In this document: one piece after another, positions 1 to 64,000 of the stretch
Position numbering within the stretch: position 1 is the stretch's first letter
How the letters are laid out: each line of letters opens with the position of its first letter
Source of the DNA: Limibacillus halophilus
GTDB lineage: Bacteria > Pseudomonadota > Alphaproteobacteria > Kiloniellales > CECT-8803
Reading direction: 5' to 3'
DNA length: 64,000 bases
Assembly: GCF_014191775.1 (NCBI RefSeq)
Contig: NZ_JACHXA010000010.1
Coordinates: 1-64,000 of the forward strand
Notes under the pieces: model-generated
Told to the model about the DNA's origin: nothing
Seen by the model: only the letters and a program-made list of their open reading frames with translations
Database searches by the model: none
Made by a program: the position numbers and the translations under genes

Positions 1-205
1 GAAGATCGGCACCCTCTTTGTGGTTTATCGCCAATCTTCTTGTATGATTAACCATATAAATAGCGTAATATATTTATATTGTCAATTATTATTGTTTCAT
101 CAAGCAAGCGAACGCCATTCGCTGGCGGCGCGCGCTGGCAATCGCCAAAATGGAGTGAGCGATCCCTACCGATACGGGGAGGGTCCGAACAGCGGCGTTA
201 GGGAG

Positions 206-1303
206 TTACACGTTGAAGCGGAAGTGGAAGATGTCGCCATCCAGGGCGACGTACTCCTTGCCTTCCATGCGCAGTTTACCGGCGTCGCGGGCGCCGGCCT
301 CGCCCTTGCAGGCGACAAAGTCGCTGTAGGCAATGGTCTCGGCGCGGATGAAGCCGCGTTCGAAATCGCTGTGGATGGCCCCGGCAGCTTCGGGGGCCTT
401 CGCGCCCTTGCGCACCGTCCAGGCCCGCACTTCCTTGGGCCCAACGGTGAAGAAGGTGATGAGGCCCAAGAGGCCGTATCCCGCCCGGATAACCCGCGCA
501 AGCCCGGTTTCCGTCAAACCCAACTCGGCCAGGAAAGCGGCCTTCTCCTCGGCTTCCTCCAGCATCGCGACCTCGGCCTCGATAGCGGCGGAGATCACCA
601 CACAAGCAGCCCCCTTGGCGACGGCCATCTCGGCGACGCGCCGGGCGTGGTCATTGCCGGTAGCGGCGTTCTCTTCTTCGACGTTGGCAACATAAAGGAT
701 CGGCTTGGCCGTCAATAAATTGAGTTGCTTGGCGACCAGCGCCTCCGTTGCAGAAAAGGACACCGACGAAGCCGGGCGGCCATCTTGAAGCGCCGCGAGC
801 AGCGGTTCCATGACAGCGATGCGTTCCTTGGCCTCCTTATCCGCGCCACGCGCCTTCTTGACGGCGGCGGCATGCTGGCGCTCCAGGCTTTCCAGATCGG
901 CCAGCATCAGCTCTGTTTCGACCGTTTCTGCGTCGCGGACCGGATCAACCGTGCCGTCAACATGGGTCACCTCACCCTCGAAGCACCGCAACACGTGGAC
1001 GATGGCGTCGACCTCGCGGATATTGGCCAGAAATTGGTTGCCCAGCCCCTCGCCCTTCGAGGCACCGCGCACCAGCCCGGCGATGTCCACGAATTCCAGC
1101 GCGGTCGGGATGACCTTCTGGGGCTTGGCGATAGCGGCGATGATGTCCAACCGCTCGTCCGGCACGCCCACGCGACCGGTATTGGGCTCGATGGTGCAGA
1201 AGGGGTAATTCGCCGCCTCGGCCTGCGCCGTCTGGGTCAACGCATTGAAAAGAGTCGACTTGCCGACATTCGGCAAACCCACGATACCGCAATTGAAACC
1301 CAT
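206..1303 (-). CDS. ychF: Redox-regulated ATPase YchF (Obg-family P-loop NTPase)
   Basis: This is a ribosome-associated P-loop ATPase of the Obg/YchF group. The 365 residues match the family's usual length. The Walker A motif GLPNVGKST is at residues 9-17. The switch II region reads DIAGLVRGASKGEG, with the Leu after DxxG that marks the hydrophobic-substituted family. The G4 position reads NVEE rather than NKxD, which fits the known preference of YchF for ATP over GTP. The C-terminal ~85 residues form a TGS domain ending in DGDIFHFRFNV. It lies 3 bases downstream of pth, so the two are probably cotranscribed. The ATG at 1303 is the natural start. Confidence 0.97.
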   Translation of the reverse strand: MGFNCGIVGLPNVGKSTLFNALTQTAQAEAANYPFCTIEPNTGRVGVPDERLDIIAAIAKPQKVIPTALEFVDIAGLVRGASKGEGLGNQFLANIREVDAIVHVLRCFEGEVTHVDGTVDPVRDAETVETELMLADLESLERQHAAAVKKARGADKEAKERIAVMEPLLAALQDGRPASSVSFSATEALVAKQLNLLTAKPILYVANVEEENAATGNDHARRVAEMAVAKGAACVVISAAIEAEVAMLEEAEEKAAFLAELGLTETGLARVIRAGYGLLGLITFFTVGPKEVRAWTVRKGAKAPEAAGAIHSDFERGFIRAETIAYSDFVACKGEAGARDAGKLRMEGKEYVALDGDIFHFRFNV

Positions 1304-1306
1304 GAT

Positions 1307-1930
1307 TCAGTCGTCCTTGCTTTCTTGTCCGCCCTTAGTGGGGGCTGCTTCCTTGCTCTTGGGCGGCGTGGTCAGGTGCGCGACGCGGCTCATATAGCTC
1401 CCCTCGTCTCCCTTGACCAGAAACCCGGCTTCTCCGGCCACAGCCTCCAGAAAGGGCTGCAGCCAATCGTGATCGGCCTTGGAGAAGTCCCCCAGAACCC
1501 AACCCAGCACCATTTCCTTAACGCCCGGATGCCCAATGCCCAGCCGGACGCGCCAGAAGTCGTCTCCGATATGGGCGATCAAGGAGCGGATACCGTTATG
1601 GCCCGCCGCACCGCCGCCGCGCTTAACCTTTACCTTGCCCGGCCGCAGGTCGAGTTCGTCGTAAAAGACGATCACATCGGCAGGCTCCAGTTTGAAGAAG
1701 CGCAGCGCCTCGCCGACCGACTGGCCGCTGTTATTCATGAAGGTCTCGGGACAGATCAGGAGCACCTTCTCGCCCCCGACCATCGCGTCGGCAGTGCGGG
1801 CCTGAAAACGCTTGCGCCACGGCCCTGCAGCGACACTGCGCGCAATCTCCTCCAGCGCCATGAAACCGATGTTATGACGGTTTCCAGCGTATCGCGGTCC
1901 GGGGTTGCCGAGGCCCACGAGAAGCTTCAT
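1307..1930 (-). CDS. pth: Peptidyl-tRNA hydrolase
   Basis: This enzyme cleaves peptidyl-tRNA that has dropped off the ribosome and recycles the tRNA in the cytoplasm. The N-terminus MKLLVGLGNPGPRY and the block NRHNIGF, with catalytic His19, are diagnostic; the VFYDELDL segment carries the conserved Asp. I chose the ATG at 1930 because AGGGAG lies about 10 bases upstream. A TTG at 1939 in the same frame sits almost on top of that site and is unlikely. The C-terminus ends in a charged Lys/Glu-rich tail that varies in the family. It sits between rplY and ychF on the same strand, a common alphaproteobacterial order. Confidence 0.96.
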   Translation of the reverse strand: MKLLVGLGNPGPRYAGNRHNIGFMALEEIARSVAAGPWRKRFQARTADAMVGGEKVLLICPETFMNNSGQSVGEALRFFKLEPADVIVFYDELDLRPGKVKVKRGGGAAGHNGIRSLIAHIGDDFWRVRLGIGHPGVKEMVLGWVLGDFSKADHDWLQPFLEAVAGEAGFLVKGDEGSYMSRVAHLTTPPKSKEAAPTKGGQESKDD

Positions 1931-2044
1931 GACGCCCAATCTCCCTAAAAGCGCAAGACGGGCCCGCCAGGGGGTCCAGTGATCCCTTGGCGAGCCCGCT
2001 CAACGCTTGCGGTCAAGACCGCGAGGTCATCCCCGAAAGGATGC

Positions 2045-2719
2045 TTACTCCTCGCTCTCGTCCTCGCCGTCCTCATCGCCCTCGACCTCGTCCTCGGCAT
2101 CCTCAGCTTCGGCCTCGGCCGCTTCGGCTGCTTCGGCGGCCTCCGCCTTCACGGCGCTAGGCGCCGCGATGGTGGCAACCGTGAAGTCGCGGTCGGTAAT
2201 GGTCGGCGTTACGCCTTCCGGCAACGCGAAGGCGGAGATGTGCAGGGAATCGCCGATGTCGAGACCGGTCAGATCGCCTTCCAGCTCCTCGGGGATCGCA
2301 TTCGCCGTACAAAGCAATTCGACTTCATGGCGCACGATGTTGAGCATGCCGCCACGGGTCAGACCCGGACTCTTTTCCTCGTTGATGAAGACCACCGGAA
2401 CGGCGACTTCGATTTTCGCGTCCTTCGCGACGCGCAGGAAATCGAGGTGCGTCGGGCTGTCCTTCAGAGGATGCAACTGCAAGTCACGCGCCAGTACGGT
2501 GTGCTTGTCCTTGCCCACCTTGACAGTGATCAGATGCGAGAAGAAGCCCGGCTTGTGAATCTGCCGGGTAATCTCCTTCTCCTCCAGCGAGATGCTCAGG
2601 GGAGCCTGCTTACCACCGTAAATCACGGCGGGTACCTTACCTTCGCGGCGGGTTGCACGGGCGGCCCCCTTTCCGACCCGTTCTCTAACTTCCGCGTTCA
2701 GAATGACCTCATCGGACAT
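2045..2719 (-). CDS. rplY: 50S ribosomal protein L25 / general stress protein Ctc
   Basis: This is the 5S rRNA-binding protein of the large ribosomal subunit, in the long Ctc form. The L25 domain covers about residues 1-95 (VRERVGKGAARATRREGKVP is typical of the start). A TL5-type beta domain follows to about residue 190. The last ~35 residues are an Ala/Glu/Asp repeat tail (AEAAEAAEAAEAEAEDAED), strongly acidic and low in complexity; such tails are seen in alphaproteobacterial Ctc proteins. The gene lies about 115 bases upstream of pth and about 170 bases downstream of prs. The ATG at 2719 begins MSDEVILNAEVRE, as expected for the family. Confidence 0.95.
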   Translation of the reverse strand: MSDEVILNAEVRERVGKGAARATRREGKVPAVIYGGKQAPLSISLEEKEITRQIHKPGFFSHLITVKVGKDKHTVLARDLQLHPLKDSPTHLDFLRVAKDAKIEVAVPVVFINEEKSPGLTRGGMLNIVRHEVELLCTANAIPEELEGDLTGLDIGDSLHISAFALPEGVTPTITDRDFTVATIAAPSAVKAEAAEAAEAAEAEAEDAEDEVEGDEDGEDESEE

Positions 2720-2831
2720 AGCCGATACTCCTTTTCGGTCACCTGACCCGGGATGGCCGGCACACTAACGCGCCGCAGCACCAATCCCGCTCCATAGCCG
2801 CGAGTAGCCTCCAGGGGTGCTACAAGCGGTT

Positions 2832-2850
2832 GCCGCCCACCATGGGCGGC
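2832..2850. repeat. GC-rich stem-loop between prs and rplY
   Basis: GCCGCCCA and TGGGCGGC form a perfect 8-bp inverted repeat around a 3-base loop in the 168-base gap between prs and rplY. There is no clear T-run on either side, so it is not a textbook terminator. It may end or process the prs transcript. The remainder of the gap (2720-2887) shows no open frame I would call. Confidence 0.4.
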
Positions 2851-2887
2851 GAAATTTCTTCACGAGGCGCCCGGAGGCTGCCTCTTT

Positions 2888-3853
2888 TCAACGAAACAGA
2901 CTGGAGACCGAGCGTTCGTGGCTGATCCGATCGATCGCATCACCCAACAACGGAGCGATGGTGATCTGACGAACATTGTGCGCCAAGCGCACGGCCTCGG
3001 TCGCCTGGATGCTGTCGGTCGTCACCAACTCCTTCATCGGAGAGGAGGAAACACGTGCAACCGCACCGCCGGACAGCACCCCGTGGGTAACATAGGCGGA
3101 AACGGATTCTGCACCGGCCTCCATCAGCGCCACGGCCGCGTTGCACAGTGTCCCGGCGGAATCGACAATATCGTCCACCAGCAGGCAACGGCGTCCTTTT
3201 ACGTCGCCGATGATGTTCATGACCTCGGACACCCCGGCCCGTTCGCGGCGCTTATCGATGATTGCAAGCTCTACGTCAAGACGTCTTGCAATATCGCGCG
3301 CGCGGACGACGCCGCCGACGTCTGGTGAAACGATCATCAGATTGTCGGTTCCGTAATTGTCGGTGATGTCTTTGGTAAAGACCGGAGCGGCGTAGAGGTT
3401 GTCAGTAGGAATGTCGAAAAAACCCTGAATCTGACCGGCATGAAGATCGAGTGTCAGCACGCGATGTGCCCCGGCGCTGGTGATCAGGTTCGCAACGAGT
3501 TTCGCTGAGATCGGCGTTCTGGGGCCCGATTTTCGGTCCTGCCTGGCGTAGCCGTAGTAAGGCAACACCGCCGTGATGCGCCGAGCCGATCCGCGCTTGA
3601 GCGCGTCCAGTGCTACCAGCAATTCCATCAGGTTGTCGTTTGCCGGGTGGCAGGTCGACTGTACGAAGAACACGTCCTCGCCACGAACATTCTCGTTGAT
3701 TTCAACGAAAACCTCCTGGTCGGAAAAGCGCTTCACACTGGCCTTGGTCAGCGGAAGGTTCAAATAGGCCGAAATTGCCTCTGCCAAAGGCCGGTTCGAA
3801 TTACCCGTCAGAATCTTGTAGGGTCGGGTTGCCGCGCTGCTGCCATCGCTCAT
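2888..3853 (-). CDS. prs: Ribose-phosphate pyrophosphokinase (PRPP synthetase)
   Basis: The enzyme makes phosphoribosyl pyrophosphate from ribose 5-phosphate and ATP, feeding purine, pyrimidine, His and Trp synthesis. Diagnostic blocks are the ATP-binding region with [45 protein letters not shown], and the PRPP loop [11 protein letters not shown] around residue 230. The frame is open for 23 codons upstream, but the ATG at 3853 ([13 protein letters not shown]) gives 321 residues, close to the usual 310-320, and AGAGAGG lies upstream. The longer form would add a Gly-rich leader unlike the family. Confidence 0.96.
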
Positions 3854-4045
3854 GCCGCCGCCGAATGCCTCTCTCTTGCTGAAATCCCCGCCTGTACCGC
3901 CCGCCCCAATAAGGTCACCCAATGAGTGGCACGCCGGTCGAGCGCGGCGGACTTTAGCAACCTACCCCGGCCCTGTAAACGTTCTGTCATATGTTACCTG
4001 GAAAGGCGGTCCTTGCCGAGCCGGGCGACCGTACCGCACGGTGCC

Positions 4046-4897
4046 TCACTGTCCCGACGGAATCTGATAAAGTAGGTCGACCAAGCCCGCCACTGCGGCT
4101 TCCGCGATGAGCGGCGCCACTTGCGTCCAGGGCCCATCCAGGCTGCCGGCCCGAACCTGATCGCCTTGCTCGATCTTGCCCAAAGACCGCCCTTGTGGGT
4201 CTTGTACGTCCCAGGTAACGACGACCTGCTGAAGGCCCGCCGATGGCGTGCCCAACCGCACGGTACCGACAACCTTCAGATCGTCGGGCCGCATATCCTC
4301 GACCGACGCCACCGGAAGAGACGCCTGCTGGAGCGCAACGGTCAAGGCCAAGGGCAACAGTTCGCCCGCGTTGCCGGGAGCCCGCGCTATCGGCGCGACC
4401 ACCAGACGGCCGCCCGGGCGGCCGGGTAATCCGCCACCCGTTTGCACCGGGGCAATGATCGGCATCAGCAGATGCGCTGCCTGCTGGGCTATAGAATCCA
4501 CCACGTCGGGATCGCCCGCGATCAAATCGGCACCTCTGCCGTCCATCATCTGCGGTTCTGCCCGTAACGGACCGATTTGCGCGTCAGAAACCTTCCAAAC
4601 GATTGCATTGCCGCGAAAACGACCTTCGACGATACGGCTTTCGATGTTGCCGGCTCCGGTGTCGACCGTCAGGCCCTGATCGATCAGAATCGCAGCCAGG
4701 ACATCACGCGTTTGGATGGCAACCTCGGGTGGCAGGTTGGCAACCGGTCGCACGACGATCGTCGGGCTGACCGGTGGGCCGATCAAGGCCTGGTCCTCTT
4801 GCTTTATCTGCGGTTGGAACGGCTTGGGTAGCGGACCGCATGCTTGCAGCAGGGCAAGGCTCAAGACCAGAACCACAGGAAAAAATCTCGGCATCAT
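4046..4897 (-). CDS. Predicted outer/periplasmic lipoprotein, function unknown
   Basis: This is a 283-residue secreted lipoprotein. Starting at the ATG at 4897, a short signal peptide (MMPRFFPVVLVLSLALLQAC) ends in a lipobox LQA-Cys20. The mature part is rich in beta-type segments and repeats Val/Pro/Gly, with two similar-looking halves; I recognise no enzyme motif. The start is fixed by context: its ATG overlaps the TGA of a 22-codon ORF (bases 4894-4897 read ATGA on the coding strand), so translation is probably coupled. The frame stays open upstream to a TTG at 4978, but that would bury the signal peptide. It is the last gene of the lgt-pgeF run. Alternative function: an envelope assembly or trafficking factor; unproven. 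Confidence 0.75.
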   Translation of the reverse strand: MMPRFFPVVLVLSLALLQACGPLPKPFQPQIKQEDQALIGPPVSPTIVVRPVANLPPEVAIQTRDVLAAILIDQGLTVDTGAGNIESRIVEGRFRGNAIVWKVSDAQIGPLRAEPQMMDGRGADLIAGDPDVVDSIAQQAAHLLMPIIAPVQTGGGLPGRPGGRLVVAPIARAPGNAGELLPLALTVALQQASLPVASVEDMRPDDLKVVGTVRLGTPSAGLQQVVVTWDVQDPQGRSLGKIEQGDQVRAGSLDGPWTQVAPLIAEAAVAGLVDLLYQIPSGQ

Positions 4898-4962
4898 AGG
4901 AGAACGCAGGTCGCCAGTCCGCCGAGCAGCAGCAAACCGCAAAAGAAAATCAGATGAGGCAT
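4894..4962 (-). CDS. 22-residue hydrophobic small ORF coupled to the lipoprotein gene
   Basis: The strand reads GGGAGG, eight bases, then an ATG at 4962 and 22 codons: MPHLIFFCGLLLLGGLATCV followed by two Leu and TGA. The Shine-Dalgarno site is the best in this part of the operon, and the lipoprotein gene downstream has none of its own. The stop overlaps the next ATG as ATGA. The peptide is one hydrophobic segment with two Cys, resembling a single-pass membrane micropeptide. It may simply be a leader that sets translation of the lipoprotein. It lies 25 bases after the stop of the M24-family gene. I know no named family for it. Confidence 0.55.
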   Translation of the reverse strand: MPHLIFFCGLLLLGGLATCVLL

Positions 4963-4987
4963 GCCTGCAGCCTCCCAAGGCGTCTGT

Positions 4988-6142
4988 TCAGCCGCCGACG
5001 ATCAAGTCTAGCGGACGATGCGACAGCGATTGAGGTCCAGCATCGCCGATCAACGAGGTTCTGCCCAGCGTCATCGCCAGCCCTGCATCGTCGTCGAAGA
5101 TGATGATGTGAACAAAAAACACCATGCCCGCCCGCAAAACCACCGGATTGCCGTGATAAAGCATTGGCCAGTCCATCCAGTTCGGACTGAAGGTGGTGCC
5201 CAGGGAATATCCGCAAGCGTTCATGCGGTGCGCTTGGAAACCTGCCTTGTCCAGCACAGCGGCATGGGCGTCGAATGCTTCGCCGACGGTGTTGCCCGGC
5301 ACCAGCTTCGCCTCGACGGCCAGCAGGGCATCGCGCGCCACGGCATGCATTTCGCGCTGGCGCGCCGGCACCTTCCCAACAACCGCCGTATGCATCATCG
5401 CGGCGTGATAGTGACGATAGGCACCCGCCCATTCGAGGGTCAGTTGGTCCTGTTGAGAAAGCACGCGCCGGCCGGAATAGTAACGGCACAGCAAGGCCTG
5501 CTCGGCCGATCCGATAATGAACTCGTTGCCCGGGTAATCGCCGCCTCCACGGAAGACCTCGCCCTGCATGGCTGCCAGGATATCGCTTTCGTCACCGCCG
5601 GGCCGTATAAGGGGAATCGCCGCTTCCACGGCCGCATCGGCAAGCTCGCCGGCACGTCGTACATAGTCGATCTCGCGTGCGCTTTTCACGACCCTCTGCC
5701 GGTTCACCAGATCCGACGCGTCGACCAGTTTGCAAAAGCCGTCCAGCGCAGCCTCAAGCCGCTTTCCGTTACGCGCGGTCAGGCCATAGGCCTCGTATTC
5801 AACACCCAGGGTTTTACCCGAAAGGCCAAGCTCCTGAAGGATTCCCTTCAACGCCTCAGCCGGACGCGCGTCAGGGACATCAACCCAGACACGCACATCC
5901 TTTATGATCGATGTTTGCTGGGCCTGCCGCAAATCGGGCGCCCGCGTCAGCAGAACCATACGGCCGTCCGCGCCCAGATAGAGGCATTGGAAAAAGACAT
6001 ACCCGAAGGTGTCGTAACCGGTCAGGTAGAACATGGTTTCCTGACGGAAGATCAGCAGGCCGTGGAGACCTTCGTCAGACATGGCTTCGATGGCTCGGGC
6101 ACGCCGACCCGCAAGCTCTTCTTCACTAAAGTGCAGGTGCAT
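4988..6142 (-). CDS. M24/creatinase-fold protein lacking all metal ligands (annotated style: Xaa-Pro peptidase family)
   Basis: The 384 residues have the two-domain layout of creatinase/aminopeptidase P proteins: an N-terminal domain to about 155, then a pita-bread domain. The five metal ligands of M24 peptidases are missing. The usual DxG reads W238-A-G, the second Asp (SDxTRT) is Ala248, the GHGIG His is Tyr312, the EPG Glu position is His345, and the last Glu is absent. Metal-independent members exist (creatinase; ectoine hydrolase DoeA/EutD), and the segment CGYSLGTTFSPNW recalls what I remember of DoeA-like proteins. It is therefore more likely an amidinohydrolase/ectoine-hydrolase relative than a peptidase. 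It starts 2 bases after pgeF. Fold is certain; substrate unknown. Confidence 0.8.
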   Translation of the reverse strand: MHLHFSEEELAGRRARAIEAMSDEGLHGLLIFRQETMFYLTGYDTFGYVFFQCLYLGADGRMVLLTRAPDLRQAQQTSIIKDVRVWVDVPDARPAEALKGILQELGLSGKTLGVEYEAYGLTARNGKRLEAALDGFCKLVDASDLVNRQRVVKSAREIDYVRRAGELADAAVEAAIPLIRPGGDESDILAAMQGEVFRGGGDYPGNEFIIGSAEQALLCRYYSGRRVLSQQDQLTLEWAGAYRHYHAAMMHTAVVGKVPARQREMHAVARDALLAVEAKLVPGNTVGEAFDAHAAVLDKAGFQAHRMNACGYSLGTTFSPNWMDWPMLYHGNPVVLRAGMVFFVHIIIFDDDAGLAMTLGRTSLIGDAGPQSLSHRPLDLIVGG

Positions 6143-6144
6143 TT

Positions 6145-6912
6145 TCAGGGCTCCAGCAGAATAACCGAAAGACCGCGACCGTAATCCTTCTCGCCCGCTT
6201 TGCAGGCGCGGCGATAACTGAAGAATCGGTCGGACTCAGCGAAAGTGTCGGCGGGGCAAACTTCGATTCGCCGCAATCCCGCCTTGCAGAGGCGTCGCGC
6301 CGCGTATCCCTTTAGATCGAACAGAAAATGCCCGCTGCGACGCGCCGGGCAAAAGAAATCGATATTGGCATTTTCCTGGGTCAGGAAAGGCTCCGGGAAC
6401 TCCGGTCCCACCTCATAGGATCGTTGGGCTATGCAAGGACCGATAGCGGCCGCAATGGCTTCACGCCGGGCACCCAATCGCGTCATGGCTTCCAGGGTTG
6501 CCTCCAAGATACCGGCAAAGGCACCGCGCCATCCGGCGTGTGCGGCACCCACCACCTGCGCCTCGGGATCGACCATGACGACCGGTGCACAGTCGGCGGT
6601 TAGAATTCCCAGGGCGATCCCACGCTTCTTCGTAACCATCGCATCGCAGCGCGGCGCGGCGTCGCGTGACCAAGGTGCATCTACTGCGATGGCATCGGCG
6701 GAATGCGTCTGATAGGCCGTCACAAGGTTTTCCGGCTTTAGGTCCAGCGCCGCCATGGCACGGCGCCGATTTTCGAACACATTGTCCGCGGCATCGCCTG
6801 AGCCATAGCCGCAGTTGAGCGAATCATAAAGGCCTTCGCTGACACCGCCTTCGCGTCCAAAGAAAGCGTGGCGAACACCAGGCAGATCGTTCAGTTTGCC
6901 CATCGTCAGCAT
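6145..6912 (-). CDS. pgeF: PgeF/YfiH multicopper-oxidase-like purine nucleoside phosphorylase (editing of peptidoglycan precursors)
   Basis: This is a Cu-oxidase_4/DUF152 protein of 255 residues. Conserved features are His70 (TAYQTH), TADC with Cys108, HAGWRG with His125, and GPCI at 158-161. Family members are reported as purine nucleoside-processing enzymes and, in E. coli, as an editor that removes wrong residues from UDP-MurNAc peptide precursors. It is followed directly by the M24-fold gene and preceded, after 92 bases, by the MidA-like methyltransferase. The first in-frame start is at 6912; Met4 at 6903 is an alternative. Confidence 0.92.
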   Translation of the reverse strand: MLTMGKLNDLPGVRHAFFGREGGVSEGLYDSLNCGYGSGDAADNVFENRRRAMAALDLKPENLVTAYQTHSADAIAVDAPWSRDAAPRCDAMVTKKRGIALGILTADCAPVVMVDPEAQVVGAAHAGWRGAFAGILEATLEAMTRLGARREAIAAAIGPCIAQRSYEVGPEFPEPFLTQENANIDFFCPARRSGHFLFDLKGYAARRLCKAGLRRIEVCPADTFAESDRFFSYRRACKAGEKDYGRGLSVILLEP

Positions 6913-7004
6913 CGTCGCCGTCCTCTCTCAACAAGCGCTTGCAATACCCTTCACGGCTTTACACCAAACGCCAGCCCGCTGTCGACCACACGCTGCTCCC
7001 TGAG

Positions 7005-8117
7005 CTAGGACGCAAAGGGTGCCGGTGCTGCGTGTCCGGCCTGCGTTATAGCAAGCACCTTGAATAGCTCACCCATCTCCTCAGGACTCATGAGGCGGGT
7101 CAAGGCGGAATCGATATCCTGCCGTTGCCGCTCATCGGCGTGACGACGCAGGGCCTCAGCCCGAATCTCCAAGCCCATGGCCTGCAGGAATGCGCCTTGC
7201 GTTACTGGGCCAAAGGCAGCAGCACCCGCGGTTTCGGCGGCATCGATAAGGCTGGCGAAATCCACATGCGCCGTGAGATCGGCGCTGCCCGGCTCCACAA
7301 GAGGATCGTGCGGGCGATGCCCGCGCACCGCTTGGAGCGTCGCGCCGTATGACGGATGCTGGCGGCCGTAATCGATGAAGAGGGCCGCGCCGCCTTGCAG
7401 GACCAGACGCTGCGCCAAGCTGCGAACAAGCGACACTGCAATCGGTGAAACCTCCGCCAGCACACCCAAGGGCGCGTCATGAAGCGCCGGAGGAATGAAC
7501 GCGGGCGCCGATGGGCTCAACGGACCGAGAAGAAAAACGAACCTTTCGCCGCTATCATCCAGCCCGATCAACCGTTCACGCCAGCCATCCTCGCACTTCT
7601 CGTAATGCCGCACCGGCAATGCATCGAGAAACTCGTTTCCGATGATCACGAGCGGCGCATCTTCCGGGAGCGAGGAAAGCTCGCCATGCCAGGTTACATC
7701 CCAGTTCTTCAGGGTTTTCTTTTGCGCCTTGCGGAGCGCCGGACTGACTTCGACAAGGTGAACTTCAGCGGCTTCGGCCAACCCCGGCAACACCGACGCC
7801 GCCCGCAACAGATCGGACATCAGCGTGCCGCGTCCCGGTCCAACTTCCGCCAGGATGAAACGCTTGGGCCCGTCTAGCACGCGTTGCCACAGATCGGCGC
7901 ACCAGAGCCCAACCATCTCGCCAAACATTTGGCTGACCTCGGGCGCCGTAATGAAATCCCCGGATACGCCGAAGGGATCGTCGGTCATGTAATAGCCGCC
8001 ACTGGGATCGGTCAGCACGGCGGCCATGTAATCGGCCAGGCTTATCGGTCCCTCCAGGGCAATCCGCCGCTTGAGCCGATAAGTTAGGTTGTGATTGCGC
8101 TTACCGCTCATGCGCAC
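7005..8117 (-). CDS. SAM-dependent methyltransferase of the MidA/NDUFAF7 family
   Basis: The 370-residue protein belongs to the DUF185/MidA group. In mitochondria the relative NDUFAF7 dimethylates an Arg of complex I subunit NDUFS2; the bacterial substrate is inferred to be similar. The SAM site is LAEVGPGRGTLMSDLLRA near residue 90, followed by VHLVEVSP, and IIGNEFLDALPVRHY is the typical family block. The N-terminus PISLADYMAAVLTDPSGGYY is also diagnostic. The frame starts with GTG at 8117, overlapping lgt by 17 bases; an ATG at 8111 is equally possible. It is the second gene of the lgt operon. Confidence 0.92.
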   Translation of the reverse strand: MRMSGKRNHNLTYRLKRRIALEGPISLADYMAAVLTDPSGGYYMTDDPFGVSGDFITAPEVSQMFGEMVGLWCADLWQRVLDGPKRFILAEVGPGRGTLMSDLLRAASVLPGLAEAAEVHLVEVSPALRKAQKKTLKNWDVTWHGELSSLPEDAPLVIIGNEFLDALPVRHYEKCEDGWRERLIGLDDSGERFVFLLGPLSPSAPAFIPPALHDAPLGVLAEVSPIAVSLVRSLAQRLVLQGGAALFIDYGRQHPSYGATLQAVRGHRPHDPLVEPGSADLTAHVDFASLIDAAETAGAAAFGPVTQGAFLQAMGLEIRAEALRRHADERQRQDIDSALTRLMSPEEMGELFKVLAITQAGHAAPAPFAS

Positions 8118-8928
8118 TCGTCGGCGCCGACGCGCGCTGTTGACGTAGGCTCCAAACCGCCAACCCCAGGCCGCAAACCAGCATCGGCAAGGATAGGATT
8201 TGCCCCATCGTCAGCCCCCCGACCAGGAAACCGATATGCGCATCGGGCTCACGGAAGAACTCGGCAATCAAGCGGCCCAGGCCATAACCCGCGAGAAAGA
8301 TGCCTGAAATGACGCCGGGCTTGGCGAGCGATCCGCTCCGGACCAATAGCAGCAGAAGGATGAAAAGAATCAGACCTTCCATACCGGCTTCGTAGAGCTG
8401 GCTTGGATGGCGGGGCAGCGGTCCGCCGCCAGGAAAAACGACCCCCCAGGCAACATCGGTCGGACGTCCGTACAGCTCGCCGTTGATGAAGTTCGCAATC
8501 CGGCCGAAGAAAAGGCCGATAGGCGCTACGAAAGCGATCAGGTCGGAAAGCGCAAAGAGCGGCAGGCCGCGTTTCCAGGCAAACAGGATAATTGCCATAA
8601 CCACGCCGAGCATACCGCCGTGGAAAGACATTCCCCCCTGCCAGACCATGAAGATCTTCCCTGGGTTCTCAAAAAAGAAAATGGGATTGTAGAACAATAC
8701 GTAGCCGAGACGGCCACCCAGCAGCACACCCAGAGTCGCCCAGAACACAAAATCGTCGAAGACCTGCGTTGTCAGCGCCTTGCTGGGGGAGAGCTTGGTC
8801 ATGCGCAAACACACGCGCCAACCAAGGATCAGCCCGGCGATGTAGGCCAAGGCGTACCAACGGATCGCGATAGGTCCGATCTCGATGGCAATGGGATCTA
8901 TCTGCGGGAAGGCTAAGGCAAACATCAT
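8101..8928 (-). CDS. lgt: Prolipoprotein diacylglyceryl transferase
   Basis: Lgt transfers diacylglycerol from phosphatidylglycerol to the lipobox Cys of prelipoproteins in the inner membrane. About seven hydrophobic segments are visible. The family signature GRIANFINGELYGRPTD is present, as are WQGGMSFHGGMLG (with the functional His region) and PSQLYEAGMEG. I use the ATG at 8928 (275 residues); a TTG two codons earlier is possible. It leads a minus-strand operon and is preceded by a good promoter match. A lipoprotein gene closes the same run, a nice but possibly accidental pairing. Confidence 0.95.
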   Translation of the reverse strand: MMFALAFPQIDPIAIEIGPIAIRWYALAYIAGLILGWRVCLRMTKLSPSKALTTQVFDDFVFWATLGVLLGGRLGYVLFYNPIFFFENPGKIFMVWQGGMSFHGGMLGVVMAIILFAWKRGLPLFALSDLIAFVAPIGLFFGRIANFINGELYGRPTDVAWGVVFPGGGPLPRHPSQLYEAGMEGLILFILLLLLVRSGSLAKPGVISGIFLAGYGLGRLIAEFFREPDAHIGFLVGGLTMGQILSLPMLVCGLGLAVWSLRQQRASAPTSAHER

Positions 8929-8989
8929 GAGCAATCGGCTTTCTCTTGCTTCAACGACCTGGCGGCCGCCATCCAGGACACTCGCCGCC

Positions 8990-9019
8990 CTTATAGTCCC
9001 CCCTCCCTGAAGGGGGCAA
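8990..9019 (-). promoter_or_regulatory. Predicted sigma-70 promoter of the lgt operon
   Basis: On the minus strand TTGCCC (9019-9014) and TATAAG (8995-8990) are separated by 18 bases, a fair housekeeping match. Transcription would start near 8983, giving a leader of about 55 bases before lgt. The spacer contains a short G/C inverted repeat (AGGGGG against CCCCC, 8998-9016). Confidence 0.5.
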
Positions 9020-9084
9020 GGGAAGCGCTCGACCGAATGTCGGCTTCAGTTGTGCCCAGGGTACGCTTGGGGTAAGCAAACGCC

Positions 9085-9555
9085 ATGAGCACCGCAATCA
9101 GCGATAAATTCGGTCCAGAGGCCTTTCAGGCCATCATGCAGCAGGTATTTGGTAGCGCCGTGCCGCATGTCCAAGCCTTGGGTATCACCGTTGAGCATTT
9201 CTCCGGGGAAGAAGTGCTGATGCGGCTGCCTTACCGCGACATCTTCCTAGCCGACCCGGATCGGCGCCTGCTGCACGGCGGCGTGGTGACGACTTTGATC
9301 GATACCGCTTGTGGCCTTGGCGTAGTAGCCGCGCTCGACCCGCCCAGACCGGTAGCGACGCTGGACCTGCGGATCGACTACCTGAAGCCCGGCGCTGCCG
9401 AGCGGGACTTGCTCTGTCGCGCACTCTGCTACCGCATCACCAGCCGCATAGCATTCGCCCGCGCCGAGGCCTTCCATCCGGGTGAGGAAGCCTCACCCAT
9501 AGCGGCGGCAATGGGCAGTTTCATGCTGAGTGACCTGCCTGGTGGAGGGGGTTGA
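9085..9555 (+). CDS. PaaI-type hotdog thioesterase (first of a pair)
   Basis: This 156-residue protein is a single hotdog domain of the 4HBT/PaaI group, which hydrolyses acyl- or aryl-CoA thioesters. The family block is LLHGGVVTTLIDTACGLGV near residue 62, with a helix Asp typical of these enzymes, then PVATLDLRIDYLKPG on the strand that follows. It is divergent from lgt. One base separates its stop from the next ATG, so the tandem pair is one unit and may act as a heteromer or be a duplication. The natural substrate cannot be told from sequence. Confidence 0.88.
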   Translation: MSTAISDKFGPEAFQAIMQQVFGSAVPHVQALGITVEHFSGEEVLMRLPYRDIFLADPDRRLLHGGVVTTLIDTACGLGVVAALDPPRPVATLDLRIDYLKPGAAERDLLCRALCYRITSRIAFARAEAFHPGEEASPIAAAMGSFMLSDLPGGGG

Positions 9556-9556
9556 G

Positions 9557-10012
9557 ATGATGCCGACCGCCTTTCTGGATCGTTTGGAAAAAGCCTATGC
9601 GGAGGATGCCTGGCAGGCGCTTGTCGATTCAATTCCCTACGCCGCCTATCTCGGCTTGGTTGTCGACGACAGCCATGACGAAATGCGCCTGCGTATGCCC
9701 TTTCGCGAGGATCTGGTCGGGAACCCAACCTTGAGCGCCCTGCACGGCGGTGCCATCGGCGCTTTCTTGGAAACGACGGCGATGATGAGTCTCCTTTGGA
9801 AGCTCAAGAGCCCGCTATTACCCAAAACCGTCACCGTGACCGTCGATTATCTACGCTCATCCCGGCGCGAGGATATCTTCGCAGCGGGCGAGGTCACCAA
9901 ACTCGGCCGTCGCGTCGCCAGTGTTCGTGTCGTCGCCTGGAGCCGTAATCGCCAACGCCCGATTGGCGAGACACGCACACATTTCCTGGTCGCCGAGGGC
10001 GGAAAACCCTAA
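9557..10012 (+). CDS. PaaI-type hotdog thioesterase (second of a pair)
   Basis: This is a second hotdog protein, 151 residues from the ATG at 9557. The active-site block reads ALHGGAIGAFLETTAMMSL and is followed by KTVTVTVDYLRSSR. The usual Asp/Glu on the central helix appears to be the Glu of FLET. GGAGGGGG lies just upstream of 9557 and fixes the start; nine earlier in-frame codons belong to the end of the preceding gene. Both thioesterases share length and layout but differ clearly in sequence. Confidence 0.88.
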   Translation: MMPTAFLDRLEKAYAEDAWQALVDSIPYAAYLGLVVDDSHDEMRLRMPFREDLVGNPTLSALHGGAIGAFLETTAMMSLLWKLKSPLLPKTVTVTVDYLRSSRREDIFAAGEVTKLGRRVASVRVVAWSRNRQRPIGETRTHFLVAEGGKP

Positions 10013-10061
10013 GATCGACAAGGCGCTCACCGCTAAGCCAACTTCATGGAGACCGCAAAAG

Positions 10062-10388
10062 ATGCAAACCCGCAATCGACTGCTTGATGACCTTGCCCGC
10101 GTGGCGACCGGTGCCCTGGGTGTGGCAGGAGGGTTACGCCAAGAAGCCGAGGGACGGCTGCGCCAGCAGTTTGAGCGAATCCTGGCAAACATGGATTTGG
10201 TCACCCGGGAAGAATTCGAGGTCGTTCGCGCCATGGCCGTCAAAGCCCGAGAGGAGCAAGAGGCGCTTGCAGATCGGCTGGCAAAATTGGAAGCCGAGCT
10301 GGGAAAAACGGCAAAGGCCAATAGCACCGCGAAAGCGAAGTCGGGCACCGCCCGCAGGGCTTCGAAGCCCAAGACCAAGGCCCCGTAG
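10062..10388 (+). CDS. ubiK: UbiK-family accessory factor (BMFP coiled-coil protein)
   Basis: This 108-residue protein has the layout of UbiK/YqiC: an N-terminal amphipathic part (QTRNRLLDDLARVATGALG), then QQFERILANMDLVTREEFE and a coiled coil (AMAVKAREEQEALADRLAKLEAEL), ending in a Lys/Ala-rich tail. UbiK helps assemble the ubiquinone synthesis complex in aerobic conditions and binds membranes in vitro. I use the ATG at 10062; an open frame begins 47 codons earlier but overlaps the thioesterase gene and does not resemble the family. It fits the aerobic respiratory genes elsewhere in the window. Confidence 0.85.
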   Translation: MQTRNRLLDDLARVATGALGVAGGLRQEAEGRLRQQFERILANMDLVTREEFEVVRAMAVKAREEQEALADRLAKLEAELGKTAKANSTAKAKSGTARRASKPKTKAP

Positions 10389-10491
10389 TCCGATCAAGTG
10401 GGGTCGGGAAGCAGGAAAACTCCGGCTGAAAGCCCCTAAAACCCTCCGTTTTCGTTATTTTTCCACAGTTTTCGCCAATACAGTCTTGCAC

Positions 10492-10518
10492 CGCTAAATA
10501 CAGCGTGGCACGCTAAAT
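10492..10518. repeat. Direct repeat CGCTAAAT upstream of the YbjN gene
   Basis: CGCTAAAT occurs at 10492-10499 and again at 10511-10518, 19 bases start to start, about 105 bases before the YbjN-domain gene. The 234-base gap 10389-10622 otherwise shows nothing I can name. It could be a regulator site at a promoter; no factor is suggested by sequence. Confidence 0.3.
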
Positions 10519-10622
10519 CTTGTGGGTCGCATCGAAATCTTCTCCATATATCGCGGAGCTGAGGCGGCCCTCGGGAGGTGCCGGCCTTTGGCATCAACGA
10601 TCACGGGAGGGTTCCAATCATC

Positions 10623-11123
10623 ATGGAAAGTCTCGCCCCGCACCCGAGTTCGGTCGTCAATCCCATCGATCTTCTTGAAGAGTTGGTGAGCGCAAACGAC
10701 TGGCCTTTCGACAGGTCAAGCGAATGCGAACTGGCGGTCGAACTTTCCGGTCGATGGTGTGCCTATCATCTTTGGTTCGTCTGGCACGAGCAGGTGGGCG
10801 GCATGTATTTCTCCTGCCATTTCGATTTGAAAGTACCGCGTGTCAGATACAATGCCGTTCACGCCCTCATCGGCGGCATGAACGAACAGCTCTGGATGGG
10901 TCATTTTGAGCTTGGCGCGGAAGAGGGTCAGGTGGTATTTCGCCATACGATACCCTATCGCGGCACCGCTGGTCCCAGTGTCGAACAGTTGGAAGACCTG
11001 ATGGACACCGCGATTTTAGAATGTGAACGCTTCTATCCGGCCATGCAGATGGTCATCTGGGCGGGCCATTCCGTCCCCGATGCCCTGGCAACGGCCATGA
11101 TGGAGACCGTAGGAGAGGCCTGA
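10623..11123 (+). CDS. YbjN domain-containing protein
   Basis: This 166-residue protein has the YbjN fold (type III secretion chaperone-like): ANDWPFDRSSECELAVELSG at the start, VGGMYFSCHFDLKVP, then a long helix RYNAVHALIGGMNEQLWMGHFEL and C-terminal ECERFYPAMQMVIWAG. It is a common alphaproteobacterial gene next to proC, but its job is unknown; E. coli YbjN affects motility and stress phenotypes. GGGAGG at 10605-10610 supports the ATG at 10623 over earlier in-frame starts. The proC start follows after 8 bases. Confidence 0.88.
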   Translation: MESLAPHPSSVVNPIDLLEELVSANDWPFDRSSECELAVELSGRWCAYHLWFVWHEQVGGMYFSCHFDLKVPRVRYNAVHALIGGMNEQLWMGHFELGAEEGQVVFRHTIPYRGTAGPSVEQLEDLMDTAILECERFYPAMQMVIWAGHSVPDALATAMMETVGEA

Positions 11124-11131
11124 CTTTAAGA

Positions 11132-11968
11132 ATGCCTGAAATATTGAATCTGCCGGGGTCGTTGCTGTTGGTTGGCTGCGGCAAGATGGGGGGTGCGCTC
11201 CTCGATGGTTGGCTGGCGCGTGGATTGCCGCCGAAAGATGTCTTCATCGTTGAGCCTTTCCAAGCTATGCGTGAGACGCTGGCGGCCAAAGGCGTGAACG
11301 TTTGCGCAGACGAAAGCGGTCTGCCCAAAGACCTTCGGCCTGCCGTCATTCTCCTGGCTACCAAGCCGCAGCAATTCTCCGAGGCTCTGCCAGCCTACGC
11401 GCGATTCGCCCGACCCGATTGCTGTTACCTCTCTGTTGCGGCAGGGAAAACCATCGCCGCGATGAAGCAACTGCTGGGGCCGAACGCTGTGGTTATCCGA
11501 GCCATGCCGAACACCCCTGCCGCAGTCGGGCGCGGTATCACGGTATTCACACCCGACGCCAATGCCACAGAGGCACAACGCCGGATTTCGAGCGAATTGC
11601 TCGAGGCCGTCGGTGAAGTCGCCGAACTGGAGGATGAAGGTTTACTGGACGCCGTAACCGCCGTTTCCGGCGGTGGTCCAGCCTACGTTTTCCTGCTGAT
11701 CGAATGCCTGGCCAGAGCGGGAGTGGAGGCCGGACTGCCGGAGGCGCTGGCAATGCAGCTGGCAAGCGTGACCGTCAGCGGCGCTGGCGAACTGGCGCGC
11801 CTGTCTGCGGAGGACGCCGCCACTTTGCGGCGGAACGTGACCAGCCCACGCGGCACTACTCTTGAAGCCTTGAATGTGTTGATGGCCGATGACGGGCTGC
11901 AGCCGCTTATGACGCGCGCGATCGCCGCGGCCACGCGGCGCAGCCGTGAGCTTGCAGAAAATGACTGA
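11132..11968 (+). CDS. proC: Pyrroline-5-carboxylate reductase
   Basis: This enzyme reduces pyrroline-5-carboxylate to proline with NAD(P)H, the last step of proline synthesis. The 278 residues include the Rossmann start LLVGCGKMGGALLDGW, MPNTPAAVG, and the ProC signature around VSGGGPAYVFLLIECLARAG, followed by the C-terminal dimer helix ending in TSPRGTTLEALNVL. It lies between the YbjN gene and ybaK in one plus-strand run; its stop overlaps the ybaK start. Confidence 0.95.
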   Translation: MPEILNLPGSLLLVGCGKMGGALLDGWLARGLPPKDVFIVEPFQAMRETLAAKGVNVCADESGLPKDLRPAVILLATKPQQFSEALPAYARFARPDCCYLSVAAGKTIAAMKQLLGPNAVVIRAMPNTPAAVGRGITVFTPDANATEAQRRISSELLEAVGEVAELEDEGLLDAVTAVSGGGPAYVFLLIECLARAGVEAGLPEALAMQLASVTVSGAGELARLSAEDAATLRRNVTSPRGTTLEALNVLMADDGLQPLMTRAIAAATRRSRELAEND

Positions 11969-12449
11969 GCAACCGCTCAAGCCGAGCGCCCAACGCGTCC
12001 AGGATCACTTGACCGGGCTTGGCTACGACTGCCGCGTCACGAGCTTTTCCGAAAGTACCAGGACCTCCGAAGAGGCCGCCGCGGCAATCGGTTGCACGGT
12101 CGGTCAAATCGCCAAGTCCCTGATCTTTCGCGGCAAGCAAAGCGGAAAGGCTGTTTTGGCCATTGCCTGCGGCGACCGCCGTGTCGATGAGAAGAAACTT
12201 GCGGCACTGATCGGCGAGAAAGTCGGGCGTGCCGACCCCGAGTTTGTCCGTGAAGCGACCGGCTTTGCCATCGGCGGGGTTCCGCCGGTCGGCCATAGCA
12301 GCCCCTCCATCACGCTGTTGGATGAGGGACTTTGGCGGTTTGAGCGCATTTGGGCGGCTGCCGGCACACCCAACAGCGTCTTTGAAACAACGCCCGACGA
12401 TCTTGCTTCCATGACGGAGGGTTTGCGCGGCGACCTGCAGAAAACCTGA
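11961..12449 (+). CDS. YbaK/EbsC-family aminoacyl-tRNA deacylase
   Basis: This 162-residue protein belongs to the YbaK/ProX editing-domain family, which hydrolyses mischarged tRNAs in trans. Conserved parts are TSEEAAAAIGCTVGQIAKSL, the VLAIACGDRRVDEKKLA block with the functional Lys region, and GGVPPVGH. The exact specificity (Cys-tRNAPro, Ala-tRNAPro or other) cannot be assigned. I take the ATG at 11961, overlapping the proC stop by 8 bases; a GTG at 11946 is in frame. Genetic linkage to proC is suggestive of proline-related editing but is only inference. Confidence 0.85.
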   Translation: MTEQPLKPSAQRVQDHLTGLGYDCRVTSFSESTRTSEEAAAAIGCTVGQIAKSLIFRGKQSGKAVLAIACGDRRVDEKKLAALIGEKVGRADPEFVREATGFAIGGVPPVGHSSPSITLLDEGLWRFERIWAAAGTPNSVFETTPDDLASMTEGLRGDLQKT

Positions 12450-12546
12450 GTTTGTTGGTCACGATTGCAGTCTCAAGTCTTGTTTCCTGATATCTTCGGA
12501 CTTAGCTGACTCTTAGAGAGCCACCTGACTGGAGGTTATCAGCACC

Positions 12547-13221
12547 ATGGCTACCGCGAAAAAACCCACTGTAAAGAAGGCGGCAAAGGGCAAAAGTAGC
12601 CGGGCCAAATCACAAAGCGACGACCGCTCGGCGGAAGACCGCCTGATCGATGCCACGATGAAACTTGTTGTCGACCGTGGCTGGCGCAATCTCTCACTGG
12701 CGGAAATCGGTGAGGCCGCAGGTCTCGGTTTGGCGGAACTGCACGCAATCGCACCAAGCAAGTCGGCTATTCTGAACCTCCTGATTCGCCGAATTGATCG
12801 GCAAGTCCTTGCGGAAGGACGCCTGAGTGAGGATCAAGGATCTGCGCGTGATCGCTTGTTCGATGTATTGATGCGCCGCTTCGACGCCATGCAACCCTAT
12901 CGCGTCGCCTTGGGTGAAATCCTGTATGACTGCAGGCGTGACCCGCTCAGCCTCGCCACTAGCCTGCCGAGACTGGCATGCTCTATGGCCTGGATGCTGG
13001 AGGCCGCTGGTCTGGATAGCCACGGTCTGCGGGGCGTCATTCGAATAAAAGGCCTGTCGGCCGCCTACTTGGTGACGCTTAGAACCTGGCTCAAGGATGA
13101 CAGCGACGATTTGGCGGCGACAATGGCAACGCTGGACCGCCAGCTTTTGCGACTGGATGGCTGGGCCCGGCGATGCCGCGGGCCGCAGCGACAAGGCGAA
13201 ACACAAGCGGTCGGCACATAA
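12547..13221 (+). CDS. TetR-fold regulator with COQ9-like C-terminal half
   Basis: The 224-residue protein starts with a Lys/Ala-rich basic segment (about residues 1-28), then a TetR-type helix-turn-helix: DRLIDATMKLVVDRGW, LSLAEIGEAAGL, with ELHAIAPSKSAILNLL as recognition and following helices. The C-terminal half (LFDVLMRRFDAMQPYR; SMAWMLEAAGL; LRTWLKDDSDDL) resembles the COQ9/'rpsU-divergent' family, which shares the TetR fold and binds quinone-pathway lipids. It lies 180 bases upstream of the phasin gene. It may regulate that gene or be a lipid-binding protein; sequence does not decide. The lysine tail is unusual for TetR proteins. Confidence 0.75.
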   Translation: MATAKKPTVKKAAKGKSSRAKSQSDDRSAEDRLIDATMKLVVDRGWRNLSLAEIGEAAGLGLAELHAIAPSKSAILNLLIRRIDRQVLAEGRLSEDQGSARDRLFDVLMRRFDAMQPYRVALGEILYDCRRDPLSLATSLPRLACSMAWMLEAAGLDSHGLRGVIRIKGLSAAYLVTLRTWLKDDSDDLAATMATLDRQLLRLDGWARRCRGPQRQGETQAVGT

Positions 13222-13265
13222 GTATTATTACGCACTTGCGAGATTGCTGTTTTCCGCAGAAATAC

Positions 13266-13320
13266 TTGACGTTTGCGATTTTTTGCCTCATATAGGGGTT
13301 AGATTTGTTGCAGTGCAACA
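13266..13320 (+). promoter_or_regulatory. Phasin promoter with an operator-like perfect palindrome at the start of transcription
   Basis: TTGACG (13266-13271) and CATATA (13289-13294) are 17 bases apart, so transcription should start near 13301-13303. Directly there, TGTTGCA-G-TGCAACA (13306-13320) is a perfect 7+1+7 palindrome. TGC-rich inverted sites are known targets of the PHB-responsive repressor PhaR at phasin promoters in Paracoccus and Rhodobacter. A repressor bound here would block initiation. The link to PhaR is inference from position and base composition. Confidence 0.65.
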
Positions 13321-13401
13321 TAATCGTCACGCCGCGCAGCGGTGATGTTGCGTCGCGGGCCAATTGGAAACCTTTTCCGGTAAGCGTTACAGGAGACAGT
13401 C

Positions 13402-13890
13402 ATGACCAGCAGCAACAACCCCTTCTTCAACACCGACTTCAGCGACTTCATGGACCCACAGAAAATTGCCGCTTCCTTCCAGGGTGCAGGGTTCAATGCC
13501 AATGCCTGGACCGAAATTCATCGTAAGAATCTCGAGACGATCGCCGAAGCCAACCGCATCTGTTTCGAAGGCCTGCAGGCCGCCGGACAGCGCCAGGCCG
13601 AGATCATTCGTCGGTCGCTCGAGGAGGCCGTTGAGGCCGTCAGTGCGCTTGCTGAGCAAGGTGCTCCGGAGAAACGCGCCGCCCTGCAGATTGAAATGGT
13701 CAAGCAGAGCTACGAGAAGATGCTCGCCAATCTGCGCGAGCTTAGTGAAATCAACAGCAAGTCGACCAGCGAAGCAGCAGAGAAGATCAACCAGCGCATC
13801 GCCGCGAACCTCGACGAGTTGGGTGCGACCCTTCAGGAAATGTCTGCGGGCCAGCCCGCATCGAAAGGCACCAGCAAATCCAAGAAGTAA
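13402..13890 (+). CDS. phaP: Phasin family protein (PHA granule-associated)
   Basis: Phasins coat polyhydroxyalkanoate granules and control their size and number. The 162 residues show the family start (NPFFNTDFSDFMDPQKIAAS), then long amphipathic helices rich in Ala/Glu/Gln with NLETIAEANRICFEGLQAAG and RRSLEEAVEAVSAL, no Cys-based catalytic motif, and a Ser/Lys-rich tail. It stands alone between its own promoter and terminator. No PHA synthase gene is in the window. Some phasin-like proteins serve other stress roles, but the operator supports a PHA role. Confidence 0.85.
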   Translation: MTSSNNPFFNTDFSDFMDPQKIAASFQGAGFNANAWTEIHRKNLETIAEANRICFEGLQAAGQRQAEIIRRSLEEAVEAVSALAEQGAPEKRAALQIEMVKQSYEKMLANLRELSEINSKSTSEAAEKINQRIAANLDELGATLQEMSAGQPASKGTSKSKK

Positions 13891-13935
13891 CCACTGCTGA
13901 AGCGCCTTCACCTATTATCTGGTGTGGAACTAAGA

Positions 13936-13963
13936 GGGTCGTGGCTTGCTACGGCCCTTTTTT
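13936..13963 (+). terminator. Rho-independent terminator after the phasin gene
   Basis: GGGTCGT (13936-13942) pairs with ACGGCCC (13951-13957), seven base pairs with one G-U, around an 8-base loop, followed by six T. It lies 46 bases after the phasin stop. Confidence 0.8.
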
Positions 13964-14078
13964 CCGTTAAACCTCTGTAACCTACGTCGTTTTATGCACC
14001 TGCGGGCAAGACAGGTAAGACCACTTTGTGCAAGACTGCGTCCGCTGGCAGTAGAAGATAAAGCGAGAGGTCGAAACG

Positions 14079-14747
14079 ATGGGTGAATGGGTACACTTGA
14101 CCGCGGCCGATGGGCACGGATTCGAGGCCTATCGCAGCACGCCGCCACAAGAGAGCCTCGGTGCCATCGTGGTGGTGCAGGAAATTTTTGGCGTCAACAG
14201 TCACATACGCAGCGTCACGGACCGCTTTGCAGCCGCAGGCTATACGGCATTGGCACCGGCCTATTTCGATAGAATCGAACCCCGCGTCGAACTGGGCTAC
14301 GACCCGGAGGGTGTTGCGCGTGGGCGATCCCTCAAAGCAGAGGTCGGCTACGAGCAAGCAATGCTCGATACGGGCGCCGCGGTCGCGCGTTTGATCAGCG
14401 AGACCCATAAAGTCGCGGTCGTCGGCTATTGCTGGGGTGGAGATTTGGCTTGGCTGGCGGCCTCCGAGTTGCCCATTGCCGCCGCCGTCGCCTATTACGG
14501 CGGCGGGATCGCCAATCTGCTGGATCGCAAACCGCACGCGCCGCTGATGTTGCATTTCGGCGAAACCGACCAGGCTATCCCTTTGGAGAGCGTCGGCAAA
14601 ATAGCCGAGGCGGTCCCGAAAGTGCCGTTGCATCTTTACCCAGCGGGTCACGGCTTCAACTGCGATCAGCGCGCAAGTTACCATCAGGCGAGCGCCGACC
14701 TGGCTTTCGAGCGGAGTCTCGAGTTTTTGCGCCGACACCTACACTAA
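14079..14747 (+). CDS. Dienelactone hydrolase family protein
   Basis: This is a 222-residue alpha/beta hydrolase of the DLH group, with the Cys nucleophile in GYCWGG (Cys118), Asp164 in HFGETDQAIP, and His191 in PAGHGFNC. The Glu of QEIFG that triggers the nucleophile in true DLH is also present. Classical members open dienelactone in chloro-aromatic breakdown, but most genomic copies have unknown substrates and no aromatic pathway genes are nearby. It is followed within 18 bases by a DUF427 gene. A hydrolase of a small ester or lactone is as far as sequence goes. Confidence 0.9.
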   Translation: MGEWVHLTAADGHGFEAYRSTPPQESLGAIVVVQEIFGVNSHIRSVTDRFAAAGYTALAPAYFDRIEPRVELGYDPEGVARGRSLKAEVGYEQAMLDTGAAVARLISETHKVAVVGYCWGGDLAWLAASELPIAAAVAYYGGGIANLLDRKPHAPLMLHFGETDQAIPLESVGKIAEAVPKVPLHLYPAGHGFNCDQRASYHQASADLAFERSLEFLRRHLH

Positions 14748-14765
14748 GCCAACAGGGCCGATCAC

Positions 14766-15137
14766 ATGCCCCAGAAGAGAGTATCACTTCGTCCCTTGAA
14801 TAAACGCGTGACCCTGAAAGTCGCTGCGCGCCCATTGGCTTTGAGCGACAAAGCGGTGTTACTGCACGAAGATGGCTACCAACCCGTTCTATACCTGCCA
14901 ATATCGGATATTCCCGACGGGCTTTTGATCCCCAGCGATACCAGGACCCATTGCCCTCACAAGGGCGATGCCCGCTACTTCGATCTGCGGCTCGAAAACG
15001 CAACGATCAAAGATGCGGCCTGGAATTACCCGGTTCCCATTCCCGGCATGGAGCCGCTCGCATCACTGGTTGCGTTCTACCGCGACAAACTCGACGCACA
15101 CAAAATATCCCTGGTCGAAGAGGTAAACGGCGAATGA
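14766..15137 (+). CDS. DUF427 domain-containing protein
   Basis: The 123-residue protein is a DUF427 member: a small beta-rich fold with the family blocks LYLPISDIPDGLL, RTHCPHKGDARYF and DAAWNYPVP. The His-Cys-Pro-His-Lys-Gly stretch is the most conserved part and may form an active or binding site. No function is established for the family. Its TGA overlaps the ATG of the following VOC gene, so they are coupled. Confidence 0.85.
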   Translation: MPQKRVSLRPLNKRVTLKVAARPLALSDKAVLLHEDGYQPVLYLPISDIPDGLLIPSDTRTHCPHKGDARYFDLRLENATIKDAAWNYPVPIPGMEPLASLVAFYRDKLDAHKISLVEEVNGE

Positions 15138-16006
15138 TCGATAGAGGTATAGACCATCTCGTGCTTTGCGCGCGCGACTTAGCGAAGGCGCGTGAGCGCT
15201 ATCAATCCCTGGGCTTCACCATGACGCCCCGCGCCGAGCACCCCTTTGGTACCGGCAATTCCTTGGTTCAGTTGCAGGGGTCGTTTTTGGAGATCCTATC
15301 GGTCACTCGACCGGAACTGATTACGGCAGCCGCAGCTGGTCATTTCTCCTTCGCCGACTACAATCGCGCCTTCCTGGAGAAGCGAGAAGGCTTTTCCATG
15401 TTGGTCTTCGAAAGCAAGGATGCCGGACGCGATCAGGCTGAGTTCGGAAATGCGGGCCTGAGAACCTACCCGACGTTCGATTTTCAACGCAAAGCCAAAC
15501 AGCCGAGCGGCGAAGAGGTAACTGTCGGCTTCTCGCTCGCTTTCGTGACGGACCCGCGCATGCCAGACGCCGTTTTCTTCACCTGTCAGCAGCACGCCCC
15601 GCAGTACTTCTGGAAACCCGACTACCAAAAGCACGCCAACAGCAGCCGCACGGTGGAAGAGGTCGTCATGGTCGCGGCTGATCCTCGCGCGCTGGTCGAC
15701 CTTTTCTCCGGTTTGCAAGGGCACGACAGGGTTGCCGCACAGGCGGACCGACTGACCGTGCAGACAAGCCGAGGAAAGATCACTGTTCTGACGCCCGCCG
15801 GTTTCTCGGCCCGTTTTCCGAGTGACGCCGGCGCTAAAGAAACCGACGAACCGCACTTGGCCGCCTATGTGCTGGGGGTCGAATCACTCGATACCGCCGG
15901 GCGGTGTTTGGAAGCCAGCGGGCTACCGCACCGCCGCGAGGGCCGGATGCTGCAGGTCGCAAGCCAGGATCTCTTCGGAACGGCGCTGGGTTTTGTTGAG
16001 CCCTAG
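15134..16006 (+). CDS. VOC/glyoxalase-like family protein
   Basis: This 290-residue protein starts MIDRGIDHLVLCARDLAKA, a vicinal-oxygen-chelate opening strand with a metal-type His, and continues with GTGNSLVQLQGSFLEILSV, matching the glyoxalase-like domain (PF13468 type). The second half is a further VOC-like repeat (residues ~170-290). Such proteins bind a metal and act on small carbonyl compounds or serve resistance roles; the substrate here is unknown. I use the ATG at 15134, which overlaps the DUF427 stop as ATGA; the longer open frame from 14951 runs inside the DUF427 gene. Confidence 0.85.
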   Translation: MIDRGIDHLVLCARDLAKARERYQSLGFTMTPRAEHPFGTGNSLVQLQGSFLEILSVTRPELITAAAAGHFSFADYNRAFLEKREGFSMLVFESKDAGRDQAEFGNAGLRTYPTFDFQRKAKQPSGEEVTVGFSLAFVTDPRMPDAVFFTCQQHAPQYFWKPDYQKHANSSRTVEEVVMVAADPRALVDLFSGLQGHDRVAAQADRLTVQTSRGKITVLTPAGFSARFPSDAGAKETDEPHLAAYVLGVESLDTAGRCLEASGLPHRREGRMLQVASQDLFGTALGFVEP

Positions 16007-16034
16007 TGGCCTAGGCCGGGTGGCACCCCACGAC

Positions 16035-16715
16035 TTAGCGGGCCTGGCGTCCGTAACCGCTATCTCGGAACTTAGCTAGAACTTCCGCCATTTCGTCAGC
16101 CGATAAGATATTCGGCGTGCCGACCTGCAGGGCGGCGAGGTAAATTCCGGCCAGCGCCTCAACCTCAATCGCCAGGGCGATTGCTCGCTCAAGGGTCGTA
16201 TCACAGGCGATCATGCCGTGGTTCGCCATCAGACAGGCTTTACGGCCCTCAAGGGCCTCCAGAACGAGATCGGAAAGCTCCTGAGAGCCGAACAACGCAT
16301 ACGGCGTGCAGCGGATATCAATGCCGCCCGCGACCGCCACCATGTAATGAAATGCGGGCAAATCACGGCCCAAGCAGGCTAGCGCCGTGGTGTGTGGTGC
16401 GTGGCAATGCACGACCGCGCCAAACTCGGCGCGCGTTGCCAGGATATCCCGGTGGAAGCGCCATTCGCTGGTCGGTTGTTCGGGCTGATCCTCGTCGATC
16501 TTGCCGCCGTCCCACCCCAAGAGCACCATTGATTCAGGCGTAAGATCACGGACCGCTACGCCGGAGGGTGTGACTAAAATCTCATCTCCAAACCGAGTTC
16601 CGATATTACCGGTGCTGCCTCTGTTGAGCCCGGCGTCTTCAAGTCGGATTGCCGCCTCGACCAGCGAAAGCCTGACCTGATCCTGCGCTTCATTCATCCC
16701 AGCTTTATCGTCCAC
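16035..16715 (-). CDS. Class II aldolase, predicted 5-(methylthio)ribulose-1-phosphate aldolase (Ald2-like)
   Basis: This is a zinc class II aldolase of the fuculose-1-phosphate aldolase/adducin family, 226 residues. The catalytic and zinc residues Glu84, His103, His105 and His166 have exactly the spacing of E. coli FucA (73, 92, 94, 155). It begins 3 bases after mtnA, itself overlapping mtnP. In Rhodospirillum rubrum an aldolase in the same mtnP-mtnA-aldolase order cleaves 5-(methylthio)ribulose 1-phosphate to DHAP and (methylthio)acetaldehyde. I infer the same role. A generic sugar-phosphate aldolase is the alternative; MtnB dehydratase is related, but no mtnC/mtnD genes accompany it here. 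Confidence 0.82.
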   Translation of the reverse strand: MDDKAGMNEAQDQVRLSLVEAAIRLEDAGLNRGSTGNIGTRFGDEILVTPSGVAVRDLTPESMVLLGWDGGKIDEDQPEQPTSEWRFHRDILATRAEFGAVVHCHAPHTTALACLGRDLPAFHYMVAVAGGIDIRCTPYALFGSQELSDLVLEALEGRKACLMANHGMIACDTTLERAIALAIEVEALAGIYLAALQVGTPNILSADEMAEVLAKFRDSGYGRQAR

Positions 16716-16718
16716 GAC

Positions 16719-17846
16719 TCAAGCCTCCTGCACGTCGTCGCGCCGCTCGGGGAAAAGCCCGAGCAACCCCTCCCGCGAGGCTGCACACACACCTCGCTCG
16801 GTCACCAACGCCGTTACCAGGCGCGCAGGCGTAATGTCGAATGCGTGGTTGGCTGCCGGGCTGCCCTCAGATACCAGCGCAACCCGTCGCAGTTGCCCGG
16901 CTTCGTCACGCCCACTGACATGGGTGACCTCGCCGGGATCGCGTTCCTCGATGGGAATGGCCCCGCCATCATGCAGCGTCCAGTCGATCGTTGGGCTGGG
17001 CAGCGCCACATAAAACGGTATCCCGTTATCATGTGCCGCGAGTGCCTTGAGGTAGGTCCCGATCTTGTTACAGACGTCGCCGCCAGCCGTGGTTCGATCG
17101 GTGCCGGTGATGCAAAGATCGACCGCGCCGCGCTGCATCAGCAAGCCGCCCGCATTGTCCGTAATCACCGTAAAGGGCACGCCATGCTGCTGAAGCTCCC
17201 AGGCGGTCAGGCTAAAACCCTGATTGCGCGGCCGGGTTTCATCGACCCAGACATGCACCGCGATGCCCGCATCGTGGGCCTGATAGATCGGCGCCAACGC
17301 CGTCCCGCAATCGACCGTGGCCAACCATCCGGCATTGCAGTGGGTGAGAATTTGCACCGGTTGGGCGTTATCACTTTTCGCTGACCGGGCCATCTCGATC
17401 AAACGCATTCCGTTGGTTCCGATCGCCTGGTTGATCGCCACGTCTTCATCGCAAAGCTTTGCCGCGAGGTCATAGGCAGCCGCGACACGTTCGCCGTCGC
17501 CCAATGACGTTACTTTCGGATCGCGCAGCGCTTCGATCATGTAGGCCACCGCCCAACGGAGATTGACCGCTGTCGGGCGCGTGGCGATCAACTGCTGCCC
17601 CGCGCGTTCAAGACTGCTACCGCTGGGATCGGCGCGAAGTGCTAGGCAAAGGCCATAGGCCGCCGTGGCGCCGATAAGAGGCGCACCGCGCACCTGCATG
17701 GTGGCGATCGCCCGGGCAGCGTCCTCAACGGTCGTCAGGCGACATACCTCAAATGAATGAGGCAGCAGGGTCTGGTCGATGATTCCGACCGACCAACCGT
17801 CGTCTTCCAGCCAGATCGTACGGTACTGTCGGCCAGCGACCTTCAT
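16719..17846 (-). CDS. mtnA: S-methyl-5-thioribose-1-phosphate isomerase
   Basis: MtnA converts methylthioribose 1-phosphate to methylthioribulose 1-phosphate. The 375 residues share the eIF2B-like fold, with catalytic Cys170 in [10 protein letters not shown] and Asp250 in [19 protein letters not shown]. The N-terminus with [12 protein letters not shown] and [16 protein letters not shown] is typical. I chose the ATG at 17846, which shares one base with the mtnP TGA; the open frame extends 41 codons upstream inside mtnP. It is the middle gene of the mtnP-mtnA-aldolase operon. Confidence 0.95.
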
Positions 17847-18754
17847 CAGGCTTCGCCCCTCAACACCCGTCCAGCAACCGCGTCCAGACGCGATACCACT
17901 TCCGGCGCCCACTCCGGCGGCTGTGTCACCACCGCATGGTCCAGGGCGCGCTGACAACCTTGCGGGCAAAGTGCGCGCTTTTCCGCCAACAAGGGGATCA
18001 CGGTTTCGATCAAGTGCCGCGCCTTGCTGGCATTCTGCAGCATCGTGGCGATCACGCCGTCAACCGTGACATGCTCATGCTCTGGGTGCCAGCAATCATA
18101 GTCCGTGACCATAGCTATGGTCGCATAGCAGAGCTCCGCTTCGCGCGCCAACTTGGCCTCGGGCATGTTCGTCATGCCGATCACCGAGCAATTCCAGCTC
18201 CGGTAAAGCTCCGATTCGGCCCGGGTCGAGAACTGTGGCCCCTCCATCGCAAGGTACGTTCCACCTTGGTGCATCGTCAGACCGAGCGTATCGCCGGCCT
18301 GCTGCAGGCAATGACCCAAGCGCCCACAAACCGGATTAGCCATAGAGACATGAGCCACGAGCCCTGTATCGAAGAAGGATTTCTCGCGTGCGAAAGTACG
18401 GTCGATAAACTGATCCACCAGAACAAAATCACCAGGCGCCAGTTCCTCGCGCAACGATCCGACAGCCGAAAGCGACAGAATTTCAGTAACACCGGCCCGC
18501 TTCAAAGCATCTATGTTGGCGCGATAGTTAAGCTGGCTGGGCGGTATTCTATGCCCGCGACCGTGACGCGGCAGGAAAACCACGCGTTTCCCCTTGAGTC
18601 GACCAAAGAGCAACGCGTCGGACGGGTCGCCAAAGGGACTCTCGATTCGCTTCCAGGCTTTATGAGTCAGCCCCTCGATTTCATATACGCCGCTACCGCC
18701 GATAACCCCGATGACCGGTTCGACTTGATCGTTCTGCGCACGGGCCTTTGGCAT
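17846..18754 (-). CDS. mtnP: S-methyl-5'-thioadenosine phosphorylase
   Basis: MtnP cleaves methylthioadenosine (a by-product of polyamine and homoserine-lactone synthesis) to adenine and methylthioribose 1-phosphate. Diagnostic blocks are [49 protein letters not shown] and [16 protein letters not shown]. The length, 302 residues, is normal. It leads a three-gene operon with mtnA and a class II aldolase. A perfect 14-bp palindrome lies 23 bases before its start. Confidence 0.95.
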
Positions 18755-18776
18755 AGGTTTCCGTTCTCTTTTCGCT

Positions 18777-18790
18777 TGCCGAATTCGGCA
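18777..18790. promoter_or_regulatory. Perfect palindrome upstream of mtnP
   Basis: TGCCGAATTCGGCA is a perfect 14-bp palindrome between mtnP (minus) and the 58-residue ORF (plus), 23 bases from the mtnP start. Its position suits an operator of the MTA operon. No regulator gene lies next to it. The rest of 18755-18933 holds a TTGACG at 18845 but no convincing -10. Confidence 0.35.
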
Positions 18791-18933
18791 GGTTTATCCG
18801 CCCAGCACAAGGTCCATCGACTATTGAAACCAGCACTGGCTCATTTGACGTGAACCTTAGCCTATCCACTACATCGGCGGTAAGGCTACACTAACATTTG
18901 CAAAATATTTTTCACGCTTAACGGGAGAAAAAA

Positions 18934-19110
18934 ATGAGCGAGAAGCAGCAAGTAGTCGTTACCGATATTCAGATACCTTTTCTTTCTATGGTGGCCTTGA
19001 TGGTTAAAGGTGTGCTCGCCTCCATTCCGGCAATGATCATCGTGACCATTCTCGGCGCACTGTTCATGGCGGTTATAGGGTCCATGAACATGGGCATGAT
19101 GATGAACTAG
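18934..19110 (+). CDS. 58-residue hydrophobic membrane protein, unknown function
   Basis: An ATG at 18934, six bases after GGGAG, opens a 58-codon frame: MSEKQQVVVTDIQIPFLSMV, then KGVLASIPAMIIVTILGALF, then a Met/Gly-rich end (NMGMMMN). The layout is a short soluble N-terminus with the motif TDIQxPFxSMV and one or two membrane helices with a Met-rich tail. I recall similar small alphaproteobacterial proteins but no named family. It has its own ribosome site and shares a strong terminator with the convergent cytochrome bc1 operon. Coding support: frame, start signal, and coherent hydrophobic pattern. Confidence 0.75.
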   Translation: MSEKQQVVVTDIQIPFLSMVALMVKGVLASIPAMIIVTILGALFMAVIGSMNMGMMMN

Positions 19111-19117
19111 GCGCAAA

Positions 19118-19151
19118 AAAAGGGATGCAACTGACAAGTTGCATCCCTTTT
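19118..19151. terminator. Bidirectional terminator between the 58-residue ORF and petC
   Basis: A perfect 15-bp stem (19118-19132 with 19137-19151) around the loop GACA begins with AAAAGGG and ends with CCCTTTT, so it carries a T-run in both directions. It lies 7 bases after the small ORF and 23 bases after petC on the other strand, and should end both transcripts. Confidence 0.9.
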
Positions 19152-19174
19152 CCGGTCGTTATGTCGGCCACTAC

Positions 19175-19924
19175 CTAGTGCAGGTCTGCCCAGATTTTCC
19201 GCTTAACCGCATAAAGCATGCCGGTGAAGACGATCAAGAACAGCAGCACCTTCACGCCCATGCGCTTTCGCGCTTCCATGTGCGGCTCCGCCGCCCAGGC
19301 GAGAAAGGCAGACACGTCCTTGGAAAGCTGCTCTACGGTGGTTTCCGTGCCGTCGGCATAGCTCACATCGTCGCCGAACAACGGCTGCGGCATGGCGATC
19401 TGTTTACCCGGAAAATAGATGTTGTAGTATGTACCGGGAGCAGGCTCCTCGTCAGCGGGCGCTTCGTGGTAGCCGATCATTAGGGCGTTAACGTACTCAG
19501 CGCCGCCAGCGCGTGCCTTGGACATCAAGGACAGGTCTGGTGCCGTTTCATAGACGCCCTTACCGCGAATGCGGTCCGATGGCTTAGCCGTTACCTCTTC
19601 GACCTCGCCAAAGGCGTTGGGGCCATTGAACACGGTGTATTGCTCCGCGATCGCCTTGACCTCTTCCTCGGAAAAACCGATCTGCTCGAGGTTGCGGAAC
19701 GACAGGAGCTTGAGCGAATGGCAAGCTGCGCAAACCTCGTTGTACACCTGGAAACCACGCTGTAGTTCAGCCTTGTCCCAGGTACCGAAAATACCATCGA
19801 AGCTAAAGTGGGTTTCCGGCAGTGGGGTCTCGACTTCGGCCGCCTGTACTGCTGTTGACGGCGTTGCGAAACCGGTGAGAACCAGAACCGAAAGGGCGAT
19901 TGCTTTTGAAACGAGCTTTTTCAT
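19175..19924 (-). CDS. petC: Cytochrome c1, haem subunit of the bc1 complex
   Basis: Cytochrome c1 passes electrons from the Rieske protein to cytochrome c in the periplasm. The 249 residues have a signal peptide (to about residue 29), the haem motif CAACH at 65-69, and a methionine-bearing QIAMPQPLFGDD segment for the sixth ligand. A C-terminal anchor helix (VLLFLIVFTGMLYAV) precedes a short cytoplasmic tail. It is the last gene of the petABC operon, 2 bases after cytochrome b. Confidence 0.97.
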   Translation of the reverse strand: MKKLVSKAIALSVLVLTGFATPSTAVQAAEVETPLPETHFSFDGIFGTWDKAELQRGFQVYNEVCAACHSLKLLSFRNLEQIGFSEEEVKAIAEQYTVFNGPNAFGEVEEVTAKPSDRIRGKGVYETAPDLSLMSKARAGGAEYVNALMIGYHEAPADEEPAPGTYYNIYFPGKQIAMPQPLFGDDVSYADGTETTVEQLSKDVSAFLAWAAEPHMEARKRMGVKVLLFLIVFTGMLYAVKRKIWADLH

Positions 19925-19926
19925 GG

Positions 19927-21213
19927 TTACGCCTTCTCCATCGGCTTTGCGGTCGCACCGGCAGCAGCGCTGCCTCCTTTTAGCACCGGCTCACTGATCG
20001 AGGATGGCAGCGGCCGGGGGCGTTCGAAGCGGCCCAGCAACGGCAGAATGACCAGGAAGTGCAGGAAGTAGTAAGCCGTCGCAACGCGGCCGATAATCAG
20101 CCAGATGCCGTCCGGCGGATTGGCGCCCGCGAACCCGAGCGCGATGCAGTCAATCAGCAGGATCCAGAAAAACTGCCGGAAGATAGGCCGGAACTTTCCG
20201 CTGCGCACCGGGCTGTTATCCAGCCAGGGGAGCACGAAAAGCAGCGCTATCGAGCCGAACATGGCCAGCACACCGGCAAGCTTCGCCTCGATCAGAGTGA
20301 AGCCGAACAGACCGATATCGGGCACGGCGCGCAAGATCGCATAGAAGGGCAGGAAGTACCACTCCGGCACGATGTGCGGCGGGGTGACCAGTGGATTGGC
20401 CGGAATATAGTTATCCGGGTGCCCCATGTAGTTCGGGGCGAAAAAGATGAAGCCCGCGAAGAAAATAAGGAACACGCCCAACCCGAACAGGTCCTTCACC
20501 GTGTAATAGGGGTGGAAGGGAATGCTGTCCTGCGGCCCCTTGGTATCGATCCCCAGTGGGTTGTTGGAACCGAAGCGGTGCAGCGCGATCAAGTGCAGAA
20601 CCACGACACCAACGATGATGAAGGGCAGCAGATAGTGAAGCGAAAAGAAACGGTTCAACGTCGCATTATCCACCGAGAAACCGCCCCACAACCACGTCAC
20701 GATCGACTCGCCGACGAACGGGATCGCCGAGAAGAGATTGGTGATGACCGTGGCGCCCCAGAAGGACATCTGGCCCCAGGGCAGAACGTACCCCATGAAT
20801 GCGGTCGCCATCATCAGCAGAAGGATGATCACGCCCAGCATCCAGAGAATCTCTCGCGGCGCCTTGTAGGAACCGAAGTAGAGCCCTCTGAAAATATGGA
20901 TATAGACAACGATGAAGAAGAAGCTGGCGCCGTTCATATGGATGTAGCGAATGAGCCAGCCGTAATTGACATCGCGCATGATCCGCTCAACCGATTGGAA
21001 CGCGTAGTCCACATGCGGGGTGTACTGCATCGCCAGGACGATGCCGGTCACAATCATGATGACCAGCGCGATACCCGCCAGCGAGCCGAAGTTCCACCAA
21101 TAGTTCAGGTTCCTGGGCGTCGGATATTCGTGCAGCTCATGGTTCATAAAGCTGAAGATCGGCAGGCGATAGTCGATCCATTTCACAACGCGGTTCATAT
21201 TCCCGTCGGACAT
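19927..21213 (-). CDS. petB: Cytochrome b of the bc1 complex
   Basis: This is the membrane subunit carrying haems bL and bH and the quinol oxidation and quinone reduction sites. The 428 residues show eight or so helices, the [16 protein letters not shown] region, paired His of helices B and D, and the Qo motif [18 protein letters not shown] slightly extended Ala-rich C-terminus follows. GAGGAGGAAAG precedes the ATG at 21213. It sits between petA and petC, as in Rhodobacter fbc operons. Confidence 0.97.
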
Positions 21214-21227
21214 TGGGTCTTTCCTCC

Positions 21228-21773
21228 TCAGCCGATCCGCACAGTGGCGTCATCCAGGAAACTGTAGGTAGGCACCTCGAGATTACGGGGCGCCGGTCCC
21301 TTCCGGATACGGCCTGAAGTGTCGTAGTGAGAGCCATGGCAGGGGCAGAACCAACCACCCCATTCGCCGCGGTTGTCGCCGCTTCCCTGTCCGAGCGGCA
21401 CACAGCCCAAGTGGGTGCAAACACCAACCAGGATCAGCCATTCAGGCTTTTGCACACGCTCTTCATCCGACTGCGGATCGCGAAGCTCCGCGACATCGAC
21501 CTTGCGCGCCTGCTCGATCGCATCCTCCGGACGGCGGTCGATGAAGACCGGTTTGCCGCGCCAGGTGACGGTCACCCGCTGGCCAACCTCGATTGGCGAC
21601 AGATCGACATCCGTCGAAGCCAATGCGAGCACATCGCGTGAGGGGTTCATCGAGTCGATCAGCGGCCAAACGACCGAAGCCGTTCCAACCGCACCGACCG
21701 CACCGGTTGCGAGAAACAGGAAGTCGCGGCGCGTGCCGCCTTCCTTGTGTCCGCTGTCTGCCGTATCAGCCAT
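21228..21773 (-). CDS. petA: Rieske iron-sulfur subunit of the bc1 complex
   Basis: This 2Fe-2S protein oxidises quinol at the Qo site. The 181 residues start with a Tat-type signal anchor containing TRRDFLFL. Cluster-binding boxes are CTHLGC (119-124) and CPCHGS (143-148): Cys119, His121, Cys143 and His146 bind the cluster, and Cys124-Cys145 form the disulfide. The segment between the boxes ([13 protein letters not shown]) is of alphaproteobacterial type. It is the first gene of the operon; on its strand a TATAGG (21805-21800) lies upstream but with a poor -35. Confidence 0.97.
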
Positions 21774-22329
21774 GCTTCATCCTTCCATCGACCCGCGTGC
21801 CTATAGCGAGGCCAAAGACTACCCCCGAGACTAGGTCCAGGACTAGCCCCTCATAGACAGTTCCAGGAAGTTCCCTGGGGTTTACCAAAAGCTCCCCTGG
21901 AACGACTGCCTCCGCCCACGCGGTCATCCAGCCCCCGGCCTTCCGCCCATTGCAGGCGAAAAACCAAGTAAATAATCACGGGGGGCCGCCCCCGTGCTTC
22001 CAACCAATTCCCCGACGCTGTCCCAACTGCGACACGCCGCCGCACAATACCCCGAGAAAACCTGCAGTCAGATATCTCGGAACCGGCATTCGCGGTACAG
22101 TCACGGACCCCGGAACGAGCCCGGGAAACAACCCCAGGCGAGAACCTTCGCGTCGAGGCAGGCATATAGAGGAAAAAATGCCTGAACGCAAAGCCAGATC
22201 GCAAGCGTTCGACGATGATCTCACCTAAGGCGACAGCAATAGCTTTGGCATCATGGCATATTGGCGCAGCGCCGGTGAACCGGATAAAAGCACGCGGATA
22301 CAAACGGCCGAAACGGCACGGAAAGACTC
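21774..22329. other. 556-base gap between petA and trmL
   Basis: This divergent gap must hold the promoters of petABC and of trmL-hemF. I see an imperfect inverted repeat around 21869-21903 (GTTCCCTGGGG against CCCCTGGAAC) and a 16-codon ORF at 22178-22228 ([16 protein letters not shown]) preceded by AGAGGAAAAA. Open frames covering most of the gap on either strand lack family character and biased composition. No RNA gene was recognised. Confidence 0.4.
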
Positions 22330-22818
22330 ATGAGCATCGAACTGACACTCTATCAACCCGATATACCTCAGAACACGGGAACCCTGCTGCGCCTGGCCGC
22401 TTGTCTCGGCGTACCGATGAACATCATCGAGCCTTGCGGATTCTTGCTGACCGACCGTTCACTCAAGCGTGCCGGCATGGATTACCTCGATCTGGCCTCG
22501 GTACAGCGACACCTGGATTGGGAAACCTACAACAACAGCCGCAGCGGGCGATTGATACTGCTGACCACCACCGGGAACACTGCCTACTGCGATTTCCGAT
22601 TCCACCCAGACGACCATGTCATGTTGGGACGCGAGAGCGCCGGTGTGCCTCAGGAAATCCACGCAGCGGCCGATGCGCGTTTGGTCATCCCTATGCAGGC
22701 TGGACGCAGATCAATAAACGTCGCGATCGCCGGCGCCATGGTGCTGGGAGAGGCCTTGCGTCAGACGAACGGCTTTGCTGTAACAGAGCAGACGACAGAA
22801 AACGAGGATTCACAATGA
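22330..22818 (+). CDS. trmL: tRNA (cytidine(34)-2'-O)-methyltransferase TrmL
   Basis: TrmL methylates the wobble ribose of tRNA-Leu. This SPOUT-fold protein of 162 residues has the typical start [20 protein letters not shown], then LGRESAGVP and the knot segment [26 protein letters not shown]. Its TGA overlaps the hemF ATG, giving translational coupling. Confidence 0.94.
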
Positions 22819-23705
22819 CTGGCGCGACTGAAAGCACTGGCGAGATCAGGGGGCGTAAACAGGTGGCCCGACATTGGTTCGAATCACTCAGGGATTCGAT
22901 CTGCGCATGTTTCGAAGCATTGGAGGACAGCATACCTGCGGAAACCGCAACTCTTGCAACTTGCCAGACGGCCGGCCGTTTTAAGCGTCAGACCTGGGAA
23001 CGTCCCGAGGGCGGCGGCGGCGTGATGGCGGTCATGCGCGGCCGGGTTTTCGAGAAGGTTGGCGTCAACGTCTCGACGGTTGAAGGCACATTCTCTCCCG
23101 AGTTCGCCAAGCAAATACCGGGGGCGGAAGAAGATTCGCGTTTCTGGGCCAGCGGTATCAGCCTCGTTGCCCATCCGCAAAATCCGATGGTTCCGGCGGT
23201 CCATATGAACACGCGGCATATCGTCACCACCAAGGCTTGGTTCGGCGGCGGCGCTGACCTGACGCCGATGGTGCCGGACCAAAGGGACAGCGACGATTTC
23301 CATGCGGCGCTCAAAGGCGCGTGCGACCGGCATGGTGAAGATTACCACGCCCGCTTCAAGGCTTGGTGCGACGAGTATTTCCATTTGAAGCACCGCAACG
23401 AGCCTCGCGGCATCGGTGGCATCTTCTACGACTATCTGGAAGCCGACTCGGAGGAACAGTGGAACGCCGGATTCGCTTTCACCCAAGATGTCGGACGCAC
23501 ATTCCTTGATATCTATCCGAGGCTTGTAGAAAGGCATTACGGCCGACCCTGGACCCCGGAGCAACGCGAACATCAACTGATCCGGCGCGGGCGCTACGTC
23601 GAGTTCAACCTGCTCTATGATCGAGGTACGAAATTCGGGCTTATGACCGGCGGAAACACTGAAGCCATCTTGATGTCGCTCCCACCCGAGGTGAAGTGGC
23701 CCTAG
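22815..23705 (+). CDS. hemF: Oxygen-dependent coproporphyrinogen III oxidase
   Basis: HemF decarboxylates coproporphyrinogen III to protoporphyrinogen IX with O2. From the ATG at 22815 the protein is 296 residues. Family blocks are [61 protein letters not shown] and [18 protein letters not shown]. The open frame runs 200 codons further upstream inside trmL, but that part is not coding. Aerobic haem synthesis fits the aa3 oxidase and bc1 genes here. Confidence 0.96.
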
Positions 23706-23714
23706 CGCCGTTGG

Positions 23715-24017
23715 CTACCAGTGAATCTTGCCGTCCAGGATTGAGCGGTGCCAACGCCTAATCGTGATCCGACCCCTGACGCCTGCCTGGGTCAGAGGAT
23801 CCTTGCGATAATAGGCTTCAGCCTCTGCGCGCGTCTCGACATCGAGCAGAAGCAAACCGCCATCGGGTGTTGATCCGTCGTCGTTTCGCAGGCTACCCGC
23901 CGCCAGTATGATATCCTTGTGCGCTTCCTCATAAGCCATATGCAAGGCCATCAAGTCCTTGTCGGCTCGCTTGTGGGTGGCAGCGGGATCGTCGTCACTC
24001 ATGATCAGCCAGGGCAC
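23715..24017 (-). CDS. YciI-like (YCII/DGPF) protein
   Basis: This is a 100-residue ferredoxin-like fold protein of the YCII group, with the conserved His-Asp type region (KDLMALHMAYEEAHKDIILAAG) and a C-terminal VRGRITIRRWH. I place the start at the GTG at 24017 (MPWLIMSDDDP), because GAGGTG lies 8 bases upstream and YciI proteins begin this way; the frame is open to a TTG at 24056. Family function is largely unknown. It is probably cotranscribed with the ABM-domain gene upstream. Confidence 0.78.
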   Translation of the reverse strand: MPWLIMSDDDPAATHKRADKDLMALHMAYEEAHKDIILAAGSLRNDDGSTPDGGLLLLDVETRAEAEAYYRKDPLTQAGVRGRITIRRWHRSILDGKIHW

Positions 24018-24064
24018 GTCGTGTTCACCTCGGACAGTCGCATCACCACGAGCCAAGCCGCAGA

Positions 24065-24388
24065 TCAGCCATAGTTTCGTTTTTCCAGAATCTCGAAATG
24101 CGCCGAGGTTTGGTCCCAGCGGTTCAAGACCTTCTGTGCGGCGTCGGGCACATAAGCCCGCTCGTAATCTTCTCCCTGAAAAGCGATGACGTTGTCCAGA
24201 CTTTCGAAGGTCATGACGGTCATGAACTCAACCTCGTCACCGACCGGGCGACGCAACAGTTCGATCGCCAGATAACCAGGTATCTTCTTGGCTTCTATGC
24301 CCGGGAAAACCTCACTCTTCAGAAGTGCCTCGTAGTGCGGTGCATTCTCCGGCGTCGTCCAGCCACGCCATACACGTTTTACTGTCAT
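24065..24388 (-). CDS. ABM-domain protein (antibiotic biosynthesis monooxygenase fold)
   Basis: This 107-residue dimeric alpha-beta barrel protein starts MTVKRVWRGWTTPENAP and has ELLRRPVGDEVEFMTVMTF and FESLDNVIAFQGEDYERAYV, as in small ABM-like proteins that include quinol monooxygenases. No cofactor motif is expected in this fold. The substrate is unknown. The ATG at 24388 is preferred over a TTG two codons earlier. It precedes the YciI-like gene by about 50 bases. Confidence 0.78.
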   Translation of the reverse strand: MTVKRVWRGWTTPENAPHYEALLKSEVFPGIEAKKIPGYLAIELLRRPVGDEVEFMTVMTFESLDNVIAFQGEDYERAYVPDAAQKVLNRWDQTSAHFEILEKRNYG

Positions 24389-24434
24389 ATCCAACCGCCA
24401 TGTTGTGCTTTTTCATTGCAATTCATACTTCAGA

Positions 24435-25868
24435 TCAAGCCGCCGTGCCACCAACCGTCAAGCCTCCGATCAGCATCGTTGGCTGCCCGACACCGACCGG
24501 CACGCCCTGCCCGTCCTTGCCGCAGGTTCCGATCCCCGGGTCCAGCTTCATATCGTTACCGACCATCTCCACGCGCGTGAGCACGTCAGGCCCATTGCCG
24601 ATCAAAGTCGCACCTTTAACCGGCGCGCCGATCTTGCCGCCTTCGATTTTGTAAGCCTCGGTGCAGGAAAAGACGAACTTGCCCGAGGTGATATCGACCT
24701 GGCCGCCGCCAAAATTAACCGCATAGAGGCCTTTGTCCACCGAAGCGATGATCTCGGCCGGATCCCGGTCACCGCCCAGCATGTAGGTGTTGGTCATACG
24801 CGGCATGGGAATGTGCGCATAGCTCTGACGACGGCCGTTGCCGGTCGCCTCCATCCCCATCAGCCGCGCGTTTTGACGGTCCTGCATGTATCCGACGAGG
24901 CGACCATCCTCGATCAGAACCGTCTTTTGACTGGGTGTTCCCTCATCGTCGATGGTAAGCGACCCGCGGCGGTCAGGAATCGTGCCATCGTCGACCACGG
25001 TTACGCCGGGCGCCGCGACCCGCTCGCCCATCAAGCCGGCAAAAGCAGACGTTTTCTTTCGATTGAAGTCGCCTTCCAGGCCATGACCGATCGCCTCGTG
25101 CAGCAGGATTCCAGGCCATCCGGCTCCCAACACCACCGGCATTTCGCCCGCCGGTGCATCGACGGATTCAAGATTAACCAACGCCTGGCGCAGCGCTTCG
25201 TCCACCCCGGCCTTCCAGTTCGCCGCCTCAATCAAGCTTTCGTAGGCTATACGCCCGCCGGTCCCATGACTGCCGCTTTCCATACGGTCGCCGTCACCCA
25301 CCACAAGCGAGACATTAAGCCTGACCAGGGGTCGGATATCGGCCATGCGCTCGCCGCCAACCCGCATAATCTGCACCGCCTGCCACTCGCCCGCCAATGA
25401 GACGCTGACCTGCTTGACCCGGCTATCCTTGGCACGGGCATAGGCGTCGATCTCGCCCATCAAACGAACCTTGGTGTCGAAGGATACCGCCTCCAAAGGG
25501 TTGGCGTCGCTGTAAAGCAAGCGGTTCGTACCTTGTGGTCCGGCCGCCCATTGACCGCTGTGGCCGCTTTGGACCGCCTTGACGGTTTCGGCAGCGCGCT
25601 GAATCGCGGCCTCGGACAACTCGCTGGCATGGGCAAACCCCGCAGCCTCTCCGACAATCGAACGCAAACCGAATCCCTGGAGTGTATCGAAACTGGCGTT
25701 TTTCAGACGACCATCGTCGAAGGAAAGGCTCTCCGACTGCCGATACTCCAAAAACAACTCACCATCGTCACCGCCCCGGAGGGACTCTTCCACAATCCGC
25801 TCCAGCCGACTGCGGTCCAATCCGGCACGGGTAAAAAACAGGTCGTCCGTTGCGGCGATATGACTCAT
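24435..25868 (-). CDS. tldD: Metalloprotease TldD
   Basis: TldD is the zinc-bearing subunit of the TldD/TldE protease, which digests unfolded peptides and matures some RiPPs (microcin B17 in E. coli). The 477 residues carry HEAIGH at 257-262 (H257, H262 ligands) followed by GLEGDFNRKKTSAF, and the C-terminal block ending SCTEAYKIEGGKIGAPVKG with a further Cys ligand. The partner PmbA/TldE is encoded at 47115-48467, not next door. No RiPP precursor was recognised nearby. Confidence 0.95.
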   Translation of the reverse strand: MSHIAATDDLFFTRAGLDRSRLERIVEESLRGGDDGELFLEYRQSESLSFDDGRLKNASFDTLQGFGLRSIVGEAAGFAHASELSEAAIQRAAETVKAVQSGHSGQWAAGPQGTNRLLYSDANPLEAVSFDTKVRLMGEIDAYARAKDSRVKQVSVSLAGEWQAVQIMRVGGERMADIRPLVRLNVSLVVGDGDRMESGSHGTGGRIAYESLIEAANWKAGVDEALRQALVNLESVDAPAGEMPVVLGAGWPGILLHEAIGHGLEGDFNRKKTSAFAGLMGERVAAPGVTVVDDGTIPDRRGSLTIDDEGTPSQKTVLIEDGRLVGYMQDRQNARLMGMEATGNGRRQSYAHIPMPRMTNTYMLGGDRDPAEIIASVDKGLYAVNFGGGQVDITSGKFVFSCTEAYKIEGGKIGAPVKGATLIGNGPDVLTRVEMVGNDMKLDPGIGTCGKDGQGVPVGVGQPTMLIGGLTVGGTAA

Positions 25869-25976
25869 GGTGTCCGGCTCTCCGATCTTTGGTCGTAAGC
25901 GACTTCAACATCCTTTATATGGAAAGGAAGGGGAAGGAAGAAACCCCACACGGACGCCAGCGAGCAGGAAAAGCGC

Positions 25977-27275
25977 ATGCCGACGAAGCGATATGGACTG
26001 AACGACCATCCGGAAAGACAGAATCTGACCGCTGAGGTCCATGCCCGCCCCTATGCGCGATTGAGCGCACCGGAACGCCTTAGTCATCTGGCGCTTCTTA
26101 CCGGCGGCGACGGCGCCGATGCGGACCGCGAGCACCTCAACGCCCTTTGCAAGCGCTACAAGCTCCCCGGGCCGCAATCCGATCAGAACCATTTCATGGC
26201 CGACTTTGGGCCTTTCCGCCTGAAGTGGGAGCGTCATACCGAATTCTCGACCTACACATTCTTCCGTCAGGAACCGGTGGGCCAAGACCCCTTTAGCGAT
26301 CCGGTATTGCAAGCGGTGCCACACGATTGGCTGGAAGGCATTCCAGGCCAACTGATGGTCGGCATCCACGCCGCGCTCGAGTCTGATGGAGAGCCGGAGC
26401 GAAACGGCGAGGCCCTGGCCCGTTACTTCGGTTCGGAATCCTTTGCCGGTGCGGTCGTGGCCAGCGGCGCGGCCATGGCCTGGATGGATTTCTGGATCAA
26501 TGGTGATGGTTTCGGGCACCTGCTTGTGCGAGATCGCGGGCTGGAACCAAGACGGGCCGGGCGCCTGCTTCAGCGTCTTGTGGAAATCGAAACCTATCGC
26601 ACCATGGCGCTGCTTGCCTTCCCGATCGCAAAGGAAGCCAGCCAGCAGCTTGACCGCATCGGGGTTGGTCTGTCGCATATCATGGAATCGATGGCCGACC
26701 TGCAGGACTTGGAGGACGAGCGTCGTCTGCTGCGCGAGTTGACACGGCTCACAGCCGAACTTGAGCGCGTGGCCATGGCCACCAGCTATCGGTTCGGGGC
26801 AGCCAAGGCTTACTATGCGCTGGTCGAGCGGCGCATTTCAGAGCTACGCGAAAGCCGTTTGGAGGGGTACCAGCAGTTTGGGGAGTTCATGGATCGGCGT
26901 CTGGCGCCGGCGATGCGAACCTGCATGTCCGTGTCGGAGCGCCTGGACGTGCTGTCCAAGCGTATCGCACGCGCCGGGCAGATGTTGCGGACCCGTGTTG
27001 ACATACAACTCGAAGCACAAAACCGGGATCTCCTGCGTTCCATGGACCGGCGCGCGCAGATGCAGCTACGCTTGCAGGAGACCGTCGAGGGCCTGTCTAT
27101 CGCAGCCGTCACCTACTACGGCGTCGGCCTTATCGCTTATGTCGCCAAAGGTTTGAAAGAGGCCGGCGTACCTTTGCCTGTAGAGATTACTCAAGGCATA
27201 GCGGTTCCGGTGGTGGCCGGGCTTACCTGGGTCATCGTAAGGCGAATTCGTCGCATGGTGGCCAAGGGCTCCTGA
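25977..27275 (+). CDS. DUF3422 family membrane protein
   Basis: This 432-residue DUF3422 protein opens with LNDHPERQNLTAEVHARPY. A coiled-coil central region (RRLLRELTRLTAELERVAMA; LRTRVDIQLEAQNRDLLRSM) is followed near the C-terminus by two membrane helices (GLSIAAVTYYGVGLIAYVAK and ITQGIAVPVVAGLTWVIV) and a basic tail. The layout recalls CorA-type proteins with a long soluble N-terminal part and a two-helix anchor, but the GMN motif is missing. Function is unknown. It is monocistronic and divergent from tldD. Confidence 0.88.
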   Translation: MPTKRYGLNDHPERQNLTAEVHARPYARLSAPERLSHLALLTGGDGADADREHLNALCKRYKLPGPQSDQNHFMADFGPFRLKWERHTEFSTYTFFRQEPVGQDPFSDPVLQAVPHDWLEGIPGQLMVGIHAALESDGEPERNGEALARYFGSESFAGAVVASGAAMAWMDFWINGDGFGHLLVRDRGLEPRRAGRLLQRLVEIETYRTMALLAFPIAKEASQQLDRIGVGLSHIMESMADLQDLEDERRLLRELTRLTAELERVAMATSYRFGAAKAYYALVERRISELRESRLEGYQQFGEFMDRRLAPAMRTCMSVSERLDVLSKRIARAGQMLRTRVDIQLEAQNRDLLRSMDRRAQMQLRLQETVEGLSIAAVTYYGVGLIAYVAKGLKEAGVPLPVEITQGIAVPVVAGLTWVIVRRIRRMVAKGS

Positions 27276-27631
27276 ACCGTCGATTCTTACCGCGACAGAT
27301 TTTGCGACAGAAGGTCGCGCCAGCGGAATTCCGGTCGAAACATGCATATTTCTAACTGGATTCCAGAGACAGCGTCGACGCTTCTTTGGCGGCCGGGAAT
27401 AGCGCGCCAGCGACCCTCTTAAAAGCTGCGCGCGCCTTCTTGTCCGGCGCGGCGAGTTGCTGTAGGGTCCGCCACGCATCGGGGGTGCCGGGTGAGTACC
27501 GGGCGGGGCTCCGGTTACGGACACCGGCTGAGGGGTTGCATCCCGGCGCAATTTCCGGCGGAATTTATGGGCGTCGCCTGCCTGTTGTCGGGCGCTGCTC
27601 TTCAGGCTTTGAGAAGGAAAGGCTGGAAGGT
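27276..27631 (+). promoter_or_regulatory. Long GC-rich leader/promoter region of the cox operon
   Basis: The 356 bases before coxB hold no gene. TTGTCC near 27440 with TAGGGT 17 bases on is a weak promoter match. Downstream, the region 27480-27570 is GC-rich and can fold: CCGGT (27511-27515) pairs with ACCGG (27523-27527), and CCGG repeats at 27488 and 27499 form another small hairpin. Parts look like fragments of a TPP riboswitch (GGGGTGCC and GGCTGAGG), but its central conserved ACCTGATC block is absent, so I do not call one. Confidence 0.35.
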
Positions 27632-28534
27632 ATGACTATGCGGACGCGCTTCGGCGTTCTCTTTGGTTTGGTCGCGGCTGTATTAGGGCTCGCAGGATTA
27701 GGTTTCGGAGATTTCGGACTCTCCGGTCAAGCGCTGGCGGCAGAGCCACAGCAGTGGCATATGGATTTCCAGCCCGCTGCGACGCCCGTCATGGAGCGCG
27801 TCCAGGATTTTCATGATCTGCTGATGGTCGTGATCACGGCGATCACGATATTCGTCATGGTTCTTCTGGGCTACGTGATGTGGCGGTTCTCCGAAAAGCG
27901 GAATGCAAATCCATCGCGCACGACCCACCACACGCTGATCGAAGTCATCTGGACCGTCGTTCCTGTGTTGATCCTGGTTGTCATCGCCGTTCCTTCCTTT
28001 CGGCTGCTCTACTATTCCGAACAAGTCGAAAACGCAGAAATGACCATCAAGGCCACCGGCCGTCAGTGGTATTGGAGCTACGACTATCCTGATCATGGCG
28101 ACTTCACCTTCGATGCCACCATGATTCCGGAAGCGGATCTTAAACCTGGCCAGAAGCGCCTGTTGGAAACCGACAATGTCGTGGTTCTGCCTGTCGATAC
28201 GACCGTTCGTATCCTCATTACGGCAAGCGACGTGTTGCACAGCTTTGCGGTCCCCGCCTTCGGTATCAAGAAGGACGCCGTTCCGGGCCGCATGAACGAG
28301 ACTTGGCTTCGTATCGAGCCTGAATACGCTGGTACGACCTTCTACGGCCAGTGCTCCGAGATTTGCGGAACCGGCCACTCCTTCATGCCCATCGCGATCA
28401 AGGCCGTGACGAAGGCCGAGTTCGCAGCTTGGGTTGAACAGGCCAAGGTGGAATTTGCCGACGGCAGCGATGCCCTTCCGGTCGAGAGAAATAGCGATAC
28501 GCTGCTGGCCGACGCTTCGGCTCGCGCGCAGTAA
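27632..28534 (+). CDS. coxB: Cytochrome c oxidase subunit II
   Basis: This 300-residue subunit receives electrons from cytochrome c through the CuA centre. It has a hydrophobic signal (to about residue 37), two membrane helices (65-85 and 104-121) and a periplasmic cupredoxin domain. All CuA ligands are present: His203, Cys241, Glu243, Cys245, His249 and Met252. The aromatic stretch RQWYWSYDYP is the electron entry region. The ATG at 27632 follows GGAAGG; the open frame begins 82 codons earlier in the leader. It is the first gene of the cox operon. Confidence 0.96.
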   Translation: MTMRTRFGVLFGLVAAVLGLAGLGFGDFGLSGQALAAEPQQWHMDFQPAATPVMERVQDFHDLLMVVITAITIFVMVLLGYVMWRFSEKRNANPSRTTHHTLIEVIWTVVPVLILVVIAVPSFRLLYYSEQVENAEMTIKATGRQWYWSYDYPDHGDFTFDATMIPEADLKPGQKRLLETDNVVVLPVDTTVRILITASDVLHSFAVPAFGIKKDAVPGRMNETWLRIEPEYAGTTFYGQCSEICGTGHSFMPIAIKAVTKAEFAAWVEQAKVEFADGSDALPVERNSDTLLADASARAQ

Positions 28535-28550
28535 TACGTTCAGGAGGTAG

Positions 28551-30188
<1,638 letters not shown>

Positions 30189-30212
30189 TGATGTGGAGCG
30201 AGGAGCTTTAAC

Positions 30213-31151
30213 GTGAGCGAAACGAGCATCGACATGGCTAAGGCTGGGGGCCTCCCTTCGGAGGACGTCAGCCAGCGGCAGGCAGCAGTTGGCGATTTCA
30301 TCGCCCTGCTGAAGCCTCGTGTCATGTCGTTGGTTGTCTTTACGGGCTTTGCCGGGCTTCTGGTGGCACCCGGCAGCCTGCACCCCGTGCTTGCCGCAGT
30401 GGCGGTGCTTTGCATCGCGGTGGGCGCAGGAGCCGCCGGTGCCATCAACATGTGGTACGACCGCGACATAGACGCCGTTATGAAACGTACGCAAGGGCGC
30501 CCCATCCCCCAAGGGCTAGTCGCGCCCGACGACGCATTGGCTTTCGGCATCACACTATCGATCTTCGCGGTCATGCTGATGGGTTTGGCGGTGAACTGGG
30601 CCGCTGCCGCCCTGCTGGCGATTGCGAATCTCTTTTACGTCTTCGTCTATACGATTTGGCTTAAGCGTCGCACGCCGCAGAACATCGTGATCGGCGGCGC
30701 GGCCGGCGCCTTCCCACCCATGATTGGCTGGGCAGCGGTAACAGGCAGCGTCAGCTTGGAATCCATCGTGCTTTTCTCGTTGATCTTCATGTGGACGCCA
30801 CCGCATTTCTGGGCGCTTTCGCTCTATCGGGCAGGCGATTATCAGAAGGCTGGTATTCCCATGTTGCCGGTGGTCGCCGGCGCCGCGGCGACAAAGCGCC
30901 AGATGCTGCTCTACACGGTGCTTTTGCTGCCGCTGTCGATCCTGCCCACGTTGCTGGGCACTGCCGGTTATCTATATGGTGCCGTTGCTGCGGTCATGGG
31001 ACTTGGCTTCGTTGGACTTTGTCTGCGTGTCCTTCGAGAAGAAGGTGAACGGGCTCCCAAGCAGATGTTCGCCTACTCCATTCTCTATCTCTTCGTACTC
31101 TTTGCATTGCTGATCGTCGATAGCGCGAACAGCAATTGGCTGAATTGGTAG
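30213..31151 (+). CDS. ctaB: Protohaem IX farnesyltransferase (haem O synthase)
   Basis: CtaB/CyoE attaches farnesyl to haem B as the first step to haem A. The 312-residue membrane protein shows the prenyltransferase motif [19 protein letters not shown] and the second loop around [18 protein letters not shown], with about nine helices. Translation starts at a GTG (30213) after GAGGAG. It is flanked by coxA and the small CoxF-like ORF. Confidence 0.95.
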
Positions 31152-31158
31152 TCGTGCG

Positions 31159-31305
31159 ATGAACGCGCAAGAAGCCAACCGCAAACCCGGGGACAGCGAC
31201 GTTCATCGCCGCCAGCGCGGAAAAAATCGGGCGATGCTGGCAGCCTTGCTGGCGTTCATTCTGTTGATCTATGTGGTCGCGATCGTCCGCATGGGAGGAA
31301 GCTGA
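31159..31305 (+). CDS. CoxF-like 48-residue membrane protein
   Basis: This small frame fits between ctaB (stop at 31151) and ctaG. It reads MNAQEANRKPGDSDVHRRQR, then a single hydrophobic helix MLAALLAFILLIYVVAIV and RMGGS. Alphaproteobacterial cox operons commonly carry such a CoxF protein here, and it is easy to miss for its size. Its role in oxidase biogenesis is unproven. The ATG is at 31159, 7 bases after the ctaB stop; its last codons contain the GGGAGG that serves ctaG. Confidence 0.82.
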   Translation: MNAQEANRKPGDSDVHRRQRGKNRAMLAALLAFILLIYVVAIVRMGGS

Positions 31306-31309
31306 GCAC

Positions 31310-31942
31310 ATGGGTATGAGCCTGAAAGACAAGAGCAAGGGCGGCAACATTCGTTTGGCAATGGTGCTCAGCGGCGTTGTGTTGGGTATGGTCGGCCTGG
31401 CCTTTGCATCCGTGCCGCTTTACCGCATTTTCTGTCAGGTGACGGGAATCGGCGGTACGACACAAGTCGCAGAGACCCTCCCCGATGCGCCGATCGCCAG
31501 AAAGATCGCGGTGCGCTTCAGTGCCAACGTCGATCCGGCGCTGCCCTGGCGCTTCAAGCCGAAGACGAAGGAAGTATCGCTGCAAGTCGGCGAACAGGGT
31601 TTGGTGTACTACGAGGCCGAGAATCTGGCCAAGACCCCGATCACCGGGCGCGCGACCTTCAACGTGACGCCGCTGAAGGCCGGTATGTATTTCACCAAGA
31701 TTCACTGTTTCTGTTTCGACGAACAGACCTTGGCGGCAGGCGAGAAGGTCGATATGGGCGTCAATTTCTTCGTTGATCCGGCCATTGCCGAGGATCCGAA
31801 TCTGGACGACGTCCAGACCATTACGCTGTCCTACACCTTCTTCCGTGATCCCGACGATCTGGAACGGCAGGAAGAGACGCAGCAGCTTTCACACCGGGGC
31901 GACGGCGTTTCAGACGCCGCTATCGCCCTTGAAGTCAACTAA
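31310..31942 (+). CDS. ctaG: Cytochrome c oxidase assembly protein CtaG/Cox11
   Basis: Cox11/CtaG delivers copper to the CuB site of subunit I. The 210 residues have one N-terminal membrane helix (IRLAMVLSGVVLGMVGLAFA) with SVPLYRIFCQVTG after it, and the copper-binding IHCFCFDEQ motif. I use the ATG at 31310 after GGGAGGAAG; earlier in-frame codons overlap the CoxF-like ORF. Confidence 0.95.
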   Translation: MGMSLKDKSKGGNIRLAMVLSGVVLGMVGLAFASVPLYRIFCQVTGIGGTTQVAETLPDAPIARKIAVRFSANVDPALPWRFKPKTKEVSLQVGEQGLVYYEAENLAKTPITGRATFNVTPLKAGMYFTKIHCFCFDEQTLAAGEKVDMGVNFFVDPAIAEDPNLDDVQTITLSYTFFRDPDDLERQEETQQLSHRGDGVSDAAIALEVN

Positions 31943-31987
31943 ACCCCGGGACAAGGTAGTGACCCGGAATTTATTGGGGGACGACGG

Positions 31988-32815
31988 ATGAGCGAAGCCG
32001 GTCATCATCAGAACCACCCGTACCATCTGGTGGATCCTAGCCCGTGGCCGATCATTGGCGCCTTTTCCGGAGGTGTCTTGGCCACCGGTATGGTGCTTTT
32101 CATGCACGATATCCTTGGCTGGCTTTTGCCGGTGGGCATTGTGCTGGTGCTAATCACCATGTTCGGATGGTGGCGCGACGTTGTAAGCGAGGGTGAACAC
32201 AAGGGTCACCATACGCCGGTGGTTCAAATCGGCCTGCGCTACGGCATGATTCTGTTCATCGCCTCCGAGGTTATGTTCTTTTCCGCCTTTTTCTGGGCGT
32301 TCTTCGACGCCAGCCTCTTTGTCGGCGAGGCGCAGCAGTATTCGCGGCTCGAAGCGACCGGCGGCGTCTGGCCGCCTGTTGGCATCGAAGGGTTTGATCC
32401 CTTCGACATTCCTTTCCTCAACACGCTGATACTGCTCCTTTCCGGTTGCAGCATCACCTGGGCGCACCATGCCATGCGGGAAGGTCATCGCGATCAGTTC
32501 ATGCAGGGTCTGGGCATTACCATCCTGCTCGGCATCACCTTCAGCGGCCTGCAGGCCTATGAATACGGGCATGCCACCTTTGGCTTTAGCGATGGCATCT
32601 ACGCGTCCACATTCTATTTGGCGACGGGGTTCCACGGCGCGCATGTGTTGATCGGCACGATCTTCCTGATCGTCTGTTTCTTCCGCGGCCTTTCCGGTCA
32701 TTTCAAGCCGGACCATCACTTTGGCTTCGAGGCCGCAGCTTGGTACTGGCACTTCGTGGACGTGGTCTGGCTGTTCCTGTTCATCTTCGTCTACTGGTGG
32801 GCCGCACCGGCTTGA
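31988..32815 (+). CDS. coxC: Cytochrome c oxidase subunit III
   Basis: Subunit III stabilises the aa3 enzyme and supports proton uptake. The 275-residue protein has seven helices, with HPYHLVDPSPWPIIGAFSGG at the start and GATFG-type H/E-rich conserved segments such as SEVMFFSAFFWAFFDASL and GFHGAHVLIGTIFL; the C-terminus ends WYWHFVDVVWLFLFIFVYWW. It follows ctaG by 45 bases. Confidence 0.96.
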   Translation: MSEAGHHQNHPYHLVDPSPWPIIGAFSGGVLATGMVLFMHDILGWLLPVGIVLVLITMFGWWRDVVSEGEHKGHHTPVVQIGLRYGMILFIASEVMFFSAFFWAFFDASLFVGEAQQYSRLEATGGVWPPVGIEGFDPFDIPFLNTLILLLSGCSITWAHHAMREGHRDQFMQGLGITILLGITFSGLQAYEYGHATFGFSDGIYASTFYLATGFHGAHVLIGTIFLIVCFFRGLSGHFKPDHHFGFEAAAWYWHFVDVVWLFLFIFVYWWAAPA

Positions 32816-32857
32816 TCCAACCTGACGCAGCCCCTCAACGTTACATGGGGCGCCGCT

Positions 32858-33247
32858 ATGACCGATGACGCGAACGGAAACACAACGCAGGTCTCGCCCT
32901 TCACGGCGGGCCTGCGTTGTCGTTGTCCACGCTGTGGAAAGGGGCCGCTGTACCAGGGCTTTTTATCCTTGCGGGACCGATGCAGCCTTTGCGGGTTGGA
33001 TTACCGCGGCGCCGATTCCGGCGATGGCCCGGCAATCTTCCTCATCTTCATTCTCGGCTTTTCGGTAGTTCCCATCGTGATCGCAGTGGAAGTCCTCTAC
33101 CAACCGGCGATCTGGGTGCATGCCATTATTGGCGCTGCCTTGGTGTTGGGCGGCGCACTGCTGTTACTGCGCCCGCTGAAGGCCTTTACGATAGCAATCC
33201 AGTTTCGAAACAAGGCAAGCGATTCCGGTACACAGAGCTATGACTGA
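32858..33247 (+). CDS. DUF983 zinc-ribbon membrane protein
   Basis: This 129-residue protein combines a zinc ribbon (Cys23-x2-Cys26, Cys42-x2-Cys45) with two membrane helices (FLIFILGFSVVPIVIAVEVL and HAIIGAALVLGGALLLL). The motif YRGADSGDGPAIFLIF is characteristic of DUF983, which is regularly found between coxC and surf1 in alphaproteobacteria. A role in oxidase assembly is inferred from that link. Its end overlaps surf1 by 8 bases. Confidence 0.9.
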   Translation: MTDDANGNTTQVSPFTAGLRCRCPRCGKGPLYQGFLSLRDRCSLCGLDYRGADSGDGPAIFLIFILGFSVVPIVIAVEVLYQPAIWVHAIIGAALVLGGALLLLRPLKAFTIAIQFRNKASDSGTQSYD

Positions 33248-34004
33248 CGCGCATCACAAGCCACGGTTTCATCCTGGGCTGTGGCTGACTGTTTTCAGTG
33301 TCCTTTTGTTTTCAGCTCTCATTGCACTCGGCTTCTGGCAACTTCAGCGTCTCGCATGGAAGGAGGCGCTGATCGCTGACCTTCAGGCCCGCCAGTCGGC
33401 CGACGCGCTGATCGGATTGCCTGATACCGCCGCGCTCACACCGGCGCTCGAATTTCGCCGGATTGCGGTTACCGGCCGCTTTGCGACCCAGCCCGAGTTT
33501 CGATTTCCCGGCCGAAGCCACCAGGGCGTGCAGGGCCTGCACATCGCCCTGCCATTCCTTTTGCCCGATGGCCGCGCAATTATTGTCAATCGCGGGTGGG
33601 TGCCGCAGAGTCAGGCTTTGCCCGATGATCGGACCTTCAGCCTGCCCACGGACACCATCCGCATCGAAGGCATCGTGCGGCGCGACGGCTGGACCGGCAG
33701 CAGTCAATTCCGTCCGGATAATGATGCCGCAGGCAACAACTGGTTCTATTACGACACGCGTGCCATGGCGGCAAACGTCAAGGAAGCGCCCCTCGTTCAG
33801 GGCTTCTACCTTGTCGCGGTGCGTTCCAGCGACAGCGAGAGCGACCTGCCGATACCGGTTGGCGTCGAGGTCGCGCTAACCAATAACCATCTGGTTTACG
33901 CCATCACCTGGTTCACGCTGGCCTTGGGGCTTGTGGTGATCTATTTCCTGCGAGGCATAAGGCCCAAGGAACCCGACGACGCCAAGGACAATGGAAAGTC
34001 ATGA
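33240..34004 (+). CDS. surf1: SURF1 family cytochrome oxidase assembly protein
   Basis: SURF1 assists haem a insertion into subunit I. The 254-residue protein has two membrane helices, one at each end, enclosing a periplasmic domain. Typical family words are LGFWQLQRLAWKEALI, a QGLHIALPFLLPDGRAIIVNRGWVP-type block (split here: PDGRAIIVNRGWVP), and NNHLVYAITWFTLAL. It is the last oxidase gene of the operon and overlaps the next gene as ATGA. Confidence 0.93.
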   Translation: MTDAHHKPRFHPGLWLTVFSVLLFSALIALGFWQLQRLAWKEALIADLQARQSADALIGLPDTAALTPALEFRRIAVTGRFATQPEFRFPGRSHQGVQGLHIALPFLLPDGRAIIVNRGWVPQSQALPDDRTFSLPTDTIRIEGIVRRDGWTGSSQFRPDNDAAGNNWFYYDTRAMAANVKEAPLVQGFYLVAVRSSDSESDLPIPVGVEVALTNNHLVYAITWFTLALGLVVIYFLRGIRPKEPDDAKDNGKS

Positions 34005-35512
34005 CCGAGCAAACACCCCTTTACCTGGATCTGGAATCCCGTTTTGGCAGAATCGCGGCCCTTGGCGAGGCTGCAGGAATGTTGCACTGGGACGCCGCCA
34101 CCTTGATGCCCGACGGTGGCTCCGAGGCGCGCAGCGAACAACTGTCTGCGCTCAATGTCACGATCCACGAACTTCTGACCGACCCCGGCCTCGGTGAGGG
34201 TCTTGAGCGGACAGAGGCGGAAGAGTCCGGTTATCTGGACCTTTGGCAACGGGCCAATCTGCGAGAGATGAAGCGACGCTGGCTGCATGCCAACGCCGTA
34301 CCGTCGCGCTTGGTGGAAGAAGAAACCAAGGCTGCAAGACGCTGTGAGATGATTTGGCGCGAGGCCCGCGCGAAGTCGGATTTCTCATTGGTCAAACCCG
34401 CCATGCAAACACTGCTGAGCATCGTCCGTGAGGTAGCAGCCATCAAAGCGGAGGCCTTGGGTCTCAGTCCTTACGATGCCTTGTTGGATCAGTTCGATCC
34501 GGGTAATCGGGCCAATCGCATCGATCCGGTTTTTGCCGATCTGGCGGATTTCCTGCCGCCGTTCCTCAATGAGGTGCTGGATAAACAGGCTGCCGCCGAC
34601 GCGCCGTTGCCCCTGGAAGGCCCCTTCCCCACCGCCAATCAGCAAGCGCTCGCCCGCAAATTGATGCAAGCGGTCGGCTTCGACTTCGCGCATGGACGAC
34701 TTGATGTCTCCTTGCACCCATTCTGCGGCGGCGTCCCGGAGGATGTGAGAATTACGACCCGCTATGACGAAGACAACTTCCTCAGCGCCATGATGGGCGT
34801 GCTGCATGAAACCGGGCACGCGCTATATGAGCGTGGACTGCCTTCCAAGTGGCGTCGCCAACCCGTCGGCGAGGCCCGCGGCATGGCGCTTCACGAAAGC
34901 CAATCTCTCTTGATGGAGATGCAAGCCTGCCGTAGCCGCAGCTTTGTTTCATTCATGCGGCCGTTGGCCATGGAGTGTCTGGGCGGCAAGGGGCCGGCCT
35001 GGAACATCGATAACCTGGTGAAGCATTACCGCCGTGTCGAAAGGGGTTTCATACGGGTCGATGCCGACGAGGTGACCTATCCCGCCCACGTGATTCTTCG
35101 CTATCGTCTTGAGCGCGCCCTGATCGGCGGCGATTTGTCGCTGGACGATCTGCCCGGTGCCTGGACCGACGGCATGGAAGAGTTGCTGGGAGTCAGACCA
35201 CCCGAGGACCGCGTTGGCGTGCTGCAGGATATCCATTGGTACGATGGCGCATACGGTTACTTCCCGACCTATACGCTTGGCGCGATGACCGCAGCGCAGT
35301 TGTTCCAGACTGCCGTCGCGGAACATCCCGACATTCCGGAGGCGCTTGGTCGCGGCGACTTCACCCTGTTGCTCGACTGGCTGCGGCGCAAAGTACACGG
35401 CCGCGGCTCGTTGTTGAGCGCCGACGAACTTTTGGCCGAGGCCACTGGGCGCCCGCTCGACCCTGACGCCTTCAAATTCCACCTGCGTCAGCGCTATCTG
35501 GAAGATGTTTAA
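34001..35512 (+). CDS. Carboxypeptidase M32 (thermostable carboxypeptidase 1 type)
   Basis: This zinc metallocarboxypeptidase has 503 residues, as usual for M32. The HExxH site is His269-Glu270-x2-His273 (LHETGHALYERGLP), followed by the family blocks LHESQSLLMEMQ and IRVDADEVTYPAHVILR. It probably recycles peptides in the cytoplasm. The start overlaps the surf1 stop, so it may be read with the cox operon, though no functional link is known. Confidence 0.94.
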   Translation: MTEQTPLYLDLESRFGRIAALGEAAGMLHWDAATLMPDGGSEARSEQLSALNVTIHELLTDPGLGEGLERTEAEESGYLDLWQRANLREMKRRWLHANAVPSRLVEEETKAARRCEMIWREARAKSDFSLVKPAMQTLLSIVREVAAIKAEALGLSPYDALLDQFDPGNRANRIDPVFADLADFLPPFLNEVLDKQAAADAPLPLEGPFPTANQQALARKLMQAVGFDFAHGRLDVSLHPFCGGVPEDVRITTRYDEDNFLSAMMGVLHETGHALYERGLPSKWRRQPVGEARGMALHESQSLLMEMQACRSRSFVSFMRPLAMECLGGKGPAWNIDNLVKHYRRVERGFIRVDADEVTYPAHVILRYRLERALIGGDLSLDDLPGAWTDGMEELLGVRPPEDRVGVLQDIHWYDGAYGYFPTYTLGAMTAAQLFQTAVAEHPDIPEALGRGDFTLLLDWLRRKVHGRGSLLSADELLAEATGRPLDPDAFKFHLRQRYLEDV

Positions 35513-35655
35513 AGCAGCCTAGACAGCCCTGGTAATCGCTGTGAGCACAGTTGGGATGACTGCGGATTCCTCTGTTGTCGGCCTCATGGCGCACCTTTAA
35601 GGTATGCGCCGGCCTGGAGCCTAATTTTCCGCACTCTCAAGGAGTGGATCGACCT

Positions 35656-37074
35656 TTGCGTTATATTTCGACCCGGGGCACCGCCCCGACCTTGGAATTC
35701 GACGACGTACTGTTGAGCGGTCTGGCGCGCGACGGTGGCCTTTACATACCCGAAAGCTGGCCGACATTCAGCCAAGAAGACCTCGTCCGTATGTCCGGCA
35801 TGAGTTACTGCGACCTGGCCGTCGAGATTATAGCGCCCTTCATGACCGGCAGTGCGGCACTGAACAAGCTGCCGCAGCTGATTGAGGCCGCCTATGCCGG
35901 CTTTGGCCATCCGGCCGTCACCCCCTTGCGCCAGTTAGAAGGCAATCTCTGGCTCCTAGAGCTTTTCCATGGGCCGACCCTGGCCTTCAAGGATGTGGCC
36001 TTGCAGCTTCTGGGCCAGTTGTTCGAGGTGGTGCTGGAAGCCCGGGACCAGCGTGTGACCATCGTGGGTGCGACCTCCGGCGATACCGGGTCGGCCGCCA
36101 TTGAAGCGGTTATGGGCAAAGCGCGCGCAACGCTCTACATGCTGCACCCAAAAGGTCGGGTCAGCGAGGTTCAGCGCCGCCAAATGACGACGGTGGACGC
36201 CGCCAACATCCATAACTTGGCGGTGGCGGGCACCTTCGACGATTGCCAGGACTTGGTGAAGGCCATGTTCAATGATCAGGCCTTTCGCGACCGCCACAAT
36301 CTGGCTGCCGTCAATTCGATCAACTGGGCTCGTGTGATGGCGCAGATCGTTTACTATTTCTGGGCTGGCCTCGCTTTGGGCGCGCCGCACCGCCCCGTCG
36401 CCTTCGCGGTTCCAACCGGCAACTTCGGCAACGTCTACGCAGGCTATGCTGCGCGCCAGATGGGGCTGCCGATCGAGCGACTGGTAGTGGGCTCGAACCA
36501 CAACGATATCCTCACCCGCTTCCTGGACAGCGGCACCATGGCCATGGAGGGCGTTTCGCCCAGCTATTCACCCTCGATGGACATTCAGGTGTCCAGCAAC
36601 TTTGAGCGTTTGCTGTTTGATTTACTGGGACGCGATGGCGCGGCCGTTACCGCAACAATGCGCCAATTCCGAGAGGAAGGCCGTTTTACGCTGGACCCGG
36701 CCTCTCTGGCGCAGGCGACCGCGTTGTTCCAGGGCGTCCGCTTCGACGACGAGGAAACGCTCGCGGAAATCGCTCGTCGCCACACCCGGGACGGCGAACT
36801 GACAGACCCGCACAGCGCCATCGCAATCGCGGCGGCGCGCTCGACGGCGAAAGGATCAGTTTGCCCACTCGTTGCCCTGGCGACAGCCCATCCGGCGAAG
36901 TTCCCGGATGCGGTGGAGAAAGCCACGGGACTGCGCCCTGCCCTACCAACCCGCCTTGCCGATCTTCTGGATCGGCCCGAATATGCTCTTGATGTTCCTG
37001 CGGATCTGGCCCACCTGGAGGGACTCATCGACGACGGCGATAAAGTCGCGCAGCAAGGCGCGCCCACAATTTAG
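35656..37074 (+). CDS. thrC: Threonine synthase
   Basis: ThrC converts O-phosphohomoserine to threonine with PLP. The 472 residues have the PLP lysine Lys112 in GPTLAFKDVALQ and the phosphate-binding ATSGDTGSAAIEA. The start is a TTG at 35656 with AAGGAG 11 bases upstream; the protein then begins MRYISTRGTAPTLEFDDVLL, as in alphaproteobacterial ThrC. An in-frame start 27 codons earlier lacks family resemblance. The gene order thrC - M16 peptidase - GNAT is common in this class. Confidence 0.95.
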   Translation: MRYISTRGTAPTLEFDDVLLSGLARDGGLYIPESWPTFSQEDLVRMSGMSYCDLAVEIIAPFMTGSAALNKLPQLIEAAYAGFGHPAVTPLRQLEGNLWLLELFHGPTLAFKDVALQLLGQLFEVVLEARDQRVTIVGATSGDTGSAAIEAVMGKARATLYMLHPKGRVSEVQRRQMTTVDAANIHNLAVAGTFDDCQDLVKAMFNDQAFRDRHNLAAVNSINWARVMAQIVYYFWAGLALGAPHRPVAFAVPTGNFGNVYAGYAARQMGLPIERLVVGSNHNDILTRFLDSGTMAMEGVSPSYSPSMDIQVSSNFERLLFDLLGRDGAAVTATMRQFREEGRFTLDPASLAQATALFQGVRFDDEETLAEIARRHTRDGELTDPHSAIAIAAARSTAKGSVCPLVALATAHPAKFPDAVEKATGLRPALPTRLADLLDRPEYALDVPADLAHLEGLIDDGDKVAQQGAPTI

Positions 37075-37087
37075 GTACAAAGCATAA

Positions 37088-38353
37088 ATGCAAAAGGTTG
37101 AAGTCACGCGGTTGGATAATGGGCTCACGGTGGTTTCCGACGCCCGCCCCGATGTCGCCAGCGTCGCCATGGGTGTTTGGGTCAACGTCGGCACGCGCCA
37201 GGAACCCGCAAGGTTGAACGGTATCGCCCACATGCTCGAGCATATGGCCTTCAAGGGCACCGAGCGGCGCAGCGCCTTTGATATCGCCCGCGAGATCGAA
37301 GACGTGGGCGGCAGCCTCAACGCCTATACCAGCCGGGAATCGACCGCCTATCATGCCCAGGTACTGGCCGCCGACATGCCGCTTGCACTCGATATGCTTG
37401 CAGACATCCTGCAGCACTCCACTTTCGTCGGAGAGGAACTGGAGCGCGAACGCGGCGTGATCCTGCAGGAGCTGGGTCAGGCCGCCGACACGCCCGACGA
37501 CATCATCTTCGATCATTTCCAGGAAACCGCTTTTCCGAATCAGCCGCTGGGCCGCCCGGTTCTAGGCCGCCCGGAGGTCATTCGCGCCGTCACCGCCGAT
37601 GACCTGCGGGGCTACATGCAACAGCACTATCACGCCGGCAACATGGTCGTCAGCGCGGCGGGCCAGCTGACACACGATGACTTCGTAGAGCGCGTGGCAA
37701 CCGCTTTCGACTCGTTGCCGCAGGTTGGCGCCACGGAGCCCTTGGATAACGCCAGCTATCTCGGCGGCGAGTTCAGGGAAAACAAGAGCCTGGAGCAAGC
37801 CCACCTGGTATTGGGTTTTCCGGGCCTCTCGCGGCTGGATGACGATTATTACGCCGTCAATCTTTTGGCGACACTGCTGGGTGGCGGGATGTCGTCACGA
37901 CTGTTTCAGGAGGTGCGTGAGAAGCGCGGCCTTGTTTATTCGATCTTTGCCTTCCATTCGGCCTATAGCGACAAGGGGCTTTTCGGCATCTATGCCGGCA
38001 CCGGCGAGGAAGAAACAGCAGCACTGCTGCCTGTCATCTGCGATCAGCTCTCCGAAGTCTCCGTCACCTTGAGTGAAGAGGAGGTGGATCGCGCCAGGGC
38101 TCAGCTTCGCGCCTCAATACTCATGGGGCTGGAGAGTTCTGCCAGCCGCTGCGAGAACCAGGCCAAGCAACTATTGGCATTCGGTCGCGTACTCACCATC
38201 GAGGAGATCGAAGCCAAGCTTGCCGCAGTCGATGCGGCACAAATCAAGCGCCTCGCCGCCCGTCTGGCAGGTCTACCGCCCACCCTTGCCAGCATCGGCC
38301 CGCTGTCCAAGCTCGAAAGCTTCGACAGCCTGAGGTCGCGCCTCGTCGCCTAA
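37088..38353 (+). CDS. M16 (pitrilysin/MPP-like) zinc peptidase
   Basis: The 421-residue protein resembles the beta subunit of mitochondrial processing peptidase. The inverted zinc motif is His48-Met-Leu-Glu51-His52 (HMLEHMAFKGT). The Gly-rich loop LLGGGMSSRLFQEVREKRGLVYSI is intact in the second half. Single-chain bacterial M16B proteins act on peptides; the alphaproteobacterial form is considered the ancestor of MPP. It follows thrC by 13 bases. Confidence 0.94.
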   Translation: MQKVEVTRLDNGLTVVSDARPDVASVAMGVWVNVGTRQEPARLNGIAHMLEHMAFKGTERRSAFDIAREIEDVGGSLNAYTSRESTAYHAQVLAADMPLALDMLADILQHSTFVGEELERERGVILQELGQAADTPDDIIFDHFQETAFPNQPLGRPVLGRPEVIRAVTADDLRGYMQQHYHAGNMVVSAAGQLTHDDFVERVATAFDSLPQVGATEPLDNASYLGGEFRENKSLEQAHLVLGFPGLSRLDDDYYAVNLLATLLGGGMSSRLFQEVREKRGLVYSIFAFHSAYSDKGLFGIYAGTGEEETAALLPVICDQLSEVSVTLSEEEVDRARAQLRASILMGLESSASRCENQAKQLLAFGRVLTIEEIEAKLAAVDAAQIKRLAARLAGLPPTLASIGPLSKLESFDSLRSRLVA

Positions 38354-38367
38354 GGGACCGCAAGCCC

Positions 38368-38961
38368 ATGAGCCTTGGTTTCTTCCGCAAAGATGCCCTG
38401 GGCCTAAAACTGGGTTACGGCCGTGTCTACCTCAGGGCGCCAAGGGCGCGGGATTATCAGGCCTGGACGGCGCTCAGGGCCGAGAGCCGCGACTTTCTGG
38501 CACCCTGGGAGCCGACCTGGGCTCGCGATGCCCTATCGCGCAGCGCCTTCCGGCAGCGCTTGCGGCATAGCAACTCCGAAGCAAAGCATGACCTGGGTTA
38601 TGCCTTTTTCCTGTTTCGGCGTGACGACGACGCCTTGCTCGGCGGCGTTACGTTGCGCCACCTTCAGCGCGGCGTCGCGCAATCGGTGAATCTCGGCTAC
38701 TGGATCGGCGCGCGCCATGCCCGCCGGGGCTACATGACCGAGGGGTTGCGTGCCGCCAGTGACTTCGCCTTCGATCACTGCGGCCTGCATCGCATCGAGG
38801 CGGCTTGCCTGCCGGAGAACCGAGCCAGCAGCGGCCTACTCGAAAAACTGGGCTTTCAACGCGAAGGCTGCGCCCGCGCCTACCTGAGGATCAACGGCTC
38901 CTGGCACGACCACCTGCTCTATGCCCTGTTGCGCGACGACCCGCGCTGGCCAGACCTCTAA
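38368..38961 (+). CDS. GNAT N-acetyltransferase, RimJ/RimL type
   Basis: This 197-residue GNAT protein has the RimJ-type layout: VYLRAPRARDYQAWTALRAE at the start, NLGYWIGARHARRGYMTEGL for the acetyl-CoA loop, and HRIEAACLPENRASSGLLEKLGFQREG at the end of the fold. RimJ acetylates the N-terminus of ribosomal protein S5; the substrate here is not certain. It closes the thrC run; a weak hairpin (38987-39018) follows. Confidence 0.88.
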   Translation: MSLGFFRKDALGLKLGYGRVYLRAPRARDYQAWTALRAESRDFLAPWEPTWARDALSRSAFRQRLRHSNSEAKHDLGYAFFLFRRDDDALLGGVTLRHLQRGVAQSVNLGYWIGARHARRGYMTEGLRAASDFAFDHCGLHRIEAACLPENRASSGLLEKLGFQREGCARAYLRINGSWHDHLLYALLRDDPRWPDL

Positions 38962-39075
38962 CCCTCCCCGCAGCAACACTGTCGACCCGTCCTCTCTGCC
39001 CTGCTTTCGGGCGGGTGGTTGTTGATGTGACAAGTTAATACACTTTTCTTGTGGTTATGTTTGGGAATTGATGCT

Positions 39076-39486
39076 GTGAACCGACATGGGTTGACCATCG
39101 GAAAGATCGCGAAAGAGGTGGGAGTTGACCCCACCCTTCTTACCGCAATCATCTATACCGAGAATGCGCGTGGTTGGTACGGACTTCTTGGGGAGGCCGT
39201 TGGGCGATCAAAAACGATTCTCCCAATGAACATCAACCCGAAGAAGTGGTCAAAATACTTTGACGGCGACCCTTCAAAGGCCAGCGATCCCGAAGCCAAT
39301 ATCCGCGCTGGCGCGCAACTGTTGAAGGGTATTGCCGCTCGCGTTCCTGACGCGTAGGTTGCAAAAGTTGCTACTTTATGGAACTCTATGGCGAAAGAAG
39401 AGGTCAGCGCGTTTGGTGCGCGTGTGCGGAGGATTTATGAAGAAAAACCTTGGGCTCGAAGCGAGCTCGAACCTGACAGCCCCTGA
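39076..39486 (+). pseudogene. Lytic transglycosylase-like gene split by an in-frame amber codon
   Basis: One frame codes for a small lysozyme-fold protein but is cut by TAG at 39355-39357. The first part reads KIAKEVGVDPTLLTAIIYTE (with a likely catalytic Glu), NARGWYGLLGEAVG, and PEANIRAGAQLLKGIAARVP. After the TAG the same frame continues VAKVATLWNSMAKEEVSAFG, then RIYEEKPW, and stops at 39486. Both halves match one continuous domain (SLT-type, with the NxNPxxW and final ExPW features), so the stop is internal. A single base change (CAG to TAG) would explain it. The start could be the GTG at 39076 or a TTG at 39049. Lower GC than its neighbours hints at transfer. Amber readthrough is a less likely alternative. 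Confidence 0.7.
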
Positions 39487-39545
39487 TATTGAACCCCCTG
39501 ATTTTCGGGCCCTGACTTTCGAATGCTTGTGACGGGCGGGCGCGA

Positions 39546-39887
39546 ATGATCTGGCGAAAGCCGGTGGACCGGGCCTACCTCTTCGGAGGGGGGTTCATTT
39601 TTTGCTACCTTCTCGGTTGCGCCTTCACCTTGTTCTTGTTCTACGCAACGAATGGCGAGTTGGTGGCGGACATGTGCACAATCGTCTACTACGGAGAACC
39701 CTACGACCTCTCCATCCCGGGCGATAACCCCATATCGGGATTCTATTGCCAGTTGGACTTAGTTTTGTTTGCAGTTTTTAGCCTGGTCCATGCGGCCATA
39801 TTCTACTTCTTTTTCCTTCCCGCAGCGCTCTTGCTCTACCGACTGTGGATGGATTCCCGGCTTTCCCGCAACGCTGAAGACAGATGA
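39546..39887 (+). CDS. Hypothetical two-helix membrane protein
   Basis: This 113-residue protein has two membrane helices (about 11-34 and 70-100) joined by an acidic/Pro-rich loop with Cys44 and Cys68, which could form a disulfide outside the cytoplasm. The C-terminus is short and charged. I recognise no family. The ATG at 39546 lacks a good ribosome site. Its AT-richer, Phe/Tyr-rich make-up matches the accessory patch around it rather than the flanking housekeeping genes. Confidence 0.55.
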   Translation: MIWRKPVDRAYLFGGGFIFCYLLGCAFTLFLFYATNGELVADMCTIVYYGEPYDLSIPGDNPISGFYCQLDLVLFAVFSLVHAAIFYFFFLPAALLLYRLWMDSRLSRNAEDR

Positions 39888-40201
39888 GCCGGTCGCGGCT
39901 GCCCGTCCTAGTCCAACTCTCCCTCAGAATCCCGGGTTGATTCCGAGGGCTGCCAGTTTATGACGCCGTCGCCTTCGGACGAACCTTAGAATCAAGGTTC
40001 GGAAATATTCCAGCAGTCGGAGATCATCGCCCGGGGCGTGAAGGAGGGGGTTCGGGGTGCCGTTGAAGCCTTCGCCGAGGAGGCTGTCGAGCAAGGTATT
40101 CGCACGGTCCTGGAATAAAGCGCATCGCCATTTTGTATACGAGAAAAAATGATACAGAATACCACCTAGGCGGCAACCTCACGGGCGGCTAGGCTTGCCG
40201 C
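39888..40201. other. 314-base gap with ORF debris
   Basis: Between 39990 and 40118 an uninterrupted frame without a start codon reads GSEIFQQSEIIARGVKEGVR then GAVEAFAEEAVEQGIRTVLE and stops: a helix-rich Ala/Glu pattern that looks like the end of a lost gene. Further on, GCGGCAA (40170-40176) and TTGCCGC (40195-40201) form an inverted repeat ending right at the next start codon. Nothing else is recognised. Confidence 0.4.
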
Positions 40202-41200
40202 ATGATGAAATGGCGACGCTACCCGAAGAAGCTGCGGGCCTACCTGAAGAAACATAAACGGGCGCTGATCAGATCATCCCTTGCCGGGCTTCTAGCAGGC
40301 ATGCTTGCCACCGATGGCTTCGGGAAACTCCTCATCATCTGGTACCATCTCACCGACGATGGTTATGGAAGCTACCTGCCGCCCGACGAGATCGATCCGG
40401 CCCCGGTCGCGTCCTGGCCGCCAATCTTGGGGCCCGAGGTTTTCGGAGTGACGGAGACTTCTACCGTGGCAGGCGGGGCGCAGACGCTGCCCCGCCTGAC
40501 CCGCAGCGATCTCAAGCGCTTCTTCTTTCCCAAGGGCTTTGAAGACGACATCACCCTCTACTACCCGGAGCGCATTGGCCTCGTCACCCGGCGATTCGAT
40601 CGACGGCCGGTGGGGATTTGGGACGCGAGTAGCGATAGCGATGCGGACCTCGATGTGCTGAATTTCTACAACCGCATCCGCGAAGCGGTGCCAGCGCTGC
40701 CCGAAGCTTACTTGGCCCTTGGAGACGCCACACCGCCCGGAAACCCCGAAACAAATGCGGAGATCAGCGTCTATTCCGCCTTGAAGCAGTGGAAGCCAAA
40801 ACATCGCGTTGGCGTCTGGAGGCCCGATGGCGAGATCGGCAAACGCATGATCGCCCAGGGCTGCGGCGCCTATCCGGATTTCTACTTTACGGAGCGGGCC
40901 TGGACCGGAAAGGGCGCTATGTCGCCCGCTCAGAGATACCGGGTGCATCGAGGCCGCATCGGCATCTTCCATCGTCTGGGGGAGCCGACGGTGGAACACT
41001 GCCTCTTTCGCGCGCTGATGGTGACGCTGGGGCTGCACCCGACCGAGGCATTCTTCTTTAAAGAGGGCCCCGTAACCCCGGAGGAACAGGCCAAAGCCCT
41101 GGCCGCCCTCAAGCTCCTCTATCACCCGGCCATCACCCCCGGCCTGGACGAATGGACCTTCGTCCAAACACTCCTCAACAGAAACATGATCGATCCTTGA
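40202..41200 (+). CDS. Hypothetical protein with N-terminal anchor, distantly DUF2927-like
   Basis: The 332-residue protein begins with a strongly basic stretch (MMKWRRYPKKLRAYLKKHKR) and one hydrophobic segment (ALIRSSLAGLLAGMLATDGF), a signal-anchor pattern. The rest is a soluble domain. The late segment VEHCLFRALMVTLGLHP and LLYHPAITPGLDEW recall the conserved Cys-x2-(Q/E)-LGL and 'LYDPRLKPGM' parts of DUF2927 proteins (possible inactive or active metallopeptidases), but the match is by eye only. The start lacks a ribosome site and overlaps the arm of an inverted repeat. Function unknown. Confidence 0.6.
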   Translation: MMKWRRYPKKLRAYLKKHKRALIRSSLAGLLAGMLATDGFGKLLIIWYHLTDDGYGSYLPPDEIDPAPVASWPPILGPEVFGVTETSTVAGGAQTLPRLTRSDLKRFFFPKGFEDDITLYYPERIGLVTRRFDRRPVGIWDASSDSDADLDVLNFYNRIREAVPALPEAYLALGDATPPGNPETNAEISVYSALKQWKPKHRVGVWRPDGEIGKRMIAQGCGAYPDFYFTERAWTGKGAMSPAQRYRVHRGRIGIFHRLGEPTVEHCLFRALMVTLGLHPTEAFFFKEGPVTPEEQAKALAALKLLYHPAITPGLDEWTFVQTLLNRNMIDP

Positions 41201-41213
41201 TCGGCGGCGGTGC

Positions 41214-41951
41214 TTAGAGGGAGGTCAGATGGAAGTGCGGCCAGTCCTGGTGCAACGCCTCTGCCCCCAGCGCTTCCAAAATTTTGAGCCTCGCCTGCTC
41301 ATCACGAATGGTCGCTAGAATGTGGCCATCGAGATCATCGACAAAACCATGACGCGCGTGAACCAGAGCCAAAGCCTCGGCCTGGCTCATTTTTCTATGT
41401 GGCCGGTTTTCGCCCCATGACGCCGCCAATCCCACAGGAGCCCCGTCCTTTAACAGGCAGCCGTGATCTCCACGATATACAAAGGCTTCCGACAAGGCCG
41501 GCCCCTGCCCGTCAAACTGTCGTAAATCGACACCGCGCAGGCTGCCGTAGCTATAGAAGCCCTCGGTCCGGTGCATGAAAGCCAATTGTTCGGAATCGAG
41601 CCAATTGATGGCGACCACGACCCGACAGCCAGGAGCCGGACAGAGGGTTGAGGCAATCGCGCCGTAGCGCGTCACGTGGGCCGAATAGACGATGTCGTAA
41701 CCGTGCAACCATGCCAGCGTTACCGGAATTTCGGATTGACGGCCTGACAGGTTTCCGTACTTCCGTCGCAGCTGCGACGGCGCTCGGTTGGAGCCGTGAC
41801 CGATCACCGGCGTCCGCCCGACAAAATCGGCCTGGCTTATCGGAAAGGTACGCCCATCGCGATAAAGGTAGGATTCCGTCGGTGCTTCATAGGGGTATCC
41901 TTTGGCCAGCGCCAAAAGGTCTGCATCCAACTCCGGGAGTTTCCAGGGCAT
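41214..41951 (-). CDS. Hypothetical protein, possibly gamma-glutamylcyclotransferase-like
   Basis: This is a 245-residue soluble protein. The segments VIGHGSNRAPSQLRRKYG near residue 50 and HRTEGFYSYGSLRGVDLRQF in the middle are reminiscent of the Gly-Ser-x-x binding loop and the Glu-Gly-x-Tyr region of gamma-glutamylcyclotransferases. The match is weak and the function is not assigned. It is convergent with the DUF2927-like gene, 13 bases apart, and begins at the ATG at 41951. Confidence 0.55.
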   Translation of the reverse strand: MPWKLPELDADLLALAKGYPYEAPTESYLYRDGRTFPISQADFVGRTPVIGHGSNRAPSQLRRKYGNLSGRQSEIPVTLAWLHGYDIVYSAHVTRYGAIASTLCPAPGCRVVVAINWLDSEQLAFMHRTEGFYSYGSLRGVDLRQFDGQGPALSEAFVYRGDHGCLLKDGAPVGLAASWGENRPHRKMSQAEALALVHARHGFVDDLDGHILATIRDEQARLKILEALGAEALHQDWPHFHLTSL

Positions 41952-42088
41952 GATATCAACGGCTCATACGAAAGATCGGGCGACAGATCGAGCGAAAGAG
42001 CGGGGAACGGGCAGGCCTTCCTGTTGCGGCCATCGGCCGTCGATCTTTCGGGATAAAACCGCCAGGTGTGGTTCCGCCGGCCGCCCGA

Positions 42089-42301
42089 TCAATCCGTGCA
42101 ACGCGGCGGCACTTCAGGATCCATGCGCTCGATCCGATAGCGTTTGTGACAGTCATCGACCGTCATCCAAGCCAGCCGGGCCCATTCTTTTTCTGCTTCT
42201 TCGTACGTCTCGAAGGGTCCCGCCCAGTCTTCGCCGCCCGCTATCGCGCAGTCGAAGCGCGTGTCCTTGTATTCGCCGCCTACAACCCAGTACTTCTGCA
42301 T
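42089..42301 (-). CDS. DUF4170 domain protein
   Basis: The 70-residue protein is a clear DUF4170 member: MQKYWVVGGEYKDTRF, then GPFETYEEAEKEWARLAWMT and VDDCHKRYRI. This small single-domain family is widespread in alphaproteobacteria and has no known function. The ATG at 42301 is the only sensible start. Confidence 0.85.
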   Translation of the reverse strand: MQKYWVVGGEYKDTRFDCAIAGGEDWAGPFETYEEAEKEWARLAWMTVDDCHKRYRIERMDPEVPPRCTD

Positions 42302-42592
42302 CGTCGCCTTTGCCTCTTCGGCTTCGTTACGCCAAAGGTCTGCATGAGTATCTTAATTTGACCACGTAAGAGCCGCAACGAAAAGGATTTTTTACCTTTT
42401 GATATCTTCCCCACCGTATCAATCTACTAAGCTATCCTCGGAGAGGTTGCCCCCAATCCGACGGTTTTGTTTGCAAATCCGGCCTTTAGATACCCTAATT
42501 CCTGGCAGGGAATAATGCGGCATATAACCGCCGTCAAGCGGACTCTGCGGTCGCCAAGACCGCTCTATCCGCGTGAGAGAGGAGAGATACCT

Positions 42593-43543
42593 TTGACTGG
42601 TTTTGCACTTTTCGTAATTGCCTTTGTGGCGCTCGCCGTCATCATCGTGTTCATGGGCGTGAAGGCCGTCCCGCAGGGAATGGAGTTCACCGTCGAACGC
42701 TTCGGTCGGTACACGAACACCCTAAGACCCGGCTTGGCCCTTATCGTCCCCTTTGTTGACCGGATTGGGTCACGTATGAGCATGCGCGAGACCGTTCTCG
42801 ACGTGCCTTCCCAGGACGTCATTTCCCGTGACAACGCGGTTGTTGGCGTGGATGGCGTGGTCTTTTTCCAAATCATCGACGCGCCGAAGGCCGCTTATGA
42901 GGTGAACGATCTCGAGCGGGCGATTCTGAACTTATCCATGACCAATATTCGTACCGTCATGGGTTCGATGGATCTGGATGAGCTTCTATCGGAACGCGAC
43001 CAAATCAATGCTCGATTGCTGGCGATCGTCGATGAGGCGACCGCGCCGTGGGGCATCAAGGTCACACGAATCGAGATCAAGGACATCTCGCCGCCGGTCG
43101 ACCTTGTTACGGCCATGGCCAGGCAGATGAAGGCCGAACGCGAGAAACGTGCGGAGATTCTTGAGGCGGAAGGGAAGCGTCAGTCGGCGATCCTTCGTGC
43201 CGAAGGTGAGAAACAAGCGGCGATCCTGGCCGCCGAGGGTCGCCGGGAAGCGGCCTATCGCGACGCCGAGGCGCGTGAGCGCGAAGCCCAAGCCGAAGCC
43301 AAGGCGACCGAGGTCGTGTCGCAAGCCATCGCCGGCGGCAATGCTCAGGCCATCAACTACTTCCTCGGTCAGCGCTATCTGGAGGCCTTCGGCAAATTTG
43401 CCGATTCGCCCAACCAGAAGGTTTTCATGTTGCCTGTCGAAGCCTCCAACATCATCGGTGCGTTGGGCGGCATTGCCGAAATCACCAAGGAGGCTTTGGG
43501 CCGCGACCCAGAAGGCAAAAGCCCCTGGGCATCCAAAGATTGA
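42593..43543 (+). CDS. qmcA: SPFH/Band 7 membrane protein (QmcA-like, NfeD partner)
   Basis: Proteins of this slipin/stomatin group form ring-shaped scaffolds in the membrane. The 316 residues start with one membrane helix (FALFVIAFVALAVIIVFMGV), then the SPFH domain (VPQGMEFTVERFGRYTNTL; MRETVLDVPSQDVISRDN), then a long Ala/Glu coiled coil (about 200-270). Translation starts at the TTG at 42593, seven bases after AGAGGAGAG; earlier in-frame codons are not family-like. The next gene encodes NfeD, the standard partner. Confidence 0.92.
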   Translation: MTGFALFVIAFVALAVIIVFMGVKAVPQGMEFTVERFGRYTNTLRPGLALIVPFVDRIGSRMSMRETVLDVPSQDVISRDNAVVGVDGVVFFQIIDAPKAAYEVNDLERAILNLSMTNIRTVMGSMDLDELLSERDQINARLLAIVDEATAPWGIKVTRIEIKDISPPVDLVTAMARQMKAEREKRAEILEAEGKRQSAILRAEGEKQAAILAAEGRREAAYRDAEAREREAQAEAKATEVVSQAIAGGNAQAINYFLGQRYLEAFGKFADSPNQKVFMLPVEASNIIGALGGIAEITKEALGRDPEGKSPWASKD

Positions 43544-43558
43544 GGCGGGGAGCGGTCA

Positions 43559-44041
43559 ATGGAATTCCTGAGTAGTATCGAATTCTGGCACTGGTGGGTG
43601 CTGGCGCTTGTCCTGGGTGGCATCGAGATTTTCGCCCCTGGCTTCATTTTCATTTGGCTGGGCTTGGCGGCTGGTGCTGTCGGGCTTGTCCTGCTGCTTG
43701 CCCCGAACATGAGCTGGGAGCTGCAGCTGCTGCTTTTCGGACTCTTCTCGGTCGTGTCGGTCTTAATCTGGTGGCGCTTCGTCCGCGGCAGCGGCGAAGA
43801 CAGCGACCAACCCAGTCTCAATCGCCGCGCAAATCAGTACGTTGGGCGCACTGCGACATTGGATCAGCCGATCGTCAACGGTGTGGGCATGGTGCGCCTG
43901 GACGACAGCCGCTGGAAGGTGCTGGGGCCGGACCTGCCGCTTGGCACCGTCGTTCGGGTTATCGCGGCGGAAGGCGCGACGCTCCGGGTCGAAGCTCAAT
44001 CGGCGCAAGCAGCGGAGCCCGCAGCAGGGGGGAAAAACTGA
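43559..44041 (+). CDS. NfeD family protein
   Basis: The 160-residue short-form NfeD has two or three membrane helices (HWWVLALVLGGIEIFAPGFI and WELQLLLFGLFSVVSVLIWW) and a C-terminal OB-fold domain (VGRTATLDQPIVNGVGMVRL; DDSRWKV). It works with the adjacent SPFH protein. The long form's protease domain is absent. A 15-base gap separates the two genes. Confidence 0.92.
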   Translation: MEFLSSIEFWHWWVLALVLGGIEIFAPGFIFIWLGLAAGAVGLVLLLAPNMSWELQLLLFGLFSVVSVLIWWRFVRGSGEDSDQPSLNRRANQYVGRTATLDQPIVNGVGMVRLDDSRWKVLGPDLPLGTVVRVIAAEGATLRVEAQSAQAAEPAAGGKN

Positions 44042-44098
44042 CCCGGTCCGGCAGACGGGACTGGCGCCGCGCCGCTTCTGCGCTAGATTGAGTCCGCC

Positions 44099-45610
44099 AT
44101 GCCATACGAGTCCTTGAGAGATTTCATCGCCCGCCTGGAAGCTGCCGACAAGCTGCGCCGGGTTTCCCATCCCGTGTCTCCCATACTGGAGATGACCGAG
44201 ATACAAACGCGCCTGCTGGAAGAGCAAGGCCCGGCTGTGCTTTTCGAGAACGTGCAACGGCCCGATGGCGGCACCTACGACATGCCGGTCCTGGTAAATT
44301 TGTTCGGCACGGTCGAGCGAGTCGCCTGGGGCATGGACCGCGAACCGCAGCAGTTGCGAGAGGTGGGCGAAACCCTGGCTTTTCTTCGCCAGCCGGAACC
44401 GCCCGGCGGCCTGCGCGATGCCTTGAGCAAGCTGCCCCTTTTGAAAACCATTATGGCCATGCGCCCCAAGACAGTTGCCAAGGGTCCCGTGCAGGAGGTC
44501 GTGCTTGAAGGTGACGACGTCAACCTGGACGACCTGCCGATCCAGACCTGTTGGCCGGGCGAACCAGCACCGCTCATCACCTGGCCGCTCGTCGTCACGA
44601 AAGGTCCCGGCAAGCGCAAGGAAGACGATTTCAACCTCGGAATCTATCGCATGCAGAAGCTGGGCCGGAACAAAACCCTGATGCGCTGGCTTAAACATCG
44701 CGGCGGCGCGCAGCACCACGCCCGCTGGAAGGCCAGTGGTAAACGAGAGCCGCTACCGGCCGCCGTTGTCCTGGGCGCCGATCCCGGCACTATTCTGGCT
44801 GCGGTCACGCCGGTTCCCGACACCTTGTCGGAGTATCAATTTGCCGGTCTGCTACGCGGCAAGCGGGTTGAACTCGTCGATTGCAAGACGGTACCCCTGA
44901 AGGTTCCGGCGACTGCGGAGATCGTGCTGGAGGGTTACGTCAGCCTGGAGGACTACGGCGACGAGGGTCCTTACGGCGACCACACGGGCTACTACAACTC
45001 GGTCGAGCCCTTCCCGGTCTTCACCATTACCGCCGTCACCCGGCGTGAGAAACCCATCTACCTCTCGACCTACACCGGTCGACCGCCGGATGAACCCAGC
45101 GTGCTGGGTGAGGCCTTGAACGAGGTCTTCATACCTCTGCTCCAACAGCAATTCCCGGAGATCACGGATTTCTGGTTGCCGCCGGAAGGCTGCTCATACC
45201 GTATCGCCGTCATTTCGATGAAGAAGGCCTATCCCGGCCATGCCAAGCGGGTGATGATGGGCGCTTGGTCCTACCTACGCCAGTTCATGTACACGAAGTG
45301 GGTCATCGTGGTGGACGATACGGTAAACGCACGCGACTGGAAGGACGTCTGGTGGGCGGTCTCCACGAAGATGGACCCTGCCCGCGACATCACGATGCTG
45401 GAGCACACACCCATCGACTACCTGGATTTCGCCAGCCCGGAAAGCGGCCTCGGCTCGAAGATCGGCCTGGACGCCACCGACAAATGGTACCCGGAAACCA
45501 AACGCGAATGGGGTCATGTCATCCGTATGGACGACGACGTGGTCGACCGGGTATCGGCCATGTGGGACGACCTGGGCCTACCCGGGTCCGGAAAACCCAT
45601 CTGGAAATAA
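44099..45610 (+). CDS. ubiD: UbiD family decarboxylase
   Basis: UbiD uses prenylated FMN to decarboxylate 4-hydroxy-3-polyprenylbenzoate in ubiquinone synthesis. The 503 residues match the usual length; blocks include [18 protein letters not shown], the [20 protein letters not shown] and [11 protein letters not shown] region with active-site Arg/Glu, and a C-terminal [13 protein letters not shown]. No ubiX is in the window. As UbiD relatives act on other aromatic acids, the ubiquinone role is likely but not proven. Confidence 0.9.
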
Positions 45611-45643
45611 GCCCGCAATTCAGTCAAGTAAAGGGCATTCAAA

Positions 45644-47047
45644 GTGACGCGCAAAGATGCCATCGACGCAAGCCATCGGCTCTTCGACAGTGGAGAGTTC
45701 ACAGCCCTGCTCGCCAAGCGTATCGCCATTCCCTCGACCAGCCAGGAGGAAGACAAGCGTTGGGCCTTGGCGGCCTATGTGCGCGAGGAGATGGGTCCTT
45801 ACCTGGAGGCGATGGGATTTACCTGGCGCATACACGAGAACCCGGCGATGGCTGAGGTTCCTTTTTTGACCGCCGAACGGATCGAGGATCCGGCGCTGCC
45901 GACGGTGCTGACCTATGGGCACTGCGATACCGTGCGGGGCATGGAAGGACGATGGGCGGGCGGGCGTGACCCCTGGACACTGACCTGCGAGGGTGAGCGG
46001 CTGTATGGTCGTGGCACCGCGGACAACAAGGCACAGCACAGCCTCAATCTGGCAGCACTGAAGGCCGTGCTCGCATTGCGCGGCGGCCATCTCGGCTTCA
46101 ACGTCAAAGTCTTGCTGGAATCCGGCGAGGAGGTTGGTTCGCCCGGGCTCAGGGCCTTTTGCGAAGCCGAAGCCGATCGGTTGGCTTCCGACATCTTCAT
46201 AGCGTCCGATGGCCCGCGCGTGCGCCCGGACCTGCCAACCCTCTTCGGCGGCTCGCGCGGCGCCCTTAACTTCTTCCTGCACTGCGATCTGCGCGAAGGC
46301 GCGCACCATAGCGGCAACTGGGGCGGTCTGCTGGCCAATCCCGGCACCATCCTTGCCAACGCGATCGCCAGTTTGATCGGCCCCCAGGGTGAGATTCGCG
46401 TTCCGGAGCTGCGTATCGAGCCTGGCGAAGCGATCCGTGGAGCCCTCTGGGGCCTGCCGCTTCCCGGAGTCGAGGGTGGCTTGGAGCCGGATACCAATTG
46501 GGGCGAACCGGGGACTACCCCGATTGAGCGCGTCATTGCCTATAACGCCCTGGAGGTCTTGGCTTACGAAACCGGAACGCCGCACCACCCCGTCAATGCA
46601 ATACCCGGCAAGGCATCGGCGGCCTGCCAACTCCGTTTTGTCGCGGACTGCGATTGGCGGGGCGCACTGCCCGCGATAGAGCGGCACCTGAACCGGGAGG
46701 GTTTCGAGCGTGTGAAAGTCGAGGCCGCCCCCGAAACCGTGATGCCCGCTACCCGCATGGACCCGGATCATCCCCTGATGCGTTGGGCGGCATCCTCGCT
46801 GAGGTCGACGACCGGGCGGCCCCCGGCGGTATTGCCAAACCTTGGCGGCTCAATTCCCAACGACTGTTTCATGGAGGCTCTGGGATTGCCCACCGTCTGG
46901 GTTCCGCATTCCTATGCAGCCTGCTCCCAGCACGCGCCAAACGAGCACGTACTTGCACCGGTCCTGCGTGAGGCGTTGGGCATCATGGCGGGCCTCTGGT
47001 GGGACCTTGGCGAGGCCGATGCGACGGCCCTGACCGGCAGAGAATAG
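45644..47047 (+). CDS. M20 family metallopeptidase
   Basis: This is a dizinc peptidase of the ArgE/DapE/dipeptidase group, 467 residues. Metal-site parts are YGHCDTV (His93, Asp95), GRGTADNKAQH (Asp127) and the Glu pair of ESGEEVGS (Glu162-163). A dimerisation domain is inserted from about 220 to 340. It starts with GTG at 45644. The substrate may be dipeptides or N-acylated amino acids. Confidence 0.9.
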   Translation: MTRKDAIDASHRLFDSGEFTALLAKRIAIPSTSQEEDKRWALAAYVREEMGPYLEAMGFTWRIHENPAMAEVPFLTAERIEDPALPTVLTYGHCDTVRGMEGRWAGGRDPWTLTCEGERLYGRGTADNKAQHSLNLAALKAVLALRGGHLGFNVKVLLESGEEVGSPGLRAFCEAEADRLASDIFIASDGPRVRPDLPTLFGGSRGALNFFLHCDLREGAHHSGNWGGLLANPGTILANAIASLIGPQGEIRVPELRIEPGEAIRGALWGLPLPGVEGGLEPDTNWGEPGTTPIERVIAYNALEVLAYETGTPHHPVNAIPGKASAACQLRFVADCDWRGALPAIERHLNREGFERVKVEAAPETVMPATRMDPDHPLMRWAASSLRSTTGRPPAVLPNLGGSIPNDCFMEALGLPTVWVPHSYAACSQHAPNEHVLAPVLREALGIMAGLWWDLGEADATALTGRE

Positions 47048-47114
47048 AAAGCCCCCTTTCACTGACGGGCCCGGGCCGCTATATCCCTGAGGTACATAAT
47101 CTTAGGGATGAATT

Positions 47115-48467
47115 ATGCCGATCAGCAAAGACGACGCACTGGCGTTGCTTGACAGCGTTATTGCCAAGGCCAAGAAAGCCGGCGCGGAGCAGGTAGATGC
47201 CCTGCTCGCCCAATCGACCAGCCTGTCTCACGCCCAGCGACTGGGTGAGGTTGAAAAGCTGGAGCGTTCCGAGGAACAGGACCTGGGATTGCGCGTTCTG
47301 ATTGGCAAAAAACAGGCGGTCGTTTCGTCAAACGACTTCGACTCGGCAACGCTCGATCAACTTGTGGAACGCGCGGTTGCGATGGCCAAGGTGGTGCCCG
47401 ACGACCCCTATTGCGGTTTAGCTGAACCGGCGCAGCTGGTCACCCAGCGCCCTGATATCGATTCCCTCGATCCCCAGGAGCCGGCGCCTGAACGGCTGAT
47501 CGAGCTGGCACGCGCCGCGGAGGAAGCGGCCCGCGCGGTCAAGGGCGTCACGAACTCCGAGGGCGCGGAAGCCGGATGGGGACAAAGTTTCGTCGTTCTC
47601 GCCGGTTCCAACGGCTTTTCCGGAGCCTACGAGCGTTCCTCCCATTCCTACGGCGTGTCGGTCCTGGCAGGCGAAGGTGTATCGATGGAGCGCGACTATG
47701 CTTTCAGTCAGGCCGTTTACGGCGGCGACCTGCGCGACCCTGCCGAGGTTGGGCGCGAGGCCGGCGAGCAGGCAGTGCGGCGTCTGGGCGCACGACGCCC
47801 TAAAACCGGTCGCTACCCGGTGGTATTCGATCCACGGGTCGGCAACAGCCTGTTGCGCCATTTCGCGGGCGCCATCAACGGCGCGGCAATCGCCCGCGGC
47901 ACCTCCTTTCTCAAGGACAAGCTTGGCGAGATGGTTTTCGCCGATGGGATCAACATCATTGATGACCCGCACCGCCCGCGCGGCCTTGCGTCCAAGCCTT
48001 TCGACGCCGAAGGGCTAGCCAATCGCAAGCATAACCTCATCGAGAACGGTCGCCTGACGACCTGGTTGCTCGACCTTTCCACCGCACGGCAACTGGGCCT
48101 TGAAAGCAGCGGCCACGCTTCGCGCGGGACTGGAGGGCCGCCACACCCCTCCTCCACAAACCTCTATTTGGCGCCCGGCAAGATTACCCGCGACAGTTTG
48201 ATCGGTGAGATAAAGCAGGGTTTCTACGTCACCGAGATGATGGGAACGGGCGTCAACGGCGTGACCGGCGATTACAGCCGAGGCGCAGCCGGCTTTTGGA
48301 TTGAAAACGGTGAGATTGCCTACCCGGTCAGCGAAGCCACGGTTGCCGGTAACCTGAAGGACATGTTTGCGAAGCTGACTCCCGCCGACGATCTCGTGTT
48401 TCGCTATGGAGCCAATACCCCAACGCTACGGATCGACGGAGCAACGGTTGCCGGCGGCGGCGCGTGA
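47115..48467 (+). CDS. pmbA: PmbA/TldE subunit of the TldD/TldE protease
   Basis: The 450-residue protein is the zinc-free partner of TldD. It has the family words GRYPVVFDPRVGNSLLRHF, GTSFLKDKLGEMVFADGINI and EMMGTGVNGVTGDYSRGAAG, and lacks the HExxxH site present in TldD at 24435-25868. The complex degrades or trims peptides and takes part in RiPP maturation. The start at 47115 is a clean ATG 70 bases after the M20 gene. Confidence 0.94.
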   Translation: MPISKDDALALLDSVIAKAKKAGAEQVDALLAQSTSLSHAQRLGEVEKLERSEEQDLGLRVLIGKKQAVVSSNDFDSATLDQLVERAVAMAKVVPDDPYCGLAEPAQLVTQRPDIDSLDPQEPAPERLIELARAAEEAARAVKGVTNSEGAEAGWGQSFVVLAGSNGFSGAYERSSHSYGVSVLAGEGVSMERDYAFSQAVYGGDLRDPAEVGREAGEQAVRRLGARRPKTGRYPVVFDPRVGNSLLRHFAGAINGAAIARGTSFLKDKLGEMVFADGINIIDDPHRPRGLASKPFDAEGLANRKHNLIENGRLTTWLLDLSTARQLGLESSGHASRGTGGPPHPSSTNLYLAPGKITRDSLIGEIKQGFYVTEMMGTGVNGVTGDYSRGAAGFWIENGEIAYPVSEATVAGNLKDMFAKLTPADDLVFRYGANTPTLRIDGATVAGGGA

Positions 48468-48481
48468 CCTTGGCGTCACCG

Positions 48482-49408
48482 TCAGGCCGGCACCGTAAGG
48501 CGCACTCTGTGCTCTGAAAGGCTGACGCTGACCGGTGTCATGCCGATACTGTCGCCGTCAGCCTGTACTGGTTGACCGATCGGGCTGGTTACACGTAATT
48601 CATCGAACGCGATGACCTTGAGATCGCTGCGCCGGAATAGCTTTCCCGCCAACAAAGCCGCCCCATAGCTTAGCACCGCCATGGGGCCACGGCGGGTAAA
48701 GAGGCACGCTTGAAGTTTCGGTGCCGAGAGACCCGCTGCGGGGGTGAGCAAATAATGACCGCCGTATCTTGAAGACCGAGCCGCGATGATGGCATGTGCC
48801 GTTTCCACCTTCCCGTCACGGACAACGGAGAAAGCTGGGTAAGCATATCGAAAAGCAAGCCGCAGCGATTCCCACACATAGGCACCCTTTCCCAACCTGC
48901 GCTTCAAATCGCTGGAAACCCGCGCTACAACCTCGGCATCGAACCCTACGCCCGCCATCAGAATAAAATAACGCTGTCCGCTGTTCCCAAAACGAACCTC
49001 GCCCAAACGCACCTCGCGAATGCCACCTTCCACAAGACAAGCGGCGATACCGGCGGCGGTTCGCGGCAGACCGATTTCAGCCGCCAGAACGTTTGCCGTT
49101 CCAAGCGGAATGATACCTATCTGCGGCCCGGCGTTGGTTATGCCTGATGCCGCCAGACCGTTCACCACCTCATGCACTGTGCCGTCACCACCGGCGACCG
49201 CAAGGCGAACGACACCGCTGGCAAGCGCTTCGAGCGCCAGGCGTTCTGCATCCCCAGGGCCTGCAGTCGTTCGCAGTTCGACCCGCCAACCAAGCTGTTC
49301 AAGTGCGGCGAGGACTGACGAAAGTCGCCGACCGTGGCGCTGGCCGGCAGAGGGATTGTAGATAACGGGCAGGACACGAGTAGTGCTCGCCTTGAAGCTT
49401 TTCGACAA
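48482..49408 (-). CDS. Diacylglycerol kinase-like lipid kinase
   Basis: This is a 308-residue lipid kinase of the DagK/YegS fold. The nucleotide-binding motif GGDGT is at 73-77 with VHEVVNGL after it, and PLGTANVLAAEIGLP follows. It probably phosphorylates diacylglycerol or a related lipid. Translation starts at TTG (49408) after AAGGAA. It is divergent from the phosphoesterase-glycosyltransferase pair, both of which should also use diacylglycerol or its precursors, so the three may balance that pool. Confidence 0.88.
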   Translation of the reverse strand: MSKSFKASTTRVLPVIYNPSAGQRHGRRLSSVLAALEQLGWRVELRTTAGPGDAERLALEALASGVVRLAVAGGDGTVHEVVNGLAASGITNAGPQIGIIPLGTANVLAAEIGLPRTAAGIAACLVEGGIREVRLGEVRFGNSGQRYFILMAGVGFDAEVVARVSSDLKRRLGKGAYVWESLRLAFRYAYPAFSVVRDGKVETAHAIIAARSSRYGGHYLLTPAAGLSAPKLQACLFTRRGPMAVLSYGAALLAGKLFRRSDLKVIAFDELRVTSPIGQPVQADGDSIGMTPVSVSLSEHRVRLTVPA

Positions 49409-49452
49409 TATAGATTCCTTTAAAAAACCTGCTGATTACTAATAAATCCTTC

Positions 49453-49470
49453 ATGTCATTTCTGTTTCAT
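49453..49470 (+). promoter_or_regulatory. Candidate Pho box upstream of the phosphoesterase-glycosyltransferase pair
   Basis: ATGTCAT-TTCT-GTTTCAT has the 7-4-7 layout with an 11-base period expected of PhoB sites (consensus CTGTCAT repeats), and a weaker third unit AAGTCAA follows at 49475. The repeats point toward the plus-strand genes, starting about 90 bases before the start at 49559. I found no clear -10 at the standard distance, so the call is provisional. Confidence 0.5.
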
Positions 49471-49558
49471 TTCAAAGTCAACGGGGTGAAGTTTCCTCGA
49501 TTTCAGCTCAATAAAATTGACGTATGACAATACTTTCCTGATAAGCGGCAGGAAGGGC

Positions 49559-50443
49559 ATGGCCACCCGACTGAACAAGAGGAAAGGGTCCGAAAGAGGC
49601 ATGGTTGCAACCCGCAGCGAACCTGACAATCCGACCAAGTCACGTCAATATCGCACCATTTTCCTTTCTGATATTCACCTCGGCACGCGTGGTTGCCAAG
49701 CGGAATATCTGCTCGACTTCCTGAAGCACAATGATGCGGAAATTATTTATCTAGTCGGCGATATCATCGATGGCTGGCGGCTGAAACGCTCTTGGTACTG
49801 GCCGCAAAGCCATAACGATGTGGTGCAGAAGTTACTCCGCAAGGCACGAAAAGGGGCAAAGCTCGTGTATGTGCCGGGCAATCACGACGAGGCGCTGCGA
49901 CAGTATATCGGTGTCCATTTTGGCGGAGTCGTCGTGGCGCAGGACATGATCCACACCACCGCCGACGGCAAGCGCCTACTCGTAATGCACGGCGATGCCT
50001 TCGACGGTGTGGTACGCTACGCGCGCTGGTTGGCGCTACTGGGTGACAGCGCATACACGCTGGCCCTGACCGTCAACACCTGGTTCAACTTCGCACGCCG
50101 GAAACTGGGCCTCGGATATTGGTCGCTGTCGGCTTATCTGAAGAACAAGGTAAAAAACGCCGTGAAGTTCGTCGATAGCTTCGAGCGTGCCGTCGCGCAA
50201 GAAGCGCGGAGGCGCGGCGTCGATGGCGTTGTTTGCGGCCACATCCACAAGGCTGAGATGCGGACTATCGGTGATATCCTCTACATCAACGATGGAGACT
50301 GGGTCGAAAGCTGCACGGCACTTGTGGAACACCATGATGGTCGCTTGGAGATCATAGCCTGGGCCGAACAGCGTAACTTTTCGATGCTTGAACGTCGGGT
50401 CGATCCGTCACCACCGGACCACGACACGGAGCTTGCCGCCTGA
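49559..50443 (+). CDS. plcP: Calcineurin-like phosphoesterase, predicted PlcP phospholipase C
   Basis: This metallophosphoesterase carries DxH (LSDIHLG), GDxxD (LVGDIIDGW), GNHDE, and the two late His blocks VMHGDAFD and CGHIHKAEM, all metal ligands. Such proteins are often named UDP-2,3-diacylglucosamine diphosphatase, but the pairing with a GT4 glycosyltransferase overlapping by one base (TGATG) is that of PlcP-Agt. PlcP hydrolyses phospholipids to diacylglycerol in phosphate-starved rhizobia and roseobacters. A Pho-box-like repeat lies upstream. The ATG at 49559 follows AGGA; 49601 is an alternative. LpxH-type lipid A activity is the alternative. Confidence 0.75.
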   Translation: MATRLNKRKGSERGMVATRSEPDNPTKSRQYRTIFLSDIHLGTRGCQAEYLLDFLKHNDAEIIYLVGDIIDGWRLKRSWYWPQSHNDVVQKLLRKARKGAKLVYVPGNHDEALRQYIGVHFGGVVVAQDMIHTTADGKRLLVMHGDAFDGVVRYARWLALLGDSAYTLALTVNTWFNFARRKLGLGYWSLSAYLKNKVKNAVKFVDSFERAVAQEARRRGVDGVVCGHIHKAEMRTIGDILYINDGDWVESCTALVEHHDGRLEIIAWAEQRNFSMLERRVDPSPPDHDTELAA

Positions 50444-51447
50444 TGCGCCTCCTCATTATCAGCGATGCCTGGTATCCGCAGATCAATGGCGTCGTCCGAA
50501 CATTACAGCGCCTGCAAAAGGAGTTGCTGGAACTGGGGCACGATGTGGAGGTAATACATCCAGGCCAGTTCAGAACCTTACCTTGTCCTACTTACCCGGA
50601 GATACGGCTTGCGATCTTCCCTCGCCGCCAGGTCGGACGTCATATTGCCCGGTTCGCGCCGGAGGCGATTCATATCGCGACCGAGGGGCCTTTGGGCTTG
50701 GCGGCACGGCGCTACTGTCTGAGAAACAAGCTACCTTTCACCACCTCATATCACACGCGGTTTCCAGAATATTTCGCCGAGCGCCTTCCTGTACCGCTCG
50801 ACTGGGTCTACGGCTTCGTACGCAGGTTTCACAACAGCGGCGTCGGAACCATGGTCGCTACCGCAAGCCTGAGACAGGAGCTGACCGAGCGCGGTTTCAC
50901 ACGGGTTCAGCCCTGGACTCGCGGCGTCGACAGCTCGCTTTTCCGGCCGCTTCCGCCACCTGATATCGAATTTCCAAGGCCCGTCTTTCTCTCGGTGGGC
51001 CGTGTCTCGGTGGAAAAGAATTTGGAGGCCTTCCTCCGCCTTGACCTCCCCGGCAGCAAGGTTGTCATCGGCGACGGCCCTCACCGGGCGACTCTTGAGC
51101 GACGTTTTCCCGGAGCTCATTTCCTCGGCGCTAAGGAGGGCGAGGACCTTGCCCGCCACTATGCGCTCGGCGATGTGTTTGTTTTTCCCAGTCGAACCGA
51201 TACTTTCGGCTTAGTTCTCCTCGAAGCGCTCGCGTGCGGTCTGCCGATCGCCGCTTATCCGGTACCCGGCCCATTGGATGTCGTCGGGGACAGCCCTGCC
51301 GGAATACTGGATGAGGACTTGCGCACTGCCTGCATCAAAGCGCTCGATGTTTCGAAAGATGACTGCCTCAACCACGCCAAAGACTTCTCCTGGCAGACCT
51401 GCACCGAACAATTCATCAGTAATCTGAAACCCCAAGCCACGGCCTAG
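50443..51447 (+). CDS. agt: GT4-family glycosyltransferase, predicted diacylglycerol glycosyltransferase (Agt)
   Basis: This is a 334-residue GT-B enzyme. GVVRTLQRLQKELLELGHDV near the start and the C-terminal donor site SRTDTFGLVLLEALACGLP with its EX7E-type motif mark the GT4 family. Its overlap with the PlcP-like gene supports a function in making glycolipids from diacylglycerol in place of phospholipids. A role in LPS or capsule assembly is the alternative, as an LPS gene block starts just downstream. Confidence 0.75.
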   Translation: MRLLIISDAWYPQINGVVRTLQRLQKELLELGHDVEVIHPGQFRTLPCPTYPEIRLAIFPRRQVGRHIARFAPEAIHIATEGPLGLAARRYCLRNKLPFTTSYHTRFPEYFAERLPVPLDWVYGFVRRFHNSGVGTMVATASLRQELTERGFTRVQPWTRGVDSSLFRPLPPPDIEFPRPVFLSVGRVSVEKNLEAFLRLDLPGSKVVIGDGPHRATLERRFPGAHFLGAKEGEDLARHYALGDVFVFPSRTDTFGLVLLEALACGLPIAAYPVPGPLDVVGDSPAGILDEDLRTACIKALDVSKDDCLNHAKDFSWQTCTEQFISNLKPQATA

Positions 51448-51503
51448 GGAATCACCCGAGCCCGTGTTATTGTCCGCCTTGCTGAGGGGAGCTTGGCGCG
51501 GGG

Positions 51504-53327
51504 TTGCGAGTGACAGAACAATCGGATAGTGCGGCGTGTCCCCAAGGTAGACTGCGGGGGGCGCGACCGGAACATAGCAAACGTTTGATTGCACGGCTGC
51601 TGCGCGGCTATCTGCATGACCAGATCGGGCGTCTGGCTGTCGGTTTCGTTTGCATGGGATTGGTCGCCGTTACTACCGCTGCTTTCACGCAGCTCATCAA
51701 ACCCATTGTTGACGAAATCTTCCTACACCAGGACTCGGATCTGCTGCTTCCAATTGCGGGGTTCACGCTGGCCGTCTTTGCCATCAAAGGTTTGGCCAGC
51801 TATGGCGAAGCGGTCTTGATGAACAAGGTTGGCCTGAGCATTGTCGCGGCCCTGCAAAAGCAGCTTTATGGCCGCTTGGTCGGCGCGGATCTGGCGTTTT
51901 ACAACGAAACCGCGCCGGGCAGCCTGATCTCGCGATTCATCAATGATGTGACCTTGTTGCGCACGGCCGTCACGCAATCGGTCACCGGCGTCGGCAAGGA
52001 CCTTCTGACCGCTGCTGCCTTGGTCGCCGTCATGTTTTACGAGGACTGGCTTCTCGCCAGTATCGCTTTTTTCGCTTTCCCCTTGGCGATCTTCCCTATC
52101 GTGCGGATCGGCAGGCGGATGCGGAAGGTTTCCAGGCGGTCGCAAACCGAAGTGGGTCGTCTTTCCAGTCTGTTGGACGAAACCTTCCAAGGCATCCGGC
52201 ACGTCAAGGCTTACGGCATGGAACGCTACGAGGAGGCCCGTGCCGGTGCCGCCATCGACGAGGTCTACCGCCTCAATCTCAAGGCCGAGCAGACGCGAAA
52301 CCTGTTGCATCCGATCATGGAGATGCTGGGCGGTCTGGCCATCGTCGCGGTCTTACTCTACGGCGGCTATACGGTCATCGACGGCGACCGCACGCCTGGT
52401 AGCTTTTTTGCCTTCATATTTGCCCTGCTGCTGGCCTACGAGCCGGTCAAGCGCCTTGCCCGGCTGAACTCCAAGCTGCAGGAGGGGCTCGCCGCGGCGG
52501 AACGTATTTTCGATATCCTCGACCGCCAGCCGGAAATCCGCGACCGCAATGAGGCCAAGCCGCTGCGGTTGGATCAGGGCGCCATCGCCTTCCGGGATGT
52601 AAGCTTCGGATACCACCCCGGCCAATCGGCTCTGACCGATCTGTCTCTTGAGATACCAGGGGGCTCGCGCGTCGCACTTGTCGGATCCTCGGGGGCCGGG
52701 AAATCAACGATCCTCAACCTAATACCGAGGTTCTACGATCCCGATTCCGGGCAGGTTCTGATCGACGGACAGAACATTCGAGACGTTCAGCTTGCCTCCC
52801 TACGCAAGAACATCGCCCTGGTCAGTCAAGAGATCGTGCTGTTTGACGACACCGTCGGCATGAACATTGCCTACGGCAGTCCCGACGCCACCCCCGAACA
52901 GATCACAGCGGCGGCGGCAGCGGCGGGCGCCACGGATTTCATTGAAGCCTTGCCCGATGGTTACGATACGTTGATCGGCCCACGCGGGGCCAAGCTGTCG
53001 GGCGGTCAAAGGCAACGGATTGCCATCGCCCGCGCGTTATTGAAGAACGCACCGATCCTGTTGTTGGACGAAGCGACCTCGGCTTTGGATAGCGAAACCG
53101 AACGTGCCGTGCAGGAAGCGCTTGAGAGTTTGATGAAAGGCCGCACAACCCTGGTGATCGCCCATCGTCTTTCAACCGTCATCGGCGCCGACCAAATCGT
53201 CGTGCTGGACGCCGGCCGGGTCGTGGAGCGCGGTCATCACGAGGCGCTGCTCGCGAAAGGCGGAAGCTATGCACAGCTCTACCGAGCACAGTTCGCCGAA
53301 GCGAGCGGGAACAGTGATCGCTCATGA
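51504..53327 (+). CDS. msbA: MsbA-like lipid exporter, ABC transporter ATP-binding/permease
   Basis: This half-transporter of 607 residues has six helices in its N-terminal half and an ATPase in the C-terminal half: Walker A GSSGAGKST near residue 395, LSGGQRQRIAIARALL, Walker B LLLDEATSALD, and H-loop AHRLSTV. MsbA flips lipid A-core across the inner membrane, and the overlapping run DUF374-kdtA-lpxK-lpxL behind it supports that job. The start may be the TTG at 51504 or the GTG at 51510. Confidence 0.88.
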   Translation: MRVTEQSDSAACPQGRLRGARPEHSKRLIARLLRGYLHDQIGRLAVGFVCMGLVAVTTAAFTQLIKPIVDEIFLHQDSDLLLPIAGFTLAVFAIKGLASYGEAVLMNKVGLSIVAALQKQLYGRLVGADLAFYNETAPGSLISRFINDVTLLRTAVTQSVTGVGKDLLTAAALVAVMFYEDWLLASIAFFAFPLAIFPIVRIGRRMRKVSRRSQTEVGRLSSLLDETFQGIRHVKAYGMERYEEARAGAAIDEVYRLNLKAEQTRNLLHPIMEMLGGLAIVAVLLYGGYTVIDGDRTPGSFFAFIFALLLAYEPVKRLARLNSKLQEGLAAAERIFDILDRQPEIRDRNEAKPLRLDQGAIAFRDVSFGYHPGQSALTDLSLEIPGGSRVALVGSSGAGKSTILNLIPRFYDPDSGQVLIDGQNIRDVQLASLRKNIALVSQEIVLFDDTVGMNIAYGSPDATPEQITAAAAAAGATDFIEALPDGYDTLIGPRGAKLSGGQRQRIAIARALLKNAPILLLDEATSALDSETERAVQEALESLMKGRTTLVIAHRLSTVIGADQIVVLDAGRVVERGHHEALLAKGGSYAQLYRAQFAEASGNSDRS

Positions 53328-54031
53328 AGGTCTTGCTCGACAATCGGCAAATGCAAACCGCGGCAGGCTGGTGCGCCGGAATGCTCGTGCGCTTGCTGCG
53401 AGCCTCCCTGCGAAGCGAAGAGCATGTGCCTGAGGAAACCCGTAAAGTTCTGACTAGGCCGGGACCCGTAATCGGGTGTTTCTGGCATGGGCGCCTGCTC
53501 TCCCTCGTTGGACAGAGACAAGTTCCGCCGGAAGCTGTTGATTTTCTGGTATCGCCGCACCGCGATGGCCTGCTGCTATCGCGCGCCCTGGCGCGCCTCG
53601 GGTGCAAACCGCATTACGGATCGAGCAACCGGGACGGTGTCAAGGGTCTGCGGGCACTATTGCAGGCAGTCGGCGGCAAAGGGCGGATCGTCGCAATTAC
53701 GCCCGATGGCCCAAGAGGGCCGATCCAGCAAGCCAAGATCGGCGCCATCAAGCTGGCACAGCTTACCGGCGCACCCATCGTACCTCTGTCGGCCAGCGCC
53801 CGCTTCGGCCATCGTTTCACCTCGTGGGACCGCTTCTTGTTACCGCTGCCCTTTGCACGAGCCTATATTGCCTGGGGGGCGCCGATCGAGGTGCCGCGAA
53901 ACGCGAGCGACGCAGACCTTGAGAGATATCGTCTTGATTTGGAAACAAACTTGAACATGCTGACCGCAGAAGCGGATGCCGCGCTCGGCCATGACCCGGC
54001 GCCCCCTTCTCAAGGAGTTGACCCGCGCTGA
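53324..54031 (+). CDS. DUF374 (LPLAT-like acyltransferase superfamily) protein
   Basis: The 235-residue protein is a DUF374 member, related to lysophospholipid acyltransferases. The segment PVIGCFWHGRLLSLVG with VSPHRDGLLLSRAL gives the His and Asp expected of the HX4D region in this branch, and ITPDGPRGPIQQAKIGAI is the family signature. It overlaps msbA by 4 bases and kdtA by one, so it is part of lipid A/LPS assembly, with no known reaction. Confidence 0.87.
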   Translation: MKVLLDNRQMQTAAGWCAGMLVRLLRASLRSEEHVPEETRKVLTRPGPVIGCFWHGRLLSLVGQRQVPPEAVDFLVSPHRDGLLLSRALARLGCKPHYGSSNRDGVKGLRALLQAVGGKGRIVAITPDGPRGPIQQAKIGAIKLAQLTGAPIVPLSASARFGHRFTSWDRFLLPLPFARAYIAWGAPIEVPRNASDADLERYRLDLETNLNMLTAEADAALGHDPAPPSQGVDPR

Positions 54032-55329
54032 TGGACTGGACGTCGCTTTACCGCATTCTGACTGAACTCGGCGCGCCCATTATCCGCGGCATCCTTCGCC
54101 GGCGCCTTGCCAGGGGTCGCGAAGATCCCTTGCGATTCTCCGAACGCAAGGGGAAGCCGGGTTTACCGCGCCCTGCGGGACCGCTTCTTTGGCTTCATGC
54201 CGTGAGCATCGGCGAAGCGCAATCCGTCCTGACGCTGATCCGTTCGATCCGTGCGTTGTATCCCAATCTGGGGATGATCATGACCACCGGCACCGTCAGT
54301 TCGGCCCGCATCATGGCCGACCGTTTGCCTGCGGAAGTCATACATCAGTACGCACCTATCGACCGCTTGCCGTGGGTGCGGAACTTTCTTGTGCATTGGC
54401 GGCCTGACGCCGCGCTTTGGATCGAATCGGACCTTTGGCCGAATATCCTCATCGAATGTCGCCATGCAGGCATGCCGATGATGATGTTGAATGCCCGTGT
54501 TTCGGAGCGCTCTGCGAGGTTGTGGCGACTTCTGCCGGGGGCGTTGCGACCAGTACTCGAGGGTTTTCAACTTTGTCTGGCCCAAGACGAGGCCCAAGGC
54601 GACCGTCTGAAGTCACTTGGCGCAGCACGCGTCAAGGTCGTCGGCAATGTAAAGTACGCGGCCGACCCGCTGCCCTTCGACCCGGCTGAACTGGCAGGAT
54701 TGAAAGCCGCCATCGGCGATCGACCCATCTGGCTTGCCGCCTCGACCCACCAGGGTGAGGAGGAGATAGTGGCTCAAGTGCACCAGGCGCTGCTGCGGGA
54801 CCTCCCCAGGCTTATGACGATCATTGTGCCGCGACACCCGTCGCGCGCCGACAGTATCGCCGAAGCGCTCGACCGCCAGAACTTGGCGGTGGCACGACGC
54901 AGTCGTGGCGAGGTTCCGACAACTGAAACTGCCATTTATCTCGCAGATACCATTGGCGAACTGGGCCTTTTCTATCGCCTCTGCCGGATTGTATTCGTCG
55001 GCGGCAGCTTGATCCCCAGAGGTGGGCAGAACATGCTCGAGCCCGCCCGACTGGACTCCGCCCTGCTCCATGGTCCGAACTGCTGGAACTTCGCAATGAT
55101 TGCCAGGGCTCTCGACGCCTGCGGCGGCGCGCTTGAGGTTCGCGACGCTGGCGAGCTAAGCGCGCGCTTGAAAGTGCTGCTGCAGGACGAAAGTGAAAGC
55201 GCCAAGATGGCCGATGCAGCCAGCGCTCTGGCCAGGGAGGAGGCAAAAGTGCTTGGTCGCCTTCTCACTGAATTGGAGCCATTGCTCAGACCACTGGCGC
55301 AGGCAACCCCTTCACAGCCGGAGGCCTGA
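54031..55329 (+). CDS. waaA: 3-deoxy-D-manno-octulosonic acid transferase
   Basis: KdtA/WaaA adds Kdo to lipid IVA on the inner membrane. The 432 residues show the GT30 features: PLLWLHAVSIGEAQSVLTLI at the start, MTTGTVSSARIMADRLP, and the C-terminal FVGGSLIPRGGQNMLEPARL binding motif. Neighbours DUF374 and lpxK each share one base with it (TGATG), giving tight coupling. Confidence 0.95.
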   Translation: MDWTSLYRILTELGAPIIRGILRRRLARGREDPLRFSERKGKPGLPRPAGPLLWLHAVSIGEAQSVLTLIRSIRALYPNLGMIMTTGTVSSARIMADRLPAEVIHQYAPIDRLPWVRNFLVHWRPDAALWIESDLWPNILIECRHAGMPMMMLNARVSERSARLWRLLPGALRPVLEGFQLCLAQDEAQGDRLKSLGAARVKVVGNVKYAADPLPFDPAELAGLKAAIGDRPIWLAASTHQGEEEIVAQVHQALLRDLPRLMTIIVPRHPSRADSIAEALDRQNLAVARRSRGEVPTTETAIYLADTIGELGLFYRLCRIVFVGGSLIPRGGQNMLEPARLDSALLHGPNCWNFAMIARALDACGGALEVRDAGELSARLKVLLQDESESAKMADAASALAREEAKVLGRLLTELEPLLRPLAQATPSQPEA

Positions 55330-56309
55330 TGTCCCTGCGTGCACCACGGTTTTGGCAGTCCAGGGGTGCGATCTCCAGCGCGTTGCTGCCCGTTGCCTGG
55401 GCATACGGCGCCATCGCCACCTCTCGCTGGAGAAGGACAGAACCAATCGACTGTGGCTTACCGGTTATTTGCATCGGGAACCTGGAGGTCGGCGGCGCGG
55501 GGAAGACCCCGCTCGCTATCGACCTCCTGGTCAGGCTGCAAGCACGCGGCTTGAAGCCTTTCGCATTGACGCGCGGTTACGGCGGCAAGCGATCCGGTCC
55601 ATTGCTCGTCGATCCTGCGCGGCATGATTGGCGGCAAGTCGGCGACGAGGCGCGGCTCCTGGCGAGCCACGCGCCCACCATCGTCTCGGGCGACCGGGTG
55701 GCCGGCGCGCTACTCGCAAGGCAACAGGAAGCTGATATCATCGTCATGGACGACGGCTTCCAAAATCCAGGTCTCAAGAAAACTGCGTCACTTCTGGTCA
55801 TCGACGCCGATTATGGGCTGGGAAACGGCCGCTTGTTCCCCGCTGGACCTTTACGCGAGGCACCTGGCGCCGCCCTTGCCCGCTGTGATGCTGTTATCCT
55901 GGTCGGAGACAGCGGCGGTCTGCCGGATGAACTGAGCGGCACCTCACTCCCACTTTTCAAGGCTGCGATTCGAACCTTGAACAAGCCGCTTGATCTCAAG
56001 GGTCTGAGGGTCATCGCTTTCGCCGGAATCGGTCGACCTAAAAAATTCTTCGATGGGCTTCGCCGGATTGGGGCCGAATTGGTAAGCGCCGTCGCTTTTC
56101 CAGATCATCATCCCTACCGGGCGGCCGACCTTGCACTGATCCTGTCCAAGGCCGCTGACCTTGACGCATTGGCGGTTACCACCGAAAAAGACCGGCAACG
56201 CCTCGACCCGGAACTAGCCGAGAGGGTACTGGCGGTTCCGGCCGCTTTCATCTGGCAGCAAGAGGCTGAGATCGACGCGCTCCTCGACAGAATTCTGGAC
56301 GGGCAATGA
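55329..56309 (+). CDS. lpxK: Tetraacyldisaccharide 4'-kinase
   Basis: LpxK phosphorylates the 4' position of the lipid A disaccharide. The 326-residue protein has the P-loop in VGGAGKTP (residues 54-61), the catalytic ADIIVMDDGFQNP block, and VTTEKDRQRLDP near the end. It overlaps kdtA by one base and the acyltransferase gene by four. Confidence 0.95.
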   Translation: MSLRAPRFWQSRGAISSALLPVAWAYGAIATSRWRRTEPIDCGLPVICIGNLEVGGAGKTPLAIDLLVRLQARGLKPFALTRGYGGKRSGPLLVDPARHDWRQVGDEARLLASHAPTIVSGDRVAGALLARQQEADIIVMDDGFQNPGLKKTASLLVIDADYGLGNGRLFPAGPLREAPGAALARCDAVILVGDSGGLPDELSGTSLPLFKAAIRTLNKPLDLKGLRVIAFAGIGRPKKFFDGLRRIGAELVSAVAFPDHHPYRAADLALILSKAADLDALAVTTEKDRQRLDPELAERVLAVPAAFIWQQEAEIDALLDRILDGQ

Positions 56310-57271
56310 CGCCAACAAAAGTAAATCCGACGGGGTCAAAACTCTCGAAGTCGCCTGTGTCCGGACGACGGGGAGCCTTGCGTCTGTTGCAGCATGCCTT
56401 AGAGGTAACCGCTTTCCGGCTTTCGATGGGGTTGATGCGCCTCTTGCCGCTCGATGTCGCCTCTGCCCTAGGAGGGTTCCTAGGACGCACACTCGGTCCC
56501 TACAGCAACGCCAGTGAGCGCGCCGCCCGCAATCTGCGGCTGGTCTTTCCCGACATGCCGGACAGCGAGCGTCGGCGCATCACGCGCGCGGTGTGGGACA
56601 ATCTTGGTCGTCTCGGAGCTGAATACCCGCATCTTGCAGAGATTACGGACCCGCGAAGCGGACGCCTTGAATTACGCAACAGCGGCCCCGTTACGGATCA
56701 CGTCAAAAGCGGACGACCGGCGATTGTCGTTTCCGGGCATTTCGCCAACTTCGAAGCCATGCACGTTCGCGGCGCGCGGGAACTTGTCCGAACCGCCACT
56801 GTGGTACGCGACCCCAACAACCCGATGATCCGCGATGCGCTCGAGCATTTCCGCAAGGTCGGTGGCGGCGAGCGAGTCGGGAAAGGACACCAAGGCGCGC
56901 GCAGCCTGATTGCTTATCTGGAACGGAATTTCTGCCTCACCATGCTGGTAGACCAGCGGATGAATCGCGGCATCACCGCCGATTTCCTGGGGCACCCCGC
57001 GCAAACGCCGACAGCCGCCGCACAACTGGCATTGCGGTTTGACTGCCCGCTGGTCGTTGCCACCATGGAACGCAAGCGAGGGGCGCATTTCATAATGACC
57101 CTATCCGACTTGATCTGGAGCGAGCAGACCGTCGACCGGCATCAGGAAATCGCCCGATTGGTGGGAGAGATCAATCAACGACTGGGTACGGAAATCCGAC
57201 GCCGGCCCGAAAACTGGTTCTGGTTGCATCGACGTTGGAGCGAAGAGGTATATGCTCAAGCCGGGCTTTAA
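56306..57271 (+). CDS. lpxL: Lipid A biosynthesis lauroyl-type acyltransferase (LpxL/HtrB family)
   Basis: This membrane-bound acyltransferase adds a secondary acyl chain to lipid A. The HX4E motif is His145-x4-Glu150 (SGHFANFEAMH), and VDQRMNRGITADFLGHPAQT is typical of the family. The length is 321 residues, with a long N-terminal extension of about 25 residues. It is the last gene of the lipid A run and is convergent with the M23 gene. Confidence 0.92.
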   Translation: MTPTKVNPTGSKLSKSPVSGRRGALRLLQHALEVTAFRLSMGLMRLLPLDVASALGGFLGRTLGPYSNASERAARNLRLVFPDMPDSERRRITRAVWDNLGRLGAEYPHLAEITDPRSGRLELRNSGPVTDHVKSGRPAIVVSGHFANFEAMHVRGARELVRTATVVRDPNNPMIRDALEHFRKVGGGERVGKGHQGARSLIAYLERNFCLTMLVDQRMNRGITADFLGHPAQTPTAAAQLALRFDCPLVVATMERKRGAHFIMTLSDLIWSEQTVDRHQEIARLVGEINQRLGTEIRRRPENWFWLHRRWSEEVYAQAGL

Positions 57272-57300
57272 CGCAGATCCCTCGTCGAACCTCAGGCCAC

Positions 57301-58125
57301 TTACTGCTGTGGCATGGGCCCGACGACGAGCATCGGGTCGACCCGCTCCTCGAACCAGTTCATCCGCCAATCCAGATGCGCACCGGTGACACGTCCGGTT
57401 GCCCCGATGCGGCCGATCAGATCACCTTGAGAGACTTCCTGCCCCTTTTCGACCACGACCTCGCTCAGGTGCAAAAAAGCCGAGGTCAGACCAAAACCGT
57501 GATCGATGATGATTGTACCGCCGGTATAGTAGTGATCGGTTACCGCCAAGGTCACGACACCTCCGGCGGGCGCCACCACCGGCGTGCCTTCCGGCCGCGC
57601 GACATCGACGCCGTAGTGTGGCTGCTTTGGTTGGCCGTTGAGAATCCGCTGCGAGCCGTAGACGCCGCTGATGGGCCCCGTGGCAGGCCAAATGAAATCA
57701 CCCAGCGCGAAGGGCAGATCCCGATCCCGGCTACGCGCCTCATAGACCTCGGCGCGCTCGCGCTCCAACCGATCCAGTAGGTCCTGTGGCGGTGTCACCA
57801 TGTTGTTGGGGAGACCGTCGATGCGTTGTATGTCGTAGGTGCGCTGAGCAACCGTGATAGGTACCATCAATCCAGCGCCGCCCGGTTCACGCAGCGTTAG
57901 AATAGCCTGACCAGGGGCGTCCCGATGAAAACCGAATACAAATCGTCCGTCCGAAGAAACCCTGAGTTTGCGGTCATCGAGAAACACCTCGTTGCCCGGT
58001 GCGGTCCGGCCCCGTATCAAACCGCCCTGGGTGGCGTCGCCCTCAAGGATCGGCGGCTCCAGGGCCTGTGCCAGGGCCGCGGACGCCAGCAAACCAAACC
58101 CGATCAGCAAGCTGGTGAGCTTCAT
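57301..58125 (-). CDS. M23 (LytM) family protein with an altered HxH motif
   Basis: The 274-residue protein has a signal peptide (about 1-21), an Ig-like N-terminal region and a C-terminal LytM domain. The first zinc motif is intact (His170-x3-Asp174), but the usual HxH reads His250-Leu-Asp252. I recall HLDW/HMDW-type variants in some proteobacterial M23 proteins, so Asp252 may still bind zinc or the protein may be an inactive regulator of amidases, as with EnvC-like proteins. It overlaps xseA by four bases. Confidence 0.85.
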   Translation of the reverse strand: MKLTSLLIGFGLLASAALAQALEPPILEGDATQGGLIRGRTAPGNEVFLDDRKLRVSSDGRFVFGFHRDAPGQAILTLREPGGAGLMVPITVAQRTYDIQRIDGLPNNMVTPPQDLLDRLERERAEVYEARSRDRDLPFALGDFIWPATGPISGVYGSQRILNGQPKQPHYGVDVARPEGTPVVAPAGGVVTLAVTDHYYTGGTIIIDHGFGLTSAFLHLSEVVVEKGQEVSQGDLIGRIGATGRVTGAHLDWRMNWFEERVDPMLVVGPMPQQ

Positions 58126-59639
58126 AGCAAGGTTCCCTGATCGTCTTCGTTCCTCGGCTTCTTCCGGCTACTCTTGGTCGGCGTCTTGTCCGGCGTTCCA
58201 CCGCTGCCGCTACCGACCGTCATGGCTTGCAAACGCCCGTCGCGCATTTCTATGTCCAATGCCATGCCGCTGCCAACACTTGCCGCATCGGTCACGACCT
58301 TACCCCCGGCGCGCAGCACCGCGAAGCCACGCTGCAGTACGTTGCGATAGGAGTAGCTCTCAAGTAACCGCCCGAAACTGTCGAGCTTTTGCCTGGTATC
58401 CTGAACGCGCAGACTCCAGGCTCGGTTGATCCGCCGTCCTGGATCGAGCTGCGCAAGCGCGCGCTCATGCGGTTCCGTCAGCCTATACTGCAAGCGGGCC
58501 AGGCGCTTGTGCCAGTCCGCAACCTCGCGCGCCGCCTGGCTCAATTGCTGGCGGGGATGCGGTAGGCGTGCGCTCCATTCCCGCAAAACGCCGGCACGGC
58601 GTTCCAGGGAACCAAGCAGGGCGCGGCCCAGGCGCTCGCCCATATCATCGAGCCGCTGGCTGCGCTCCTCCAACATCCGGCCCGGGTGCACCAAGCCACG
58701 CCCCAGGCCATCCAGGAATTCCCGCCTTTGGCGCAACCCGCGGCTCCCGGCCGCCAGCATCCGGGACTCCAGGGCAGCCACCTGCTCGATCAGGTCGCTG
58801 CGCACCGGTACCGCCATCTCCGCAGCCGCCGTCGGTGTTGGCGCCCGCCGGTCGGCCGCATGGTCGATCAGCGTGGTGTCGGTTTCATGCCCAACCGCAG
58901 CGATCAACGGGATCGCCGACTCGGCGGCGGCCCGCACAACGATTTCCTCGTTGAAGGCCCAGAGGTCCTCCAGGGACCCGCCGCCCCGGGCCACAATCAG
59001 CAAATCGGGCCGTGGCAGCGCGCCGCCGGGCCGCAGCTTGTTGAAACCCTCGATCGCCGCGGCAATCAAAGGCGCCGCCGTTTCCCCCTGAACCGGAACC
59101 GGCCAGACCAGGACATGGCTGGGAAAGCGGTCATGCAATCGGTGGAGAATATCGCGAATGACGGCACCACTGGGCGAGGTAACGACGCCGATTACATTGG
59201 GCAAATAAGGCAGCCGTCGCTTGCGCTCCTCGGCGAAAAGCCCTTCGGCGGCGAGTTTGCGCTTGCGCTCTTCCAGCAGCTTTAAAAGCGCGCCTTCACC
59301 GGCCACCTCGATTTGATCTATGACCAACTGATAGGAGGACTTGCCGGGATAGGTGGTCATGCGGCCCGTCGCCACGACCTCCAAACCATCCTCCGGACGT
59401 ACGGACAAGCGCCCAAGAACGCCGCGCCAACAAACGGCATCCAGCACCGCGTTCTCGTCTTTCAGGCGAAAATAGCAATGCCCGGAAGCCGGAAAGCTCG
59501 GGCGTGAAATCTCGCCACGGACGCGGACATGCTCAAAGGTGCCCTCGACGACCTTTTTTACGGCCTGGGACAACTCCGATACGGAAAATTCCGGGAGGTT
59601 ACTGGACAAAGGAGACGCCTGGTCGGATAAGTCACTCAT
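58122..59639 (-). CDS. xseA: Exodeoxyribonuclease VII large subunit
   Basis: XseA with XseB degrades single-stranded DNA in both directions. The 505 residues show the N-terminal OB fold ([20 protein letters not shown]), then [34 protein letters not shown] and [21 protein letters not shown] coiled coil and a short C-terminal domain follow, with a Ser/Lys-rich end. xseB is not adjacent. Confidence 0.95.
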
Positions 59640-59726
59640 GGTTTCGCAGCCATGCTACAAGAGCGGCGCAGCGGATGCCAGTCGCGAGACAATGAGATAC
59701 GAAACGTAAGAGCGAGGAAGCAAGCA

Positions 59727-61019
59727 ATGAGAATTCTGGTCGTCGGCGGCGGTGGACGCGAACATGCACTTTGCTGGGCGCTGGAAAACTCGCCACTGGT
59801 GCAGGAGTTGATCTGCGCGCCCGGCAATGCAGGTATTGCTCGCCATGCCGAATGCGTTCCCGTCGACGCCGAGGACGTGGAAGCCCTGACTGCGCTTGCC
59901 CGCGACCGCAAGGTCGATTTCGTCGTGGTTGGCCCGGAGGTTGCCTTGTGCAAAGGCCTGACCGATAGCCTGAAAGCCGCAGGCATCAAGTCCTTTGGAC
60001 CCAGCGCGGCTGCGGCGCAACTCGAGGGGTCCAAGGGCTTCATGAAGGATATCTGCCGTGAATTCGGGATACCCACGGCAAAGTACGGCCGTTTCAGCGA
60101 TCTTGAGGAAGCTCTGGCCTTTGTGCGCGCGCAGGGGGCGCCGATCGTGATCAAGGCCGACGGATTGGCGGCCGGTAAGGGCGTTGTCGTTGCCCAAACA
60201 CTCGAAGAAGCCGAAACCGCAACCCGTGCCATCCTCAGCGAGGAGGCCTTCGGTAAAGCGGGCGCAGAAGTCGTGATCGAGGCGTTCATGGAAGGTGAGG
60301 AGGTCAGCTTCTTTGTCCTTGTGGACGGTGAAGCGGCACTACCACTTGCCTCCGCCCAGGACCACAAGCGCGCGTTCGATGGCGACGAAGGGCCCAACAC
60401 CGGCGGCATGGGGGCCTACTCCCCAGCACCGGCCCTGACGCCGGCCCTCGCCGACCAAGTGATGCGCGAGATTATTCGCCCCACGATTGACGGCATGAAA
60501 GCCCGCGGCTGCCCTTACAAGGGTGTGCTCTATGCGGGCCTGATGCTGACGGACGAAGGACCGAAGCTGGTGGAATACAACGTTCGATTCGGTGATCCGG
60601 AATGCCAGGTGTTGATGCTGCGCCTGAAAAGCGACTTGCTTCCCGCCTTGATGGCCTGTAGCGACGGCCTACTGCGAAACGTCGATCTGCGATGGCACGA
60701 CAACGCAGCCTTGACTGTGGTCATGGCCGCAAAAGGCTATCCCGGCGGTTATGAGAAAGGCAGCGTCATATCCGGGCTCGATGCGCTTCAGGATGACCCC
60801 GATCTAGTGGTTTTCCATGCGGGCACCAAAGCCGGGACCAATGGCGCAGTCCTCGCGAACGGCGGGCGAGTGCTGAATGTCACCGCATTGGGTTCCAGTA
60901 TCGGCGCGGCGCAAAAGCGCGCTTATGATGCGGTCGATCGCATTGATTGGACCGAAGGCTTCTGCCGCCGCGACATCGGCTGGCGAGCCATTGAACGCGA
61001 GGCAAAGATTGGGCGCTAG
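59727..61019 (+). CDS. purD: Phosphoribosylamine-glycine ligase
   Basis: PurD makes glycinamide ribonucleotide in the second step of purine synthesis and uses the PRPP-derived amine from the prs product. The 430-residue ATP-grasp enzyme starts [19 protein letters not shown] and has [55 protein letters not shown] and [13 protein letters not shown]. The ATG at 59727 follows GAGGAAG. It is divergent from xseA. Confidence 0.96.
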
Positions 61020-61885
61020 TCGAGAGGGCTGTGCAGCCCACTCAGAATGTCCAGGTAGTCAGGCCGCTCCGGATCAAGCGCACCGTGCCGGATGAAGAAG
61101 TCGATCAGAACCAAGTTGACGTTGAATTTGAAGGCGTCGGTTTCCTCCACACAACGCATAACTTTCGCCAATGGCCAGAGCTCAAAGTACTGCATCTCGC
61201 CGTCGCGCGGGTGCGGCTCCATGCCCGCCGACAATTCCAGGTCGTAGACAAAAAGCACATCGTCGCGAATCTGGTTCTCCCAATAGGTAAGGTAATTCAG
61301 CGCGCCTACAGGTTTGGCCCGACCCGCAACCTCCGGGCTCAAGGAGGCCTCTTCCCCGGCTTCCTTGATCAGGTTTTCCCGCAACGATAGGTCGAAGGGC
61401 TGACCTCCGGCGACCAAGTGATCAAGCTTGCCGGGCGCCACGGCCTTATCCAGAGCCCGCTTGCCAACCCAAAGGGATAGCCCCGATTTGTCCCGCACGA
61501 AACCGTTCAAGTGGACGCCGAACGAGCGAATACCAAAAGAAGCCACGGCCCCGCGATCCATTAACATCACGGGCGCGTCTCCCCAGCGGCGGACAACGGG
61601 ATAGAGTTCCCCGCGACGGCGGAAGTTGTGCCCGGCCTGCGCACCCGCTTTTTCAACCAAGGCGTCCAAGGATTCATCGAAAGCCTTCGTACGCTCAACC
61701 GCCGTTGGTAGCTCCGCACCAAAAACAACAGCGCCCTGCGTCAAGGCAAAGGGTGGTCCGAATCCTTCCAGGACAGCCGCAAAAGCCTGTGTCACCCAGC
61801 CAAACCGCTGACCGGCGATGCAAAGCGGCAAAAACCGCTCGGCGGGCCATCTGTTACAGATCTGAATGTGGTGGAGGAAAGACAT
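61016..61885 (-). CDS. Nudix hydrolase of the DUF4743 family
   Basis: The 289 residues hold an N-terminal DUF4743 domain and a C-terminal Nudix domain. The Nudix box [20 protein letters not shown] keeps the KEAGEE core but has Leu in place of the first Glu, as in the yeast thiamine-diphosphokinase-like group, whose members cleave oxidised thiamine pyrophosphate. The same function is plausible here. Its end overlaps purD by four bases on the other strand. Confidence 0.85.
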
Positions 61886-61921
61886 GTGAAATGCGTCGGC
61901 CCCTGTTACGGCAAAGGATAC

Positions 61922-62863
61922 TCACGTCGGCTTGCCAAGTAACAGCAAAACCAGTGTGACGGTTATGATAGCAGCCATGCTGGTCAGCAACACGACGCTG
62001 CCGGCACGGCGATGCCATGCGCCGTAGCGCTCGGCAAAGATATAGGCGTTCACGCCGGTCGGCATGGCTGCCAGCAAGACCGCGACAGCGGTCCAAAGAG
62101 GCGGTAGCTCAAAGATCCAAGCCGCCGCTACCCAGACGATCAACGGGTGGATGATCAATTTGATGAAGCTTACCGTGATCGAGTCCATCAGATTACCGGC
62201 CAAGCGATACTGCCGGAGCGCTGCCCCCGTGCTAAAGAGCGCGCAAGGAATCACCGCCTGCGCAAGCAAGTCCAGGAAACGGTCGGCGGCGGCAGGCAGC
62301 CCCCAGCCCGTCTCGCCCCAGAAAATACCGATGACCAGCGCCAGGATGAGCGGATTTCCAAGAATACCCTTCAAGCTCTGGATCAGCGTGGACAGAAGTC
62401 CGCCGCCACCTGCGCGGACCAACTCAAGAGCGACGGTCACTGTCGAGAAATAGAGAATTCCATGGAACGCCAGAAGCAGGAAGAAAGGCTGTGCCGCGGC
62501 ATCGCCGAAGGCTGTCAGCACCAGCGGAATCCCGAACATGACCGAGTTTGAGAAGCAACCGGTCATACCGGCGATGACGGATTCCATCGCGCCTTGCCGG
62601 AACACCGCTTTCCCCACAAACCAAGTCAACAGCGCCACCGCCAGACTGCTTCCGTAGTAAGCGACCAGAAAATCGAAGGGTAGGTCGCCGGGCAGCGGCG
62701 AGCGGGCCATGGCGCGAAACAGAAGCGCGGGTGCGGCGAAGTTGAACACGAATGTCGCCAGCGTCTGAGCGGCACCTTCCTTCAACCAGCCGAAATGTGC
62801 GGCGATATATCCCAGTAAAGCGAGGCCGAAAACCGGCGCAGCGATATTGAAAACGATTTCCAT
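61922..62863 (-). CDS. AEC family transporter (auxin efflux carrier fold)
   Basis: This 313-residue membrane protein has about ten helices in two halves of five. FNFAAPALLFRAMARSPL in the first half and PTGVNAYIFAERYG in the second are the typical crossover helices. Substrates of such carriers include malate and other organic acids. I use the ATG at 62863; a GTG five codons earlier is possible. It is 36 bases upstream of the Nudix gene and might be cotranscribed with it. Confidence 0.9.
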   Translation of the reverse strand: MEIVFNIAAPVFGLALLGYIAAHFGWLKEGAAQTLATFVFNFAAPALLFRAMARSPLPGDLPFDFLVAYYGSSLAVALLTWFVGKAVFRQGAMESVIAGMTGCFSNSVMFGIPLVLTAFGDAAAQPFFLLLAFHGILYFSTVTVALELVRAGGGGLLSTLIQSLKGILGNPLILALVIGIFWGETGWGLPAAADRFLDLLAQAVIPCALFSTGAALRQYRLAGNLMDSITVSFIKLIIHPLIVWVAAAWIFELPPLWTAVAVLLAAMPTGVNAYIFAERYGAWHRRAGSVVLLTSMAAIITVTLVLLLLGKPT

Positions 62864-62920
62864 GCGGGCGAACACCAACCTCGATCACGCGCCGCAAGTC
62901 GCTGCGCCTTGGTCATTTTT

Positions 62921-63244
62921 TCAGGATTTAACCGCAGTCAGCACCGTCTCCACACCCCAAATCTGGCGCAGGCACCGCGCGATATAATCTCCTTTGTCAG
63001 GTTCCAGTCCTTGGACCTGCAGGTCAATGGTCAGTTTCTCCCCGCGTGGCCCGGCGCGGTCGCTGTGCCAGCGGTCCGGTACGATATTGCGCTTGGCAAA
63101 CAGTTCCAAAACACGCGGCATCACACCCGGGTCGGCGTGAGCAAGCAACGAGAAGCAAAAGGTTGAAGGTCGAAGAGCCGGGGGAAATCCCGGCTTGGGT
63201 TTGTTAGCGGTCTCGGCGACCGCATGTGGTTCTGTACCCAACAT
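62921..63244 (-). CDS. Small ACT-like domain protein
   Basis: The protein has 107 residues from the ATG at 63244 (CGGAG is 9-10 bases upstream); starts at 63265 or 63277 are open. The fold-like pattern is FCFSLLAHADPGVMPRVLEL then FAKRNIVPDRWHSD and LTIDLQVQGL, which resembles an ACT domain as in the acetolactate synthase small subunit. The length is too short for IlvH. No function can be given. A hairpin with a T-rich tail precedes it. Confidence 0.7.
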   Translation of the reverse strand: MLGTEPHAVAETANKPKPGFPPALRPSTFCFSLLAHADPGVMPRVLELFAKRNIVPDRWHSDRAGPRGEKLTIDLQVQGLEPDKGDYIARCLRQIWGVETVLTAVKS

Positions 63245-63291
63245 GACGTTGAAACTCCGAAGCATGGTTCCAGGCAAACAAACAGCAAAAT

Positions 63292-63315
63292 CCCGGTCGC
63301 CCGCAGGGCGCCGGG
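63292..63315 (-). other. Hairpin with U-rich tail in the leader of the ACT-like gene
   Basis: CCCGG-TC-GCCC-GCA-GGGC-G-CCGGG forms a strong stem-loop. On the minus strand it is followed by ATTTTGCTGTTTGTTT, which is terminator-like and lies 30-50 bases before the ACT-like gene. It may end an upstream transcript or act as an attenuator. Confidence 0.4.
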
Positions 63316-63456
63316 TCGCTAATTCGCAGCCCGCTTCGTTGTTTCGGCATCAATTCCATAAGTTCAGCTTACGCAATGACTTAAGAGTGGTCAAGTATAC
63401 CAGACATGTCCTCCAGCCCCCTTGCTCATTTGTCAGCGACCTAGTAACCATCGGCT

Positions 63457-63819
63457 ATGGACAGCATCACAATCAATAACAAGCGCGAGATTAGCGCCGA
63501 GGATCAACCCGCGACCCTGCATGAGCAGATGCGGTCCAATGCTCGCATGGCGAGTCGATTCCTTAAGGCCGTCAGCCACGAAAACCGCTTGTTGATACTC
63601 TGTCTGTTGGCCGAAGGCGAAAAAGCGGTGACGGAGCTTGAACGGACGCTCGGCATGCGTCAGCCAGCAGTCTCGCAGCAGCTGGCTCGCCTGCGCAGCG
63701 ACAATCTGGTGCGGGCTAGGCGCGATGGCAAGGCCATCTATTACTCTATCGCCAGCGAGGAAGCACGGCAGCTGCTGACCCTGCTCCACAGCCTTTATTG
63801 TGGCAAGTCTGAGTCGTAG
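63457..63819 (+). CDS. ArsR-family regulator, predicted persulfide sensor (SqrR/BigR-like)
   Basis: This 120-residue winged-helix repressor has HENRLLILCLLAEGEKAVTE, the recognition helix RQPAVSQQLARLR, and a wing ARRDGKAIYYSI. It lacks the metal-binding CxC of ArsR/SmtB. Instead it has Cys49 and Cys115, 66 residues apart, the same separation as Cys41 and Cys107 of Rhodobacter SqrR; these cysteines react with sulfane sulfur and release DNA. Targets are usually sulfide:quinone reductase or sulfur dioxygenase genes, which are not seen in the window. Nothing was recognised in 63820-64000. Confidence 0.82.
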   Translation: MDSITINNKREISAEDQPATLHEQMRSNARMASRFLKAVSHENRLLILCLLAEGEKAVTELERTLGMRQPAVSQQLARLRSDNLVRARRDGKAIYYSIASEEARQLLTLLHSLYCGKSES

Positions 63820-64000
63820 CGTCTGCCCATTCCAACGAGAATGCCCGGCAATGACTCCTTTTACTTCTCAGAATCGATAAGGCGTTCTATTAAGACCTGT
63901 CATTGAAGGCTGCCTGCTTTTGGGAGTCTGGGTCAGAAGAGCAATCCGGGGGACTGCTTTTCATCTTGCCTGGACCAACTACGACCCAGCACCAAGCGTG

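Follow-up and report, generated by a model that had tools for sequence, protein, structure and literature searches.

Within the window, the 64,000-nucleotide stretch of Limibacillus halophilus DNA analysed here (positions 1 to 64,000 of contig NZ_JACHXA010000010.1), a gene for a PlcP-type metallophosphoesterase (49559..50443, forward strand) is followed by one for a predicted GT4 diacylglycerol glycosyltransferase, agt (50443..51447, forward strand), assigned by similarity and motifs. The stop codon of the first gene (TGA, 50441-50443) and the ATG of the second (from 50443) overlap by one base. The phosphoesterase start is ambiguous, with candidates at TTG 49517, ATG 49559 (preceded directly by GGAAGG) and ATG 49601; under the 49559 reading, the alignment with relatives sets in near residue 27. 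The pair stands at the head of a lipid A block (51504..57271, forward strand) with genes for an MsbA-like exporter and a DUF374 protein, waaA, lpxK and lpxL-like genes. On the other side lies, on the reverse strand and with a TTG start, a gene for a YegS/BmrU/DgkB-type lipid kinase (48482..49408), a probable diacylglycerol kinase by its Pfam domains. The gap between the divergent genes contains a PhoB-site-like repeat (49453..49481, strand unassigned) made up of three 7-base units, one every 11 bases. All elements of the layout from which the original prediction set out, namely the one-base overlap, the upstream PhoB-like repeat with its 11-bp period and the divergent YegS/DgkB-type kinase, are present in the sequence as described.

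Identity of the phosphoesterase and the glycosyltransferase

The phosphoesterase is 57% identical over 257 columns to a Sinorhizobium meliloti protein from record CP090106, the gene of which lies near those for an acyl-homoserine-lactone synthase and a LuxR regulator, in what we take to be the characterised PlcP locus beside sinI/sinR. Identity to Pseudomonas aeruginosa PlcP is 55% over 248 columns, and to Escherichia coli LpxH 24% over 124 residues. On the LpxH model NF003743 (cut-off 134 bits), the window protein scores 49.6 bits, the S. meliloti protein 38.1 and P. aeruginosa PlcP 55.1, against 364.3 for E. coli LpxH; a second LpxH model, with a cut-off of 190.35, gives 43.1 bits for the window protein and 388.9 for E. 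coli LpxH. In a midpoint-rooted tree of 33 rows, in which the order within PlcP is mostly unresolved and the long branches (L247 and E. coli LpxH) meet, six LpxH proteins, five of them taken from genomes also carrying PlcP, split off at 100/100, and the window protein groups with those of S. meliloti and P. aeruginosa rather than with LpxH. When eight genomes bearing plcP were searched with the LpxH model, five, all betaproteobacterial by their locus titles, had a separate LpxH above the cut-off; L. halophilus itself encodes an LpxI and has a single PlcP match. The alignment of the phosphoesterase with 13 relatives contains conserved blocks, and D38, H40, D68, N108, H144, H228 and H230, presumably the metal ligands of the metallophosphoesterase, are invariant across eight rows that include E. 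coli LpxH.

An LpxH acting in lipid A synthesis would suit the downstream block with its waaA, lpxK and lpxL-like genes, and would agree both with the weak match to the LpxH model and with the public annotation of most relatives on plasmid records, among the matches listed, as UDP-2,3-diacylglucosamine diphosphatase. We nevertheless reject this identity on sequence and regard it as very improbable, given the score far beneath the cut-off, the fully supported split in the tree, the LpxI already in the genome and the relatives that have lipid A blocks without this phosphoesterase gene. The evidence supports PlcP, a predicted phospholipase C acting on phospholipids, which is how the original prediction had read the enzyme, and the common diphosphatase annotation of its relatives is misleading.

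Several related proteins and records stood out during these comparisons. One relative carries a second PlcP paralogue, 45% identical (G015:C1:2985787-2986563). On plasmid pRsa of Fuscovulum blasticum (L247), the gene for a distant PlcP-like protein (36%) is followed by an annotated ceramide glucosyltransferase, a VTT-domain protein and a glycosyltransferase, possibly another glycolipid cassette. The 3.7-Mb S. meliloti record CP090106.1 (L244) is labelled plasmid pSymB, although by size and content it looks like a chromosome under the wrong label.

The GT4 enzyme and the P. aeruginosa glycosyltransferase encoded downstream of PlcP, which is taken as Agt1 from its gene position (PMC8528852), share 52% identity across 327 aligned columns. 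The window enzyme carries H104, D253, GRVSVEKN and FPSRTDTFG, and these reproduce the His104-Asp256 dyad and both UDP-sugar motifs (GRVAXEKN and FPSXTDTFG) described for the SAR11 enzyme (PMC8231724), with S replacing A in the first motif. The proposed Agt-type activity is borne out by this identity and these published motifs, and the pair is identified by homology as plcP-agt.

The closest described arrangement is the 'type 2' plcP-agt of Sebastian et al. 2015, with the same gene order and families and with putative Pho boxes in plcP clusters (PMC4796936). The window differs from it in the divergent lipid kinase, in the lipid A block that follows and in a site that reads better toward the kinase under a local matrix; the main text of that paper never uses the word kinase. 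In P. aeruginosa, plcP-agt1 (PA3219-PA3218) likewise places a phospholipase before a GT4 enzyme, at 55% and 52% identity, respectively, and its Pho box, given in the form CTGTCATNNNNCTGTCAT, resembles the window repeat (PMC8528852); unlike in the window, no lipid kinase is annotated in the 8.7-kb stretch compared, and the Pho-like site faces plcP. The plcP-agt of Methylosinus trichosporium OB3b, compared by description rather than by sequence, is an operon of the same two families, a mutant of the strain loses glucuronosyl-diacylglycerol, and 'diacylglycerol kinase' is absent from the main text of the report (PMC9239053). The pathway as such is already established (PMC4796936, PMC9239053, PMC8528852 and PMC8231724); what we add is its well-supported occurrence in this lineage, to which an experimentally established means of saving phosphate is extended.

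Distribution of plcP-agt and of the kinase

Among 58 genomes of the order, PlcP matches at E<=0.001 occur in 30, of which 27 (counted by eye) reach E<1e-100 and three (G006, G025 and G040) are partial or weak. In a scan of named genomes, from which the best 80 of 572 confirmed stretches were analysed, agt lies within 400 bp after plcP in 72 of the 80 loci, and the eight misses include contig ends; agt has been described as the gene most commonly observed near plcP (PMC4796936). Of the 27 genomes of the order in which plcP reaches E<1e-100, 15 have a divergent kinase adjoining it, as do 29 of the 76 named loci with a readable upstream region (from the best 80 of 572). Culturable relatives with this arrangement include Azospirillum brasilense (L191) and Nitrospirillum amazonense (L180). 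Counted by eye at E<1e-100 for plcP and E<1e-50 for the kinase, the 58 genomes comprise 24 with both genes, 3 with plcP only, 12 with the kinase only and 19 with neither, and the 12 kinase-only genomes, out of 36 with the kinase, are devoid of any plcP match.

We inspected 16 kinase loci not beside plcP, representing 11 of the 12 kinase-only genomes and 5 of the 9 genomes in which kinase and plcP lie apart; a seventeenth (L249) was excluded from the count for its adjacent plcP. An MsbA-like gene is found directly beside the kinase, within 0.5 kb, in 9 of the 16. Twelve of the 16 share pmbA or msbA with the window's block as a neighbour; in two of these msbA is some 3 kb away, and one (L254) has agt but no plcP. 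The other four have none of pmbA, msbA and agt close by in the stretch. Thus distributed, plcP-agt is an optional cassette at a chromosomal place that also exists without it. At L254 (G005:C13:61500-76000), a relative of agt (60%; 8053-9039) stands directly beside the kinase and pmbA in a genome without a plcP match, and no significant Pho-like site accompanies it, leaving a glycosyltransferase without its usual supplier of diacylglycerol.

Pho-like sites upstream of plcP

The first two units of the window repeat, ATGTCAT-TTCT-GTTTCAT (49453-49470), match the E. coli consensus CTGTCAT-N4-CTGTCAT at 11 of 14 positions, and a weaker third unit, AAGTCAA (49475-49481), continues in register to give a 29-bp three-repeat. 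Sites of this quality (up to three mismatches, both strands) number 193 genome-wide, against 108 for the reversed pattern; at about one such site per 18 kb, chance occurrence in a 150-bp gap amounts to roughly 0.5-0.8%. We also built a 29-bp matrix from the pstS promoters of 24 relatives, excluding L. halophilus itself, and derived p-values from 100 dinucleotide shuffles. Under this matrix, the window region reaches p=0.04, with the best site on the minus strand: the repeat scores 8.7 bits in the minus reading and -7.1 in the plus reading, the orientation that the E. coli consensus favours. The genome's own pstS box, outside the training set, scores 31.2 bits, and its phoR box, with 12 of 14 matches to the E. 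coli consensus, only 10.0 bits. TIGR00975 was dropped as a PstS model (matches in 14 of 58 genomes, and none in L. halophilus); as it serves this group poorly, PstB and PhoB models were used instead, and the L. halophilus proteins lie above the cut-offs of both. No sigma-70 consensus promoter was found in 49380-49640.

Conservation of the repeat at plcP in relatives, as expected of the Pho box originally proposed, receives statistical support. A site at p<=0.05 on either strand precedes plcP in 35 of 45 loci with an adjacent kinase and in 45 of 64 without one. Control regions taken from these loci have such a site in 12 of 52 cases (6/21 at msbA, 5/21 at pmbA, 0/3 at ubiD and 1/7 at M23), a rate that exceeds the nominal tenth and marks the shuffle p-values as liberal. 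At the 16 kinases away from plcP, no Pho-like site reaches p<=0.05 in whichever direction it is read; the minimum is 0.055 (L256). With the broadest of four half-site patterns, pairs spaced 11 bp apart occur 10 and 6 times on the two strands of kinase-adjacent loci, against means of 0.9 and 0.6 at other spacings; in loci without the kinase the signal is weaker (4 and 2 pairs), and the three stricter patterns yield just 0-3 pairs, too rare to judge. Near-copies were removed for the direction and half-site counts (45 of 45 and 62 of 64 loci kept) and not elsewhere; L010 and L163, with identical values, are probably one genome.

Could the repeat in the window be a product of chance, or a site for another regulator, with plcP-agt expressed constitutively here? 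Such a reading draws on the frequency of 11-of-14 sites in the genome, on the p of 0.04 for the window alone and on the dozen control regions that pass the same threshold. It has to contend, however, with the enrichment of this site class upstream of plcP across families, with the lack of significant sites at all 16 separate kinases and with the preference for 11-bp pairing in kinase-adjacent loci, and we consider it improbable. By itself the window's site is weak to moderate, and it is the enrichment in relatives that makes a PhoB-like reading convincing.

The direction of the sites is a separate matter. Where the kinase adjoins plcP, the better reading points toward the kinase in 37 of 45 loci (23.2 expected from shuffles), and where it does not, toward plcP in 44 of 62; both strands are enriched in both sets, in line with half-sites that are partly self-complementary. 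Reverse-facing sites also occur at plcP genes with a different divergent neighbour (L264 and L265). The search for a -10 element gave no clue to the direction in which PhoB would act. The pstS control gave a mean score of 3.7 at offset 21; in the kinase loci (24 of 45 used), scores reached at most 2.7 on the plcP side (offset 6) and 2.1 on the kinase side, over backgrounds of about 1.9 and 1.6, and loci lacking the kinase (15 of 64 used) gave 2.3, at offset 10. Neither side of the box showed a signal like that of the control. A guess of upstream gene direction from codon usage was likewise abandoned as noisy, calling 7 of the 45 kinase loci 'tandem' wrongly and leaving the site direction unaccounted for. 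The orientation of the site where the kinase adjoins plcP is the one detail that stays unexplained.

Two further sites deserve mention. At L264 (G038), the open reading frames divergent from plcP (3099-5114) resemble what we take to be phosphonate genes (PhnN-like, HD and DUF1045-like), and another presumed phosphate-regulated unit may share the intergenic region with plcP there. A three-unit Pho-like repeat, CCGGCAT-TTTT-CTGTCAT-TGAT-GTTTCAT, lies near a contig end (G000:C6:223562-223590, end of L126), where the last 650 bases contain no closed open reading frame of 100 amino acids, frames running off the contig being unlisted.

Taken together, these observations lead us to read the locus, with a probability of about 0.82, as a predicted plcP-agt lipid-remodelling operon, an optional cassette between a lipid kinase and a lipid A block, with a kinase that is probably not a dedicated part of it. 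The computed basis of this reading consists of the protein families, the similarity to reference enzymes, the gene order and the site enrichment. Under low phosphate, PhoB would bind the repeat between kinase and plcP, and PlcP, by analogy with its characterised relatives, would remove the phosphate head group of membrane phospholipids to leave diacylglycerol. With a UDP-sugar as donor, Agt would then attach glucose, galactose or glucuronic acid to form phosphorus-free glycolipids, and the phosphate released by PlcP could be reused. Such a kit would let the cell replace phospholipids of its membrane by sugar lipids during phosphate shortage. Counting against the remodelling operon are the marginal p of the window site, the missing sigma-70 consensus and pstS-like -10 element, and the better site orientation away from plcP in kinase-adjacent loci. 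The genome lacks a BtaA match and has an Acetyltransf_5 (OlsB-type) domain and two PAP2-family genes; these family matches suggest that ornithine lipids and other sources of diacylglycerol may exist alongside the glycolipids.

The divergent kinase and the diacylglycerol pool

The kinase combines the Pfam domains DAGK_cat and YegS_C and scores 118.9 bits on TIGR00147, just above the cut-off of 118.65; its nearest solved relatives are DgkB (2qv7, the best), BmrU and YegS. With the soluble DgkB/YegS lipid kinases (2qv7 and 2bon) it has in common the fold family, the GGDGT motif and a similar length, and it is distant from them, as the TIGR00147 score barely over the cut-off indicates, with the match in substrate being presumed. 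L. halophilus has no DgkA match and one further weak kinase-like match (E=1.7e-4). Across genomes, DgkA and the kinase are not complementary, the kinase (E<1e-50, counted by eye) being present in 11 of 16 genomes with DgkA and in 25 of 42 without. The enzyme is most likely a general diacylglycerol-to-phosphatidate kinase of the soluble DgkB/YegS type. The original prediction therefore had the family right by Pfam, TIGR00147 and DgkB, but its suggestion that the kinase could feed diacylglycerol back to phosphatidate is still a conjecture: it has a precedent in Pseudomonas putida (PMC5082522), against which stand the 12 genomes with a kinase and no plcP and the 16 separate kinases without a site.

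If the kinase nonetheless worked as part of the module, it would be set together with plcP-agt by PhoB binding between the genes. Either co-induction would channel excess diacylglycerol back into phosphatidate, or repression would keep diacylglycerol from being wasted. Several patterns are in keeping with this: the divergent kinase beside plcP in 15 of 27 genomes and 29 of 76 named loci (from the best 80 of 572), a site orientation toward the kinase in 37 of 45 loci, and toward plcP in 44 of 62 without it, and the co-occurrence of the two genes (24 genomes with both against 3 with plcP only, 12 with the kinase only and 19 with neither), which is, however, confounded by descent. In P. putida BIRD-1, moreover, PlcP and DagK are both enriched under phosphate depletion, a response its authors call PHO-dependent (PMC5082522), and this also counts against the kinase being a mere bystander. 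Yet the list quoted from the same source names PlcP, and not DagK, among the proteins absent from a phoBR mutant, that DagK may be of either the YegS or the DgkA kind, and the passages describe a response with ornithine lipid enzymes and without a named agt, unlike the window pair. A dedicated kinase is also hard to reconcile with the kinase-only genomes, with the lack of a significant site at any of the 16 lone or separated kinases (9 of which adjoin msbA directly) and with the reverse-facing sites at plcP genes that have another divergent neighbour. These counts concern kinases away from plcP, and an adjacent kinase may still respond to phosphate. On balance, we regard a coupled kinase as a serious candidate but the less probable one.

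The preferred reading, an optional plcP-agt operon beside a probably independent kinase, accounts for these distributions differently. The site is enriched at plcP and not significant at the 16 kinases elsewhere, so that it appears to follow plcP, with the kinase looking like an older neighbour; the kinase is probably an older resident of this chromosomal spot than plcP-agt. It could use the same diacylglycerol pool, but a role dedicated to the module is improbable.

An elaboration of the coupled kinase that we consider unlikely, and put forward tentatively, is that in this alphaproteobacterial branch the single PhoB site separating the kinase gene from plcP works in both directions, as a switch at the diacylglycerol node. 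Under this scenario, plcP-agt, by settling beside the resident kinase, would have brought it under PhoB, which would then jointly set the breakdown of phospholipids, the synthesis of glycolipids and the conversion of diacylglycerol back into phosphatidate. The kinase would be either repressed to prevent futile cycling or induced to act as a relief valve. The scenario predicts that the site should face the kinase, as it does in 37 of the 45 adjacent loci, and that kinases elsewhere should have no significant one, as is the case for all 16. A kinase under the same PhoB site would make a simple branch point between the phospholipid and glycolipid fates.

The plcP literature searched yielded no description of a plcP gene that shares such a site with a divergent kinase gene, and none joining plcP with 'lipid kinase' by that term; plcP and dagK both appear in PMC13086504, and PMC8483787 proved unrelated, PLCP there denoting a plant peptidase. 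In one relative, roughly 2.5 kb separate a DgkA gene (G014:C113:24295-24597) from the YegS-type kinase, and roughly 3.6 kb separate it from plcP.
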